Shown here: positions 1 to 43,790 of the stretch, one piece after another
Position numbering within the stretch: position 1 is the stretch's first letter
How the letters are laid out: the number at the start of each line of letters is the position of its first letter
From: Vicinamibacterales bacterium
GTDB taxonomy: Bacteria; Acidobacteriota; Vicinamibacteria; Vicinamibacterales; CAVVIG01
Length of the DNA stretch: 43,790 bases
Direction of reading: 5' to 3'
Assembly (NCBI GenBank): GCA_025450765.1
Contig: JANWLS010000009.1
Location: 1-43,790 of the forward strand
Notes under the pieces: model-generated
The model's input: the letters and a program-made list of their open reading frames with translations, nothing else
What the model was told of the DNA's origin: nothing
Database searches by the model: none
Translations under genes and position numbers: made by a program

Positions 1-2
1 AG

Positions 3-200
3 CATCTCGTGATCAAGGGCTGCTGGGGCAGCGAGGTGCGGCACTTCCTGACGGCCGTGCGCGTGCTCACGCGCCACGCCGGACGCGTCCCCTGGCACTC
101 GGTCGGCGCGCGACGCTACACCCTGCGCGAGATCAACGAGGCGCTGGGCGACGCCGAAGCGATGCGCGTCCCCAAGGCCCTGATCGCCCCGAACGCCTGA
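3..200 (+). CDS. Zinc-type alcohol dehydrogenase, C-terminal end (partial)
   Basis: Only the last 65 codons are present; the reading frame is open to the left edge. The visible tail has the pattern of the C-terminal part of medium-chain zinc-binding dehydrogenases: a WGS-x-VRHF segment, a helix of the 'TAVRVLTRH' type, then 'YTLREINEAL' and a terminal 'PKALIAP', which in the family closes the NAD(P)-binding half. Catalytic zinc ligands lie outside the window, so substrate and activity cannot be judged. The gene ends 51 bp before typA, and a good -10 box for typA lies in that gap, so it is probably a separate transcription unit. Family assignment rests on a short tail and is moderate. Confidence 0.55.
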   Translation, partial: HLVIKGCWGSEVRHFLTAVRVLTRHAGRVPWHSVGARRYTLREINEALGDAEAMRVPKALIAPNA

Positions 201-239
201 TCCCGGGCCCGAGGCCTGCAGCCCGCGGCCGAGTCCAGT

Positions 240-245
240 TATACT
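240..245 (+). promoter_or_regulatory. -10 element of a near-leaderless typA promoter
   Basis: TATACT lies six bases before the ATG at 252 in an otherwise GC-rich gap. A transcript starting about 7 bases after this box would begin at or next to the start codon. No purine-rich ribosome binding site is placed correctly (only GGGAAG directly abuts the ATG). The -35 region (about 217-222, TGCAGC) is poor. Confidence 0.4.
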
Positions 246-251
246 GGGAAG

Positions 252-2096
252 ATGTCCCTGTCCTCGGAAGCCTCACCGGGTATCGCCAATCCGCTTCGCC
301 GGAACCTCGCGATCATCGCCCACGTCGACCACGGCAAGACGACGCTGGTCGACGCGTTGTTGCGGCAGAGCGGCACGTTTCGCGCGAACGAGCGCGTCAT
401 CGAGCGCGCGCTCGACAATACGGATCTCGAGCGCGAACGCGGCATCACGATTCTCGCCAAGAACACGGCGATCCACTACCGCGATCACCTCATCAATATC
501 GTCGACACGCCCGGCCACGCCGACTTCGGCGGCGAGGTGGAGCGGACGCTGACCATGGTGGACGGCGTGATGCTGCTGGTGGACGCCTCGGAAGGGCCGC
601 TGCCGCAGACGCGGTTCGTGCTGCGGAAGGCGCTCGAACGGCACCTGCCGCCGATCCTGGTCATCAACAAGATCGACCGCGCCGACGCGCGGCCGCAGGA
701 GGTGCTGAACGAGATCTACGATCTCTTCATCGACCTCGACGCGACCGAGTCGCAGCTCGATTTTCCGATCTTCTACACGAACGCCAAGACCGGCGTCGCC
801 AGCGATTCCCCGGACCGCGCCGGCGAGAATCTGCAGCCGCTCTTCGAGGCGATCCTCGCCCACGTGCCGCCGCCGGCCGGTTCGCCGGAGGCGCCGCTGC
901 AGATGCTCGTGGCGAACCTCGACTCCAGCGACTATCTCGGGCGAATCGCCATCGGCCGGATCTTCAACGGCCGCGTCAGGATTGGCGATCCCGTGTCGGT
1001 CTCGAAGCTCGATGGCCGGGTGCAGGAGACGAAGGTCACCAAGCTCTTCGCCTTCGACGGCCTCAAGCGCGTAGAAATCGAGCAGGCCGCGGCCGGCGAC
1101 ATCATCTGCCTCGCCGGCATTGCCGACATCACCATCGGCGAGTCGGTCACCGACACCGAGGTGCGCCAGGCGATTCCGCCGATCGCCATCGACGAGCCGA
1201 CCGTCTCGATGATCTTCGGCGTGAACACCTCGCCGCTCGCGGGGCGCGATGGCACGTTCGTCACCTCGCGCAACCTGCGCGACCGGCTCGCGCGCGAGCT
1301 GCTCGGGAACGTCTCCATCCGGCTCGAGGACACCGACTCGCCCGAGCAGATCAAGGTGATCGGGCGCGGCGAGCTGCAGCTCGCGATCCTGATCGAGATG
1401 ATGCGCCGCGAAGGCTACGAGCTGCAGGTCTCGCGACCGGAGATCGTGACGCGCGAGCTCGATGGCGTCCTCGTCGAGCCGGTCGAGGAGCTCGTCATCG
1501 ACGTCCCCGAAGACTACCAGGGCGTCGTCATCGCCGAAGCGGGCGAGCGGCGCGGGGCGCTCTCGCGCATGGTCAACCACGGCAGCGGGCGCGTCCGCCT
1601 GGAGTTCCGGATTCCGGCGCGCGGCCTCATCGGCTTCCGGTCCAAGTTCCTCACCGACACGAAGGGGACCGGCATCCTCAATCACATCTTCTCCGGGTGG
1701 GAGCCGTGGCACGGCGCCATCGGCTCACGGTCCACCGGCGCGCTCGTGGCGGATCGCCCCGGGCCGGCGACCGCCTACGCCATCGCGAACATCCAGGAAC
1801 GGGGCGAGATTTTCATCGACCCGGCGACGCAGGTCTACGAGGGGATGGTCATCGGGGAGAATTCACGCACCAACGACATGGACGTGAACATCACCAAGGA
1901 AAAGAAGCAGACCAACATGCGCGCCTCCACCGCCGACGAGGCGATCCGGCTGATTCCGCCGCGCCGCTTGAGCCTGGAGCAGGCGATCGAGTTCATCAAC
2001 GACGACGAGCTCGTGGAGATTACGCCGAAGAGCATCCGCCTGCGAAAGAAGATCCTCGCGGCCAACATGCGGCCCAGGAAAGAGCGCATAGAATAG
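252..2096 (+). CDS. typA: Ribosome-associated translational GTPase TypA/BipA
   Basis: TypA/BipA is an EF-G-like GTPase that binds the 70S ribosome and supports 50S assembly and stress or low-temperature growth. The 614 residues match the usual family length. The G1 loop AHVDHGKTT is at residues 23-31, the switch region has RERGITI, G3 is [11 protein letters not shown] and G4 is NKID. Domain II follows, then the EF-G-like domains III and V, and the TypA-specific C-terminal region with [10 protein letters not shown]-like and [10 protein letters not shown] segments. The ATG at 252 gives the expected N-terminus just before the G1 strand and sits directly behind a -10 box. The downstream rhomboid gene starts 23 bp after the stop, so the two may be cotranscribed. 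Nothing is missing or unusual in the protein. Confidence 0.97.
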
Positions 2097-2119
2097 CCGT
2101 AGCCCGAGGCCCGTCGCCT

Positions 2120-2992
2120 ATGCCCCTCAAACGCCAGAAGACCGGCTCCGTCGTCTGCCCCTCCTGCGGCCTGCTGGTCGGCGTGCGCGACGGCAAGTGC
2201 TACAACTGCGGCCGCAGCAATCCCGGCCTGTGGGGGTTCGCGCCGCTGGTTCGGCACTTCGGCGGTCAGTTCAATTTCGTCTCGCTCGTCGTCTGGGGTT
2301 GCTGCATCCTCTACGTCCTGAGCCTCGTCGCGACGCTCGGCATGGGCCAGAACATCGGGATGGGCGGCTTCTTCGACATCCTGGCGCCCAGCTCCACGAG
2401 CCTCGTCCTGCTCGGCGCGGCCGGTGCGTATCCGGTGTTCTACCTCGGGAGCTGGTGGACGATCCTGAGCGCGAGCTGGCTGCACGGCAGCCTGCTGCAC
2501 ATCCTGTTCAACATGCTCTGGGTGCGCGACATCGGGCCCGCCGTCGAAGAGGTGTTCGGCAGCGCGCGCACCATCATCATCTTCACGATTGCCGGCGTGG
2601 TCGGCTTTCTCTGCAGCTCGGTGGCCGGCCTCTGGATGGGCGGGCCGGGCGTGCCGTTCTTCATGCGGGGCGCCACGCTCACGATCGGCGCGTCGGCGTC
2701 GATTTTCGGCCTGCTCGGGGCGCTCGTGCATTATGGCCGCCGGGGCGGCGGCCACCTGATTCACCGTGAAGCGTGGATGTACGCGATCATCCTCTTCGCG
2801 TTCGGTCTCTTCTTTCCCGGCATCGACAACTACGCCCACGCCGGCGGCTTCATCGGTGGCTTTCTCGCCTCGATGCTGCTCGACCCGGCGAGGCGCGAGC
2901 GCACGGATCACCTGATGATCGCGTTCGGCTGCCTCGCCGCCACCGCCCTCGCCATTCTCGCCTCCGTCGTCCACGTGCTGGCCTTGGTCTGA
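2120..2992 (+). CDS. Rhomboid-family intramembrane serine protease with N-terminal zinc ribbon
   Basis: Rhomboids cut transmembrane helices inside the lipid bilayer. This 290-residue protein begins with a zinc ribbon (C13-x2-C16 and C27-x2-C30), followed by about six hydrophobic segments. The catalytic dyad is visible: Ser192 in a GASAS-IFGLLG motif and His240 in NYAHAGG. The HxxxN oxyanion motif (H127, N131) precedes them. ATG 2120 is the only start that keeps the zinc ribbon without running back into typA; the long upstream extension of this frame is a shadow of typA. The lipid-kinase gene begins 11 bp after its stop, suggesting one transcript typA-rhomboid-kinase-activator. Substrate is unknown. 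The fused zinc ribbon may recruit a partner, which is inference. Confidence 0.92.
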   Translation: MPLKRQKTGSVVCPSCGLLVGVRDGKCYNCGRSNPGLWGFAPLVRHFGGQFNFVSLVVWGCCILYVLSLVATLGMGQNIGMGGFFDILAPSSTSLVLLGAAGAYPVFYLGSWWTILSASWLHGSLLHILFNMLWVRDIGPAVEEVFGSARTIIIFTIAGVVGFLCSSVAGLWMGGPGVPFFMRGATLTIGASASIFGLLGALVHYGRRGGGHLIHREAWMYAIILFAFGLFFPGIDNYAHAGGFIGGFLASMLLDPARRERTDHLMIAFGCLAATALAILASVVHVLALV

Positions 2993-3003
2993 GAAGTCCC
3001 GCG

Positions 3004-3909
3004 ATGATGGCCGTCGACGCGGCGCGCGCGGCACCCGTCATCATCGTCAATCCAATTTCGGGTGGTCATCGATCGGCGAACGAGATCGCCGGGCGCGTCG
3101 CGTTGGCGCGTCGATGCGCGGGAGCGCGCGCGGAGGTGTACGTCACGGCGGGGCGAGGCCACGCGACGGCGCTGGCTCGCGCGGCCGTGGAGCGGGGAAC
3201 GCCACTCGTGATCGCGTGGGGCGGCGACGGCACGATCAACGAGGTCGGCCTCGCGCTCGCCTTCGGGCCTGCGGCGCTCGGCATCGTACCAGCCGGCTCA
3301 GGCGATGGCCTCGCACGCGAGCTGGGCATTCCGGCTTCTCCCGAGCAAGCCCTCGAGGTGGCGCTGCACGGCCGCGAACGGCGCATCGATGCGGGCGAAC
3401 TGGGCGGCCGTCTGTTCTTCAATGTTGCCGGTGTCGGCGTCGACGCCTGGATCGCGCATCGCTTCAACACGGGCCAGCCAGGGGAGCGACGGGGACTGCT
3501 GCGGTACTTGAGCCTCGCGGCTCGCGCGGGTCTCGAGTATTCGCCGCGCGCGCTCGCCGTCTCGGTCAACGGCGACCCGGTCGAAGCCGCGCGTCCCTAC
3601 CTGCTCACGATCGCCAACTCGCGCCAGTTCGGCAATCGCGCTCGCGTGGCGCCGCATGCCCGGATGGACGATGGGCAGCTCGATCTCGTGGTGGTGCAGG
3701 GGCGCTCAGCGGGCCAGGCCTCCTGGAGGCTGCGCGGCCTGCTCGGCCGAGGGTTGGAACCAGGCGCGGGTGTGAGCTTCACGCCAGCCTCGGAGGTCCG
3801 GATCGACAGCGACGCGCCGATCGACTTTCACGTGGACGGCGAGCCGGTTCATGGCGGATCGAGTCTCGTGGCCCGCGTGCACCCGGGAGCTCTGACGGTT
3901 CGTTGCTGA
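3004..3909 (+). CDS. Diacylglycerol/sphingosine-kinase-family lipid kinase
   Basis: The 301-residue protein has the DAGK catalytic fold. NPISGG at residues 16-21 forms the first nucleotide-binding loop, GGDGT at 73-77 is the ATP-binding signature, and PAGSGDGLAREL follows as in the family. A C-terminal beta-rich half ends in 'HVDGEPV', typical of YegS/DgkB-like enzymes. Members phosphorylate diacylglycerol or related lipids at the inner membrane face; the true lipid substrate cannot be told from sequence. Two adjacent ATGs (3004, 3007) are possible starts. It lies 11 bp behind the rhomboid and 12 bp ahead of the sigma-54 activator, so cotranscription is likely. Whether its lipid product relates to the hydrophobic-ligand sensor of the next gene is speculation. 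Confidence 0.88.
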   Translation: MMAVDAARAAPVIIVNPISGGHRSANEIAGRVALARRCAGARAEVYVTAGRGHATALARAAVERGTPLVIAWGGDGTINEVGLALAFGPAALGIVPAGSGDGLARELGIPASPEQALEVALHGRERRIDAGELGGRLFFNVAGVGVDAWIAHRFNTGQPGERRGLLRYLSLAARAGLEYSPRALAVSVNGDPVEAARPYLLTIANSRQFGNRARVAPHARMDDGQLDLVVVQGRSAGQASWRLRGLLGRGLEPGAGVSFTPASEVRIDSDAPIDFHVDGEPVHGGSSLVARVHPGALTVRC

Positions 3910-3921
3910 GGTAGTCAGCCG

Positions 3922-5595
3922 ATGCCTATCGAAGACCTGCAGCACCTGCAGCTTTCCGAAATCCTCGAATTCCGTCCCGACCACGGTGAGATCCGTCTTC
4001 ACGATCAGCGCGTGGTGATCCTGAGCGCGGCCGCCATGGGATTGCTGCGCAAGGAGCTCGTCGAAACGCTCGGCGTGGAGATTGCGCGGCGGCTGTTGAT
4101 GCGCTTCGGTTACGCGGACGGCTACCACGACGCTATCGTGCTGCGCGATCAATACGGCTGGACCGATCCGCGCGACGGGTTCCGCGCCGGCGCCGTGCTG
4201 CACACGCTCGAAGGGATCGTGCAGGCTCGCGTGACGCGCCTCGCTTACGACGCCGGGCAATCCGCCGTGGAAGCCGAAGTGTCCTGGGAACGTTCGTACG
4301 AAGCCGAGCAGCACCTGAACCAAAGTGGTCCCAGCCCGACACCGGTGTGCTGGTCGCTCATCGGCTATGTGAGCGGCTATGCCAGCGCCTGCTTCGGCCA
4401 GGAGGTCTATTTCCGCGAGCTGTCGTGTGTCGGACAGGGTCGCCCGAGGTGCGAGCTGATTGGACGGCACGCCGCGGGCTGGCCTCCGGAGGATCTCGAG
4501 GCATTTCGCTTCGATTTCCAGGGCGCCGACCTGGGTCGCGAGGTCAACCGCATCCAGGGGCTCGTCCGGCAGCAGCAGGAGGAGCTCGCCCGCCGCGAGC
4601 ACGACGTGGCGCGCCGGGAGCGGGACATCGATGTGCTGCGCGCCCGCGTCGACCGGCACGTGGCGGCGCGCCACTTCATCGTCCGCAGCCCGGCGATGCA
4701 GGAGGTGCTGGAACTGGCCGCGCGGGTGGCGCCGCTCGAGCTCACCGTGCTCGTCTACGGCGAAAGCGGCACCGGCAAGGAGTTCATCGTCCGGATGATT
4801 CACGAGCAGAGCACCCGCGGCGGCGGGCCGCTCGTGGCGGTGAACTGCGCGGCGCTCACTGAAACCCTGCTCGAATCGGAGCTCTTCGGTCACACGCGCG
4901 GATCGTTCACCGGCGCCATGCGCGACAAGATGGGGCTCTTCGAGGTGGCGACCGACGGGACGCTGTTTCTCGACGAGGTCGGCGAGATGGCGCTGTCGCT
5001 CCAGGCGAAGCTGCTGCGCGCCATTCAGGAGCACGAGATCCGCCGCGTGGGTGCCGAGCGCCCCATCCAGGTGAACGCGCGCGTCGTCGCGGCGACCAAC
5101 CGCGACCTGCGAGCCGCGGTGGCGGCCGGCACCTTCCGCGAGGATCTCTACTTCCGGCTCGGCGCGTTCATCATCTCGATTCCGCCGCTGCGCGATCGGC
5201 GCGAGGAGATTCCGCCGATGGTGCATGAGTTCCTGCGGCGGTCGGCGGCGCGCCTCGAGAAGAACGTGCGCGCGATTTCGCACGACGCAATGACCGCGCT
5301 CATTCGATACCGGTGGCCGGGGAATGTCCGCGAGCTCGAGCACGCGGTGGAGCGCGCCGTGATCATGGCGCGCGGAACGGCGATCGCGGTGCGCGACCTG
5401 CCGCCGGAAGTCGCGAGCGGCGAAGCGCCAGCGGGCGAGGGCGCATCCGCCTCGCTGGCGATCGGCGCCAATGAGCGGGAGCTCATCCGCAAGGCGCTCG
5501 ACCAGGCGGGCGGCAACCGCCGCCGCACCGCCGAAGCGCTCGGCATCAGCCCCGTCACCCTCTGGCGCAAGATGAAGCGATACGGCCTTTCGTGA
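3922..5595 (+). CDS. Sigma-54 enhancer-binding transcriptional activator with XylR_N/V4R sensor
   Basis: This 557-residue protein has three modules. Residues 1 to about 200 form an XylR_N-like segment plus a V4R (4-vinyl-reductase-type) small-molecule-binding domain, including the [13 protein letters not shown] cysteine pair typical of V4R. A heptad-rich linker (about 205-245) precedes the AAA+ domain. Walker A is GESGTGKE at 280-287. The sigma-54 contact loop is GSFTGA at 327-332, a GAFTGA variant. Walker B is [12 protein letters not shown] Fis-type helix-turn-helix lies at about 525-557 ([14 protein letters not shown]). Family knowledge: ligand binding to the N-terminal domain relieves repression of the ATPase, which remodels sigma-54 RNA polymerase. 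Immediately downstream are two dyads 21 bp apart and a -24/-12 promoter, so the neighbouring operon is its likely target. The ligand is unknown. Confidence 0.93.
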
Positions 5596-5600
5596 ATCGC

Positions 5601-5634
5601 TTTCAGAATGAAATGGTGAAATTTCATTCTGAAA
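5601..5634 (+). promoter_or_regulatory. Paired enhancer (UAS) dyads for the sigma-54 activator
   Basis: Two copies of the 13-bp dyad TTTCA-N3-TGAAA occur at 5601-5613 and 5622-5634. Their centres (5607 and 5628) are exactly 21 bp apart, two helical turns. Together they form a perfect 14-bp inverted repeat around a 6-base spacer. No T-run follows the right arm, so a terminator is unlikely. The site starts 5 bp after the activator stop codon and is centred about 107 bp before the predicted start site of the next operon, the usual place for enhancer-binding-protein sites. Confidence 0.75.
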
Positions 5635-5698
5635 CGCCTGCCTGAAGCTCTGCCGCCTTTTCCTCGAACAATCGAGCATTCCGGTCCCACCGATCGCC

Positions 5699-5714
5699 TG
5701 GCCCTGACCTTGCG
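5699..5714 (+). promoter_or_regulatory. Sigma-54 (-24/-12) promoter
   Basis: TGGCCC-N5-TTGC matches the consensus TGGCAC-N5-TTGC at every core base except A5, with the invariant GG and GC exactly ten bases apart (GG 5700-5701, GC 5712-5713). Transcription would start near 5725, two bases before the ATG of the following gene. Either that message is leaderless or translation starts at an internal codon. The purine run GAGAAGGG (5717-5724) would lie upstream of the start site and so could not act as a ribosome binding site on this transcript. Confidence 0.7.
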
Positions 5715-5726
5715 ATAGAGAAGGGC

Positions 5727-5963
5727 ATGATGACGAGCACGTATCCCGAGCTTCTTTCCGACACGCGCATCGTCGAGCAGATCCGCGACGAATACCTCGA
5801 CATGCCCGGCCTGAGCCTCACGCCCGCGCAGGCGCGCCGCCTCTGGACGCTCGATCACGAGGACTGCGCTGAGGCGCTCGGGTCACTGGTCGTGGAGCAG
5901 TTTCTTGCGCGCACACGCGATGGCCGCTACGTGCGTGCTGACCGGGGAGTGTCATGCAGGTGA
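5727..5963 (+). CDS. Small winged-helix-like protein of the sigma-54 operon
   Basis: The 78-residue soluble protein begins MMTSTYPELL. It has an arrangement that looks like a compact winged helix: a helix around 'SDTRIVEQIRDEYLDMPGLSLTPAQARRL' (read as several segments), then 'LDHEDCAEALGSLVVEQFL' and a basic beta-hairpin 'RTRDGRYVR'. I do not recognise a named family; DNA binding is inference from this helix-helix-wing pattern. Two in-frame ATGs (5727, 5730) lie just after the predicted sigma-54 start site. Its stop overlaps the start of the next gene by 10 bp, so they are translated together. It is the first gene behind the enhancer dyads and -12 box, so it may be an accessory regulator. 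Confidence 0.7.
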   Translation: MMTSTYPELLSDTRIVEQIRDEYLDMPGLSLTPAQARRLWTLDHEDCAEALGSLVVEQFLARTRDGRYVRADRGVSCR

Positions 5964-6289
5964 ATGTAAAGAGCCGCGCCCTGCCGGTCACCGAGCAGAC
6001 CCGCGCGTATCTGGAATACCGGTTCTTCTATGATCTGGTGCCGCACAGCGAGGAGGTGGTCCGGATCGACGTCCAGTTCGGGGCCTCCGGCACCGCCGGA
6101 CACGAGACCGTGCACTGCCGCGCGCTGGCGACGCTCGCCTCGGGCGAGACCATCGAGGCGTTGGCCGCCGGCACGCACCTCTACTCGGCCATCGACCGAA
6201 CCGCGCAGCAGCTGGGCGTGCTGGTTGCCGCGCAGAGCCGCGACGTGAGGACCCGCTCTCGCGTGCTTGGTGACGTGATGGTGAGGTGA
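5954..6289 (+). CDS. Divergent short HPF/RaiA-like (S30EA) protein
   Basis: The 111-residue protein begins MQVNVKSRALPVTEQTRAYLEYRF, the beta-strand plus helix entry of hibernation-promoting-factor domains. It continues with 'VVRIDVQFG', a strand pair and the final helix 'LYSAIDRTAQQLGVLV', which corresponds to the family's 'aID.aa..l..' helix. It lacks the basic NGPRGGxDKxC loop that the second paralogue (6407) keeps. Ribosome binding may therefore be altered or lost, or it may pair with the other protein. The start overlaps the previous gene, with GGGGAG at 5944-5949 as ribosome binding site. Family placement is moderate because the central loop is so diverged. Confidence 0.68.
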   Translation: MQVNVKSRALPVTEQTRAYLEYRFFYDLVPHSEEVVRIDVQFGASGTAGHETVHCRALATLASGETIEALAAGTHLYSAIDRTAQQLGVLVAAQSRDVRTRSRVLGDVMVR

Positions 6290-6358
6290 GTTGGAAGCGC
6301 CTGCGGCCGTGCGAGCCTGAGGACAAGTAAATCCGAGGGAGAGCATCAGCGAAGTTTC

Positions 6359-6382
6359 GGCGTGGGGGTGGGACCCCACGCC
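6359..6382 (+). other. GC-rich hairpin in the gap between the two HPF-like genes
   Basis: GGCGTGGGG (6359-6367) and CCCCACGCC (6374-6382) form a perfect 9-bp stem with a 6-base loop. It lies 24 bp before the ATG of the second HPF-like gene and has no T-run, so it may tune mRNA stability or translation within the operon instead of ending it. The rest of the 117-bp gap shows no gene. Confidence 0.45.
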
Positions 6383-6406
6383 AGGTGAAAAACGAGGACA
6401 CAATCC

Positions 6407-6745
6407 ATGAACATCGAACTTCGCGGCGTGAACGTGCAGACGTCGGAGGCCATCGGGCGGTTCACGGCCCGGCAGCTCACACGGACGCTGGGCCGCTTCA
6501 CTCGCCCCGTGAAGCGCGTCATCGTCCGGCTGCAGGACGACAACGGCCCGCGGCGCGGCATCGACAAGACGTGCCGGATCACGATCGACCTCGTCCGGCG
6601 CGGGCAGGTCTCGGTGCAGGCACGGGCCGATGATGCCTACGTGGCCGTGAGCCGGGCGGCCGAGCGGGCGGGCTGGGCGGTGGGCCATCGGCTGACGCGC
6701 GCGCGCGATCGCCGGCGGCGCGGCGTCGTGCGCCAGCCCGCCTGA
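6407..6745 (+). CDS. Short HPF/RaiA-family ribosome hibernation protein
   Basis: The 112-residue protein follows the ribosome-hibernation pattern: an N-terminal strand 'MNIELRGVNVQTSEAIG', a long helix, the strand 'VKRVIVRLQDDNGPRRGIDK' with the conserved D-x-NGP-x-x-G-x-DK-x-C loop, and a final helix 'DDAYVAVSRAAERAGWAV'. A strongly basic tail (RARDRRRRG) ends it. Known members bind the 30S decoding region and silence ribosomes in stress. It lacks the C-terminal dimerisation domain of long HPF, so 100S formation, if any, would need a partner. It lies in the sigma-54-led gene run between its divergent paralogue (5954) and a small membrane protein. Confidence 0.85.
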   Translation: MNIELRGVNVQTSEAIGRFTARQLTRTLGRFTRPVKRVIVRLQDDNGPRRGIDKTCRITIDLVRRGQVSVQARADDAYVAVSRAAERAGWAVGHRLTRARDRRRRGVVRQPA

Positions 6746-6792
6746 GATCGGCCGTTCATCAGTTGGACGTATTTCCAGAAGAGGAGTTGACG

Positions 6793-7044
6793 ATGATGAC
6801 CAACGGAGCTCGGAACACCTGGAAGTGGATCGCGGGATCGGCCGCGGCCGCCGTCGTCGCCGCCGAGGTGCTCGGCGGCGCGCTCGGCCTCGGCTACGCG
6901 TTTGCGTTCCTGTCGCTGGGTGTCATCGCCGGGTTGATGACGATGGCTGTCGCCGAGTGGATTCGCGACCGCCGCAACCGGACGGTCACCATCACGCCGG
7001 AGGACTCCGAACGCGAGGAGGCTCCGATTCGCAAGGTGGCGTGA
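6793..7044 (+). CDS. Small membrane protein of the stress operon
   Basis: The 83-residue protein has a short N-terminal cytoplasmic stretch, then two hydrophobic segments, about residues 12-32 (alanine/valine-rich) and 34-54 ('AFAFLSLGVIAGLMTMAVAEW'-type, read in parts). A charged tail 'RDRRNRTVTITPEDSERE' follows. No catalytic motif is visible and I do not recognise a family. ATG 6793 is chosen over the upstream TTG at 6763 because AGAGGAG (6780-6786) sits six bases before it. It is 47 bp behind the HPF-like gene and 47 bp ahead of uspA, consistent with a single operon. A membrane anchor or sensor role is possible but unsupported. Confidence 0.65.
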   Translation: MMTNGARNTWKWIAGSAAAAVVAAEVLGGALGLGYAFAFLSLGVIAGLMTMAVAEWIRDRRNRTVTITPEDSEREEAPIRKVA

Positions 7045-7091
7045 CGTTGACGCCAATTGAACAGGGCTGACGATCCTTGGAGTTACCCAGC

Positions 7092-8006
7092 ATGATCACC
7101 ATCAATCGCGTTCTCTGTCCGATCGACTTTGCCGCCAGCTCCGCCGAGGTGCTGGCGAGCGCGGCGGCCATCGCGCGGTATCACGGCGCGAAGCTGACCG
7201 TGCTGCACGTGGCGGGCGGCTATCCGGTGCCAGCCGGGCCGACGCCCGGACGCCGGCAGCCCGCGCGCGCCTTCTGGCTGCAGCGGTTGCGCGAGATCAC
7301 CGCGGACCTGCGGGAGGCGCAGGAAGGCGTGGCGGTCGCCGTCCGCGAAGGCGAACCGGTGCGCCGCATCCTGGAGGAAGCGTCCATCGGGCGCGCCGAC
7401 CTCATCGTCATGGGGACCCAGGGCCGAAGCGGGTTGAACCGTCTGCTCCTGGGATCCGTTGCCGAAGCCGTGCTGCGCCGCGCGTCGTGCCCGGTGCTGA
7501 CGGTGCCCCCGGCGTCGCTGGAGCGAGCCCTGCCGGTGCGTGGCGGGTTGTTCAGCCGGATCCTGTGCCCGGTCGACTTTTCGGAGGCTTCGCTGGCCGC
7601 GCTCGACTACGGGCTCACGCTGGCGCAGGAAGCGCAGGGCCATCTGACGTTGCTTTACGTGTTCGAGGAGACGCATGCGGCCTCGGCGGATCACTCGTGG
7701 CTGGCTCGTGCCGGGTTCCACAACGACCTGATGCGGCTCGTGCCAGACGACGCACACGACTGGTGCGCCGTGCGGACGCTGGTGGGCGTCGGCGAGGCGG
7801 GTGACGAGATTCTCCGCGTCGCCCTCGACGAGGAGGTGGATCTGATCGCCATCGGGGCGCCGCGGAGCAGCGGCCGCGGCTGGGGTCTCGATTCCACCTC
7901 GGGGCGTGTGATCCGCGAAGCGCCGTGTCCGGTGATCACGCTTCGCGCCCCCGTTGCAGCTCGCGTCCCGGCCGCCGTGAGGGCCGAGGTGGCGACGGTC
8001 GGATAG
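7092..8006 (+). CDS. Tandem universal stress protein (UspA family)
   Basis: The 304 residues contain two Usp domains. The first (1 to about 142) starts 'INRVLCPIDF' and has the complete ATP-binding signature G108-x2-G111-x9-G121-S122. The second (about 155-295) starts 'FSRILCPVDFSE', but its loop reads GAPRSSGRGWGLDSTSG, which is degenerate, so it probably binds nucleotide weakly or not at all. Tandem Usps act in the cytoplasm in starvation, redox or energy stress. ATG 7092 aligns with the domain start; TTGGAG (7077-7082) can serve as ribosome binding site. It is the last gene of the apparent sigma-54 operon, followed by a GC-rich hairpin. Confidence 0.92.
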   Translation: MITINRVLCPIDFAASSAEVLASAAAIARYHGAKLTVLHVAGGYPVPAGPTPGRRQPARAFWLQRLREITADLREAQEGVAVAVREGEPVRRILEEASIGRADLIVMGTQGRSGLNRLLLGSVAEAVLRRASCPVLTVPPASLERALPVRGGLFSRILCPVDFSEASLAALDYGLTLAQEAQGHLTLLYVFEETHAASADHSWLARAGFHNDLMRLVPDDAHDWCAVRTLVGVGEAGDEILRVALDEEVDLIAIGAPRSSGRGWGLDSTSGRVIREAPCPVITLRAPVAARVPAAVRAEVATVG

Positions 8007-8033
8007 CGATCAGCATGTTCAGCGGCGCCGGGG

Positions 8034-8055
8034 GGGCCGGTCTTTGTGCCGGCCC
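8034..8055 (+). terminator. Possible terminator after uspA
   Basis: GGGCCGG (8034-8040) and CCGGCCC (8049-8055) form a perfect 7-bp stem with an 8-base loop, followed by TTCCGTATTG. The U-tract is weak, so intrinsic termination may be incomplete. It lies 28 bp after the uspA stop and just before the padR promoter. Confidence 0.4.
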
Positions 8056-8070
8056 TTCCGTATTGTCCTA

Positions 8071-8099
8071 TTGCCTTCCCATACGTCCTCTGCTATTGT
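8071..8099 (+). promoter_or_regulatory. padR promoter with repeated TATTGTC motif
   Basis: TTGCCT (8071-8076) and TATTGT (8094-8099) are separated by 17 bp, a good sigma-70-type arrangement. Transcription would start one to two bases before the ATG at 8108, so the message is nearly leaderless. The heptamer TATTGTC occurs at 8061-8067 and again at 8094-8100 over the -10 box, 33 bp (three helical turns) apart, which could be a PadR autoregulatory site. Confidence 0.5.
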
Positions 8100-8107
8100 C
8101 TGCCCAT

Positions 8108-8437
8108 ATGAGCAAGACCGATGTCTGGCAGGGGACTCTCGCCCTCATGATCCTGCGGACCCTCGAAACGCTCGGCCCGCTGCACGGCGACGGCATCGCG
8201 CGACGCATCGAGCAGACGAGCGGCCATGAGCTGGTCGTCAACTACGGGACGTTCTACCCGGCGCTCCTCAAGCTCGAGCAGGAGGGCTTCGTCACCTCCG
8301 AGTGGGGCGCCTCGGAGAACAACCGCCGGGCGAAGTTCTATCGCCTGACGCGTGCCGGGCACCGCCAGGTCGAGAAGGAAACGCGCGAGTGGGTCCATAC
8401 GACGACGATCCTCCAGCGGTTTTTGGGGGAGCACTGA
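8108..8437 (+). CDS. PadR-family transcriptional regulator
   Basis: The 109-residue protein is a compact PadR: an N-terminal winged helix with 'GTLALMILRTLETLGPLHGDGIA' (helix 1-2 region, read in parts) and 'NYGTFYPALLKLEQEGFV', then the basic wing 'NNRRAKFYRLT' and a short C-terminal dimerisation helix. PadR proteins usually repress neighbouring transport genes and respond to small ligands. Its stop is only 9 bp before the first ADOP permease, a pairing very common in Acidobacteria, so it probably controls that gene and itself. The near-leaderless promoter just upstream fixes ATG 8108 as the start. Confidence 0.93.
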   Translation: MSKTDVWQGTLALMILRTLETLGPLHGDGIARRIEQTSGHELVVNYGTFYPALLKLEQEGFVTSEWGASENNRRAKFYRLTRAGHRQVEKETREWVHTTTILQRFLGEH

Positions 8438-8446
8438 GGCTGGAGC

Positions 8447-11149
8447 ATGCTGCACCGCCTGCGCGCCTGGGTCGTTCGTCTCTTCACGTCCGTCCGCGGC
8501 GCGCCCGGCGACGACGGCCTGGCCGACGAGCTCGCCAGCCACCTCCAGCTCCACATCGACGACAACCTCCGCGCCGGGATGTCGCGCGAGGAGGCACGGC
8601 GACAGGCGCTGCTGAAGCTGGGCGGCGCCACGCAGACGAGGGAAGCTCATCGCGATCGGCGAGGCCTGCCGTGGGTCGACTCGCTGGCGCGCGACGTCAA
8701 GTACGCAATGCGATTTCTGCGTCGCAGCCCCGGGTTCACCGCGGTCGCCATGCTGTCCCTCGCGCTCGGCATCGGCGCGAATACCGCCATCTTCTCGCTC
8801 GTCGACGCCCTGCTGCTGCGCTCCCTGCCGGTGAAACAGCCCGACCGATTGGTGCAACTGTTCGTCGACGGGAACCGCTCGTCCTGGACGAACCCGCAGT
8901 GGGAGGAGATTCGCGATCGTTCGGATCTGTTCGAGAGCGTCGCGGCATGGTCGGACACAAGACTGAATCTGACGCGCGGAGGTGAGACGCAGTATGCCAA
9001 CGGCCTGTTCGTCAGCGGCGCCTTCTTCGGGATGCTGGGCGTGAGCCCGGCCATGGGTCGGGCGGTGACGCCAGCCGACGACAGCCCTGGCGGCGGAGAC
9101 GAAGGGCCCGTGGCGGTGATCAGCGACCGCTTCTGGAAGACGCGGTTTGGCGCCGCGCCAGATGTCGTCGGCCGATCACTGACGTTGGCCGGCACGCAGT
9201 TCACCATTATCGGAGTCACACCGCCCGCCTTCGACGGCGTGAGTGCCGGCTCGCGTTTCGATGTGGCCATTCCCCTCGGCATGGCGCCGCGCGTCATGGG
9301 ACGGGACGTGTTGAGCGGGCGGTCGGTCTGGTGGCTGCACATTCTCGCCAGGCTTCGGCCGGGCGAGACGGTCGCGCAGGCGACGGCGGGTCTCCGGGCC
9401 GCGCAGCCGGCGATCAGGACCGCCACGCGACCCGCCCTCTATGCTGGGGCGCGCGCCGCTCAATACCTGCAGGCGCCGTTCGTCGTGCGTCCCGCGCGCA
9501 GCGGCGCTGATGGTCTGGGCGTCAGGCGCCAGTACGAGATGCCGCTGCTGGCCCTGATGGGGATTGTGGCCCTCGTGCTGTTGATCGCCTGCGTGAACCT
9601 GGCGAATCTTCTGCTCGCGCGGGCCGAAGCGCGCCGCCACGAGTTGAGTATCCGGCGGGCGCTCGGCGCGTCGCGGCTGCAACTCGTTCGTCAGTTGATG
9701 ACCGAGTCGATGTTGCTGTCCGGCCTCGGCGGCGCGGCTGGGCTCTTGTTCGCCGCCTGGGCCAGTCGCCTGCTGGCGAGCCATCTCGTGGTGAGTGGCC
9801 GGCCGTTGGAGCTGGCCGGGCCACTGGATCGGCAGGTCGTGCTCTTCACGGCGGCGGTCTGCGTGATCGTCGCTGGACTGTTTGGACTAGGTCCGGCGAT
9901 GCGTGCGAGCGCCGGCGGCGCGATGGATGCCCTGGCGGCCCGGGGCACTCGCGCGACCGGGCAACGGCGGTCCACGAACGTGCTCATGATGGCGCAGGTC
10001 GCGCTCTGCCTGGTGCTCGTGGTCGGTACGGGGCTGTTCGTGCGCACGTTCGTGTCGCTCACGACGCGCCAGCTCGGCTTTGCGCCGGGTGCCGTCCTCG
10101 CGGCGAACCTGGATATGTCCGGCAACGCTGCGACGCTGACCACGACCACGTCGACCGATCTCCTGGACGCTGTCCGCGCGGCGCCCGGCGTGAGTCACGC
10201 CGCCATTTCAGTGCTCCTGCCCCTGACCGGCCAGCAGTGGGACCAGAGCATCGAGAATCCGCCGGGACTGGCCCTGTCGCGGGACGAACGTGATGTCTAC
10301 CTGAACGCGGTCTCGCCCGACTGGTTCACGACCCTCGGCACGCCGCTCCTCGCCGGGCGCGATTTCGCTCGCGAGGACACCGCAGGGGCGCCCCTCGTCG
10401 CGATCGTCAATCAGACGTTCGTACGAAAGTACCTGTCGGGACGAAATCCGCTCGGAACGGTCATCGAGCTCGATATGACGCCTTCAGGCGATCGGACCGC
10501 GGCGCTGACGATCGTCGGCGTGGCTCGCGACGCCCTCTACGATTCGCGCCGGGGCGATCTCCCGCCGACGCTGTATCGGCCATTTGCCCAGAGTGGTGTG
10601 GAGAACGTGGCGCTGGCGTCAATCGTGGTACGCGCCGCCAGCGGCGAGCCGGCGAGCATCGCCAGGAATGTCGCGGCTTCGATCGCTGCGGTCGATCCCA
10701 GGCTCAATTTCACATTTCACACGCTCGACGATCTGGCGGGGGCGTCCGTTTCTGCCGAGCGTGTGCTGGCCCTGCTCTCAGGCTTTTTCGGCGCGCTCGC
10801 GCTCCTGCTCGCGGCGATCGGGCTTTACGGCGTCGTCTCGTATTCGGTGAGTCGCCGGCGGACGGAGATCGGAATCCGTATGGCGCTCGGCGCGCGGCCG
10901 GGTGGGATCGTGCGGATGGTGCTGAGTCGCATCGGCCTCACGATGGTGATTGGGCTCGTGATCGGCGGCGCCCTGAGCGTCGGGCTCGCCACGTTCGTCA
11001 AGAGCTTGCTCTACGGCCTGCAGCCGGACGATCCCGCGACGCTCGCGGGTGCGATCGCCGTGCTCGCGGCGGTCGGCCTGCTGGCGGCGTGGCTGCCGGC
11101 CCGCCGCGCGGCGCGGATCGATCCGATGGAAGCGTTGAGGGAGCAGTGA
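8447..11149 (+). CDS. ADOP-type ABC permease A (MacB/FtsX-like, 900 aa)
   Basis: This is a MacB/FtsX-like permease of the acidobacterial duplicated-orphan-permease class. Residues 1 to about 80 form a cytoplasmic helical domain (LRAWVVRLF, DELASHLQLHIDDNLRAG, EEARRQALLKLGG). A transmembrane helix near 100 follows 'RRSPGFTAVAML', then a MacB periplasmic core domain and an FtsX three-helix block at about 370-500. A second periplasmic and FtsX unit ends in LPARRAARIDPMEALREQ. No ATPase gene is near, so its energy source is unknown; a distant ATPase or a non-transport role are both possible. GGAG just before ATG 8447 and the 9-bp gap to padR argue for a padR-permease operon. Confidence 0.92.
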   Translation: MLHRLRAWVVRLFTSVRGAPGDDGLADELASHLQLHIDDNLRAGMSREEARRQALLKLGGATQTREAHRDRRGLPWVDSLARDVKYAMRFLRRSPGFTAVAMLSLALGIGANTAIFSLVDALLLRSLPVKQPDRLVQLFVDGNRSSWTNPQWEEIRDRSDLFESVAAWSDTRLNLTRGGETQYANGLFVSGAFFGMLGVSPAMGRAVTPADDSPGGGDEGPVAVISDRFWKTRFGAAPDVVGRSLTLAGTQFTIIGVTPPAFDGVSAGSRFDVAIPLGMAPRVMGRDVLSGRSVWWLHILARLRPGETVAQATAGLRAAQPAIRTATRPALYAGARAAQYLQAPFVVRPARSGADGLGVRRQYEMPLLALMGIVALVLLIACVNLANLLLARAEARRHELSIRRALGASRLQLVRQLMTESMLLSGLGGAAGLLFAAWASRLLASHLVVSGRPLELAGPLDRQVVLFTAAVCVIVAGLFGLGPAMRASAGGAMDALAARGTRATGQRRSTNVLMMAQVALCLVLVVGTGLFVRTFVSLTTRQLGFAPGAVLAANLDMSGNAATLTTTTSTDLLDAVRAAPGVSHAAISVLLPLTGQQWDQSIENPPGLALSRDERDVYLNAVSPDWFTTLGTPLLAGRDFAREDTAGAPLVAIVNQTFVRKYLSGRNPLGTVIELDMTPSGDRTAALTIVGVARDALYDSRRGDLPPTLYRPFAQSGVENVALASIVVRAASGEPASIARNVAASIAAVDPRLNFTFHTLDDLAGASVSAERVLALLSGFFGALALLLAAIGLYGVVSYSVSRRRTEIGIRMALGARPGGIVRMVLSRIGLTMVIGLVIGGALSVGLATFVKSLLYGLQPDDPATLAGAIAVLAAVGLLAAWLPARRAARIDPMEALREQ

Positions 11150-11161
11150 GGGAGGAGCGCC

Positions 11162-11593
11162 TCAGTTGTCCAGACCTTCTCGCCTGAGGTCGGCAAACCG
11201 CTCGAAGTCCCGGTCGTTCGACACGATCGTGTGGACGCCGTGCTCCCGACAGAGGGCGGCGATCTGCGCATCGAAGGCCAGGTTTCCCGTCACGCGCGCC
11301 GCCCGGACTGTGTCGACGAGCAGCGCGGGATACCGATCGCCCGGCGTCAGGATGCGCAGCGAGGCCGACGCCAGCACCGCCTCGATGGCGCCGACCGCCT
11401 GTTCGATCGTTGACGGAGGTTTGAGGATGGCCGGATGCGTGACGACGCGCAGAAATTCACCAAGACAGAAGACGGGGAGCGCCCAGAGCGCATCTCCGTC
11501 CGCCAGGTGTGACAGCCTGGCGCGTGCCCGGTCGTGCTCAGCGAATTCGCGACGATGCGCGTAGACCAGAATGTTGGTGTCGACGGCAATCAC
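11162..11593 (-). CDS. vapC: VapC-type PIN-domain ribonuclease toxin
   Basis: The 143-residue protein has the PIN fold with its acidic metal-binding set: D5 in MIAVDTNILVYAH, E46 in CLGEFLRV, D108 in NLAFDAQIA, and D127/D129 in SNDRDF. VapC toxins cut tRNA or rRNA until bound by VapB. The GTG start overlaps the stop of the upstream antitoxin gene by four bases (GTGA), the usual vapBC coupling. The pair reads against the surrounding permease genes and ends 12 bp from the stop of ADOP A, so it looks like an inserted module. All catalytic residues are present, so it is probably active. Confidence 0.9.
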   Translation of the reverse strand: MIAVDTNILVYAHRREFAEHDRARARLSHLADGDALWALPVFCLGEFLRVVTHPAILKPPSTIEQAVGAIEAVLASASLRILTPGDRYPALLVDTVRAARVTGNLAFDAQIAALCREHGVHTIVSNDRDFERFADLRREGLDN

Positions 11594-11835
11594 ACGGTGT
11601 CCCGTCCGGCCATCACGTCATAGAGCCGATCGCGGTCGCTGATGTCGACATCTGGCGAACGAATGCCGTCAACCACGACCCACCGGGATGCCAACGGGCT
11701 CGGACGTTGCGGTCGCTCCGACAGGAACCGTCGAAGCGCACGCTCGACGACCGCCGTCAGCGTGGTCCCCTCGCGGCTGGCTCGCTGTCGAGCTTTATCG
11801 AGCACGGCATCTTCGATGTCGAGGGTCGTCCGCAT
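11590..11835 (-). CDS. vapB: VapB-type antitoxin
   Basis: The protein is 81 residues from the ATG at 11835, or 85 from one at 11847. It starts MRTTLDIEDAVLDKARQRASR, the ribbon-helix-helix N-terminus of VapB antitoxins, which both bind the operator and hold the toxin. The C-terminal half ('WVVVDGIRSPDVDISDRDRLYDVM' region, read in parts) would wrap the PIN domain. The shorter start is preferred because family members begin with MRTT. No clear ribosome binding site is visible. The gene faces away from ADOP B with only about 30 bp between starts, so the two promoters must overlap and VapBC autoregulation could affect the permease. Confidence 0.85.
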   Translation of the reverse strand: MRTTLDIEDAVLDKARQRASREGTTLTAVVERALRRFLSERPQRPSPLASRWVVVDGIRSPDVDISDRDRLYDVMAGRDTV

Positions 11836-11865
11836 GCATAAAAGCATATCGAGAGACGCATCACG

Positions 11866-14556
11866 ATGTCAATGATTCATCGCGTGCGCGCCTGGGTCGT
11901 CCGTCTCTTCGCGTCCGTCCGCGGCACGCCCGGCGACCACGGTCTGGCCGACGAGCTCGCCAGCCACCTCCAACTCCATATCGACGACAACCTCCGCGCG
12001 GGGATGTCCCCCGACGAGGCGCGACGCCAGGCGCTGTTGAAGCTGGGCGGCCTGGATCAGACGAAGGAAGCCCATCGCGACCGGCGCGGACTGCCGTGGG
12101 TCGACGGCCTGGCGCAGGATCTCCACTTCGCGCTTCGGGCCTTCCGCCGCAGTCCTGGCTTTACCGTGACAGTCGTAGCCACGCTGGCTGTCGGCATCGG
12201 CGCGACCACGGCCATCTTCAGCGTGCTCAACGCGGTGCTCATCCGCTCGTTCCCCTATAAGAGCCCGGATCGTCTGGTGTATGTCTGGACGCCATCGCGC
12301 AGCCTGCCGAAGATCCCCCTCGAAGCGTTCGAGCCCAGCGCGGGCGATTTCTTCGACATCCAGCGCGAGGCCCATTCGTTTTCCGCCAGCACCCTCTTCG
12401 ACCAGGAGTCGTTCAATCTTGCGGCTGGAGGCACGGTGCAGCGCGTCAGTGGCACGTTCGTGTTGCCCTCATTTTTCCCGACCTTCGGCGTTCAGCCACG
12501 TTTCGGGCGCTCCATCGAGTCGGCTGACACGGAGCCGGGCAGCGAGCATGTGGCTATCATCAGCTATGGATTGTGGCAGTCCGCCTTTGGCAGGAGTTCG
12601 CGGATCTTGGGCCAGACGCTGACGCTCAACGGACAGCCGTATCGTGTCGTCGGAGTGATGCCCGCTTCGTTCGGCTATCCCAGCGGCAACGAGTTACCGT
12701 ACTCGAACGCGGGCGAGACGCAGGTCTGGTTGCCGTGGGCGATGACGCCGCAGCAAAAGACGAGCCGCGACCTCTTCAGCGGCAATGTCGTCGCGCGTCT
12801 CCGCCCGGGTGTGACGGTCGCCGGAGCGCAGGCAGAACTCGACACCATCATGCCGCGCCTGAATGCCCTTCGCGCGCCCGGCGGGATCTTCACGGGCATT
12901 CATGCTGTCGTCAAATCCTTTCCCGAGACGGTCGTTGGCGGCGTGCGACTGTTCGTCTGGCTCCTCTTCGGCGCAGTCTGTCTCGTCCTGCTGATCGCCT
13001 GCGCGAACGCCGCGAATCTGCTTCTTGCCCGTGCTGCGGGCCGTAGGCATGAAATGGGGGTCAGGTCCGCGCTCGGCGCCAGCTGCGGGCGCCTTCTGCG
13101 CCAGGGACTCACCGAAGCGGTGTTGCTCTCATGCTGCGGCTGCCTCCTGGGCATTCTGATGGCGGACGCGGCGATCCGCCTCCTGCTTCGACTCGATCCG
13201 GGGAACATTGCGCGGCTGAGCCACACGTCCATCGACGTGCGCGTCTTGCTGTTTGCGGTGACCCTGTCGTTCGTGACCGGTATCGCGTTCGGCATACTCC
13301 CGGCACTCTTCGTCTCGCGCGGGAATGCCAGCGGCTTTCTGATTCGGAGCCGCAGCCAGGGAGCGGGGGGCGCCTCGCCACGTTGGCGCAGGAGCCTGAT
13401 CACCAGCGAAGTGGCCCTGGCCGTCGTGCTGCTGGCGGGTTCCGGGCTGCTCATCCACAGCTACCTGAACCTGCAGGAAGTGTCGATGGGCTTCTCCGAA
13501 TCGACGCTCACGATGAGTATCGCCCTCGATCAGCGTGACAGCAAGGTCGAGCAGCGTCGGGCCTTTTTTCACGGCGTCGTCGGCAAGCTTGCCGTCCTGC
13601 CAGGAGTCAGCGCCGTCGGCGCGGTGAACGATCTGCCATTGAGCCACTCGGAAACGCTGGCGACGTTTTCCGTGGAGGGCTACACGAACCAAAAGGGGCA
13701 GACGGTGAGCTCCCGCCTGGCCACGGAGCGCTACTTCGAAGCCATGGGCACGCCGCTCCTCGCAGGACGATGGTTTTCGGTAGACGACGGAGCCAAGGGC
13801 ACCGAACGAGTCGTGATCGTCAACCAGGCCTTTGCCGACGCGTACCTCCGCGGCCGACCGGCGGTCGGCGCCCGTGTGTGCCTGTGCTATGTCAGCAGTG
13901 CGCCTCCGCCGTGGTCGACGATCATCGGCGTGGTCGGCAATACTCGAGCCTCCAACCTCGAAGATGCGCCGCCTCCGCAAGTGTATCAACCATTCTGGCA
14001 AGACGATGCAACGCCAGGCCGGGCCTACATTGCCGTGCGCACGTCCGAGCGACCCCTGCAGGCCATCCCCGCGATTCGCCGGGCGGTGCGTTCCATCGAC
14101 CCGACGCTTGCGGTGGCTGATGTTCAAACCATGGAACAGCGCGTCTCGGAAGCAAGCGCGTTGCGGCGCTTCCAGATGTCGCTCTTTGTCGTCTTCGGCG
14201 TCGTGGCCCTGTTCCTCGCCGCGATTGGCCTCTACGGTGTGATGGCCTATTCGGTCAGGCAGCGCACCGCTGAAGTCGGCATCCGCCTGGCACTTGGCGC
14301 CGAGCCGTCGACGATCTTGACGCTGATCGTCCGTCAGGGCATGACCCTCACCACCATCGGCGTCGTCATCGGCCTGGCGGGAGCGTTCGCGCTCACTCGT
14401 CTGTTGTCATCGCTGCTCTACAGAACGGCACCAGGCGATCCGGCGACGTTCGTGTTCGTGGTCGCGGTTCTTCTTGTCACATCGCTGGTCGCCTGCTACG
14501 TTCCGGCGCGCCGCGCCATGCGAGTCGAGCCCGTGGAGGCACTCAGGGAGAACTGA
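11866..14556 (+). CDS. ADOP-type ABC permease B (896 aa)
   Basis: It has the same architecture as permease A: a helical N-terminal domain (1 to about 82), a MacB-like periplasmic domain, an FtsX helix block, a second unit, and a terminal VPARRAMRVEPVEALREN. The first two methionines (11866, 11872) are both plausible; the second aligns with the start of permease A. The core is clearly diverged from A and C, yet nucleotides 11885-12014 are almost identical to the 5' end of permease C. It starts 30 bp from the divergent vapB start. There is no ATPase partner in the window. Function by family: macrolide-, lipoprotein- or peptide-efflux-like permease; substrate unknown. Confidence 0.91.
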   Translation: MSMIHRVRAWVVRLFASVRGTPGDHGLADELASHLQLHIDDNLRAGMSPDEARRQALLKLGGLDQTKEAHRDRRGLPWVDGLAQDLHFALRAFRRSPGFTVTVVATLAVGIGATTAIFSVLNAVLIRSFPYKSPDRLVYVWTPSRSLPKIPLEAFEPSAGDFFDIQREAHSFSASTLFDQESFNLAAGGTVQRVSGTFVLPSFFPTFGVQPRFGRSIESADTEPGSEHVAIISYGLWQSAFGRSSRILGQTLTLNGQPYRVVGVMPASFGYPSGNELPYSNAGETQVWLPWAMTPQQKTSRDLFSGNVVARLRPGVTVAGAQAELDTIMPRLNALRAPGGIFTGIHAVVKSFPETVVGGVRLFVWLLFGAVCLVLLIACANAANLLLARAAGRRHEMGVRSALGASCGRLLRQGLTEAVLLSCCGCLLGILMADAAIRLLLRLDPGNIARLSHTSIDVRVLLFAVTLSFVTGIAFGILPALFVSRGNASGFLIRSRSQGAGGASPRWRRSLITSEVALAVVLLAGSGLLIHSYLNLQEVSMGFSESTLTMSIALDQRDSKVEQRRAFFHGVVGKLAVLPGVSAVGAVNDLPLSHSETLATFSVEGYTNQKGQTVSSRLATERYFEAMGTPLLAGRWFSVDDGAKGTERVVIVNQAFADAYLRGRPAVGARVCLCYVSSAPPPWSTIIGVVGNTRASNLEDAPPPQVYQPFWQDDATPGRAYIAVRTSERPLQAIPAIRRAVRSIDPTLAVADVQTMEQRVSEASALRRFQMSLFVVFGVVALFLAAIGLYGVMAYSVRQRTAEVGIRLALGAEPSTILTLIVRQGMTLTTIGVVIGLAGAFALTRLLSSLLYRTAPGDPATFVFVVAVLLVTSLVACYVPARRAMRVEPVEALREN
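11885..12014 (+). repeat. 130-bp 5' segment shared with permease C
   Basis: This stretch matches 14695-14824 with a single mismatch (position 11942 G versus 14752 C). It encodes most of the N-terminal helical domain. Outside it the genes differ at many synonymous and non-synonymous sites, which points to recent gene conversion or a shuffled 5' module. Confidence 0.9.
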
Positions 14557-14569
14557 GGCGAATAACGAC

Positions 14570-14664
14570 GAATTGTGAATTGAGAATTGAGAATGTCGAA
14601 AAAAGATGACGACGCGCTGTGCGCGCGTCAACCACGTTCTTCATTCTAAATTCTCCATTCTCAT
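14570..14664. repeat. Heptamer-based inverted-repeat element
   Basis: An AT-rich island in GC-rich surroundings. The left arm is a run of GAATTGA-type heptamers (14570-14594). The right arm (14641-14664) is an imperfect inverted copy, also with a 7-base period; about 24 bp align with one gap and three mismatches. Between them lies a perfect hairpin, GACGCGC (14611-14617) with GCGCGTC (14623-14629). It fills the gap between permeases B and C and ends 17 bp before the start of C. No coding capacity. Confidence 0.65.
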
Positions 14665-14681
14665 TGATCTGCGGAGGCACC

Positions 14682-17468
14682 GTGTTTCGACCGCTGCGCG
14701 CCTGGGTCGTCCGTCTCTTCGCGTCCGTCCGCGGCACGCCCGGCGACCACGCTCTGGCCGACGAGCTCGCCAGCCACCTCCAACTCCATATCGACGACAA
14801 CCTCCGCGCGGGGATGTCCCCCGAAGAAGCGCGGCGCCAGGCGTTGTTGAAGCTGGGCGGCATCGCGCAAACGAAGGAAGCGCATCGCGATCGACGCGGG
14901 CTGCCGTGGGTGGATGACGTCCTCCGCGATCTCCGCCACGCGGGCCGCCTGCTCCGGCGCAGTCCGGGCGTGGCCCTCGTCGCGGTGCTCACGCTGGGAC
15001 TTGGCATCGGAGCCACCACCGCGGTCTTCAGCGCCTTCAACGGTCATCTCCTGCAAACGGTGCCCGTTGCCCATCCCGAGACGCTCGTCCGCTTCCGCTG
15101 GGTCGGGGCCAACGACATGGGAACCGATTTCACCGACTACGGGTTTTCCGGGCAGATCAGCGGGCAGCGGACGCGTGCGACCTTCTCGTATCCCATGTAC
15201 GAAGTGTTCCGCGCGCACAATCACACGCTCGCCGACATCGTGGCGTGCGCACCCTGGGACGGGCTGGTGGTGGTGACGGGCGGCGGCGCGGAACTGGCGA
15301 CAGGGTTCGTGGCCTCCGGCAACTACTTCCAGGTGCTCGGCGTGTCCGCGGAAGCCGGGCGGACCTTTGGGCCGGCCGACGATCGGCCCGCCGCGCCGCC
15401 GGTCGCGGTGATCAGCGACGGGTTCTGGCGGCGCCGTTTCGGGGGAAATTCGTCCGTGATTGGCGCGACCCTGGATGTCAGCGGGGTTCCCGTGACGATT
15501 GTCGGCGTCACCCCGAGTCGCTTCACGGGAATCCAGAGTGCGTCGCGCCAGGCACCCGATCTGATCCTGCCGCTCGCCCTTGCAGCGCGACTCGAGGAGG
15601 CGAACGGGTTCAACATCGCGAGCGACACCAACCGGTCCGTGCTCGAAGACGCCACCGCCTGGTGGGTTCAGGTTGTCGGGCGGCTGAAGCCGGGCATGAC
15701 GGCCGCGCAGGTGCGCGGCGATCTCGAAGGAGCCTTTCAGGCCGCAGCGCGCGAGGGATGGAAATCGTTCTATGCCTCGATGCCCGCAGCGAAGCAATCG
15801 GCGCTTGCGTATCGAGATCGTACCCGCGTGCCGGCGTTGAACGTCACGTCGGCCGCGCACGGCATCTACGACGTCCCGGCGGATACCTATCGCACCCTCT
15901 CATTGCTGGGCGTCGTGGTCGTGCTGATCCTGCTGATCGTCTGTGCGAACCTGGCGAACCTGCTGCTCGCGCGGGCGACGGCGCGACGCGGCGAAATGGC
16001 GGTGCGACTGGCAATGGGGGCGACCCGGGGACGGCTGATGCGCCAGCTCCTGGCGGAGAGCCTGCTGCTTGGTACGCTGGGTGGCGCGGCCGGCCTGGTC
16101 ATCGCCTGCTGGGGTCGGCTGCTGCTGCCCGGTACGGACGGTTCGGCGCCGCTCGACGGGCACGTCCTGGCGTTCGCCGCGGCGGTCAGTCTCCTCACGG
16201 CGGTCATCTTCGGGTGCGCGCCCGCGGTGCGTGCGGCTCGTGGGGAAGTGCCCGCGAGAGACGATCGCCGCACCGTGAGCGGCCGCACCCGGCTCGCAAG
16301 CGGGTTCGTGATCGCGCAGGTCACGATCTCGACCGTCTTGCTGGTCGGTGCAGGGCTCTTCCTCACGACGGTCGGCAATTTGAGCAAGGTGGATGTCGGC
16401 TTCAACCCCGATTCGCTGCTGCTCATCAGCGTGAATCCGCGGCTGAACGGGTACGACCGCGCGCGGACGGTCAGCCTGTACGATCAGATCTTGGAGGCGT
16501 TCGGCCATGTGCCCGGTGTTCGCGCGGCGACGCTGTCGGATTATCCGATCCTGTCCGGCGGCACGCACTCGATGAGTCTGTTCATCGAGGGCCGCCCCGC
16601 TCCGGAGCGCCGTGCCGAGCAGGACATCGATCTGATGGTCGTCGCACCGGACTTCTTCGAGACGATGGGGATTCCGCTGAGGGCGGGCCGGCAATTCACG
16701 GGCGCCGATCGGGAAGGCGGCCCGAACGTGGTCATCATCAACCAGGCCGCCGCGCGCGAGTACTTCCCGCACGAAGATCCGATCGGGCAACATCTCGGAT
16801 CCACCTACGAGACGAGGAATCAATGGGAAGTCGTCGGCGTGGTCGGTGATGTGAAGTACAACACCGTTCGCACGCCGGCGCCGCCGATTCTATACGTGCC
16901 GTACCGGCAGCACATGACCCAATCGGCACGACCGGCCATCTTCGAGCTGCGGACGGCCGGTGACCCGCTGGCCATCGTTCCCGCGGTTCGCGCGGCGGTG
17001 CAGCGCATCGATGCCAGGCTGCCGATTCTCAGCGTGTCGACGCAGGAGCAGGAAATCGAGGACCGCTTCGCCGAGGAGCGGCTGTTCGCGGAGGCGTACA
17101 CCGCGTTTGGCGTCCTCGCGTTGCTCATCGCCTCGATCGGCCTCTTCGGCCTGATGTCGTATGGCGTGGCCCGCCGGACGAAGGAGATCGGCATCCGTGT
17201 GGCGCTCGGCGCGGTGCGGGAGGATGTGATCCGGATGGTGCTGGGGGAGTCGCTCGTGCTGGTGGCGCTCGGCATCGCGGTGGGCGTCGTCGTCGTGCTG
17301 GCCGCTGGTCGCCTGGTGGCGACGCTGCTGTTCGGCGTCGCCCCGACCGATGCCGTGACGATGAGCCTCGCGATCACGTTGATGGTCATCGTGGCTGGCA
17401 TTGCCGGCTACTTGCCGGCCCGCCGCGCGGCCCGGATCGATCCGATGGAGGCGCTCCGGGAAAACTGA
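14682..17468 (+). CDS. ADOP-type ABC permease C (928 aa)
   Basis: The third permease of the array has the helical N-terminal domain (LRAWVVRLF, then DELASHLQL and EEARRQALLKLGG), two MacB-core plus FtsX units and the tail LPARRAARIDPMEALREN. I choose GTG 14682 (protein VFRPLRAW...) because GGAGG (14673-14677) lies four bases before it and the protein then aligns with A and B. The frame stays open upstream, but that part runs through the heptamer repeat element. The 5' segment 14695-14824 is nearly identical to that of permease B. Role and substrate are unknown, and no ATPase is near. Confidence 0.9.
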   Translation: MFRPLRAWVVRLFASVRGTPGDHALADELASHLQLHIDDNLRAGMSPEEARRQALLKLGGIAQTKEAHRDRRGLPWVDDVLRDLRHAGRLLRRSPGVALVAVLTLGLGIGATTAVFSAFNGHLLQTVPVAHPETLVRFRWVGANDMGTDFTDYGFSGQISGQRTRATFSYPMYEVFRAHNHTLADIVACAPWDGLVVVTGGGAELATGFVASGNYFQVLGVSAEAGRTFGPADDRPAAPPVAVISDGFWRRRFGGNSSVIGATLDVSGVPVTIVGVTPSRFTGIQSASRQAPDLILPLALAARLEEANGFNIASDTNRSVLEDATAWWVQVVGRLKPGMTAAQVRGDLEGAFQAAAREGWKSFYASMPAAKQSALAYRDRTRVPALNVTSAAHGIYDVPADTYRTLSLLGVVVVLILLIVCANLANLLLARATARRGEMAVRLAMGATRGRLMRQLLAESLLLGTLGGAAGLVIACWGRLLLPGTDGSAPLDGHVLAFAAAVSLLTAVIFGCAPAVRAARGEVPARDDRRTVSGRTRLASGFVIAQVTISTVLLVGAGLFLTTVGNLSKVDVGFNPDSLLLISVNPRLNGYDRARTVSLYDQILEAFGHVPGVRAATLSDYPILSGGTHSMSLFIEGRPAPERRAEQDIDLMVVAPDFFETMGIPLRAGRQFTGADREGGPNVVIINQAAAREYFPHEDPIGQHLGSTYETRNQWEVVGVVGDVKYNTVRTPAPPILYVPYRQHMTQSARPAIFELRTAGDPLAIVPAVRAAVQRIDARLPILSVSTQEQEIEDRFAEERLFAEAYTAFGVLALLIASIGLFGLMSYGVARRTKEIGIRVALGAVREDVIRMVLGESLVLVALGIAVGVVVVLAAGRLVATLLFGVAPTDAVTMSLAITLMVIVAGIAGYLPARRAARIDPMEALREN
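14695..14824 (+). repeat. 130-bp 5' segment shared with permease B
   Basis: Partner of 11885-12014 (129 of 130 bases identical, offset 2810). Similarity drops sharply after it, at the codon following CCCCCGA. Confidence 0.9.
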
Positions 17469-17501
17469 GGGAACAAACCGGCCGCGGGGGTGTCCAACCA
17501 A

Positions 17502-17588
17502 GGGTCAGATCTTGTTTCTTGCACGATCGTCCACATAAGGCAACGACACAAGATCAGTCCAGTCGTGCAAGAAACAAGATCTGACCCC
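17502..17588 (+). repeat. REP-like palindromic element, copy 1
   Basis: Perfect 25-bp inverted repeat arms (17502-17526 and 17563-17587) flank a 36-base centre. The outer sequence is GGGTCAGATCTTGTTTC. The whole element, reverse-complemented, matches 27071-27158 at 78 of 87 positions, including the centre, so it is a mobile or multiplied unit and not a chance hairpin. No transposase is encoded. It ends six bases before the ATG of permease D. Confidence 0.88.
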
Positions 17589-17594
17589 AACATT

Positions 17595-20039
17595 ATGCAG
17601 GACCTGCGATACGCGCTGCGCCAGCTCTGGTGGGCGCCAGCCTTTTCGCTCGCCGCCATCATCACCCTGGCGATCGGCATCGCCGCCACCACCGCCATCT
17701 TCAGCGCCGTCAACGCCACGCTCCTGCGACCGCTGCCCTACCCGCACCCTGAGCAGATTATTCAGGTCCGGACGCGGTACCTCGACGGGAGTGTCACGGC
17801 CGGCGGCCTGTCGGCCGTCGAACTGACCGCGCTCCAGCATGCCCACCTGCCGATCGAGCGCGCCGCGGGCATGAGTCTGGCGCCGGTCGACGGGACGCTG
17901 ATCAGAGACGACGGCCGGCGAGTCGGCGTGCTGGCCACACCCGTCACGGAAGGCTTCTTCCGGGTCCTCGGCCTGCCGCTGGTCCTTGGCACCGGCTTCA
18001 CGCACCAGGATTTCATCTCCTTCGGTGCCGGTCCGCCGCCTCGCGGCACCCCCGCCGCGGTCATCCTGTCGAACCGGATGTGGACGTCGATGTTCGATCG
18101 AGATCCGGCCATCATCGGCAAGCCGATCCAGATTGCGGAGATCGGGCAGCCCACGAGAATCGTGGGCGTCGCCGCGCCGGAGATGGATCTGCCGCACGGC
18201 TCCGACTTCTGGTTCGCCATGCGGATGAATCCGCACGGAACGGGCCATGGCTACAGCGTGATTCTTCGCATGCGTCCGGGGGCGAACCTGAAGACGTTGA
18301 ACGCGGGTGCCAACGGCGTCCTCGTCAATCTCGCGCACTCCATGCCTGAGGACGCCGATGCCGGGCGCGTGTTCGTCATGCAGCCGCTGCTCAGCTCGAT
18401 CGTCGGCGACCTGCAGACGACGCTGCTGATCGTGCTGGGCGCAACGCTCCTCCTGCTGCTGCTCGCCTGCCTGAACGTCACCAATCTGCTCCTGGCGCGC
18501 GGTGCCGGCCGGACGCGCGAGATGGCCGCGCGGGCAGCGCTGGGCGCAAGCCGCGGGCGCCTCGTGCGATACCTCCTCACCGAGGCGCTGGTGCTCGCGT
18601 GTGCCGGCACGATACTCGGGCTCGGCCTCGCCTGGGCGGCCGTCCGTGTGCTGCTCGCCCTCGGCGCCTCGAAGCTGCCGCGCCTCACCAGCATCCCTTT
18701 CGACGGTCGCGTGCTGCTCTTCGTCCTCGCGGTGCTCGTCTTCACCGTGCTGGCGATGGGGCTCGCGCCCGCATGGCGGATGTCGGGCTCGGACCTGCGG
18801 ACGCTGTTGAACGAATCCGGGCGGACGTCGACGGCTGGCCGCGGCGCGGCCCGCTCGATGTCGGCGCTCATCGTCGCCGAGATCGCGCTCGCGATCGTCC
18901 TCGCCGCCGGGGCGGGCTGGCTGGTGCAGAGCTTCGCGCGGCTCGGAGCGGTCGATCCCGGCTTCACACCGGCCGGCCGGCTCGTGATCGACGTCAACCC
19001 CGGCACCGGATTTCCAGGGCTCCCCAAAGTGCAGGCCTGGTCGGTGGCGCTGCTCGATCGCATCCGCGCGGTTCCCGGTGTCGCCTCTGTCGGCGCCGCG
19101 AGCACGTTTCCCTTCCGGCCCAATCGAGACGGCGTCGTCAACGTCGCGGTGGACGGAGCGCCCGCTCAGGATCCGAATGCGCTCATCGGCGCGCACATCC
19201 GAATCGTGTCACCCGGCTTTTTCCAGGCGATGGGCATCAAGGTGTTGGCCGGCCGTGTGTTCACGGCCGACGATCGACACGAGACGCAGCCGGTCGCCGT
19301 CGTCAACCAGGCGTTCGTGCACACGTTCCTCAGCGGGCACAATCCGATCGCCATGCAGTTCCGCTACGGCGCTCCAATCGTGATCGATCCCAAGAGCCTG
19401 CACAGCATCGTCGGCGTCGTCGACGATGTGCACTACGAGTCGCTGAGCGAACCACCGCAGCCGGTGTTCTACGTCTCCGACCTGCAGCTGTTCCCGCTGT
19501 TCCGGCAGACGGTGGTCGCCGAGGCGCGGAGCGGCGATCCGGCGGCGCTCGCCTCCGGCATCCGGTCGGCGCTCGCATCCTTCGATCCGAACATCATCCC
19601 CACGTTCGAGGCGGCCCCGGACGTGATCGGCGAGACGCTCAGCCGCCAGCGGCTCGGGATGACGCTGATGCTGATCTTCGGCGCGCTCGCGCTGGCGCTG
19701 GCCGCGATCGGCATCTACGGCGTCATCGCCTACGCGTCGACGCAGAGGCGCGACGAGCTCGCCACGCGTCTCGCGCTTGGCGCAACGGGCGGCCGTGTGT
19801 TCTGGCTGGTCATGAACGGCGGCCAGCGGCTCGCGTTGGTGGGCGTCGCGATAGGGTTGATTGGGGCTTACGCGGGCGGACGCCTGCTCGCGAGCAGCGT
19901 GTACGCGATGCGCGCGGCCGATCCACTCATCCTCGCCGCCGCGGCCCTCATCGTCGCCGTCGTCGCCTTCCTCGCGACGATGATCCCCGCCGTGCGCGCG
20001 AGCCGGCTGGAGCCGGTGAGGGCGCTGAGGCCGGAGTAG
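17595..20039 (+). CDS. ADOP-like ABC permease D without the N-terminal domain (814 aa)
   Basis: The protein starts MQDLRYALRQLWWAPAF, directly at the segment before the first transmembrane helix. It therefore lacks the roughly 80-residue helical domain of permeases A-C. The rest is standard: a MacB-like periplasmic core, the FtsX block 'LLLLLACLNVTNLLLARGAGRTREMA' region, a second unit, and the tail IPAVRASRLEPVRALRPE. The frame is open upstream to 17490, but that would translate the REP-like palindrome ('QETRSDP'), so ATG 17595 is chosen although no ribosome binding site precedes it. The palindrome may have displaced the original 5' region or simply sits in the gap; short-form members of this family are also known. 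It converges on the M28 gene with one base between stops. Confidence 0.88.
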   Translation: MQDLRYALRQLWWAPAFSLAAIITLAIGIAATTAIFSAVNATLLRPLPYPHPEQIIQVRTRYLDGSVTAGGLSAVELTALQHAHLPIERAAGMSLAPVDGTLIRDDGRRVGVLATPVTEGFFRVLGLPLVLGTGFTHQDFISFGAGPPPRGTPAAVILSNRMWTSMFDRDPAIIGKPIQIAEIGQPTRIVGVAAPEMDLPHGSDFWFAMRMNPHGTGHGYSVILRMRPGANLKTLNAGANGVLVNLAHSMPEDADAGRVFVMQPLLSSIVGDLQTTLLIVLGATLLLLLLACLNVTNLLLARGAGRTREMAARAALGASRGRLVRYLLTEALVLACAGTILGLGLAWAAVRVLLALGASKLPRLTSIPFDGRVLLFVLAVLVFTVLAMGLAPAWRMSGSDLRTLLNESGRTSTAGRGAARSMSALIVAEIALAIVLAAGAGWLVQSFARLGAVDPGFTPAGRLVIDVNPGTGFPGLPKVQAWSVALLDRIRAVPGVASVGAASTFPFRPNRDGVVNVAVDGAPAQDPNALIGAHIRIVSPGFFQAMGIKVLAGRVFTADDRHETQPVAVVNQAFVHTFLSGHNPIAMQFRYGAPIVIDPKSLHSIVGVVDDVHYESLSEPPQPVFYVSDLQLFPLFRQTVVAEARSGDPAALASGIRSALASFDPNIIPTFEAAPDVIGETLSRQRLGMTLMLIFGALALALAAIGIYGVIAYASTQRRDELATRLALGATGGRVFWLVMNGGQRLALVGVAIGLIGAYAGGRLLASSVYAMRAADPLILAAAALIVAVVAFLATMIPAVRASRLEPVRALRPE

Positions 20040-20040
20040 G

Positions 20041-21459
20041 TCAGTTCGTCTGCGTGAGCTCGCCAGGCATGTCCGCCACGACGTACGCCATCACGGCCAC
20101 GACCGCGATGCACTTGCTGAGCTCGATGGGATCCACCTTGTCGACCGTGTCGGCGACCGTGTGGTGATAGCGGAAATAGACCGAGTCGTCCACATCGAGT
20201 GACATCGCGGGAATGCCGGCCGCCTCGACGCTTGGATCGACGTCGGCGCCGCCGCCTTCCGGACCGACATGATCCGCCCCGATCGGATGGAGCAGGGTCG
20301 CGATGGCCTCGATCACGTGCCGCGCCTGGCCGCTGCCGGTGAAGCCGACGCCGTCGGGATTCGACACACCGGAGTCGGATTCGAGCATCATCACGGTGTG
20401 CTTCAGCTCGTTCAGGTGCTGGTCGCGATAGGCCAGGCCGCCGCGCGTACCGTTCTCCTCGTTCGTCCAGAGCACGACGCGAATGGTCCGGCGCGGCCGC
20501 AGCCCGAGCCGCTTCATCAGCCGCAGCGCCTCCCACGTCGCAATGCACCCGCCCCCATCGTCCATCGCGCCGTCGCCCACGTCCCACGAATCGAGGTGAC
20601 CGCTCACGACGACGACCTCGTTCGGCCGCTCCCGTCCGCGCAGCTCGCCGATCACGTTCGCCGACGCGGCGTCGGGCAACATCTTCGCGTCCATCTTCAG
20701 CCGGATCACGATGTGCTCGCCGCGGCTCTGCATCCGCTGAAGCCGATCCGCATCTTCGCCCGAGATCGCCGCCGTCGGAATGCGCGGGGCATCGGAGGCG
20801 TACTCCATGTAGCCGGTGTGCGGCGTGCGGAGCCCCGGCAGGCCGACCGAGCGCACGAGCGCCGCCACGGCTCCGTCGTGCGCCGCGCGCGACGCGCCAT
20901 CCACGCGATAGTGCACGGTCTGGCTGTAGCCCTCGAACGGCTCGTTGAAGACGACGATGCGTCCGCGCACCGCGGCCGCGTGGGCCGCGAGCTCGCCGAA
21001 GTCGTGGACGACGATCGCCTCGGCCTGCAGACCGCCTGGTGGGGTGCCGACGCTGCCGCCGAGGCCCAGCATGGCGATCGGCTGCGGCGACGGCTGCACG
21101 ATCTCGGCGCTCTCGTCGCCGCGCACCCAGTGCGGCACCATCACGGCCTCGGTGTGGACGTTCTCGAGGCCATCCTGCTTCATCTCGTCGACGGCCCACG
21201 CAATCGCCTGGTTCAGGCGATCCGATCCACTGAGGCGATGGCCGACGCGGTCGGTGAGCACGGCGAGCCGCTGCCAGGCGAAGCGATCGGACAGCGCGGC
21301 GTTCATGAGCGCGCTGGCCGGCTGGCGTTCGGCCTGGAGCCATGCGGGAAATCGGGATGTGTCGTTCGGGAGGTCGGGCGGCGCCGCGGTGAAGACGCCC
21401 CCGCGGAGCAGGGCGAGCAGGGCGAGGAGCAGGAGCAGGTTCAGGAGCAGCCGCCGCAT
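20041..21459 (-). CDS. Exported M28-family metallopeptidase (carboxypeptidase Q-like)
   Basis: The 472-residue protein starts with a leucine-rich signal or anchor (residues 4-18). A PA-type insert domain lies at about 125-250, followed by the M28 dizinc catalytic domain. Ligands are visible at the expected spacing: H288 (GHLDSWD), D300 (AMDDGGG), catalytic E334 and ligand E335 (NEENG), D362 (ESDSG) and H432 (YHHTVADT). Length and motif positions agree closely with plasma glutamate carboxypeptidase/carboxypeptidase Q. It probably trims dipeptides or C-terminal residues in the periplasm or outside the cell. Divergent from the sortilin-like gene with only 47 bp between starts. Confidence 0.93.
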   Translation of the reverse strand: MRRLLLNLLLLLALLALLRGGVFTAAPPDLPNDTSRFPAWLQAERQPASALMNAALSDRFAWQRLAVLTDRVGHRLSGSDRLNQAIAWAVDEMKQDGLENVHTEAVMVPHWVRGDESAEIVQPSPQPIAMLGLGGSVGTPPGGLQAEAIVVHDFGELAAHAAAVRGRIVVFNEPFEGYSQTVHYRVDGASRAAHDGAVAALVRSVGLPGLRTPHTGYMEYASDAPRIPTAAISGEDADRLQRMQSRGEHIVIRLKMDAKMLPDAASANVIGELRGRERPNEVVVVSGHLDSWDVGDGAMDDGGGCIATWEALRLMKRLGLRPRRTIRVVLWTNEENGTRGGLAYRDQHLNELKHTVMMLESDSGVSNPDGVGFTGSGQARHVIEAIATLLHPIGADHVGPEGGGADVDPSVEAAGIPAMSLDVDDSVYFRYHHTVADTVDKVDPIELSKCIAVVAVMAYVVADMPGELTQTN

Positions 21460-21493
21460 GAATCCGAGTGTAGCCGAAAGCCTGAAGCGCCTC

Positions 21494-21499
21494 TATAAT
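21494..21499 (+). promoter_or_regulatory. -10 element of a leaderless promoter for the sortilin-like gene
   Basis: A perfect TATAAT lies seven bases before the ATG at 21507. A transcript would start at or beside the start codon; no ribosome binding site is present. The -35 position (about 21471-21476) is weak. The 47-bp divergent gap must also hold the M28 promoter. Confidence 0.5.
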
Positions 21500-21506
21500 C
21501 TCCACC

Positions 21507-24500
21507 ATGCCCCACAAGCTGTCGACCTGCTCGTACATGATGTGTCTCGTGCTGGCCCTGTTCATGGCCGGCCCGGCTTCGGCCCAGCAGTTCGATGCGG
21601 CCACCACGAAGCACCTGACCTGGCGCTCGGTCGGGCCGGTCGGCGCCGGCGGCCGGATGATCGACGTCGCCGTCGCCGGAACGCCGCAGCATATCTATGT
21701 GGCGGCCGCGACCGGCGGCCTCTGGAAGAGCACCGATAACGGCGTGTCCTGGACGCCGATTTTCGATCACGAGACCAGCATCTCGATCGGCGCGGTCGCC
21801 GCACTCGACTCGAATCCGGACGTCATCTGGGTCGGCACTGGCGAGGCGAACCCGCGCAACAGCGTGCTGTGGGGCGACGGCGTCTACAAGTCGGCCGATG
21901 GCGGGCAGACGTGGAAGAACATGGGTCTCAAGGAGACTCACCACATCTCACGGATCGTGATCGATCCGAACCATCCCGACACGGTGTACGTCGCGGCGCT
22001 CGGCCACATGTGGGGGCCGAACAAGGAGCGCGGCGTCTACAAGACGACCGACGGGGGACTCACGTGGACGCAAAGCCTCACGGTCGACGATCACACCGGC
22101 GCGATCGATCTGGCGATTGATCCACAGGATCCGCAGACAGTGTACGCGGCGATGTACCAGATGCAGCGCGACGGCTTCGACGGCGGCGACCCGGCCGATG
22201 GCTGGGGACCGGGCAGCGGCATTTTCAAGACGGCCGATGGCGGCCGGAACTGGCGGAAGCTGACGCGCGGGCTGCCCACGGGCGATCTCGGCCGTATCGG
22301 CCTGAGCGTCTCACGCAGCAATCCTGCCGTCGTCTACGCCATCGTGCAGAGCTCGACGACCGTGCCGCGTGAGACGACCGAAGGCGAAGCGCGCCCGACG
22401 CCCGGAAAGAAGACCTTTCAGAACGGCGGCGTGTTCCGTTCCGACGACCGCGGCGAGACGTGGACGTGGGTGAACGACGCCGATCAGCGGCCGTTCTACT
22501 TCAGCCAGATCCGCGTCGATCCCAACAATCCCGACCACGTGTACATCGTCGGCAACAACATCCTCGAGTCGCAGGATGGCGGGAAGACGTTCGTGTCGCG
22601 CCGCGACAACATCCACGTGGACCATCACGCGTTCTGGATCGATCCGGCCAATTCGCGCCACATGATCGATGGTGACGACGGCGGCGTCTACATGACCTTC
22701 GATGCGGGCGCGAACTGGCAGTTCGTCGATCAGATGCCGCTCAGCCAGTTCTACGAGGTCGACGTCGACAACCGCGATCCGTACTACATCTACGGCGGCG
22801 TGCAGGACTACTGCTCCTGGGGTGGGCCGAGCGCCACCCGCAAGACGGTCGGGATCATGAAGTCCGACTGGCAGAAGGTGATGACGGGCGACGGCTTCCA
22901 GGCGCACCCGGATCCGCAGGACGACAACACGGTGTACGCCGAGTCGCAGTATGGCGGCCTCGTGCGGCACGACGTGAAGAGCGGCCGAAACGTGTCGATC
23001 AAGCCGCAGCCGAAGAAGGGCGACGCGGCCTACCGCTTCAACTGGGAAACGCCCTACATCGTCTCGACGCACGATCATCAGACGCTCTACATGGGCGGCA
23101 ACTTCCTGTTCAAGTCGACCGATCGCGGCGATTCGTGGGCGGTCATCAGCCCGGATCTCACGTCGAACAAGCTCGGTACGGCCAGCACGGTCGCCGAGTC
23201 CCCGCTCGAGGCCGGCCTCCTGTATGTCGGCACCGACGATGGCAACGTGTGGGTGAGCCGCGATGGTGGGAAGAACTGGAAGAATGTCACCGCGAACGTG
23301 CCGGGAATGCCCGGGAAGCGCTGGGTGAGCCGGGTCACCCCGTCGCATTTCGCGGAGGGAACCGCGTATCTCGCCTTCGATGGCCATTGGGAAGACGACT
23401 ACGCGACGTACTTGTTCAAGACGACCGACTACGGCGCGACGTGGACGGCGATCAAGGGTGACCTGCCGGCCAACGGGCCGGTGCGCGTGGTCCGGGAAGG
23501 GCAGAAGAATCGCAACCTGCTCTTCGCCGGCACGCAGTTCGGCGCCTTCGCCTCGATCGACGGCGGCCGGCACTGGGCGTCGCTGATGAGCGGCCTGCCG
23601 ACCCAGCCCGTGGCGGATCTCATCATCCAGCCGCGCGAGGGCGACCTGGTGGCCGCGACGCACGGCCGCAGCATCTACATCCTGGATGACATCGAGCCGC
23701 TCGAGGAGTTGACGCCGGAGGTGCTGTCGAAGGACGCGTATCTCTTCAAGGTGCGGCCGGTGGTCCCGTTCGACGATCGCGTCTACACGGACGACCAGTT
23801 CCTGGCGAGCAACTGGTGGCACGGGGAGAACCCCCCCCATGGGGCGATGATTGATTACTACCTGAAGGCAGGACGGGCACACAGGCCCGCCGCGACGGAT
23901 GGGCGGACCGCTGACGCCGTCAAGATCACGATCACCGATGGGAGCGGGCACGTCGTTCGAGCCCTCGCTGGTACGGATGACGCCGGCATCAACCGCGTCG
24001 TGTGGGATCTGCGCGGCGAGGCGCCGGCGCACACGCGGACCGGGAATGCGGGTGGCGGCTTCTTCGGACGCGCCGAAGGGGCGCTCGTCGATCCGGGCAC
24101 CTACACCGCGAAGGTCGTGGCGCACGGCCAGACGCTCACCACGCCGGTCGTCGTGAAGGCCGATCCGCTGGTGACGATCAGCGACTCGGATCGGACCGCG
24201 CGGCGATCCACGATCGACAAGCTGGCGGAACTGCAGCGAACGGCCGACGCCGCCGCGGCGCAGGGGAATACGCTCAATACCGAGCTTCAGGGATTGCAGA
24301 AGCGGATCGCCGGAACGAAGAACGTCCCCGAATCGATCACGAGCAGCCTGAAGCAGGTCGCGGATCAGATGTCCAAGCTGCACGACGAGCTGGACGAGAC
24401 CAACAGCACGGCACTGCGCCTGTTCCGCGAGGTGACCGGGTCACCGTTCCTGCCGACCGGCACCGAGCAGCAGCAGCTGACCGATCTCTCGTCCTCCCTC

Positions 24501-24602
24501 GACGATCAGGGCGGTCAACTCTCGACGATCGTGTCGAAGACCATTCCCGATCTGGAGCGGAAGATGGACGAGGCGCACGTGGCGCGGATCGGCAGCCGCT
24601 AG
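21507..24602 (+). CDS. Secreted sortilin/VPS10-like BNR beta-propeller protein
   Basis: The 1031-residue protein has a signal peptide (hydrophobic 10-24, cleavage after GPASAQ). A long beta-propeller region at about 30-730 carries repeated 'S/T-x-D-x-G-x-T/S-W' Asp-box blades (STDNGVSW, SADGGQTW, TTDGGLTW, TADGGRNW, SDDRGETW, STDRGDSW, SRDGGKNW, TTDYGATW, SIDGGRHW). A FlgD-like Ig segment at about 790-900 ('VRALAGTDDAGINRVVWDLRG', read in parts) and a C-terminal coiled coil at about 915-1025 follow. Such proteins are very common in Acidobacteria; they are annotated as sortilin or glycosyl-hydrolase-like, but no sialidase catalytic set is evident, so binding of peptides or glycans is more likely than hydrolysis. 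It converges on the pyrophosphatase gene with a two-base gap. Confidence 0.9.
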   Translation: MPHKLSTCSYMMCLVLALFMAGPASAQQFDAATTKHLTWRSVGPVGAGGRMIDVAVAGTPQHIYVAAATGGLWKSTDNGVSWTPIFDHETSISIGAVAALDSNPDVIWVGTGEANPRNSVLWGDGVYKSADGGQTWKNMGLKETHHISRIVIDPNHPDTVYVAALGHMWGPNKERGVYKTTDGGLTWTQSLTVDDHTGAIDLAIDPQDPQTVYAAMYQMQRDGFDGGDPADGWGPGSGIFKTADGGRNWRKLTRGLPTGDLGRIGLSVSRSNPAVVYAIVQSSTTVPRETTEGEARPTPGKKTFQNGGVFRSDDRGETWTWVNDADQRPFYFSQIRVDPNNPDHVYIVGNNILESQDGGKTFVSRRDNIHVDHHAFWIDPANSRHMIDGDDGGVYMTFDAGANWQFVDQMPLSQFYEVDVDNRDPYYIYGGVQDYCSWGGPSATRKTVGIMKSDWQKVMTGDGFQAHPDPQDDNTVYAESQYGGLVRHDVKSGRNVSIKPQPKKGDAAYRFNWETPYIVSTHDHQTLYMGGNFLFKSTDRGDSWAVISPDLTSNKLGTASTVAESPLEAGLLYVGTDDGNVWVSRDGGKNWKNVTANVPGMPGKRWVSRVTPSHFAEGTAYLAFDGHWEDDYATYLFKTTDYGATWTAIKGDLPANGPVRVVREGQKNRNLLFAGTQFGAFASIDGGRHWASLMSGLPTQPVADLIIQPREGDLVAATHGRSIYILDDIEPLEELTPEVLSKDAYLFKVRPVVPFDDRVYTDDQFLASNWWHGENPPHGAMIDYYLKAGRAHRPAATDGRTADAVKITITDGSGHVVRALAGTDDAGINRVVWDLRGEAPAHTRTGNAGGGFFGRAEGALVDPGTYTAKVVAHGQTLTTPVVVKADPLVTISDSDRTARRSTIDKLAELQRTADAAAAQGNTLNTELQGLQKRIAGTKNVPESITSSLKQVADQMSKLHDELDETNSTALRLFREVTGSPFLPTGTEQQQLTDLSSSLDDQGGQLSTIVSKTIPDLERKMDEAHVARIGSR

Positions 24603-24604
24603 CG

Positions 24605-25153
24605 CTACCGGCGCTTGAGATCGCCGCGCCGCATCTGGCGGTAGAGATCGAGCGAATCGCGGAGCACGCCGAGGGCTTCATCGGGGCCGATGAAGTCCTC
24701 GACGACCACCTGCTTGTTCTCGAGAACCTTGTAGTCCTCGAAGAATCGCTTGATCTCTCGCAGCAGGTAGCCGGGAAGCTGCATGTGGTTGGTGTACTCG
24801 GCGAATGCCGGGTCGCGCACGCTGACGGCGAGGATCTTGTCGTCGATTCCCTTCTCGTCGCGCATCCGCATCAGCCCGATCGCGCGCCCTTCGACGATCG
24901 TCAGCGGCTCGACGGGTTCCTGCCCGAGCACCAGCGCGTCGAGCGGGTCGCCATCGTCACAGAACGTCCGCGGAATGAAGCCGTAGTTGGCGGGGTAATA
25001 GACGGCGCTGTGCAGCACCCGGTCGAGCCGCAGGAACCCGGTCTCCTTGTCCAGCTCGTACTTGTTCTTCCCACCCATCGGGACTTCGACGACCACGGGA
25101 AACACTTCCTCGATGACGTGATCGTCGACGTAGATATCGTGCCAGGCGTGCAT
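24605..25153 (-). CDS. ppa: Family I inorganic pyrophosphatase
   Basis: This cytoplasmic enzyme hydrolyses pyrophosphate to phosphate, driving biosynthesis. The 182 residues begin MHAWHDIYVDDHV. The PPase signature D67-G-D-P-L-D72 is intact, with K30-Y-E at the substrate end, NYGFIP, and DEKGIDDKIL (about 99-108) supplying the further metal ligands. ATG 25153 gives the standard length; the long upstream extension of the frame is a shadow of the exporter gene. It follows the ABC exporter on the same strand after a 14-bp gap, so the two probably share a transcript. Confidence 0.95.
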   Translation of the reverse strand: MHAWHDIYVDDHVIEEVFPVVVEVPMGGKNKYELDKETGFLRLDRVLHSAVYYPANYGFIPRTFCDDGDPLDALVLGQEPVEPLTIVEGRAIGLMRMRDEKGIDDKILAVSVRDPAFAEYTNHMQLPGYLLREIKRFFEDYKVLENKQVVVEDFIGPDEALGVLRDSLDLYRQMRRGDLKRR

Positions 25154-25167
25154 AGTGGTCGTGAGCG

Positions 25168-27051
25168 TCAGAGTGCGTTGTTGGGACGGACCGGCACCGA
25201 GGCGACGGCCTCGGCCGGCTCCGCCGTGAAGTCTTCGCCCGGGTTGGTGAAGCGGTTGCGCTCCAGGCGGTACTGCTTGTCGTGAAGCTGACGATAGCGC
25301 CCGGCGGCCGCGAGCAGCTCCTCGTGCGTGCCGCGCTCGACGATCCGTCCGCCCTCGAGCACGAGAATCTGATCGGCGCTCTGGATCGTCGACAGCCGGT
25401 GGGCGATGACGAAGGTGGTCCGGCCCCGGCGCAACGATCGCAGCCCGTCCTGGATCATCGCCTCGCTCTCGCTGTCCAGGTTGGAGGTTGCCTCGTCGAG
25501 GATGAGCAGGCGCGGATCGGCGAGAATCGCGCGCGCGATGGCGACCCGCTGCCGCTCGCCACCCGACAGGCGGATGCCCCGCTCGCCGACGATGGTCTCG
25601 TAGCCGTCCTTGAACCGCTCGACGAACACGTCGCAATGCGCGATCCGGCTGGCCGCCAGGATCTCGTCGCGCGAGGCGTGCGGCCGGGCGTACGCGATAT
25701 TCTCCGCGATCGTCCCGTCGAAGAGGAAGTTCTCCTGGAGGACGACGCCGAGGTGCTGCCGGAAGTCGCGCAGGCGCACGCTCGAGAGATCGCGGCCGTC
25801 GATGAAGATCCGCCCCTGCTGCGGGCGGTTGAACGTCATCACCAGGCTGATGAGCGTGCTCGTGCCCGCGCCGCTCGAGCCGACGAGCGCGGTCGTCGAT
25901 CCGGCCGGGGCGTGGAACGAGACGTCGTGCAGCACCGGCGCGTCGGCCTTGTAGCCGAAGGTGACGTGCTCGAAGGCCACCTCGCCCTGGATGTCGGTGA
26001 GCGGTGCGCGGCCGGCATCCTCCTCATCCTCGGTCGCCATCTCGCGGATCTCGCGGATGCGGTCGAGGCCGGCGAACGCCTCGCTGATCTGCGTGCTGAT
26101 CGACGCGATCTGGATCACCGGCGCCGCCATCAGCCCGGTGAAGAACAGGTACATGATGAAGTCGCCGAGCGTCATGGTCCCGGCGTGGATCGCGTGGCCG
26201 CCGAGGGTGATCATCACGACGCCGATCGCGCCGAGGACGAGCGTCGAAAACGCCGTGATGCCGGAGACGCCGGTCAGCGACTCGGCGACGTTGCGGAACA
26301 GCCGGTGCACGCCCTTCGCGAAGACCAGCTCCTCGCGCTTTTCGGCGGTGTAGGACTTCACCACGCGGATGCCGCCGAGCGCTTCGGCGAGCCGGCCCGT
26401 GACCTCGGCGTTGATTTCACGCCGCTCGCGGAAGAGCGGCCGCAGGCGGCGGAAGGCGGTCGCCATCCCGATGCCGAAGGTCGCGAGAATCGCGACCGTG
26501 ATCGTCGTGAGGCGCCAGTTCAGGTAGAAGAGGATGACGAGCGCCATCAGCGCCGTCATCAGGCCACCAAAGAGCTGCACGAGCCCGGTGCCGACCAGGT
26601 TTCGCAGGCCTTCCGCGTCGGTCATCACGCGCGAGATGAGCACGCCAGTCTTCGTCTGATCGAAATAGCGCACCGGCAGGCGCAGCACATGGGCTTCGAC
26701 CATCCGCCTGATGTCGGTGATGGCCTTCTGCGCGGCCACGCCCAGGATCTGCGACAGCGCGAACGAAGCGCTCGCGTCGACGAGGCTCGCGACGCCCGCG
26801 GCGACGGCGAGCCAGGGGAGCAGATCCCACTGCTGCTTGCCGATGACATTGTCGATGAGGTATTTCGAGGTCGCCGGGAGGACGAGCGCCGACAGGCGGT
26901 CGATCACCATCAACACGAGCCCGAGGGTCAGGCGCTTGCGGTGCGCCCAGACGAGCAGGCGAGCTTCGCTCCAGACGGCCGACATCGCCGGCGTGGCACG
27001 CTCGGCGGACGACCCCCCGCGCATCGACACTCGGACGGATCCCACGCGCAT
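25168..27051 (-). CDS. MsbA-type ABC exporter with a substituted Walker A lysine
   Basis: The 627-residue half-transporter has a six-helix membrane domain (about 35-335) and a C-terminal ATPase domain. The Q-loop (VVLQENFLFDGTIAENI), signature LSGGERQRVAIARA, Walker B LLILDEATSNLDSE and H-loop VIAHRLSTIQ are all intact. Walker A reads GSSGAGTST: residue 397 is threonine (codon at 25861-25863, ACG on the coding strand) where the family has lysine (AAG or AAA). Lysine-to-other changes normally abolish ATP hydrolysis, and as a homodimer both sites would be hit. A single-base error in the assembly would explain it equally well. Family role: export of lipids or drugs across the inner membrane. The REP-like copy 2 lies 19 bp upstream of its start. 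Confidence 0.93.
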   Translation of the reverse strand: MRVGSVRVSMRGGSSAERATPAMSAVWSEARLLVWAHRKRLTLGLVLMVIDRLSALVLPATSKYLIDNVIGKQQWDLLPWLAVAAGVASLVDASASFALSQILGVAAQKAITDIRRMVEAHVLRLPVRYFDQTKTGVLISRVMTDAEGLRNLVGTGLVQLFGGLMTALMALVILFYLNWRLTTITVAILATFGIGMATAFRRLRPLFRERREINAEVTGRLAEALGGIRVVKSYTAEKREELVFAKGVHRLFRNVAESLTGVSGITAFSTLVLGAIGVVMITLGGHAIHAGTMTLGDFIMYLFFTGLMAAPVIQIASISTQISEAFAGLDRIREIREMATEDEEDAGRAPLTDIQGEVAFEHVTFGYKADAPVLHDVSFHAPAGSTTALVGSSGAGTSTLISLVMTFNRPQQGRIFIDGRDLSSVRLRDFRQHLGVVLQENFLFDGTIAENIAYARPHASRDEILAASRIAHCDVFVERFKDGYETIVGERGIRLSGGERQRVAIARAILADPRLLILDEATSNLDSESEAMIQDGLRSLRRGRTTFVIAHRLSTIQSADQILVLEGGRIVERGTHEELLAAAGRYRQLHDKQYRLERNRFTNPGEDFTAEPAEAVASVPVRPNNAL

Positions 27052-27070
27052 GGATCCGACTGTACTACAG

Positions 27071-27158
27071 GGGGTCAGATCTTGTTTCTTGCACGACTGG
27101 CCTGATCTGGTGGCGTGGCGTTATGTGCACAATCGTGCAATAAACAATATCTGACCCC
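27071..27158 (-). repeat. REP-like palindromic element, copy 2
   Basis: Inverted arms of 26 bp (27071-27096 and 27133-27158, 24 of 26 paired) surround a 36-base centre, the same size as in copy 1. Relative to copy 1 it is reversed on the chromosome, but relative to the flanking genes both have the same orientation and both lie between tandem genes. The right arm has two mismatches, so this copy is older or decaying. Confidence 0.88.
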
Positions 27159-27165
27159 TCTTACT

Positions 27166-27531
27166 TTACGCCGGCGGGCGAGGTGTTTCGACGATCGTCC
27201 GCGGCGTGCCGGTGAGCGCGCCGATCAGGCTGAAGACGATTGTCAGGATCCCCATCACCACGTCATTGCCCATCGCGGTGCCCGACATGATGGCGTAGCC
27301 GACCACGAACGGGGCGATCAGCACCCAGATCCCGAGCAGCAGGAGGATCCAGCTGATGCCGGCCGGTGGCACCACCGCCAGCGCCGACCAGAGCGACAGG
27401 ATCAGGATGACGACGCCGAGGATGACGTCCTCGGTGGTGGCCGCGGCCGAAATCGCACTGTAGCCCAGGACAAACGGCGCGATGATCAGCCAGATGCCGA
27501 AGATCACCAGGACCCAGCTTGCCCACTTCAT
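27166..27531 (-). CDS. SPW-repeat-like small membrane protein
   Basis: The 121-residue protein has four hydrophobic helices arranged as two repeats, each containing a 'GIW-x2-IAPFV-x-GY' motif (GIWLIIAPFVLGYS and GIWVLIAPFVVGYA). This is the SPW-repeat pattern of small bacterial inner-membrane proteins of unknown role. ATG 27531 is supported by GGAGG a few bases upstream on the same strand; the longer frame upstream is non-coding. Its stop is 8 bp from the REP-like copy 2, which could act as its transcript end. Function unknown. Confidence 0.85.
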   Translation of the reverse strand: MKWASWVLVIFGIWLIIAPFVLGYSAISAAATTEDVILGVVILILSLWSALAVVPPAGISWILLLLGIWVLIAPFVVGYAIMSGTAMGNDVVMGILTIVFSLIGALTGTPRTIVETPRPPA

Positions 27532-27883
27532 AAGTGCCTCCACTTTCTCGAGCTCGCGGCGGGGCCCCACCCACGCCGCCTGTCCTCGCGCGCACAACGC
27601 GCTCGGATGCTCGACACACGACGGCTGCGTTCGACAGCCTCCAGCCGTCTCAGTGCAAAGGACTTGCCGGGCAAAGGCCAATTCGGCGTGCTGAGCGTCT
27701 GTACGGAAGAGGCAGGGGCGGCCGCCCGGTTCAGCTGGATCGCGGCCCGCGTATCTGGGGCCGATCGGCGTTGTACTGAAACCCGACGCGACCTCGCCCA
27801 GGCGCACGCGCGCCCTCCCGAAATTTCAGGTTTCGGTGTTGCATCACCTTCACCACCGGGATCGGCAAAAGCGGGAGACGGCG
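27532..27883. other. 352-bp divergent intergenic region without a convincing gene
   Basis: It lies between the divergent starts of the SPW protein and the barrel-peptidase gene, so it should hold both promoters. Visible structure: an inverted repeat GACGGCTG (27620-27627) with CAGCCGTC (27642-27649); a direct repeat GCAAAGG (27655-27661 and 27671-27677) enclosing TTGCC-G-GGCAA; and CCGAAA...TTTCGG (27818-27836). Open frames here are low-complexity and arginine-rich and look non-coding. No clear -10/-35 pair was found. Confidence 0.5.
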
Positions 27884-30800
27884 ATGACTCGTGTCGTGGA
27901 GGGCCGCCAGCGGTTGCGCGCCGCGCTGCTGGTGATCGTGCTGCTCGGACTGGGGACGCCCGCGTCGGCGCAGTACTTCGGGCGCAACAAGGTGCGCTAC
28001 AAGGATTTTGATTTCAAGGTGCTGAAGACGCAGCACTTCGACATCTACTTCTATCCCTCGGAAGAGGTCGCCGTGCGCCAGGCTGGGCGGATGGCGGAAC
28101 GCTGGTATGCGCGCCTGAGCCGCATCTTCGATCATCAGCTCAACGGGCGGCAGCCGCTCATCCTCTACGCGGACCATACGGATTTCGAGCAGACCAATGC
28201 GATCCAGGGTGAGCTTGGGCCGAGCACGGGTGGCGTCACCGAGATTCTCAAGCGTCGCATCATCCTGCCGCTCGGCGGATCGATCGGCGAGTCGAACCAC
28301 GTGATTGGACACGAGCTCGTGCACGCCTTCCAGTTCGATATCACCAGCAGCGGACAGTCGAGCGCCTCCGGTGTCCCGGGCGCCGCACAGCTGCCGCTGT
28401 GGTTCATCGAGGGCATGGCCGAGTACCTGTCGCTCGGCCCCGTGGATCCGAACACCGCGATGTGGATGCGCGACGCCGTGCGCCGCAACGATCTCCCCAG
28501 CTACGACGACCTGAACAATCCCAAGTACTTCCCGTACCGCTGGGGGCAGGCGTGGTGGGCGTACGTCAGCGGGCGCTACGGCGACCAGGTGGTGGGGGCG
28601 CTGCTCCGTGCCTCGGCGCGCACCGGTGATCCGTCGAGTGCCATCAAGGCGCTGCTGAAGATCACGCCCGAGCAGCTCGTGAAGGACTGGCACGCGGCGC
28701 TCCAGCAGGCCTACCAGCCGGTCCTCAAGGCGACGCAGGCGCCGGACGCCTATGGTCGGCGGCTCCAGCCCGGCAAGCACCAGGAAAACGAGCTGAACGT
28801 CTCGCCGGCGATCAGTCCCGACGGCAAGCGGATCCTGTTTCTCTCGTCGCGCGGCCTGTTCTCGATCGACCTGTATCTCGCCGATGCCACAACGGTAAAA
28901 ATCATCAAGCGGCTCACGAGCACGGCGCTCGACCCCCACTTCAGCAACCTGCAGTTCATCGAGTCGGCGGGCGCCTGGGCCGACGACAACCGGCACTTCG
29001 TCTTTTCGGCGGTGAGCGCCGGCGAGCCCGAACTGGTGATCATCGACGTCGACGGCGGCGCGAAGCAGGAGATCCGGATCCCGGAGGTGGGGCAGATTTT
29101 CAGCCCGACGTGGGCGCCCGACGGGCATGCGATCGCGTTCTCGGCGATCACCGGCGGTCTCACCGATCTGTACATCTACAACCTGCAGACGAAGAAGCTT
29201 CAGACGCTCACGCACGATGCGTACGCCGATCTGCAGCCTGCCTGGTCTCCCGACGGCCGCGAAATCGCATTCGCCACGGATCGCGCGACGACGAAGCTGG
29301 AGTCGCTCGATGTCGGACGCTACGGCCTCGCACTCTACAACGTGGCGTCCGGCGCGATCGAACCGATTGAGACCTTCCAGTCCGGCAAGAGTATCAATCC
29401 GCAGTGGACCGGGGACGGCCGCAGTCTCTACTTCGTCGCCGATCCGGATGGCGTCAGCAATATCTATCGCCTGGACCTCCCGTCGCACCAGATCACGGAA
29501 GTGACGAACCTGCAGGCCGGCGCGACGGGGATCACCGACCTCAGCCCGGCGCTCTCCGTCGCGACGCACGGCCACGAGCTCGCCTTCAGCGTCCTCGAAG
29601 ACGCCGGTAACGCGATCTACATCGCCAGCATCGGCAGCGTGCTCGCGGGCCAGCCGCCAACGACGGCGCTCGCCTCGCTCAAGCCGGCGATGCTGCCGCC
29701 CGACGATCGGAAGACGGCGGTGGTCGCCTCGTTCCAGGCGGAACCGACCTTCGGCCTGCCACCGGTCGAGCCGCCAAAAGTGGAGCCGTACCACCCCTCG
29801 CTCTCGCTCGATCACGTGGGGCAGCCGTACCTGGCCGTCGGCACCGATCCGTTCGGCACCTACGTCGGCGGCGGGATCGGGCTCTTCTGGAGCGACATGC
29901 TGGGGAACCACAACCTGGATACGGCCGTGCAGGTGGGCAACTCGTTCAGCACCGGCTTCACCGACAGCCTGAAGAATACGTCGGCGCTCGTCTCGTACCA
30001 GGACCAGACGCATCGCTGGAACTGGGGCGCGGCGGTGCAGCAGTACCCATACATCACCGGCGGATTCCAGACAGGCGCGGCGGTTGTCGGCGGCGCGCTG
30101 GTAGGGGTCAATCAAACGATCATCGATCGGCAAACCAACCGCGGCGGCAGCGGCATCCTGTCGTATCCCTTCAGCCCCGTGCAGCGCGTAGAGCTCAGCG
30201 GCGGCTTCGAGCGCGCCACCTTCGACGAAGTCGTGCAGACGGAGTATTTCGATCCCGTCACGGGTGAGACGCTCGGGCGCCAGACGCAGGACACCGGCCT
30301 CGCCGGCGCGCTCAATCTCGGAAGCGCGAGCGCGGCCCTCGTGTACGATAGTTCGTTCTTCGGCGCGACCAGTCCCATTCTCGGCCAGCGGTATCGTCTG
30401 CAGGTGACGCCGACGATGGGCACGATCGATTACACGACCGTGCTCGCCGACTACCGGCGCTACTTCATGCCGGCGACCTTCTACACGATCGCCGCGCGCG
30501 TGCTGCATTACGGCCGGTACGGAACGGGAGCGGAGGACCCGCGGTTGATTCCCGTATTCATCGGCTATCCGGATCTCGTGCGCGGCTACGACATCGGATC
30601 GTTCAGTCCCAGTGAATGTGTGGCGACCGCGACCGACCCGTGCCCGGCGTTCGATCGGCTGCTCGGCAGCCGGATGCTCGTCGGCAATCTCGAGCTCCGC
30701 TTTCCGCTGCTGCGGCCGTTCGGCAACACGCAGCAGCCCTATGGGCCGATTCCGATCGAGCTGGCGCTCTTCGCCGACGGCGGCGTCGCGTGGACAGGGC

Positions 30801-30970
30801 AGGACGCCCCCAGCTTTGCCGGTGGCCCGCGGACGCCGGTGACCAGCGCCGGCGCTGCCGTGCGCGTGAACCTGTTCGGGTACCTCATCGCCGAATTCGA
30901 CGCGGTACGGCCGTTCAATCGTCCGGGCCGCGGCTGGATGTTCGAGTTCGGCCTGTCGCCGGGATTCTAG
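27884..30970 (+). CDS. Metallopeptidase / TolB-propeller / outer-membrane-barrel fusion protein
   Basis: The 1028-residue exported protein has a signal peptide (hydrophobic 12-28, cleavage after PASAQ). A gluzincin-type peptidase domain (about 40-290) has the zinc motif H143-E144-L-V-H147 and a downstream E176-G-M-A-E. A PD40/TolB-like six-blade propeller (about 310-620) shows ISPDGKRI, WAPDGHAI, WSPDGREI and WTGDGRSL blades. A C-terminal outer-membrane barrel (about 670-1028) resembles BamA/Omp85, with 'VRGYDIGSF' (like the conserved VRGF loop), GNLELRFPLL and a terminal phenylalanine. This would display a protease and propeller at an outer-membrane barrel. GGGAG (27873-27877) supports ATG 27884. 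The HtrA protease follows after 42 bp. Substrate unknown. Confidence 0.88.
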   Translation: MTRVVEGRQRLRAALLVIVLLGLGTPASAQYFGRNKVRYKDFDFKVLKTQHFDIYFYPSEEVAVRQAGRMAERWYARLSRIFDHQLNGRQPLILYADHTDFEQTNAIQGELGPSTGGVTEILKRRIILPLGGSIGESNHVIGHELVHAFQFDITSSGQSSASGVPGAAQLPLWFIEGMAEYLSLGPVDPNTAMWMRDAVRRNDLPSYDDLNNPKYFPYRWGQAWWAYVSGRYGDQVVGALLRASARTGDPSSAIKALLKITPEQLVKDWHAALQQAYQPVLKATQAPDAYGRRLQPGKHQENELNVSPAISPDGKRILFLSSRGLFSIDLYLADATTVKIIKRLTSTALDPHFSNLQFIESAGAWADDNRHFVFSAVSAGEPELVIIDVDGGAKQEIRIPEVGQIFSPTWAPDGHAIAFSAITGGLTDLYIYNLQTKKLQTLTHDAYADLQPAWSPDGREIAFATDRATTKLESLDVGRYGLALYNVASGAIEPIETFQSGKSINPQWTGDGRSLYFVADPDGVSNIYRLDLPSHQITEVTNLQAGATGITDLSPALSVATHGHELAFSVLEDAGNAIYIASIGSVLAGQPPTTALASLKPAMLPPDDRKTAVVASFQAEPTFGLPPVEPPKVEPYHPSLSLDHVGQPYLAVGTDPFGTYVGGGIGLFWSDMLGNHNLDTAVQVGNSFSTGFTDSLKNTSALVSYQDQTHRWNWGAAVQQYPYITGGFQTGAAVVGGALVGVNQTIIDRQTNRGGSGILSYPFSPVQRVELSGGFERATFDEVVQTEYFDPVTGETLGRQTQDTGLAGALNLGSASAALVYDSSFFGATSPILGQRYRLQVTPTMGTIDYTTVLADYRRYFMPATFYTIAARVLHYGRYGTGAEDPRLIPVFIGYPDLVRGYDIGSFSPSECVATATDPCPAFDRLLGSRMLVGNLELRFPLLRPFGNTQQPYGPIPIELALFADGGVAWTGQDAPSFAGGPRTPVTSAGAAVRVNLFGYLIAEFDAVRPFNRPGRGWMFEFGLSPGF

Positions 30971-31012
30971 GCGACCTAATGCCGTCAATGTGCCATCTCA
31001 GGAGACAACTTC

Positions 31013-32518
31013 ATGCGTAGAGTGAGAACGCCGTACATCATCCTGATCATCCTCGCCTCGGCGATGGTCGGGGCCATCGTCGCATCGCAACTGGGGCTGA
31101 GCAGCGAGTCGCGGGCGGCCGAGCCCGCTGCTCAGAGCAGCGACCGCTCCAGCTCCGTCAACGAGCCCGGGATGCCGATGAACACGCACCTGTTCCGCGA
31201 CATCGCCAAGGCGGTCAATCCGGTCGTGGTCTACGTGACGACCGAGTCGCGTGTGCAGTCGTCGAACACCGACAGCTTTGGGAACGGCCCGGAAGGCGAT
31301 TTCTTCCGGCAGTTCTTCGGCGCTCCCTTCGGCGGGCAGCAGCAGCCGCGCTCGCAGATCGAGCGGGCGCTCGGCTCGGGGTTCATCATCTCGAAGGATG
31401 GCGAGATCCTCACGAACAACCACGTGGTAGCGGGTGCCGACAAGATCCAGGTGGAGCTGCTCAGCGAGCAGGGGAAGAAATACGACGCCAAGGTGATCGG
31501 CCACGATCCGCTGTCCGACAGCGCGCTCATCAAGCTGGAGAACGGGCCGACGAACCTGCCGACCGCGAAGCTGGGCGACTCGAAGTCGCTCGAGCCCGGC
31601 GACTGGGTGATGGCCATCGGCAATCCGTTCAACTACGGCCACACGGTGACCGTTGGCGTCGTCAGCTTCATGGGGCGGCCGTTCCGCGAGATTCCGGGGC
31701 GGAACATCAACATGATCCAGACCGACGCCTCGATCAACCCGGGTAACTCGGGCGGGCCGCTGGTCGACACCAACGGGGACGTCGTCGGGATCAACACCGC
31801 GATCCTCTCGGGTGGTGAGGGTGAGGGGAATATCGGCATCGGGTTCGCCGTGCCGATCGACACGGTGAAGAACCTCCTGCCGCAGCTCCGGAAGGGACAG
31901 GTCGTTCGCGGATACCTGGGCGTGACGATGCTGGATGTCACAGAGGACGAGGTGAAGGGGCTTGGGCTTCCCAGCACGGAAGGCGTGCTGGTGCGCCAGG
32001 TGGAGCAGGACAGCCCCGCCGAACGCGCAGGCGTGATGCCCGGCGATGTCATCGTCAAGTTCAACGGCACGGAGGTGAAGAACAGCGACCAGATTTCGCA
32101 GCTCGTCGCCGCCACGCAGCCGGGAACGACGGTGAAGATCGAGGTGTATCGCAATGCCAGGCCGCAGACGCTGACTGCGACGATCACGCAGTTGCACCTC
32201 GATGAACAGGGGAACGAGAAGTCGAACGGGGGGCAGACCCACTATGGGTTGTCGCTCGGCGACGTGACGCCGAACATGGCGCGGCGTCTTGGGCTGCAGG
32301 CCGGGACCGACGGCGCCCTCGTGCAGCAGGTGCAGCAGGGGAGCCCGGCGGAAGGCGCCGGACTGCAGCCTGGCGATGTGATCCTCGAAGTGAACCGCCA
32401 TCGCGTGCACAGCGCGCAGGATGCGGCCAACGAGCTGCAGTCGGCCAGCGGCGGCACGGTGTTCCTGCTCGTCTCACGCCACGGGCAGCAGCTGTTCATC
32501 TCGATGAAGGGGGACTAG
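31013..32518 (+). CDS. htrA: Do/HtrA-family periplasmic serine protease (DegP/DegQ-like)
   Basis: The 501-residue envelope protease and chaperone has an N-terminal hydrophobic signal/anchor (8-24). The trypsin-like domain has the catalytic triad H137 (TNNHVV), D169 (PLSDSALIK) and S246 (GNSGGP). Two PDZ domains follow at about 300-395 ('GYLGVTM', 'SPAERAGVMPGDVI') and 410-495 ('SPAEGAGLQPGDVI'). The glycine/phenylalanine-rich LA-loop region 'FFRQFFGAPFGG' is also typical. AGGAGA (31000-31005) fits ATG 31013. It lies 42 bp behind the barrel-peptidase gene, so it may protect or process that outer-membrane protein. No anti-sigma or two-component gene is adjacent. Confidence 0.95.
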   Translation: MRRVRTPYIILIILASAMVGAIVASQLGLSSESRAAEPAAQSSDRSSSVNEPGMPMNTHLFRDIAKAVNPVVVYVTTESRVQSSNTDSFGNGPEGDFFRQFFGAPFGGQQQPRSQIERALGSGFIISKDGEILTNNHVVAGADKIQVELLSEQGKKYDAKVIGHDPLSDSALIKLENGPTNLPTAKLGDSKSLEPGDWVMAIGNPFNYGHTVTVGVVSFMGRPFREIPGRNINMIQTDASINPGNSGGPLVDTNGDVVGINTAILSGGEGEGNIGIGFAVPIDTVKNLLPQLRKGQVVRGYLGVTMLDVTEDEVKGLGLPSTEGVLVRQVEQDSPAERAGVMPGDVIVKFNGTEVKNSDQISQLVAATQPGTTVKIEVYRNARPQTLTATITQLHLDEQGNEKSNGGQTHYGLSLGDVTPNMARRLGLQAGTDGALVQQVQQGSPAEGAGLQPGDVILEVNRHRVHSAQDAANELQSASGGTVFLLVSRHGQQLFISMKGD

Positions 32519-32553
32519 GGCCCACTATCTCTACCTCTGTGATACCCTGTTGG

Positions 32554-32573
32554 GCGGCGCCAGAGGGCGCCGC
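32554..32573 (+). other. GC hairpin between htrA and the cytochrome gene
   Basis: GCGGCGCC (32554-32561) and GGCGCCGC (32566-32573) form a perfect 8-bp stem with loop AGAG, followed by TCTCGTCGT. It may be a weak terminator for htrA or a leader hairpin for the cytochrome transcript; a -10-like GATACC (32541-32546) just before it favours the leader reading. Confidence 0.4.
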
Positions 32574-32600
32574 TCTCGTCGTATCTGGAGGATTCTGCGG

Positions 32601-33548
32601 ATGCTCCGTCTTTTCTCTCGAACCCGCGCGGTGCTCCGCGCCGGTCGCGCCGAGCGCGCGATCGCGTTGGGGACCGCTTGGGTCGCGATTGCCGCGACAA
32701 CGTGGCTCGTGGCCGGCACGCCGCGTCTTCACGCGCAGCCAGCCGCGAGCTCGGACGTGACGCCGGTCGTCGGTCCGAGCTGGCTCTCCATTCAGGGACT
32801 CGCCCTGCATGAAACCTCGATGTGCTGGACCGGCGCCTTTGGGCCCGGGCTGGCTGACGGCGATGCCTATACCGGCCAGCCAAGCACCGGTCAGCGGCTG
32901 GGCCACCCCCAAATTCAGATGAAGATGACGTTCGGCGAGCCGGGCCGCCCGTTCACCATGACGGGGCAGGACCTCTATCGCGTGAACTGTCAGAGCTGCC
33001 ACGGCGACACGGGCGATGGGCGTCCGCCGGAAGTGCCGTCGCTCGCCGATTCGATCAAGGCCGACCCGCAGGCGATGGGTGATCACCTGCTGAACGGCTA
33101 TCGCCGGATGCCGCCGTTCCGTCGCCTGAATGCGCAGGAGCTCGGGGCGATTCGCGGCTACGTGAGCGAGCTGGTCAGCGGCGGCACCGGCCGCGGCGCC
33201 ACCGTGACCGAGCCGTACACCCGCGTCGGCGAACTGCTCGTCAAGGGAACCTGCCACATCTGCCACGACGCCACGGGGCCCGGCCGCGATCCGGAGTTCC
33301 TCATGGAAGGCGGGCGTCCGTCGCTCACCGCGATCGCGAAGGAAGACGGCGTCAACATCGTCGTGCAGAAGGTGCTCGGAGGCGCGGTGATCCCGATGGG
33401 GACTCCGCCGATCCTGCACCGCGGCCGCATGCCGGTGTTCTACTCCCTCACGCAGGATGAGGTGGCGGCGGCGTACTACTACATCTCGCGGGTCCAGCCG
33501 CAGGCGCGCAAGGGCACCGAGACGGCGAACGACGGCTACGCGAACTGA
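32601..33548 (+). CDS. Exported di-haem cytochrome c
   Basis: The 315-residue protein has an N-terminal signal or anchor (hydrophobic 20-38, 'HAQPA' cleavage region) and two class-I-like haem domains. The sites are C130-QS-C133-H134 and C218-HI-C221-H222, with likely distal methionines M170 (RRMPPF) and M277 (GRMPVF). The N-terminal region (55-115, with a conserved-looking W/C segment) is of unknown fold. It should carry electrons in the periplasm; the partner oxidoreductase is not in the window. ATG 32601 has GGAGG nine bases upstream; the earlier TTG at 32550 lies in a hairpin and is rejected. It precedes the hemerythrin gene but with an 86-bp gap full of dyads, so it is probably separate. 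Confidence 0.9.
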   Translation: MLRLFSRTRAVLRAGRAERAIALGTAWVAIAATTWLVAGTPRLHAQPAASSDVTPVVGPSWLSIQGLALHETSMCWTGAFGPGLADGDAYTGQPSTGQRLGHPQIQMKMTFGEPGRPFTMTGQDLYRVNCQSCHGDTGDGRPPEVPSLADSIKADPQAMGDHLLNGYRRMPPFRRLNAQELGAIRGYVSELVSGGTGRGATVTEPYTRVGELLVKGTCHICHDATGPGRDPEFLMEGGRPSLTAIAKEDGVNIVVQKVLGGAVIPMGTPPILHRGRMPVFYSLTQDEVAAAYYYISRVQPQARKGTETANDGYAN

Positions 33549-33566
33549 GGACTGAGGGTTCTCTCT

Positions 33567-33582
33567 TATGACCTCCGTCATA
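33567..33582 (+). promoter_or_regulatory. CRP/FNR-like dyad upstream of the hemerythrin gene
   Basis: TATGAC-CTCC-GTCATA is a perfect dyad with the TGAC-N4-GTCA half-site spacing used by FNR/DNR-type regulators. It overlaps a second dyad, ACCTCCG (33571-33577) with CGGAGGT (33588-33594). It lies 52 bp before the start codon. Confidence 0.45.
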
Positions 33583-33608
33583 GTCGGCGGAGGTATTCGC
33601 GCCCTACC

Positions 33609-33636
33609 ATGGATACAGCCCGGGAGCTGTATCCAT
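33609..33636 (+). promoter_or_regulatory. 28-bp perfect inverted repeat over the hemerythrin start
   Basis: ATGGATACAGC (33609-33619) and GCTGTATCCAT (33626-33636) pair perfectly around CCGGGA. The right arm runs into the first ATG (33635). It could be an operator or a hairpin that hides the start codon and the GGGAG at 33622-33626. Confidence 0.55.
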
Positions 33637-34186
33637 GATCATGGCTGAACACACAGAACTCCGTCCGAACCGCTTCACGACCTGGTCGTTCGCGCTCCTC
33701 ACCGGCTACATCGTCGAGAACCATCACAACTACATCCGGGCGGCCGCGCCGGTGATTGCCGGGCATCTCGCCGCCGTCGTGCACGATCACGGCGCCGCGC
33801 ATCCGGAGCTGCGCAAGGTGCAGACCGTGTTCGCCGCCGTCGTCGATGATTTGAACCAGCACATGTGGAAGGAGGAGAACATCCTGTTCCCGTACATGCG
33901 CGACATGGTGGCGGCGCGCCATGAAGGACGGGCGCCGATGCCGGCCCCCTTCGCCTCGGTCTCGATGCCGGTGGCGCGGATGATGGCCGACCACGAACAG
34001 GCCGACGATGAGTTGGCGCAGATTCGCGACCTGACGCGCGGATACGTGGTGCCGGGAGATGCCTGCGAGACCTATCGCGCCTGCCTGGGCGCGCTGGAGG
34101 AGTTCGAGCACGACCTGCACGAGCACGTGCACCTCGAGAACACGATCCTGTTCCCGCGGGCGGTCGCGTTCGAGCAGGAAGATTAG
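33635..34186 (+). CDS. Hemerythrin-domain di-iron protein, RIC/YtfE type without ScdA_N
   Basis: The 183-residue four-helix protein has the histidine/glutamate set of a hemerythrin di-iron centre: H30-H31-NYIR, H50/H52, H76 with E80-E81-x-LFPYM, D119-H120-EQADDEL, and H164-VHLENTILFPR. The WSFALLTGYIVENHHNYI start matches the hemerythrin half of the iron-centre repair protein YtfE/ScdA, but the usual N-terminal ScdA_N (cysteine) domain is absent. YtfE-type proteins act in nitrosative stress. ATG 33641 is an alternative start (MAEHTEL). Two dyads directly upstream suggest tight regulation. Its stop overlaps the convergent RND gene by three bases. Confidence 0.88.
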   Translation: MIMAEHTELRPNRFTTWSFALLTGYIVENHHNYIRAAAPVIAGHLAAVVHDHGAAHPELRKVQTVFAAVVDDLNQHMWKEENILFPYMRDMVAARHEGRAPMPAPFASVSMPVARMMADHEQADDELAQIRDLTRGYVVPGDACETYRACLGALEEFEHDLHEHVHLENTILFPRAVAFEQED

Positions 34187-37100
34187 GTGCCGGCGCCGGC
34201 GCGCGTGACCTCGCCTTCCGGCACGAGGTAGTAGTGCACGGCGGGCGTGATGATGAGCGAGAGGACCATCGAGATCAGGATCCCGCCGATCACCGCGATG
34301 GCCAGCGGCTGCAGCATCTGAGACCCTGAACCGATCGCGAACGCCAACGGCAGCATGCCCGCCACCGCGGCGAGCGCGGTCATCACGATCGGGCGCAGGC
34401 GCCGGCGTCCCGCCTGGATCATCGCCTCCTCGGCGTCCATCCCGAGCTTTCGGAACGTATGGTCGGCGTCGAGCAGCAGGATGCCGTTCTTCGCCACGAT
34501 GCCGACGACCATGATGAGGCCCATGAACGACGTCACGTTGAACGTGGTGTTCGTGATGAGCAGGGCGAAGAACACGCCGGCCGTGGAGAGCAGCGCCGAC
34601 GCGAGGATGGCGACCGGTGCGGCAAAGCTCCCGAACTCGACGAGCAGCACGGCAAAGACCAGTACGAGCGCCAGGATCAGCACGATGACCAGCGACCGGA
34701 ACGACTCCTGCTGGGTCTGAAAGGTTCCGCCGTATTCCACACGAACAGACGAGGGCAGGTGCATGTCGTTGATAGCCGCCTGCACCTCGGTCATCCCCGT
34801 CCCGAGATCAACCCCTTCGAAACGTGCCGTGACCTCGATTTCTCGCTGCAGGTTGTCCCTGAGAATCTCGGTCTTGCCTGGGGTCTCGGTGATCGTCGCC
34901 AGCGAGCCGAGGGTCGCGGTGTGGCCGGTCGCGCTGACGAGCAGCGTGTCCTCCATGGCATTCAAGCTGGCGCGGTTCTGCTCGGGAAAGCGGATCCGAA
35001 TCGGATACGCACGATCGTTGGCCACGACCGGCTGCGCCGCAACGTCTCCGAGGACGATGGCCCCGGCGTCGGTCGACACCTCCTGCGGTGTGAAGCCGGC
35101 TTTCGCGGCGACGGTGGGATTCACCTGGAACGTCACCGCCGGTCCGCTCGTCGTGTTCTCGATGCCGTCCTGGATGTCCACCACGCCTTGAATCTTGCCG
35201 AGGCGATCCGCGACCTTGGGGCCGAGCTCGTGCAACTGGGCCGCATCTTCGGAAAACAGCTTCACGACAACCGGCTGCGGCGCGTTCGTCAGGTCGCCGA
35301 TCATGTCCTGCAGGACCTGGGTGAATTCGACGTCCAGTTCCGGCTCCTGCCTGGTGACCTCGCCGCGCACCTGGCCGATGATCTCGTCGATGCTTCGGTC
35401 GCGGTCCGACTTGAGCTTGACCGAAATGTCGCCCGTGTTCGCCTCGGTGACGGCCGCGAGCCCGAGCTGCAACCCGGTGCGCCGCGACGTGCTCTCGACT
35501 TCCGGCACTTGGCGGATGATCTGCAGCACGTGTGTGATGACCCGGTTGGTCTCGGTGAGCGAGCTTCCCGGGGGCATGATGTAGTCGAGGATGAAGCCGC
35601 CCTCATCCATTTCCGGGAGCAGGTCGGAACCGAGTGCGCGATAGGAGACGAACGAAAGGATGATCAACAGCGCGCTGAAGCCGGCCAGCCACCAGCGATG
35701 TTCGAGCGCCCGCCGCAGCCACACCTCGTACCAACGGATCACGCGGCCGAAGATCCCCTGCATGGACGCCTCTTCGGCGGCCAGCATCAGGTGCAGCTCC
35801 TCCTCGCGCGTGTGGGTGGCCGGCGTGGGGCGGGAGGCTTCGTGGCGCCGGATGAGAAACGCACTGAGCGTCGGCGTCCAGGTCAGCGCGAGCACCAGCG
35901 AGGTGAGCAGCGCCACGCCCATCGTGATCGCGAGCGCGCGGAAGAACACCCCGACGACGCCCGTGATGGCGACGAGCGGCAGGAACACGACGATCGGCGT
36001 GACGGTCGAGCCGATCAGCGGAATCGTCAGCTCGCCGAGCGCGCGCCGCACCGCCTCGAGCGGGCCCTGGCCCGCGTCGCGGTGCAGCACCACGTTCTCC
36101 ACCACGACAATCGCATCGTCGATGACGAGGCCGACGGCAGCCGCCAGGCCGCCGAGCGTCATCAGGTTGAAGCTCTGGCCCGCCAGCTTCAGCGCGATGA
36201 AGGTGCCGGTGAGCGTGACGGGAATGACGAGGCCGGCGATGAGCGAGGAGCCCCAGTCGTGCAGGAAGAGCACGAGGACGATCGAGGCCAGGATGATGCC
36301 CAGGATCACCGCATCGCGCACGCTGCTGATCGACTGGTTCACGAGCTCAGACTGATCGTAGTAGGGCTCGAGCGACACCCCCGGCGGCAACGACTGCTTG
36401 ATCGACTCGACCTCACGGTGCACTTCGTTGGCCACGGCCACCGTGTTGCTGTCGGGCTGCCGGTTGATTTCGAGCAGGACGGCGGGTTGGCTGTTGGCCG
36501 TGACGATGGTGTAGACGGGCGCCTGCGAGCTCGTGACCTGGGCCACGTCGCCGATGTGAATCGGCGTCCCGTCGGGCCCGTTCTTCACCGCGATCGCCCC
36601 GATGCCCTCCTGATTCGTCACCTGGCCGCTGACGAGACCCAGGAACAGCTGATGGTTGCGTTCGATGAGGCCCGGCGAGTCGATCAGATTCGTGCGGCCG
36701 ACGGCATCGAGCAGGTCCGTGACGGTGATGCCGGTGCGCAGCAGATCGCCAGGCCTTGGCTCGACCTGGAATTCGGGGGGCTGGCCTCCCATGATTCGGA
36801 TCGTGGAGATGCCGTCGAGCCGGTTCAGCCGCGGCTTCACCGTGTAGGTCGCCAGTTCCCAGAGTTGCGACAGCGACAGATTGTGCGAGGTGAGGCTGTA
36901 GCCGAGGATCGGGAAGCTGGCGAACGTGAGCCGGTGCGTGTCGATGTGCGCGGTCGCCGGCAGCGAAGACTGCACGGTGGCGAGCGCCGCGTTGACCCGC
37001 TGCAGCGTCTGGAACATGTCGTGGTTCCAGTCGAAGAACAGGTCGATTTCGGCCGACCCTCGGCTCGTGATGGAGCGGACCTGCTGCAGCCCCTGGACGC

Positions 37101-37329
37101 TGTTGACCGCCTCCTCGACCGGGCGCGTGATCGTGACCAGCATCTGGTCGATCGGCATCACGCCGTTGTCGATCCCGATGATGACGCGCGGAAAGTTGGT
37201 GGCGGGGAAGACCGCGATGGGTACCGTGAAGGCGAGGTACGAGCCGACGGCGGCCAGCGTGGCGATGAGAAAGATGATCGACTTGGCGTGCCGGGCGAAC
37301 CAGTACGAGTGATCCCGCGGTTCCGTCAT
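34183..37329 (-). CDS. RND-family efflux pump, inner-membrane transporter (HAE1-like)
   Basis: The 1048 residues match the usual RND length: 12 membrane helices with two large periplasmic loops. Proton-relay residues are present, D404-D405 in GLVIDDAIVVVEN and K947 in GIVAKNGILLLD. The IDDA form points to hydrophobic/amphiphilic efflux (HAE1) and not to the heavy-metal type. The protein pumps substrates from the inner membrane or periplasm with the adaptor (37326) and TolC-like channel (38561), which precede it on the same strand. Its ATG overlaps the adaptor stop by four bases (ATGA). The two-component pair on the other side of the tolC promoter is the likely controller. Substrate unknown. 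Confidence 0.93.
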   Translation of the reverse strand: MTEPRDHSYWFARHAKSIIFLIATLAAVGSYLAFTVPIAVFPATNFPRVIIGIDNGVMPIDQMLVTITRPVEEAVNSVQGLQQVRSITSRGSAEIDLFFDWNHDMFQTLQRVNAALATVQSSLPATAHIDTHRLTFASFPILGYSLTSHNLSLSQLWELATYTVKPRLNRLDGISTIRIMGGQPPEFQVEPRPGDLLRTGITVTDLLDAVGRTNLIDSPGLIERNHQLFLGLVSGQVTNQEGIGAIAVKNGPDGTPIHIGDVAQVTSSQAPVYTIVTANSQPAVLLEINRQPDSNTVAVANEVHREVESIKQSLPPGVSLEPYYDQSELVNQSISSVRDAVILGIILASIVLVLFLHDWGSSLIAGLVIPVTLTGTFIALKLAGQSFNLMTLGGLAAAVGLVIDDAIVVVENVVLHRDAGQGPLEAVRRALGELTIPLIGSTVTPIVVFLPLVAITGVVGVFFRALAITMGVALLTSLVLALTWTPTLSAFLIRRHEASRPTPATHTREEELHLMLAAEEASMQGIFGRVIRWYEVWLRRALEHRWWLAGFSALLIILSFVSYRALGSDLLPEMDEGGFILDYIMPPGSSLTETNRVITHVLQIIRQVPEVESTSRRTGLQLGLAAVTEANTGDISVKLKSDRDRSIDEIIGQVRGEVTRQEPELDVEFTQVLQDMIGDLTNAPQPVVVKLFSEDAAQLHELGPKVADRLGKIQGVVDIQDGIENTTSGPAVTFQVNPTVAAKAGFTPQEVSTDAGAIVLGDVAAQPVVANDRAYPIRIRFPEQNRASLNAMEDTLLVSATGHTATLGSLATITETPGKTEILRDNLQREIEVTARFEGVDLGTGMTEVQAAINDMHLPSSVRVEYGGTFQTQQESFRSLVIVLILALVLVFAVLLVEFGSFAAPVAILASALLSTAGVFFALLITNTTFNVTSFMGLIMVVGIVAKNGILLLDADHTFRKLGMDAEEAMIQAGRRRLRPIVMTALAAVAGMLPLAFAIGSGSQMLQPLAIAVIGGILISMVLSLIITPAVHYYLVPEGEVTRAGAGT

Positions 37330-38561
37330 GCTCCCTGTTGCGGCTGCTGAACCCGCACCTCCGTGCCGTCCGCGAGACCGTAGGCGCCGGTCGTCACGAC
37401 CGCGTCGCCCGGCTTCAGACCCTTCGTAATCTGCGCGCGCCCATCCTGGGTGATGCCGACGTCGACGGGCCGTGCGTGCGCCTTGTGATCGCTGCCCACC
37501 ACCATCACGGTGCGGGCGCCTTCCTCGTCGGTGAGCAGCGCCGTAACCGGCACCACGGTCGCGTCCTCGATCGTTCGTGCGGTGATCGACGCCTGCACGC
37601 CCACGCCCGGCTTGAGCGTGCGCTGCGGGTTGGACACGGTGATCCAGATCTGCACGGTCGTGCTCGACGGATCCAGCGCGGGGCTCACCACCGACACCTT
37701 CCCGGCGACCGGCTGATCCACGCCCGGCACGCTCAACGACGCGGTGTCGCCGACGTGTAGCATCGCGGCCTGCTGGGCCGGCACCGGCGCGCGGGCCACC
37801 AATGTCGAGACGTCCATGACCGTCAGCAGCGGCGTGCCGGCGGTGGCCATTTCTCCGGCGTAGAACGGCCGGTCGGTGACCCAGCCGTCGATCGGGCTGC
37901 GGATGGTGGCATAGCCAAGCTGCGCTTGGGCCGCTTCGTACTGCCCACGCGCCGATTCCATCTGTCCCTCCGCCGCGCGGAGCGTCTGCGCGCTGGTGAC
38001 CGATTGCAGCGCCTTCAGGTGCTGCTCGGCCTCTTCGTACTGGCTCTTTGCCTGCGCGAGCGCCACGCCGGCGGTTTCGAGATCGCGGCGGGGCAAGGCC
38101 CCTTCCTTCACCAGCCCCTGCCGGTCATCGTAGACCTTCTGTTGGGCATCGAGCGCCTCCTTCGACGTCGTGACGTCGAGCCGCGCCTTCTGCAGATCGG
38201 CCGGCATGCTGGCCTGCTTCGTCGTTTCGTAGTTCGCCTGGGCCTGCTCGTAGAGTCCTTTGTTCTGGAGCGCGGCCGCCGCTAGATCCTGATGTTCCAG
38301 GACCGCGAGGATCTGTCCCTTCTGCACGTGCTGGCCCCGTGTCACGTAGAAGCGCTCCACGGGCGCGCTGATTTTGGGGACGATCGCGGCCTGGCTCTGC
38401 GGATACAGGACCGCATCCGCGGTGATCACCTGCGAAATCGAGGCGCGCGCCGCGGCGGCCGTCTGGACGGTGACGACGGGCGTCGGCTCGGCTTCCTGCT
38501 TCGAGCAGCCGGTGGCGATCGCGGCCAGCGCGATCGCCAGCACCACACATCCCCTGCGCAT
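37326..38561 (-). CDS. RND efflux periplasmic adaptor (membrane fusion lipoprotein)
   Basis: The 411-residue adaptor has a lipoprotein signal with lipobox IATG-C (cysteine at about 19). The lipoyl half-motifs flank a long coiled-coil hairpin (about 90-205, rich in Q/A/E). Beta-barrel and membrane-proximal domains follow ('ATIRSPIDGWVTDRPFYAGE', read in parts, and 'GLKPGDAVVTTGAYGL'). It bridges the inner-membrane pump and the TolC channel. ATG 38561 overlaps the tolC stop by one base (TGATG), and its own stop overlaps the pump start by four, so the three genes form one coupled operon. The frame extends upstream through tolC but that part is not coding. Confidence 0.92.
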   Translation of the reverse strand: MRRGCVVLAIALAAIATGCSKQEAEPTPVVTVQTAAAARASISQVITADAVLYPQSQAAIVPKISAPVERFYVTRGQHVQKGQILAVLEHQDLAAAALQNKGLYEQAQANYETTKQASMPADLQKARLDVTTSKEALDAQQKVYDDRQGLVKEGALPRRDLETAGVALAQAKSQYEEAEQHLKALQSVTSAQTLRAAEGQMESARGQYEAAQAQLGYATIRSPIDGWVTDRPFYAGEMATAGTPLLTVMDVSTLVARAPVPAQQAAMLHVGDTASLSVPGVDQPVAGKVSVVSPALDPSSTTVQIWITVSNPQRTLKPGVGVQASITARTIEDATVVPVTALLTDEEGARTVMVVGSDHKAHARPVDVGITQDGRAQITKGLKPGDAVVTTGAYGLADGTEVRVQQPQQGA

Positions 38562-39898
38562 CAAAAGCTCCCCGTCAATGTCTGCAGATTCGCCAGCGCC
38601 AGGTGATACCGCGCCTGGCCATCGTCGTACGCGTTGCGCGAGTCGATGAGCGTCGTCTGCGCGTCGACGACTTCGAGCGCCGTCGCTTCGCCAGCCTGAT
38701 ACCGCAGCGTGGTCAGGCGGAGGCTCTCGGCGGCGAGATCGGCGGATTGCTTCAGCGAGTCGAGCTCGGCCCGCGCAGCCTGCGCCTCGTCGTACAGGCT
38801 GTGCAGGTCGGCGAGCAGTTGCCGCTGCGCGAAGGACAGATCGGTGCGCGCTTGACGCTCGCGCAGGTGCGCCGTGGCCAGCTGACTCTCCGACGCGCCC
38901 CAATTCCAGATCGGCACGCTCACCGACGCGACGACGCTCGAGCCGAGCAGGTTGAGGCCATCCACCATCGTCGAGAACTGGTTCGCGTCCAGGCCGTAGA
39001 AATAGTCGACCGCCAGCGACGGCAGCATCTCGCCGCGCGCCACCCACACGTCCTGGTGGGCCTGCCGGAGCGCGGCGGTGGCTGCGGCAATCGCCGGATT
39101 GTGCCGCGCGGCCTGCCGCTGCACGACATCGAGCGCCGGGAGCGGGGCGGGCGCCTCGAGGTCGTCCGTCACGCTGAAATCGGTGCGGTAGGTGGGAAAG
39201 AGGACGATCGCCAGCTCGTTCTGGCTGGTGCGGAATCCCAGGTCTGCCTCCCGCAACTCGCGCTGGCGCTGCTGCAGCTGAATCTGCGCCTTGATGACGT
39301 CGGCGTGTGCCGCCTCGCCGCCCCGTTCGCGATCCTCGGACATGGTCAGGAACTGCTGCGCGTCCCGGCTGGCGAGCTGCGCGGTGGCCTGCTTCCGCTG
39401 TGCCACCACCAGCGCGTCGTATCGCAGCACGACCGTGACGAGCAGGCCGCGGGACACGATCTCCTGTTGCGCCTTCGCCAGGTCCTCGGCCGCCGCGGCG
39501 CTCCGGTAACCCGCCGTTCCCGCGAGACTGAGCGCCTCGTGCACGTTCGCCTGCGCGATGTATTCGTCGGGGCCGTTGTTGGCGACGAACACACCCGAGC
39601 CCGTGCTGTTCGGTTGCGTGTAGGTGTAGCCGCCCGTGAGGGAGAGATTCGGCAGGATGCCGGACCGGGCCTGGACCGCGGCGGTGTGCGCCGTGCCGGT
39701 CGCCGCGAGGGCCGCCTGGATCTCGGGGCTGTTCTCGCGCGCGAGCTTCAGCGCGTCGTTCAGCGTGAGGACCTGCGCCGTGGAGGATGACAGCGCCGGT
39801 GGGGCCGGTGGCGCCTGGGCGAACGCCCGCGCCGCCCCTCCCGCCACACCGAGGGCGAAACCAGCGGCCAGGAGCCGCGCAGCGATTCGTGTGGTCAC
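38561..39898 (-). CDS. TolC-like outer-membrane efflux channel
   Basis: The protein is 445 residues from GTG 39898. It has a signal peptide ('LLAAGFALGVAGGAARAFAQ' region), then two tandem OEP halves of the TolC family: 'LTLNDALKLARENSPEIQAAL' (read in parts) begins the first and 'DVVQRQAARHNPAIAAA' the second, each with long coiled helices. The end motif 'YHLALANLQTLTGSF' is typical. It forms the outer-membrane duct of the RND pump encoded downstream. No ATG lies near the signal peptide; GTG with AGGGG five bases upstream is the best start, while the frame stays open far upstream through the response-regulator gene. It is divergent from that regulator across 111 bp. Confidence 0.9.
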   Translation of the reverse strand: MTTRIAARLLAAGFALGVAGGAARAFAQAPPAPPALSSSTAQVLTLNDALKLARENSPEIQAALAATGTAHTAAVQARSGILPNLSLTGGYTYTQPNSTGSGVFVANNGPDEYIAQANVHEALSLAGTAGYRSAAAAEDLAKAQQEIVSRGLLVTVVLRYDALVVAQRKQATAQLASRDAQQFLTMSEDRERGGEAAHADVIKAQIQLQQRQRELREADLGFRTSQNELAIVLFPTYRTDFSVTDDLEAPAPLPALDVVQRQAARHNPAIAAATAALRQAHQDVWVARGEMLPSLAVDYFYGLDANQFSTMVDGLNLLGSSVVASVSVPIWNWGASESQLATAHLRERQARTDLSFAQRQLLADLHSLYDEAQAARAELDSLKQSADLAAESLRLTTLRYQAGEATALEVVDAQTTLIDSRNAYDDGQARYHLALANLQTLTGSF

Positions 39899-39936
39899 AG
39901 GGGCCCTGGAAATGAGCCGAGTGTACCCGCCAGCAC

Positions 39937-39952
39937 ATGAACGGATGATGAA
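39937..39952. promoter_or_regulatory. Direct-repeat candidate site for the adjacent response regulator
   Basis: ATGAA occurs at 39937-39941 and 39948-39952, an 11-bp period (TTCAT-N6-TTCAT on the efflux strand). OmpR/PhoB-type regulators bind such direct repeats one helical turn apart. It lies in the 111-bp divergent gap, 39 bp from the tolC start and 57 bp from the regulator start. Confidence 0.45.
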
Positions 39953-40009
39953 TACCCCCTGCCGGTGCGAGGCGGATATGATCGCCTCTCTGCCGGTGTC
40001 CGCCATATT

Positions 40010-40690
40010 ATGCGACTCCTGCTCGTCGAAGACGAACCGAACGCCGCGCGCGTGATCGCCAAGGGGCTGCGCGAGCACGCCTATGCCGTCGATGTCGCCG
40101 CCGACGGCGAGGCGGCGGTGATGCAGGTCGGCACGAACGACTACGACGCCATCGTGCTCGACGTGATGCTCCCGCGGATGGATGGCCTGGCCGTCTGCCG
40201 GACGCTGCGGGGGGCGGGCTGCGAGATCCCCATCCTGATGCTGACGGCGCGCGATGCGATCGAGGCGCGGATCGAGGGGCTCGATGCCGGCGCCGACGAC
40301 TACCTGGTGAAGCCGTTCGATTTCGGCGAGCTGCTGGCGCGGCTTCGCGCGCTCGGCCGGCGGCGGCAGCCGCTCGCCCCGGAACGGCTCGTCGCGGGAT
40401 CGCTCGTGCTCGACACCCGCGCGCACCGGGCGTGGATGGAGGGCCGGGAGGTGGTGCTCACGGCCAAGGAATATGCCCTCGTCGAATACCTGGCGCGGCG
40501 CGCCGGCGAGGTCGTCAGCCGGGCGGATATCGCCGAACACGTCTGGGACGAACATTACGATCCGCTGTCGAACGTGGTGGACGTGTACGTGCAGCGGCTG
40601 CGCCGCAAGCTCGACCGGCCCGGGGCGGAATCGCTGATCCGGACGCGGCGTGGAGAGGGCTATCAGTTGTGGATCGAGCAGGCGCCATGA
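40010..40690 (+). CDS. OmpR/PhoB-family response regulator
   Basis: The 226-residue protein has a receiver domain (1 to about 118) with acidic pocket E7-D8, phosphorylation site D51 (VLDVMLPRMDG), the TAR motif and K101-P in YLVKPFDFGEL. A C-terminal winged helix (about 130-224) has 'LTAKEYALVEYLARRAGEVVS' (read in parts) and 'VDVYVQRLRRKLD'. ATG 40010 gives the canonical MRLLLVEDE start. Its stop overlaps the kinase start (ATGA). Being divergent from the tolC-adaptor-RND operon, it probably controls that pump. Closest in style to CusR/QseB-type regulators. Confidence 0.94.
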   Translation: MRLLLVEDEPNAARVIAKGLREHAYAVDVAADGEAAVMQVGTNDYDAIVLDVMLPRMDGLAVCRTLRGAGCEIPILMLTARDAIEARIEGLDAGADDYLVKPFDFGELLARLRALGRRRQPLAPERLVAGSLVLDTRAHRAWMEGREVVLTAKEYALVEYLARRAGEVVSRADIAEHVWDEHYDPLSNVVDVYVQRLRRKLDRPGAESLIRTRRGEGYQLWIEQAP

Positions 40691-42057
40691 GGCTGTCGCT
40701 GCGCGGCCGGCTCACGCTCTGGTACACGATCGCGCTGCTGGTGGCGCTCACGCTCATCGGGATCGAGATCGTGTTCGTCATCGGCCGGCTCGGGGTGCGC
40801 CAGACCGACAGCGATCTCACCACGCTGTCGGAGACCGTCGCGAAGGTGATCGACGCGGAGCTGCAGGAGAACCCTGATGTGGGCTCCGCCGCGCGCGAGG
40901 CGCTCGCGGTGGCGAGCGGTCCGGATCGCGCCATCGGCATCGTCAACGGCGACGGCACGCTCGTCGCCGCACGTTCGTCGAGGCCGGACGTGATCTCGGC
41001 CATCCAGGCGGGCGAAGCCGGCACCGTGAAGACCGGCCATGGGGAGTGGCGCGTGCAGGTCTCTTCGCGGACGTTCCACGCCGGGACGCGGCCGATCGTC
41101 CTGCGGATCGCCGTCGGCGAATCCCTTCACGGTGTCCACCGTGAGCAAGGTGAGGTGCGCGAGGCGATGATGGTCGGCATCCCGCTGGCGCTGCTGCTGG
41201 CCGCGGCCGGCGGGTGGTGGATTACGTCGATTGGCCTGCGGCCGATCAGCGAGATGGCGCGTCAGGCGGCGGTGCTGTCGCCGGCTGGGAGCGGTGAGCT
41301 CGGCAATCCCGATCGCGGCGACGAGGTCGGTGTGCTCGCGCGCGCATTCAACGATCTGCTGGCCCGGCTGCGCGCCGCGCTCCGGACGCAACAGCAGTTC
41401 ATGGCCGACGCCTCGCACGAGCTGCGGACGCCGACCTCGGTCATCCGCACGGCAGCCGACGTGTCGCTCGGCCGCGAGCAGCGAGACGAGGCCGACTATC
41501 GGGAGACGCTGGCGATTATCCGGACCGAGGCGCAGCGGCTCGGCCGGCTCGTCAGCGACATGCTGGTGCTCGCGCGAGCCGATGCGGGCGGCCAGCCCCT
41601 TCACCCGGTGGACCTGTATCTCGACGAGCTCGTCGACGAGGGACGGCGTGCCGTCGCGGTGCTGGCGGCGGAGCGCCAGGTCACCCTGTGTGATGAGCCG
41701 GGCGGGGAGGTGCCGTTCCGCGGTGACGAGGATCTCCTGCGGCAATTGGTGGTGAACGTGCTGCAGAACGCGGTGCAGCACACGCCGGCCGGCGGCGTGG
41801 TCCGCATCAAGACTGCGTGCGACGCCGGCTCCGTCGTGATCCGGATCGCCGACCAGGGCCCGGGGATTGCGGAGGCCGATCGGGAGCGGATTTTCGACCG
41901 CTTCGTGCGGCTCGACGCGTCGCGCGGCGGCGTCGGCACCGGGCTCGGGCTGCCGATTGCGCGCTGGATCGCCGCGGCGCACCACGGCACCCTGACGCTC
42001 GAATCGAGCAGCGCGGAGGGGAGCGTGTTCGCCATCGTGCTGCCGCTCACACAGTAA
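40687..42057 (+). CDS. Membrane sensor histidine kinase
   Basis: The 456-residue kinase has a first membrane helix at about 11-34, a periplasmic sensor of some 125 residues, and a second helix at about 160-180. HAMP ('GLRPISEMARQAAVLSP') and HisKA with the phosphoacceptor H244 (ADASHELRTP) follow, then an HATPase_c domain with the N box (NVLQNAVQHTP), G1 (DQGPGI) and G2 (GTGLGLPI). All catalytic boxes are intact. It is translationally coupled to the response regulator before it, forming a two-component system next to the RND operon. The signal is unknown; the periplasmic domain has no cysteine or metal-binding cluster that would suggest a metal ligand. Confidence 0.94.
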   Translation: MRLSLRGRLTLWYTIALLVALTLIGIEIVFVIGRLGVRQTDSDLTTLSETVAKVIDAELQENPDVGSAAREALAVASGPDRAIGIVNGDGTLVAARSSRPDVISAIQAGEAGTVKTGHGEWRVQVSSRTFHAGTRPIVLRIAVGESLHGVHREQGEVREAMMVGIPLALLLAAAGGWWITSIGLRPISEMARQAAVLSPAGSGELGNPDRGDEVGVLARAFNDLLARLRAALRTQQQFMADASHELRTPTSVIRTAADVSLGREQRDEADYRETLAIIRTEAQRLGRLVSDMLVLARADAGGQPLHPVDLYLDELVDEGRRAVAVLAAERQVTLCDEPGGEVPFRGDEDLLRQLVVNVLQNAVQHTPAGGVVRIKTACDAGSVVIRIADQGPGIAEADRERIFDRFVRLDASRGGVGTGLGLPIARWIAAAHHGTLTLESSSAEGSVFAIVLPLTQ

Positions 42058-42060
42058 CAG

Positions 42061-42102
42061 GCCACAGGCCACGGGCTGCGGGCCACGGGCCACGGGCCAC
42101 GC
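42061..42102 (+). repeat. Heptanucleotide tandem repeat (GCCACGG)n
   Basis: Six consecutive 7-bp units (GCCACAG, GCCACGG, GCTGCGG, GCCACGG, GCCACGG, GCCACGC) fill the gap between the kinase stop (42057) and the ribosome binding site of the next gene. Copy number is likely to vary between strains. Confidence 0.85.
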
Positions 42103-42115
42103 GAAAGGAGCGCCC

Positions 42116-43790
42116 TTGAAAGCGACCGTCGTGCGTTTGCTGCTGATCCTTACCCTGTGTCTCACGCTCGGGATCCCGGGTCGCGTCGCGCTCCACGCCG
42201 CCGGCCAGCAGACGGCGTCGCCGCCGGCCGGCACCGTCACGCTCGACCGAATCATGGCCGATCCTGACTGGTTGGGGAACGCGCCGGAAGAGGCCTCCTG
42301 GGGCGACGAGGGGAAGACGATCTATTTCCGGCAGAAGCGGCAGGGATCGGAGATTCGCGACCTAAAGCAGATTGCGCCAACCGGCGGCGCCTCGAGCGTG
42401 GTGCCGGCCGCGGACCTCGCCTCCGCGGATTCGTCGGACGGCGCCTTCAGCCAGGACGGCCGGAAGAAGGTCTACGTCCATGCCGGCGACATCTTCATCA
42501 AGGACGTCGCCACCGGCCAGGTGCGGCAGCTGACGCGCACGGCGGAGCGGGAGTCCGATCCGCAATCCATGGTCGGCGAGCAGCAGGTCTCCTATCGCGC
42601 GGGCGACCACCTCTTCACCGTCGATCTCGCCAACGGCCTCGTGCGCCAGGCCGCCGACGTCCGGCTCGAGGACGACCCGGCCGAGCCGCCCGCCGGGTTC
42701 GATTACCTGAAGAATGAATCGATGCGGATCTTCTCGTCGCTCCGCGAGGCGAAGCAGGAGCGCGACGCCGAGCGCCAGCATGCGCGCGAGCAGCAGGCCG
42801 CCGATCCGTCGCGCGCGCCGCTGCCGTTCTATCTCGGCCACCAGATCAAGATCGTGGACCGCGCGCTCTCGCCGGCGGGGGACCGTCTGATGCTCGTCAC
42901 CGAGCCAGCGCACTACGACGAGGGGCGGCAGGGCCTGATGGCCCGGTACGTCACCGAGAGCGGCTACACCGAAACGTCGGAGATGCGCACGAAGGTGAAT
43001 CGCAATCCGCCGGCGCCGGAGCAGATCATCCTGCTCGATCTCAAGAACCATACGCGCCACGATCTCGATCTCGGCCTACTCCCCGGCATCAAAGACGACC
43101 CGCTCGCGGCGCTTCGGAAGCCGGCCATCGAGTGGCATGTGCAGCACGGAGCCGATCGCGCGGCGGTCGAAGCGGCGTTGAAGGCTCCGGCCGTGCGCCC
43201 GGTTCGGATCGACGGGATGACCTGGTCGCCTGACGGACAGCAGGTGGCCATCGAGATCATGTCGATCGACAACAAGGATCGGTGGATCGCGACCGTCAAT
43301 TTTTCCAGCCACACGCTGGTGACACAGCACCGGCTGACCGACCCGGCCTGGATCAACTGGAGCTATAACGATTTCGGCTGGATGCACGACAGCCGCGCGA
43401 TCTGGTACCTCTCCGAGCAGAGCGGCTCCTCGCAGCTGTACGTGAAGCCGCTCGACGGATCTGCGCGCGAACTCACGAGCGGTCACTTCGAAGTCGATCA
43501 ACCGCAGCTGGGCCGCGCAGGGACCCACTTCTATTACCGCGCCAACGTCGACCAGCCGGGCATCTACGAGATCTACCGCGTGGCTGTGAGCGGCGGGCCG
43601 AGCGAGCAGCTGACGCATCTTGGCGGCATGGCCGACGCCTACGCCGTCTCGCCGGATGAGACACGCCTCCTGGTGACCCATTCGACGACCACCCGCCACG
43701 ACGACCTCTACGTGCAGCCCGTGCAGCCGGGTGCCCAGGCGACGCAGATCACCGACACGATGAGCGAGGCCTACAAAGGCCTGCCGTGGG
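42116..43790 (+). CDS. S9-family peptidase (DPP IV/prolyl oligopeptidase-like), 5' part
   Basis: The frame stays open to the right edge; 558 codons are visible. It starts at TTG 42116 with AAAGGAG (42104-42110) five bases upstream, then has a signal peptide ('LLLILTLCLTLGIPG' core) and a multi-blade beta-propeller: 'ASWGDEGKTIYFRQ', 'FSQDGRKKVYVHAGDIFIKD', 'TWSPDGQQVAIEI', 'GWMHDSRAIWYLSEQSG', 'SPDETRLLVTHS'. This is the N-terminal half of exported S9 peptidases. The catalytic alpha/beta-hydrolase domain (Ser-Asp-His) should lie beyond the window, so activity cannot be judged. It follows the kinase after the heptamer repeat and may or may not share its transcript. Confidence 0.85.
   Translation, partial: MKATVVRLLLILTLCLTLGIPGRVALHAAGQQTASPPAGTVTLDRIMADPDWLGNAPEEASWGDEGKTIYFRQKRQGSEIRDLKQIAPTGGASSVVPAADLASADSSDGAFSQDGRKKVYVHAGDIFIKDVATGQVRQLTRTAERESDPQSMVGEQQVSYRAGDHLFTVDLANGLVRQAADVRLEDDPAEPPAGFDYLKNESMRIFSSLREAKQERDAERQHAREQQAADPSRAPLPFYLGHQIKIVDRALSPAGDRLMLVTEPAHYDEGRQGLMARYVTESGYTETSEMRTKVNRNPPAPEQIILLDLKNHTRHDLDLGLLPGIKDDPLAALRKPAIEWHVQHGADRAAVEAALKAPAVRPVRIDGMTWSPDGQQVAIEIMSIDNKDRWIATVNFSSHTLVTQHRLTDPAWINWSYNDFGWMHDSRAIWYLSEQSGSSQLYVKPLDGSARELTSGHFEVDQPQLGRAGTHFYYRANVDQPGIYEIYRVAVSGGPSEQLTHLGGMADAYAVSPDETRLLVTHSTTTRHDDLYVQPVQPGAQATQITDTMSEAYKGLPW

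Follow-up and report, generated by a model that had tools for sequence, protein, structure and literature searches.

Our analysis of a 43,790-nucleotide stretch of DNA from a Vicinamibacterales bacterium (the window) points to a previously undescribed sigma-54 circuit, conserved in an order of soil Acidobacteriota, whose apparent role is to turn on genes for ribosome hibernation and stress proteins. Judged from its sequence, this locus very probably encodes a one-component sigma-54 switch, in which a V4R activator, twin dyads and a -24/-12 promoter would control an HPF/Usp operon. The proposal builds on computed features, namely gene architecture, a conserved site, spacing, the promoter, linkage to the activator clade and recurrent target types.

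Twin dyads and promoter behind the activator gene

The regulatory part of the locus comprises the following features (coordinates are those of the window):

3922..5595, + strand: activator of 557 aa with the order XylR_N - V4R - AAA+ (Sigma54_activat) - HTH_8, a proposed enhancer-binding protein
5601-5613: upstream enhancer dyad TTTCA-GAA-TGAAA (TTTCAGAATGAAA), centre 5607, about -118; orthologous loci carry the same site class
5622-5634: promoter-proximal enhancer dyad TTTCA-TTC-TGAAA (TTTCATTCTGAAA), centre 5628, about -97; orthologous loci likewise carry this site class
5699-5713, + strand: -24/-12 (sigma-54) promoter TGGCCCTGACCTTGC, GG at 5700-5701 and GC at 5712-5713, predicted +1 at ~5725

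The sequence-only reading had proposed two TTTCA-N3-TGAAA dyads with centres 21 bp apart, about 107 bp before the start predicted from a -24/-12 promoter with GG-N10-GC spacing, the whole unit lying directly behind a V4R-type activator gene, and each of these elements was recovered. Both dyads are exact, with a centre-to-centre distance of 21 bp; relative to the predicted +1, the upstream distances of these centres are 118 and 97 bp (midpoint, ~107), and the dyad repeat begins about 6 nt past the TGA stop codon of the activator (5593-5595), in which Pfam recognised both XylR_N and V4R. A sigma-54 enhancer-binding protein (bEBP) is expected to use paired dyads some 80-200 bp ahead of its -24/-12 promoter, and the locus shows this arrangement. 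In the 3.32-Mb genome, exact TTTCANNNTGAAA is confined to these two dyads, and at one mismatch or fewer the window holds 2 dyads vs 0.13 expected. The dyad had also been called unfamiliar for a named regulator, and the TTTCA-N3-TGAAA string indeed found no match in the literature searched.

The promoter TGGCCCTGACCTTGC has the correct GG-N10-GC spacing and is the sole zero-mismatch TGGCNCN5TTGC within the window, where one-mismatch -24/-12 sites are frequent by chance (9 found in all vs 14 expected). Because the DNA is GC-rich, the -24/-12 match alone is weak evidence, and the case relies on the combination of elements and on their conservation. L150, L154 and L038 have equivalent promoters at the corresponding position. 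The predicted +1 lies 2 nt ahead of the first ATG (5727), and the Shine-Dalgarno-like GAGAAGGG falls inside the promoter and outside the predicted message, so that the message is either leaderless or truly starts elsewhere. Equally tight gaps between +1 and ATG were seen at L038:1023-1051 (2 nt), at L187:1586-1615 (3 nt) and in L150 (~5 nt; reverse strand, ahead of the HPF-like gene 5558-5866); such a gap is absent at L138, L153 and L155.

Conservation across Vicinamibacterales

Orthologs of the activator, ~55-67% identical, were collected from about 18 genomes of the same order, with hosts including Luteitalea and Vicinamibacteraceae; when distant V4R paralogues are included, 27 of 193 class genomes have a match. 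A dyad pair together with a -24/-12 promoter was present at 17 of 20 ortholog loci, compared with 2 of the 97 loci of control activators (p of about 1.5e-15 in Fisher's test, with no correction for relatedness; the conservation p-values ignore shared ancestry and are descriptive only). Under a spacing rule of 19-21 bp, the ortholog loci (191 kb) contained 24 pairs, 21 of them with a promoter, vs 5 pairs, 2 with a promoter, in the control loci (97 other activators, 758 kb), and five altered dyads yielded 0-1 pairs each in the ortholog loci vs 24 for the real dyad. Across 22 activator loci including the window, 38 dyad-pair/promoter combinations (redundant) were counted vs 0.0 in second-order Markov sequence, and the partner of a strong dyad lay 19, 20 or 21 bp off in 27 of about 38 cases. 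The pairs in ortholog loci are located some 55-150 bp upstream of the -24/-12 element.

A genome-wide search of 19 genomes, allowing three mismatches or fewer, returned 26 pair sites (15 with spacing 20, 6 with 19 and 5 with 21), and the mirrored pattern returned 0 sites in the same search. In 20 genomes of related lineages, picked for their lack of an ortholog, 16 exact single dyads were counted vs 6 mirror matches. The enhancer-promoter reading thus withstood the conservation test, both at the ortholog loci and against the genome-wide mirror control. One-mismatch -24/-12 sequences are common in GC-rich DNA and rpoN was not found in the source MAG, which could be taken to mean that the dyads and the promoter match are chance occurrences or relics; we assign practically no probability to this idea, since it is already refuted by the conservation across loci and the zero controls.

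Two stricter expectations failed. The dyads do not occupy the same downstream gap in every ortholog, as in many genomes the pairs precede the activator or stand next to unlinked targets, and a zero-mismatch pair pattern applied class-wide proved too strict, retrieving 10 of 193 genomes, some of which lack the activator.

Together the dyads span 34 nt and make up a perfect inverted repeat, with a stem of 14 bp and a 6-nt loop. Such a repeat could in principle act as a hairpin in RNA, at the 3' end of the activator message (as a terminator, an attenuator or an mRNA stabiliser), and be unrelated to the promoter. Its position just past the stop codon and the predicted RNA fold of the 76-nt stretch with the dyads (-20.9 kcal/mol; z, -3.3) would suit such a role, but a T-run is absent, the stem is A/T-rich, and relatives keep the dyads in forms that are often non-complementary to each other (e.g., centres CTC and CAC in L140). 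Many relatives' pairs are, moreover, upstream of or far from the activator, yet retain the 19-21 spacing and the -24/-12 site. Because the dyads rather than their pairing are conserved and no T-run follows, we rejected the hairpin or terminator reading as very improbable.

The dyads might also be enhancer sites of another EBP or regulator, such as a repressor or a second activator, instead of the neighbouring V4R protein. A few dyad pairs do occur in class genomes with no detected ortholog, and paralogous V4R activators coexist in some genomes. Against this stands the close linkage of site and activator: half of the exact single dyads in the 19 genomes (17/34 vs ~0.06 expected) are no more than about 8 kb from this activator, and 20 of the 26 genome-wide pair sites are on the activator contig, within several kb of the gene. 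Paralogue loci have no dyad pair, and the sites are nearly absent around other activators. The recognition helix S-T/P-V-T-L-W-R is kept across orthologs, in step with the site, and differs in the aligned paralogue L157. We therefore regard control by another regulator as unlikely, and the V4R activator remains the preferred candidate for dyad binding.

The congener G012 lacks the activator; with any match confined to 27 of 193 class genomes, ~18 of which have orthologs, the system is patchy. In the source MAG, which is 82.6% complete, rpoN was not detected. Since the congener has rpoN, as do 22 of 27 family genomes, and the MAG encodes about 15 activator-type AAA+ genes, a true absence of rpoN is unlikely, and MAG incompleteness plausibly explains the missing gene.

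The activator and its sensor

All four domains of the activator were recognised in Pfam (XylR_N, 1.5e-32; V4R, 1.1e-09; Sigma54_activat, 4.2e-67; HTH_8, 1.6e-14). Walker A, Walker B and a GSFTGA loop are legible in its translation, the last being a variant of GAFTGA, which the translated ortholog of L038 carries; the protein thus presents the domain features of a bEBP, i.e., an AAA+ domain with Walker motifs, a GAFTGA-type loop and a Fis-type HTH.

Among PDB structures, the sensor is related to the sensor domains solved for PoxR, DmpR/CapR and MopR. In DmpR, zinc is bound by Cys151, Glu172, Cys177 and Cys185, and the phenol hydroxyl sits between His100 and Trp128 (PMC7264223). The aligned zinc ligands in our activator are C143, E166, C169 and C177, which assigns it to the XylR/DmpR group by this feature, and the equivalents of the phenol-anchoring His/Trp are H94 and W122 (by alignment; residues per PMC7264223 and PMC10715001). 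Among the 20 proteins with the sensor region, H94 is present in 19 (Tyr in L153) and W122 in all. The retention of the zinc ligands and of H94/W122 makes an aromatic effector plausible, and the molecule sensed by the V4R domain is probably small and perhaps phenolic or aromatic.

Proposed target genes

Downstream of the promoter, the following genes lie on one strand:

5727..5963, + strand: ORF78, the first target gene, 78 aa, no known family; start ATG 5727 or 5730
5954..6289, + strand: HPF/S30AE-like target gene, 111 aa; Pfam Ribosomal_S30AE 5.4e-05, barely above cut-off
6407..6745, + strand: second HPF/S30AE-like gene, likely target, 112 aa; Pfam Ribosomal_S30AE 6.6e-08
6795..7046, + strand: small membrane protein gene, likely target, 83 aa; hydrophobic segment in the translation
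7077..8006, + strand: tandem universal stress protein (Usp), likely target, 309 aa; Pfam Usp 3.8e-55 in two stretches

ORF78 had no Pfam family above the cut-off, and the 83-aa membrane protein had no Pfam or NCBIfam match. The five genes from ORF78 to the tandem Usp may be co-transcribed. Farther on, a PadR regulator (8108-8434) precedes the first of four consecutive long ORFs (8447-20039) that by eye resemble ABC-type MacB/FtsX permeases. Autoregulation of the window activator was considered and found to be unsupported, with no further exact dyad in the genome.

Target gene sets differ from genome to genome, and the recurrent types are HPF/S30AE-like genes, Usp, two families of small uncharacterised proteins and some genes of central metabolism. 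HPF-like genes stand behind the same promoter type in L038, L150 and L155, and Usp genes in L038, in L152 and at distal sites in G011 and G145. Distal dyad pairs sit ahead of Usp, GAPDH-like, transaldolase-like and ORF78-like genes. An ORF78 homologue (52% identical; L155:5224-5391 within the ORF L155:5170-5403) lies behind a -24/-12 site, and in G026 an ORF78-like gene follows an unlinked dyad with its promoter (L204, distal site), while a second such unit lies ahead of an HPF-like gene with a reading frame that is broken in the assembly. Single-case targets were formate-THF ligase, glutamate dehydrogenase, a glutamate-synthase-like gene, Rieske plus ferredoxin reductase, transaldolase and a Na+/H+ exchanger. 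Among the identified targets there were no aromatic-degradation genes, bar the ambiguous Rieske/reductase pair.

Several loci deserve mention. At L187:1615-1922, an HPF-like gene behind a conserved dyad and promoter is split over two frames in the assembly. In L185, a dyad pair is located between a Usp-like operon and a divergent CBS-domain-like gene (by eye), recalling the Usp/CBS targets of NmpR discussed below. A small protein of ~90-100 aa with the pattern WHDxMV...C-x3-CPH/CPC recurs behind these promoters, often with the activator directly next; examples are L139:2309-2581, L142:8486-8812 and L155:2213-2509, with similar ORFs near L140, L141, L143, L144, L146, L147 and L149, and neither of the two that were scanned could be placed in a Pfam family. 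In L140, L141, L144, L146, L147 and L149, the promoter faces a small ORF with the activator gene next in line.

Proposed mechanism and comparison with known systems

We infer a model that comprises dyad binding by the activator, looping, an effector class, whole-operon co-transcription and a role in dormancy or stress survival. The layout agrees with the standard sigma-54 activation scheme. Activator dimers would bind the two dyads on the same helix face, two turns apart, and effector binding by the V4R sensor would cause the activator to oligomerise. By looping of the DNA, the oligomer would then reach RNA polymerase-sigma54 at the -24/-12 promoter, which lies some 100 bp downstream, and ATP use by the activator would open the promoter. 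The operon could then start, supplying ORF78, two HPF-like hibernation proteins, the membrane protein and the tandem Usp, with a putative role in dormancy or stress survival.

The activator has the domain order of DmpR, XylR, MopR and PoxR, and shares with them the zinc ligands and the H94/W122 equivalents. Known members of this group control aromatic catabolism and use paired 16-20-nt TTGATCA-type palindromes with centres 29-42 bp apart, i.e., three or four turns (PMC6449761). In contrast, the window dyads are 13 nt long and read TTTCA-N3-TGAAA, with a spacing of 19-21 bp in relatives, and so fall outside the group's site type, and the targets (HPF-like, Usp, small unknowns and central metabolism) are unlike its aromatic-catabolic genes.

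NmpRSTU of Myxococcus xanthus also combines a sigma-54 activator with paired dyads, a universal stress protein and a CBS protein are among its targets, and its regulon has been proposed to serve a low-oxygen/energy response (PMC11841059). NmpR differs in being a phosphorylated response regulator with the site GCGCA-N5-TGCGC and no V4R sensor, and hibernation factors are unreported in that paper, the word being absent from its text (PMC11841059). By target type, the NmpR regulon is the nearest analogue of the circuit described here.

NorR, a sensor of NO through a GAF domain, recognises a compact GT-N7-AC dyad with a TCA-N3-TGA-like core; this core seems to resemble that of TTTCA-N3-TGAAA, whereas sensor and targets differ. 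DosR of mycobacteria governs a hypoxia/dormancy regulon rich in Usp genes and is not sigma-54 dependent; since the regulator is unrelated to our activator, the likeness is an analogy only. For V4R in connection with hibernation, the literature searched held nothing specific.

As a tentative extension, which we consider rather doubtful, a DmpR-like phenol-pocket sensor may have been rewired in Vicinamibacterales, so that it serves a dormancy programme in place of aromatic catabolism. A small aromatic compound, e.g., a stress or signalling molecule of the quinone or phenol type, might in that case induce ribosome hibernation and Usp through the two-turn TTTCA-N3-TGAAA enhancer, with some mRNAs starting 2-5 nt before the ATG (leaderless).

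To our knowledge, this is the first proposal of an XylR_N-V4R activator running a hibernation/stress regulon instead of aromatic breakdown. It offers, from sequence alone, a testable activator, site, promoter and regulon for a soil lineage that is major yet little studied. For the XylR_N-V4R activator group, it contributes an enhancer sequence not described before and a spacing rule of two turns, and the findings hint at a role of the V4R sensor outside catabolism.
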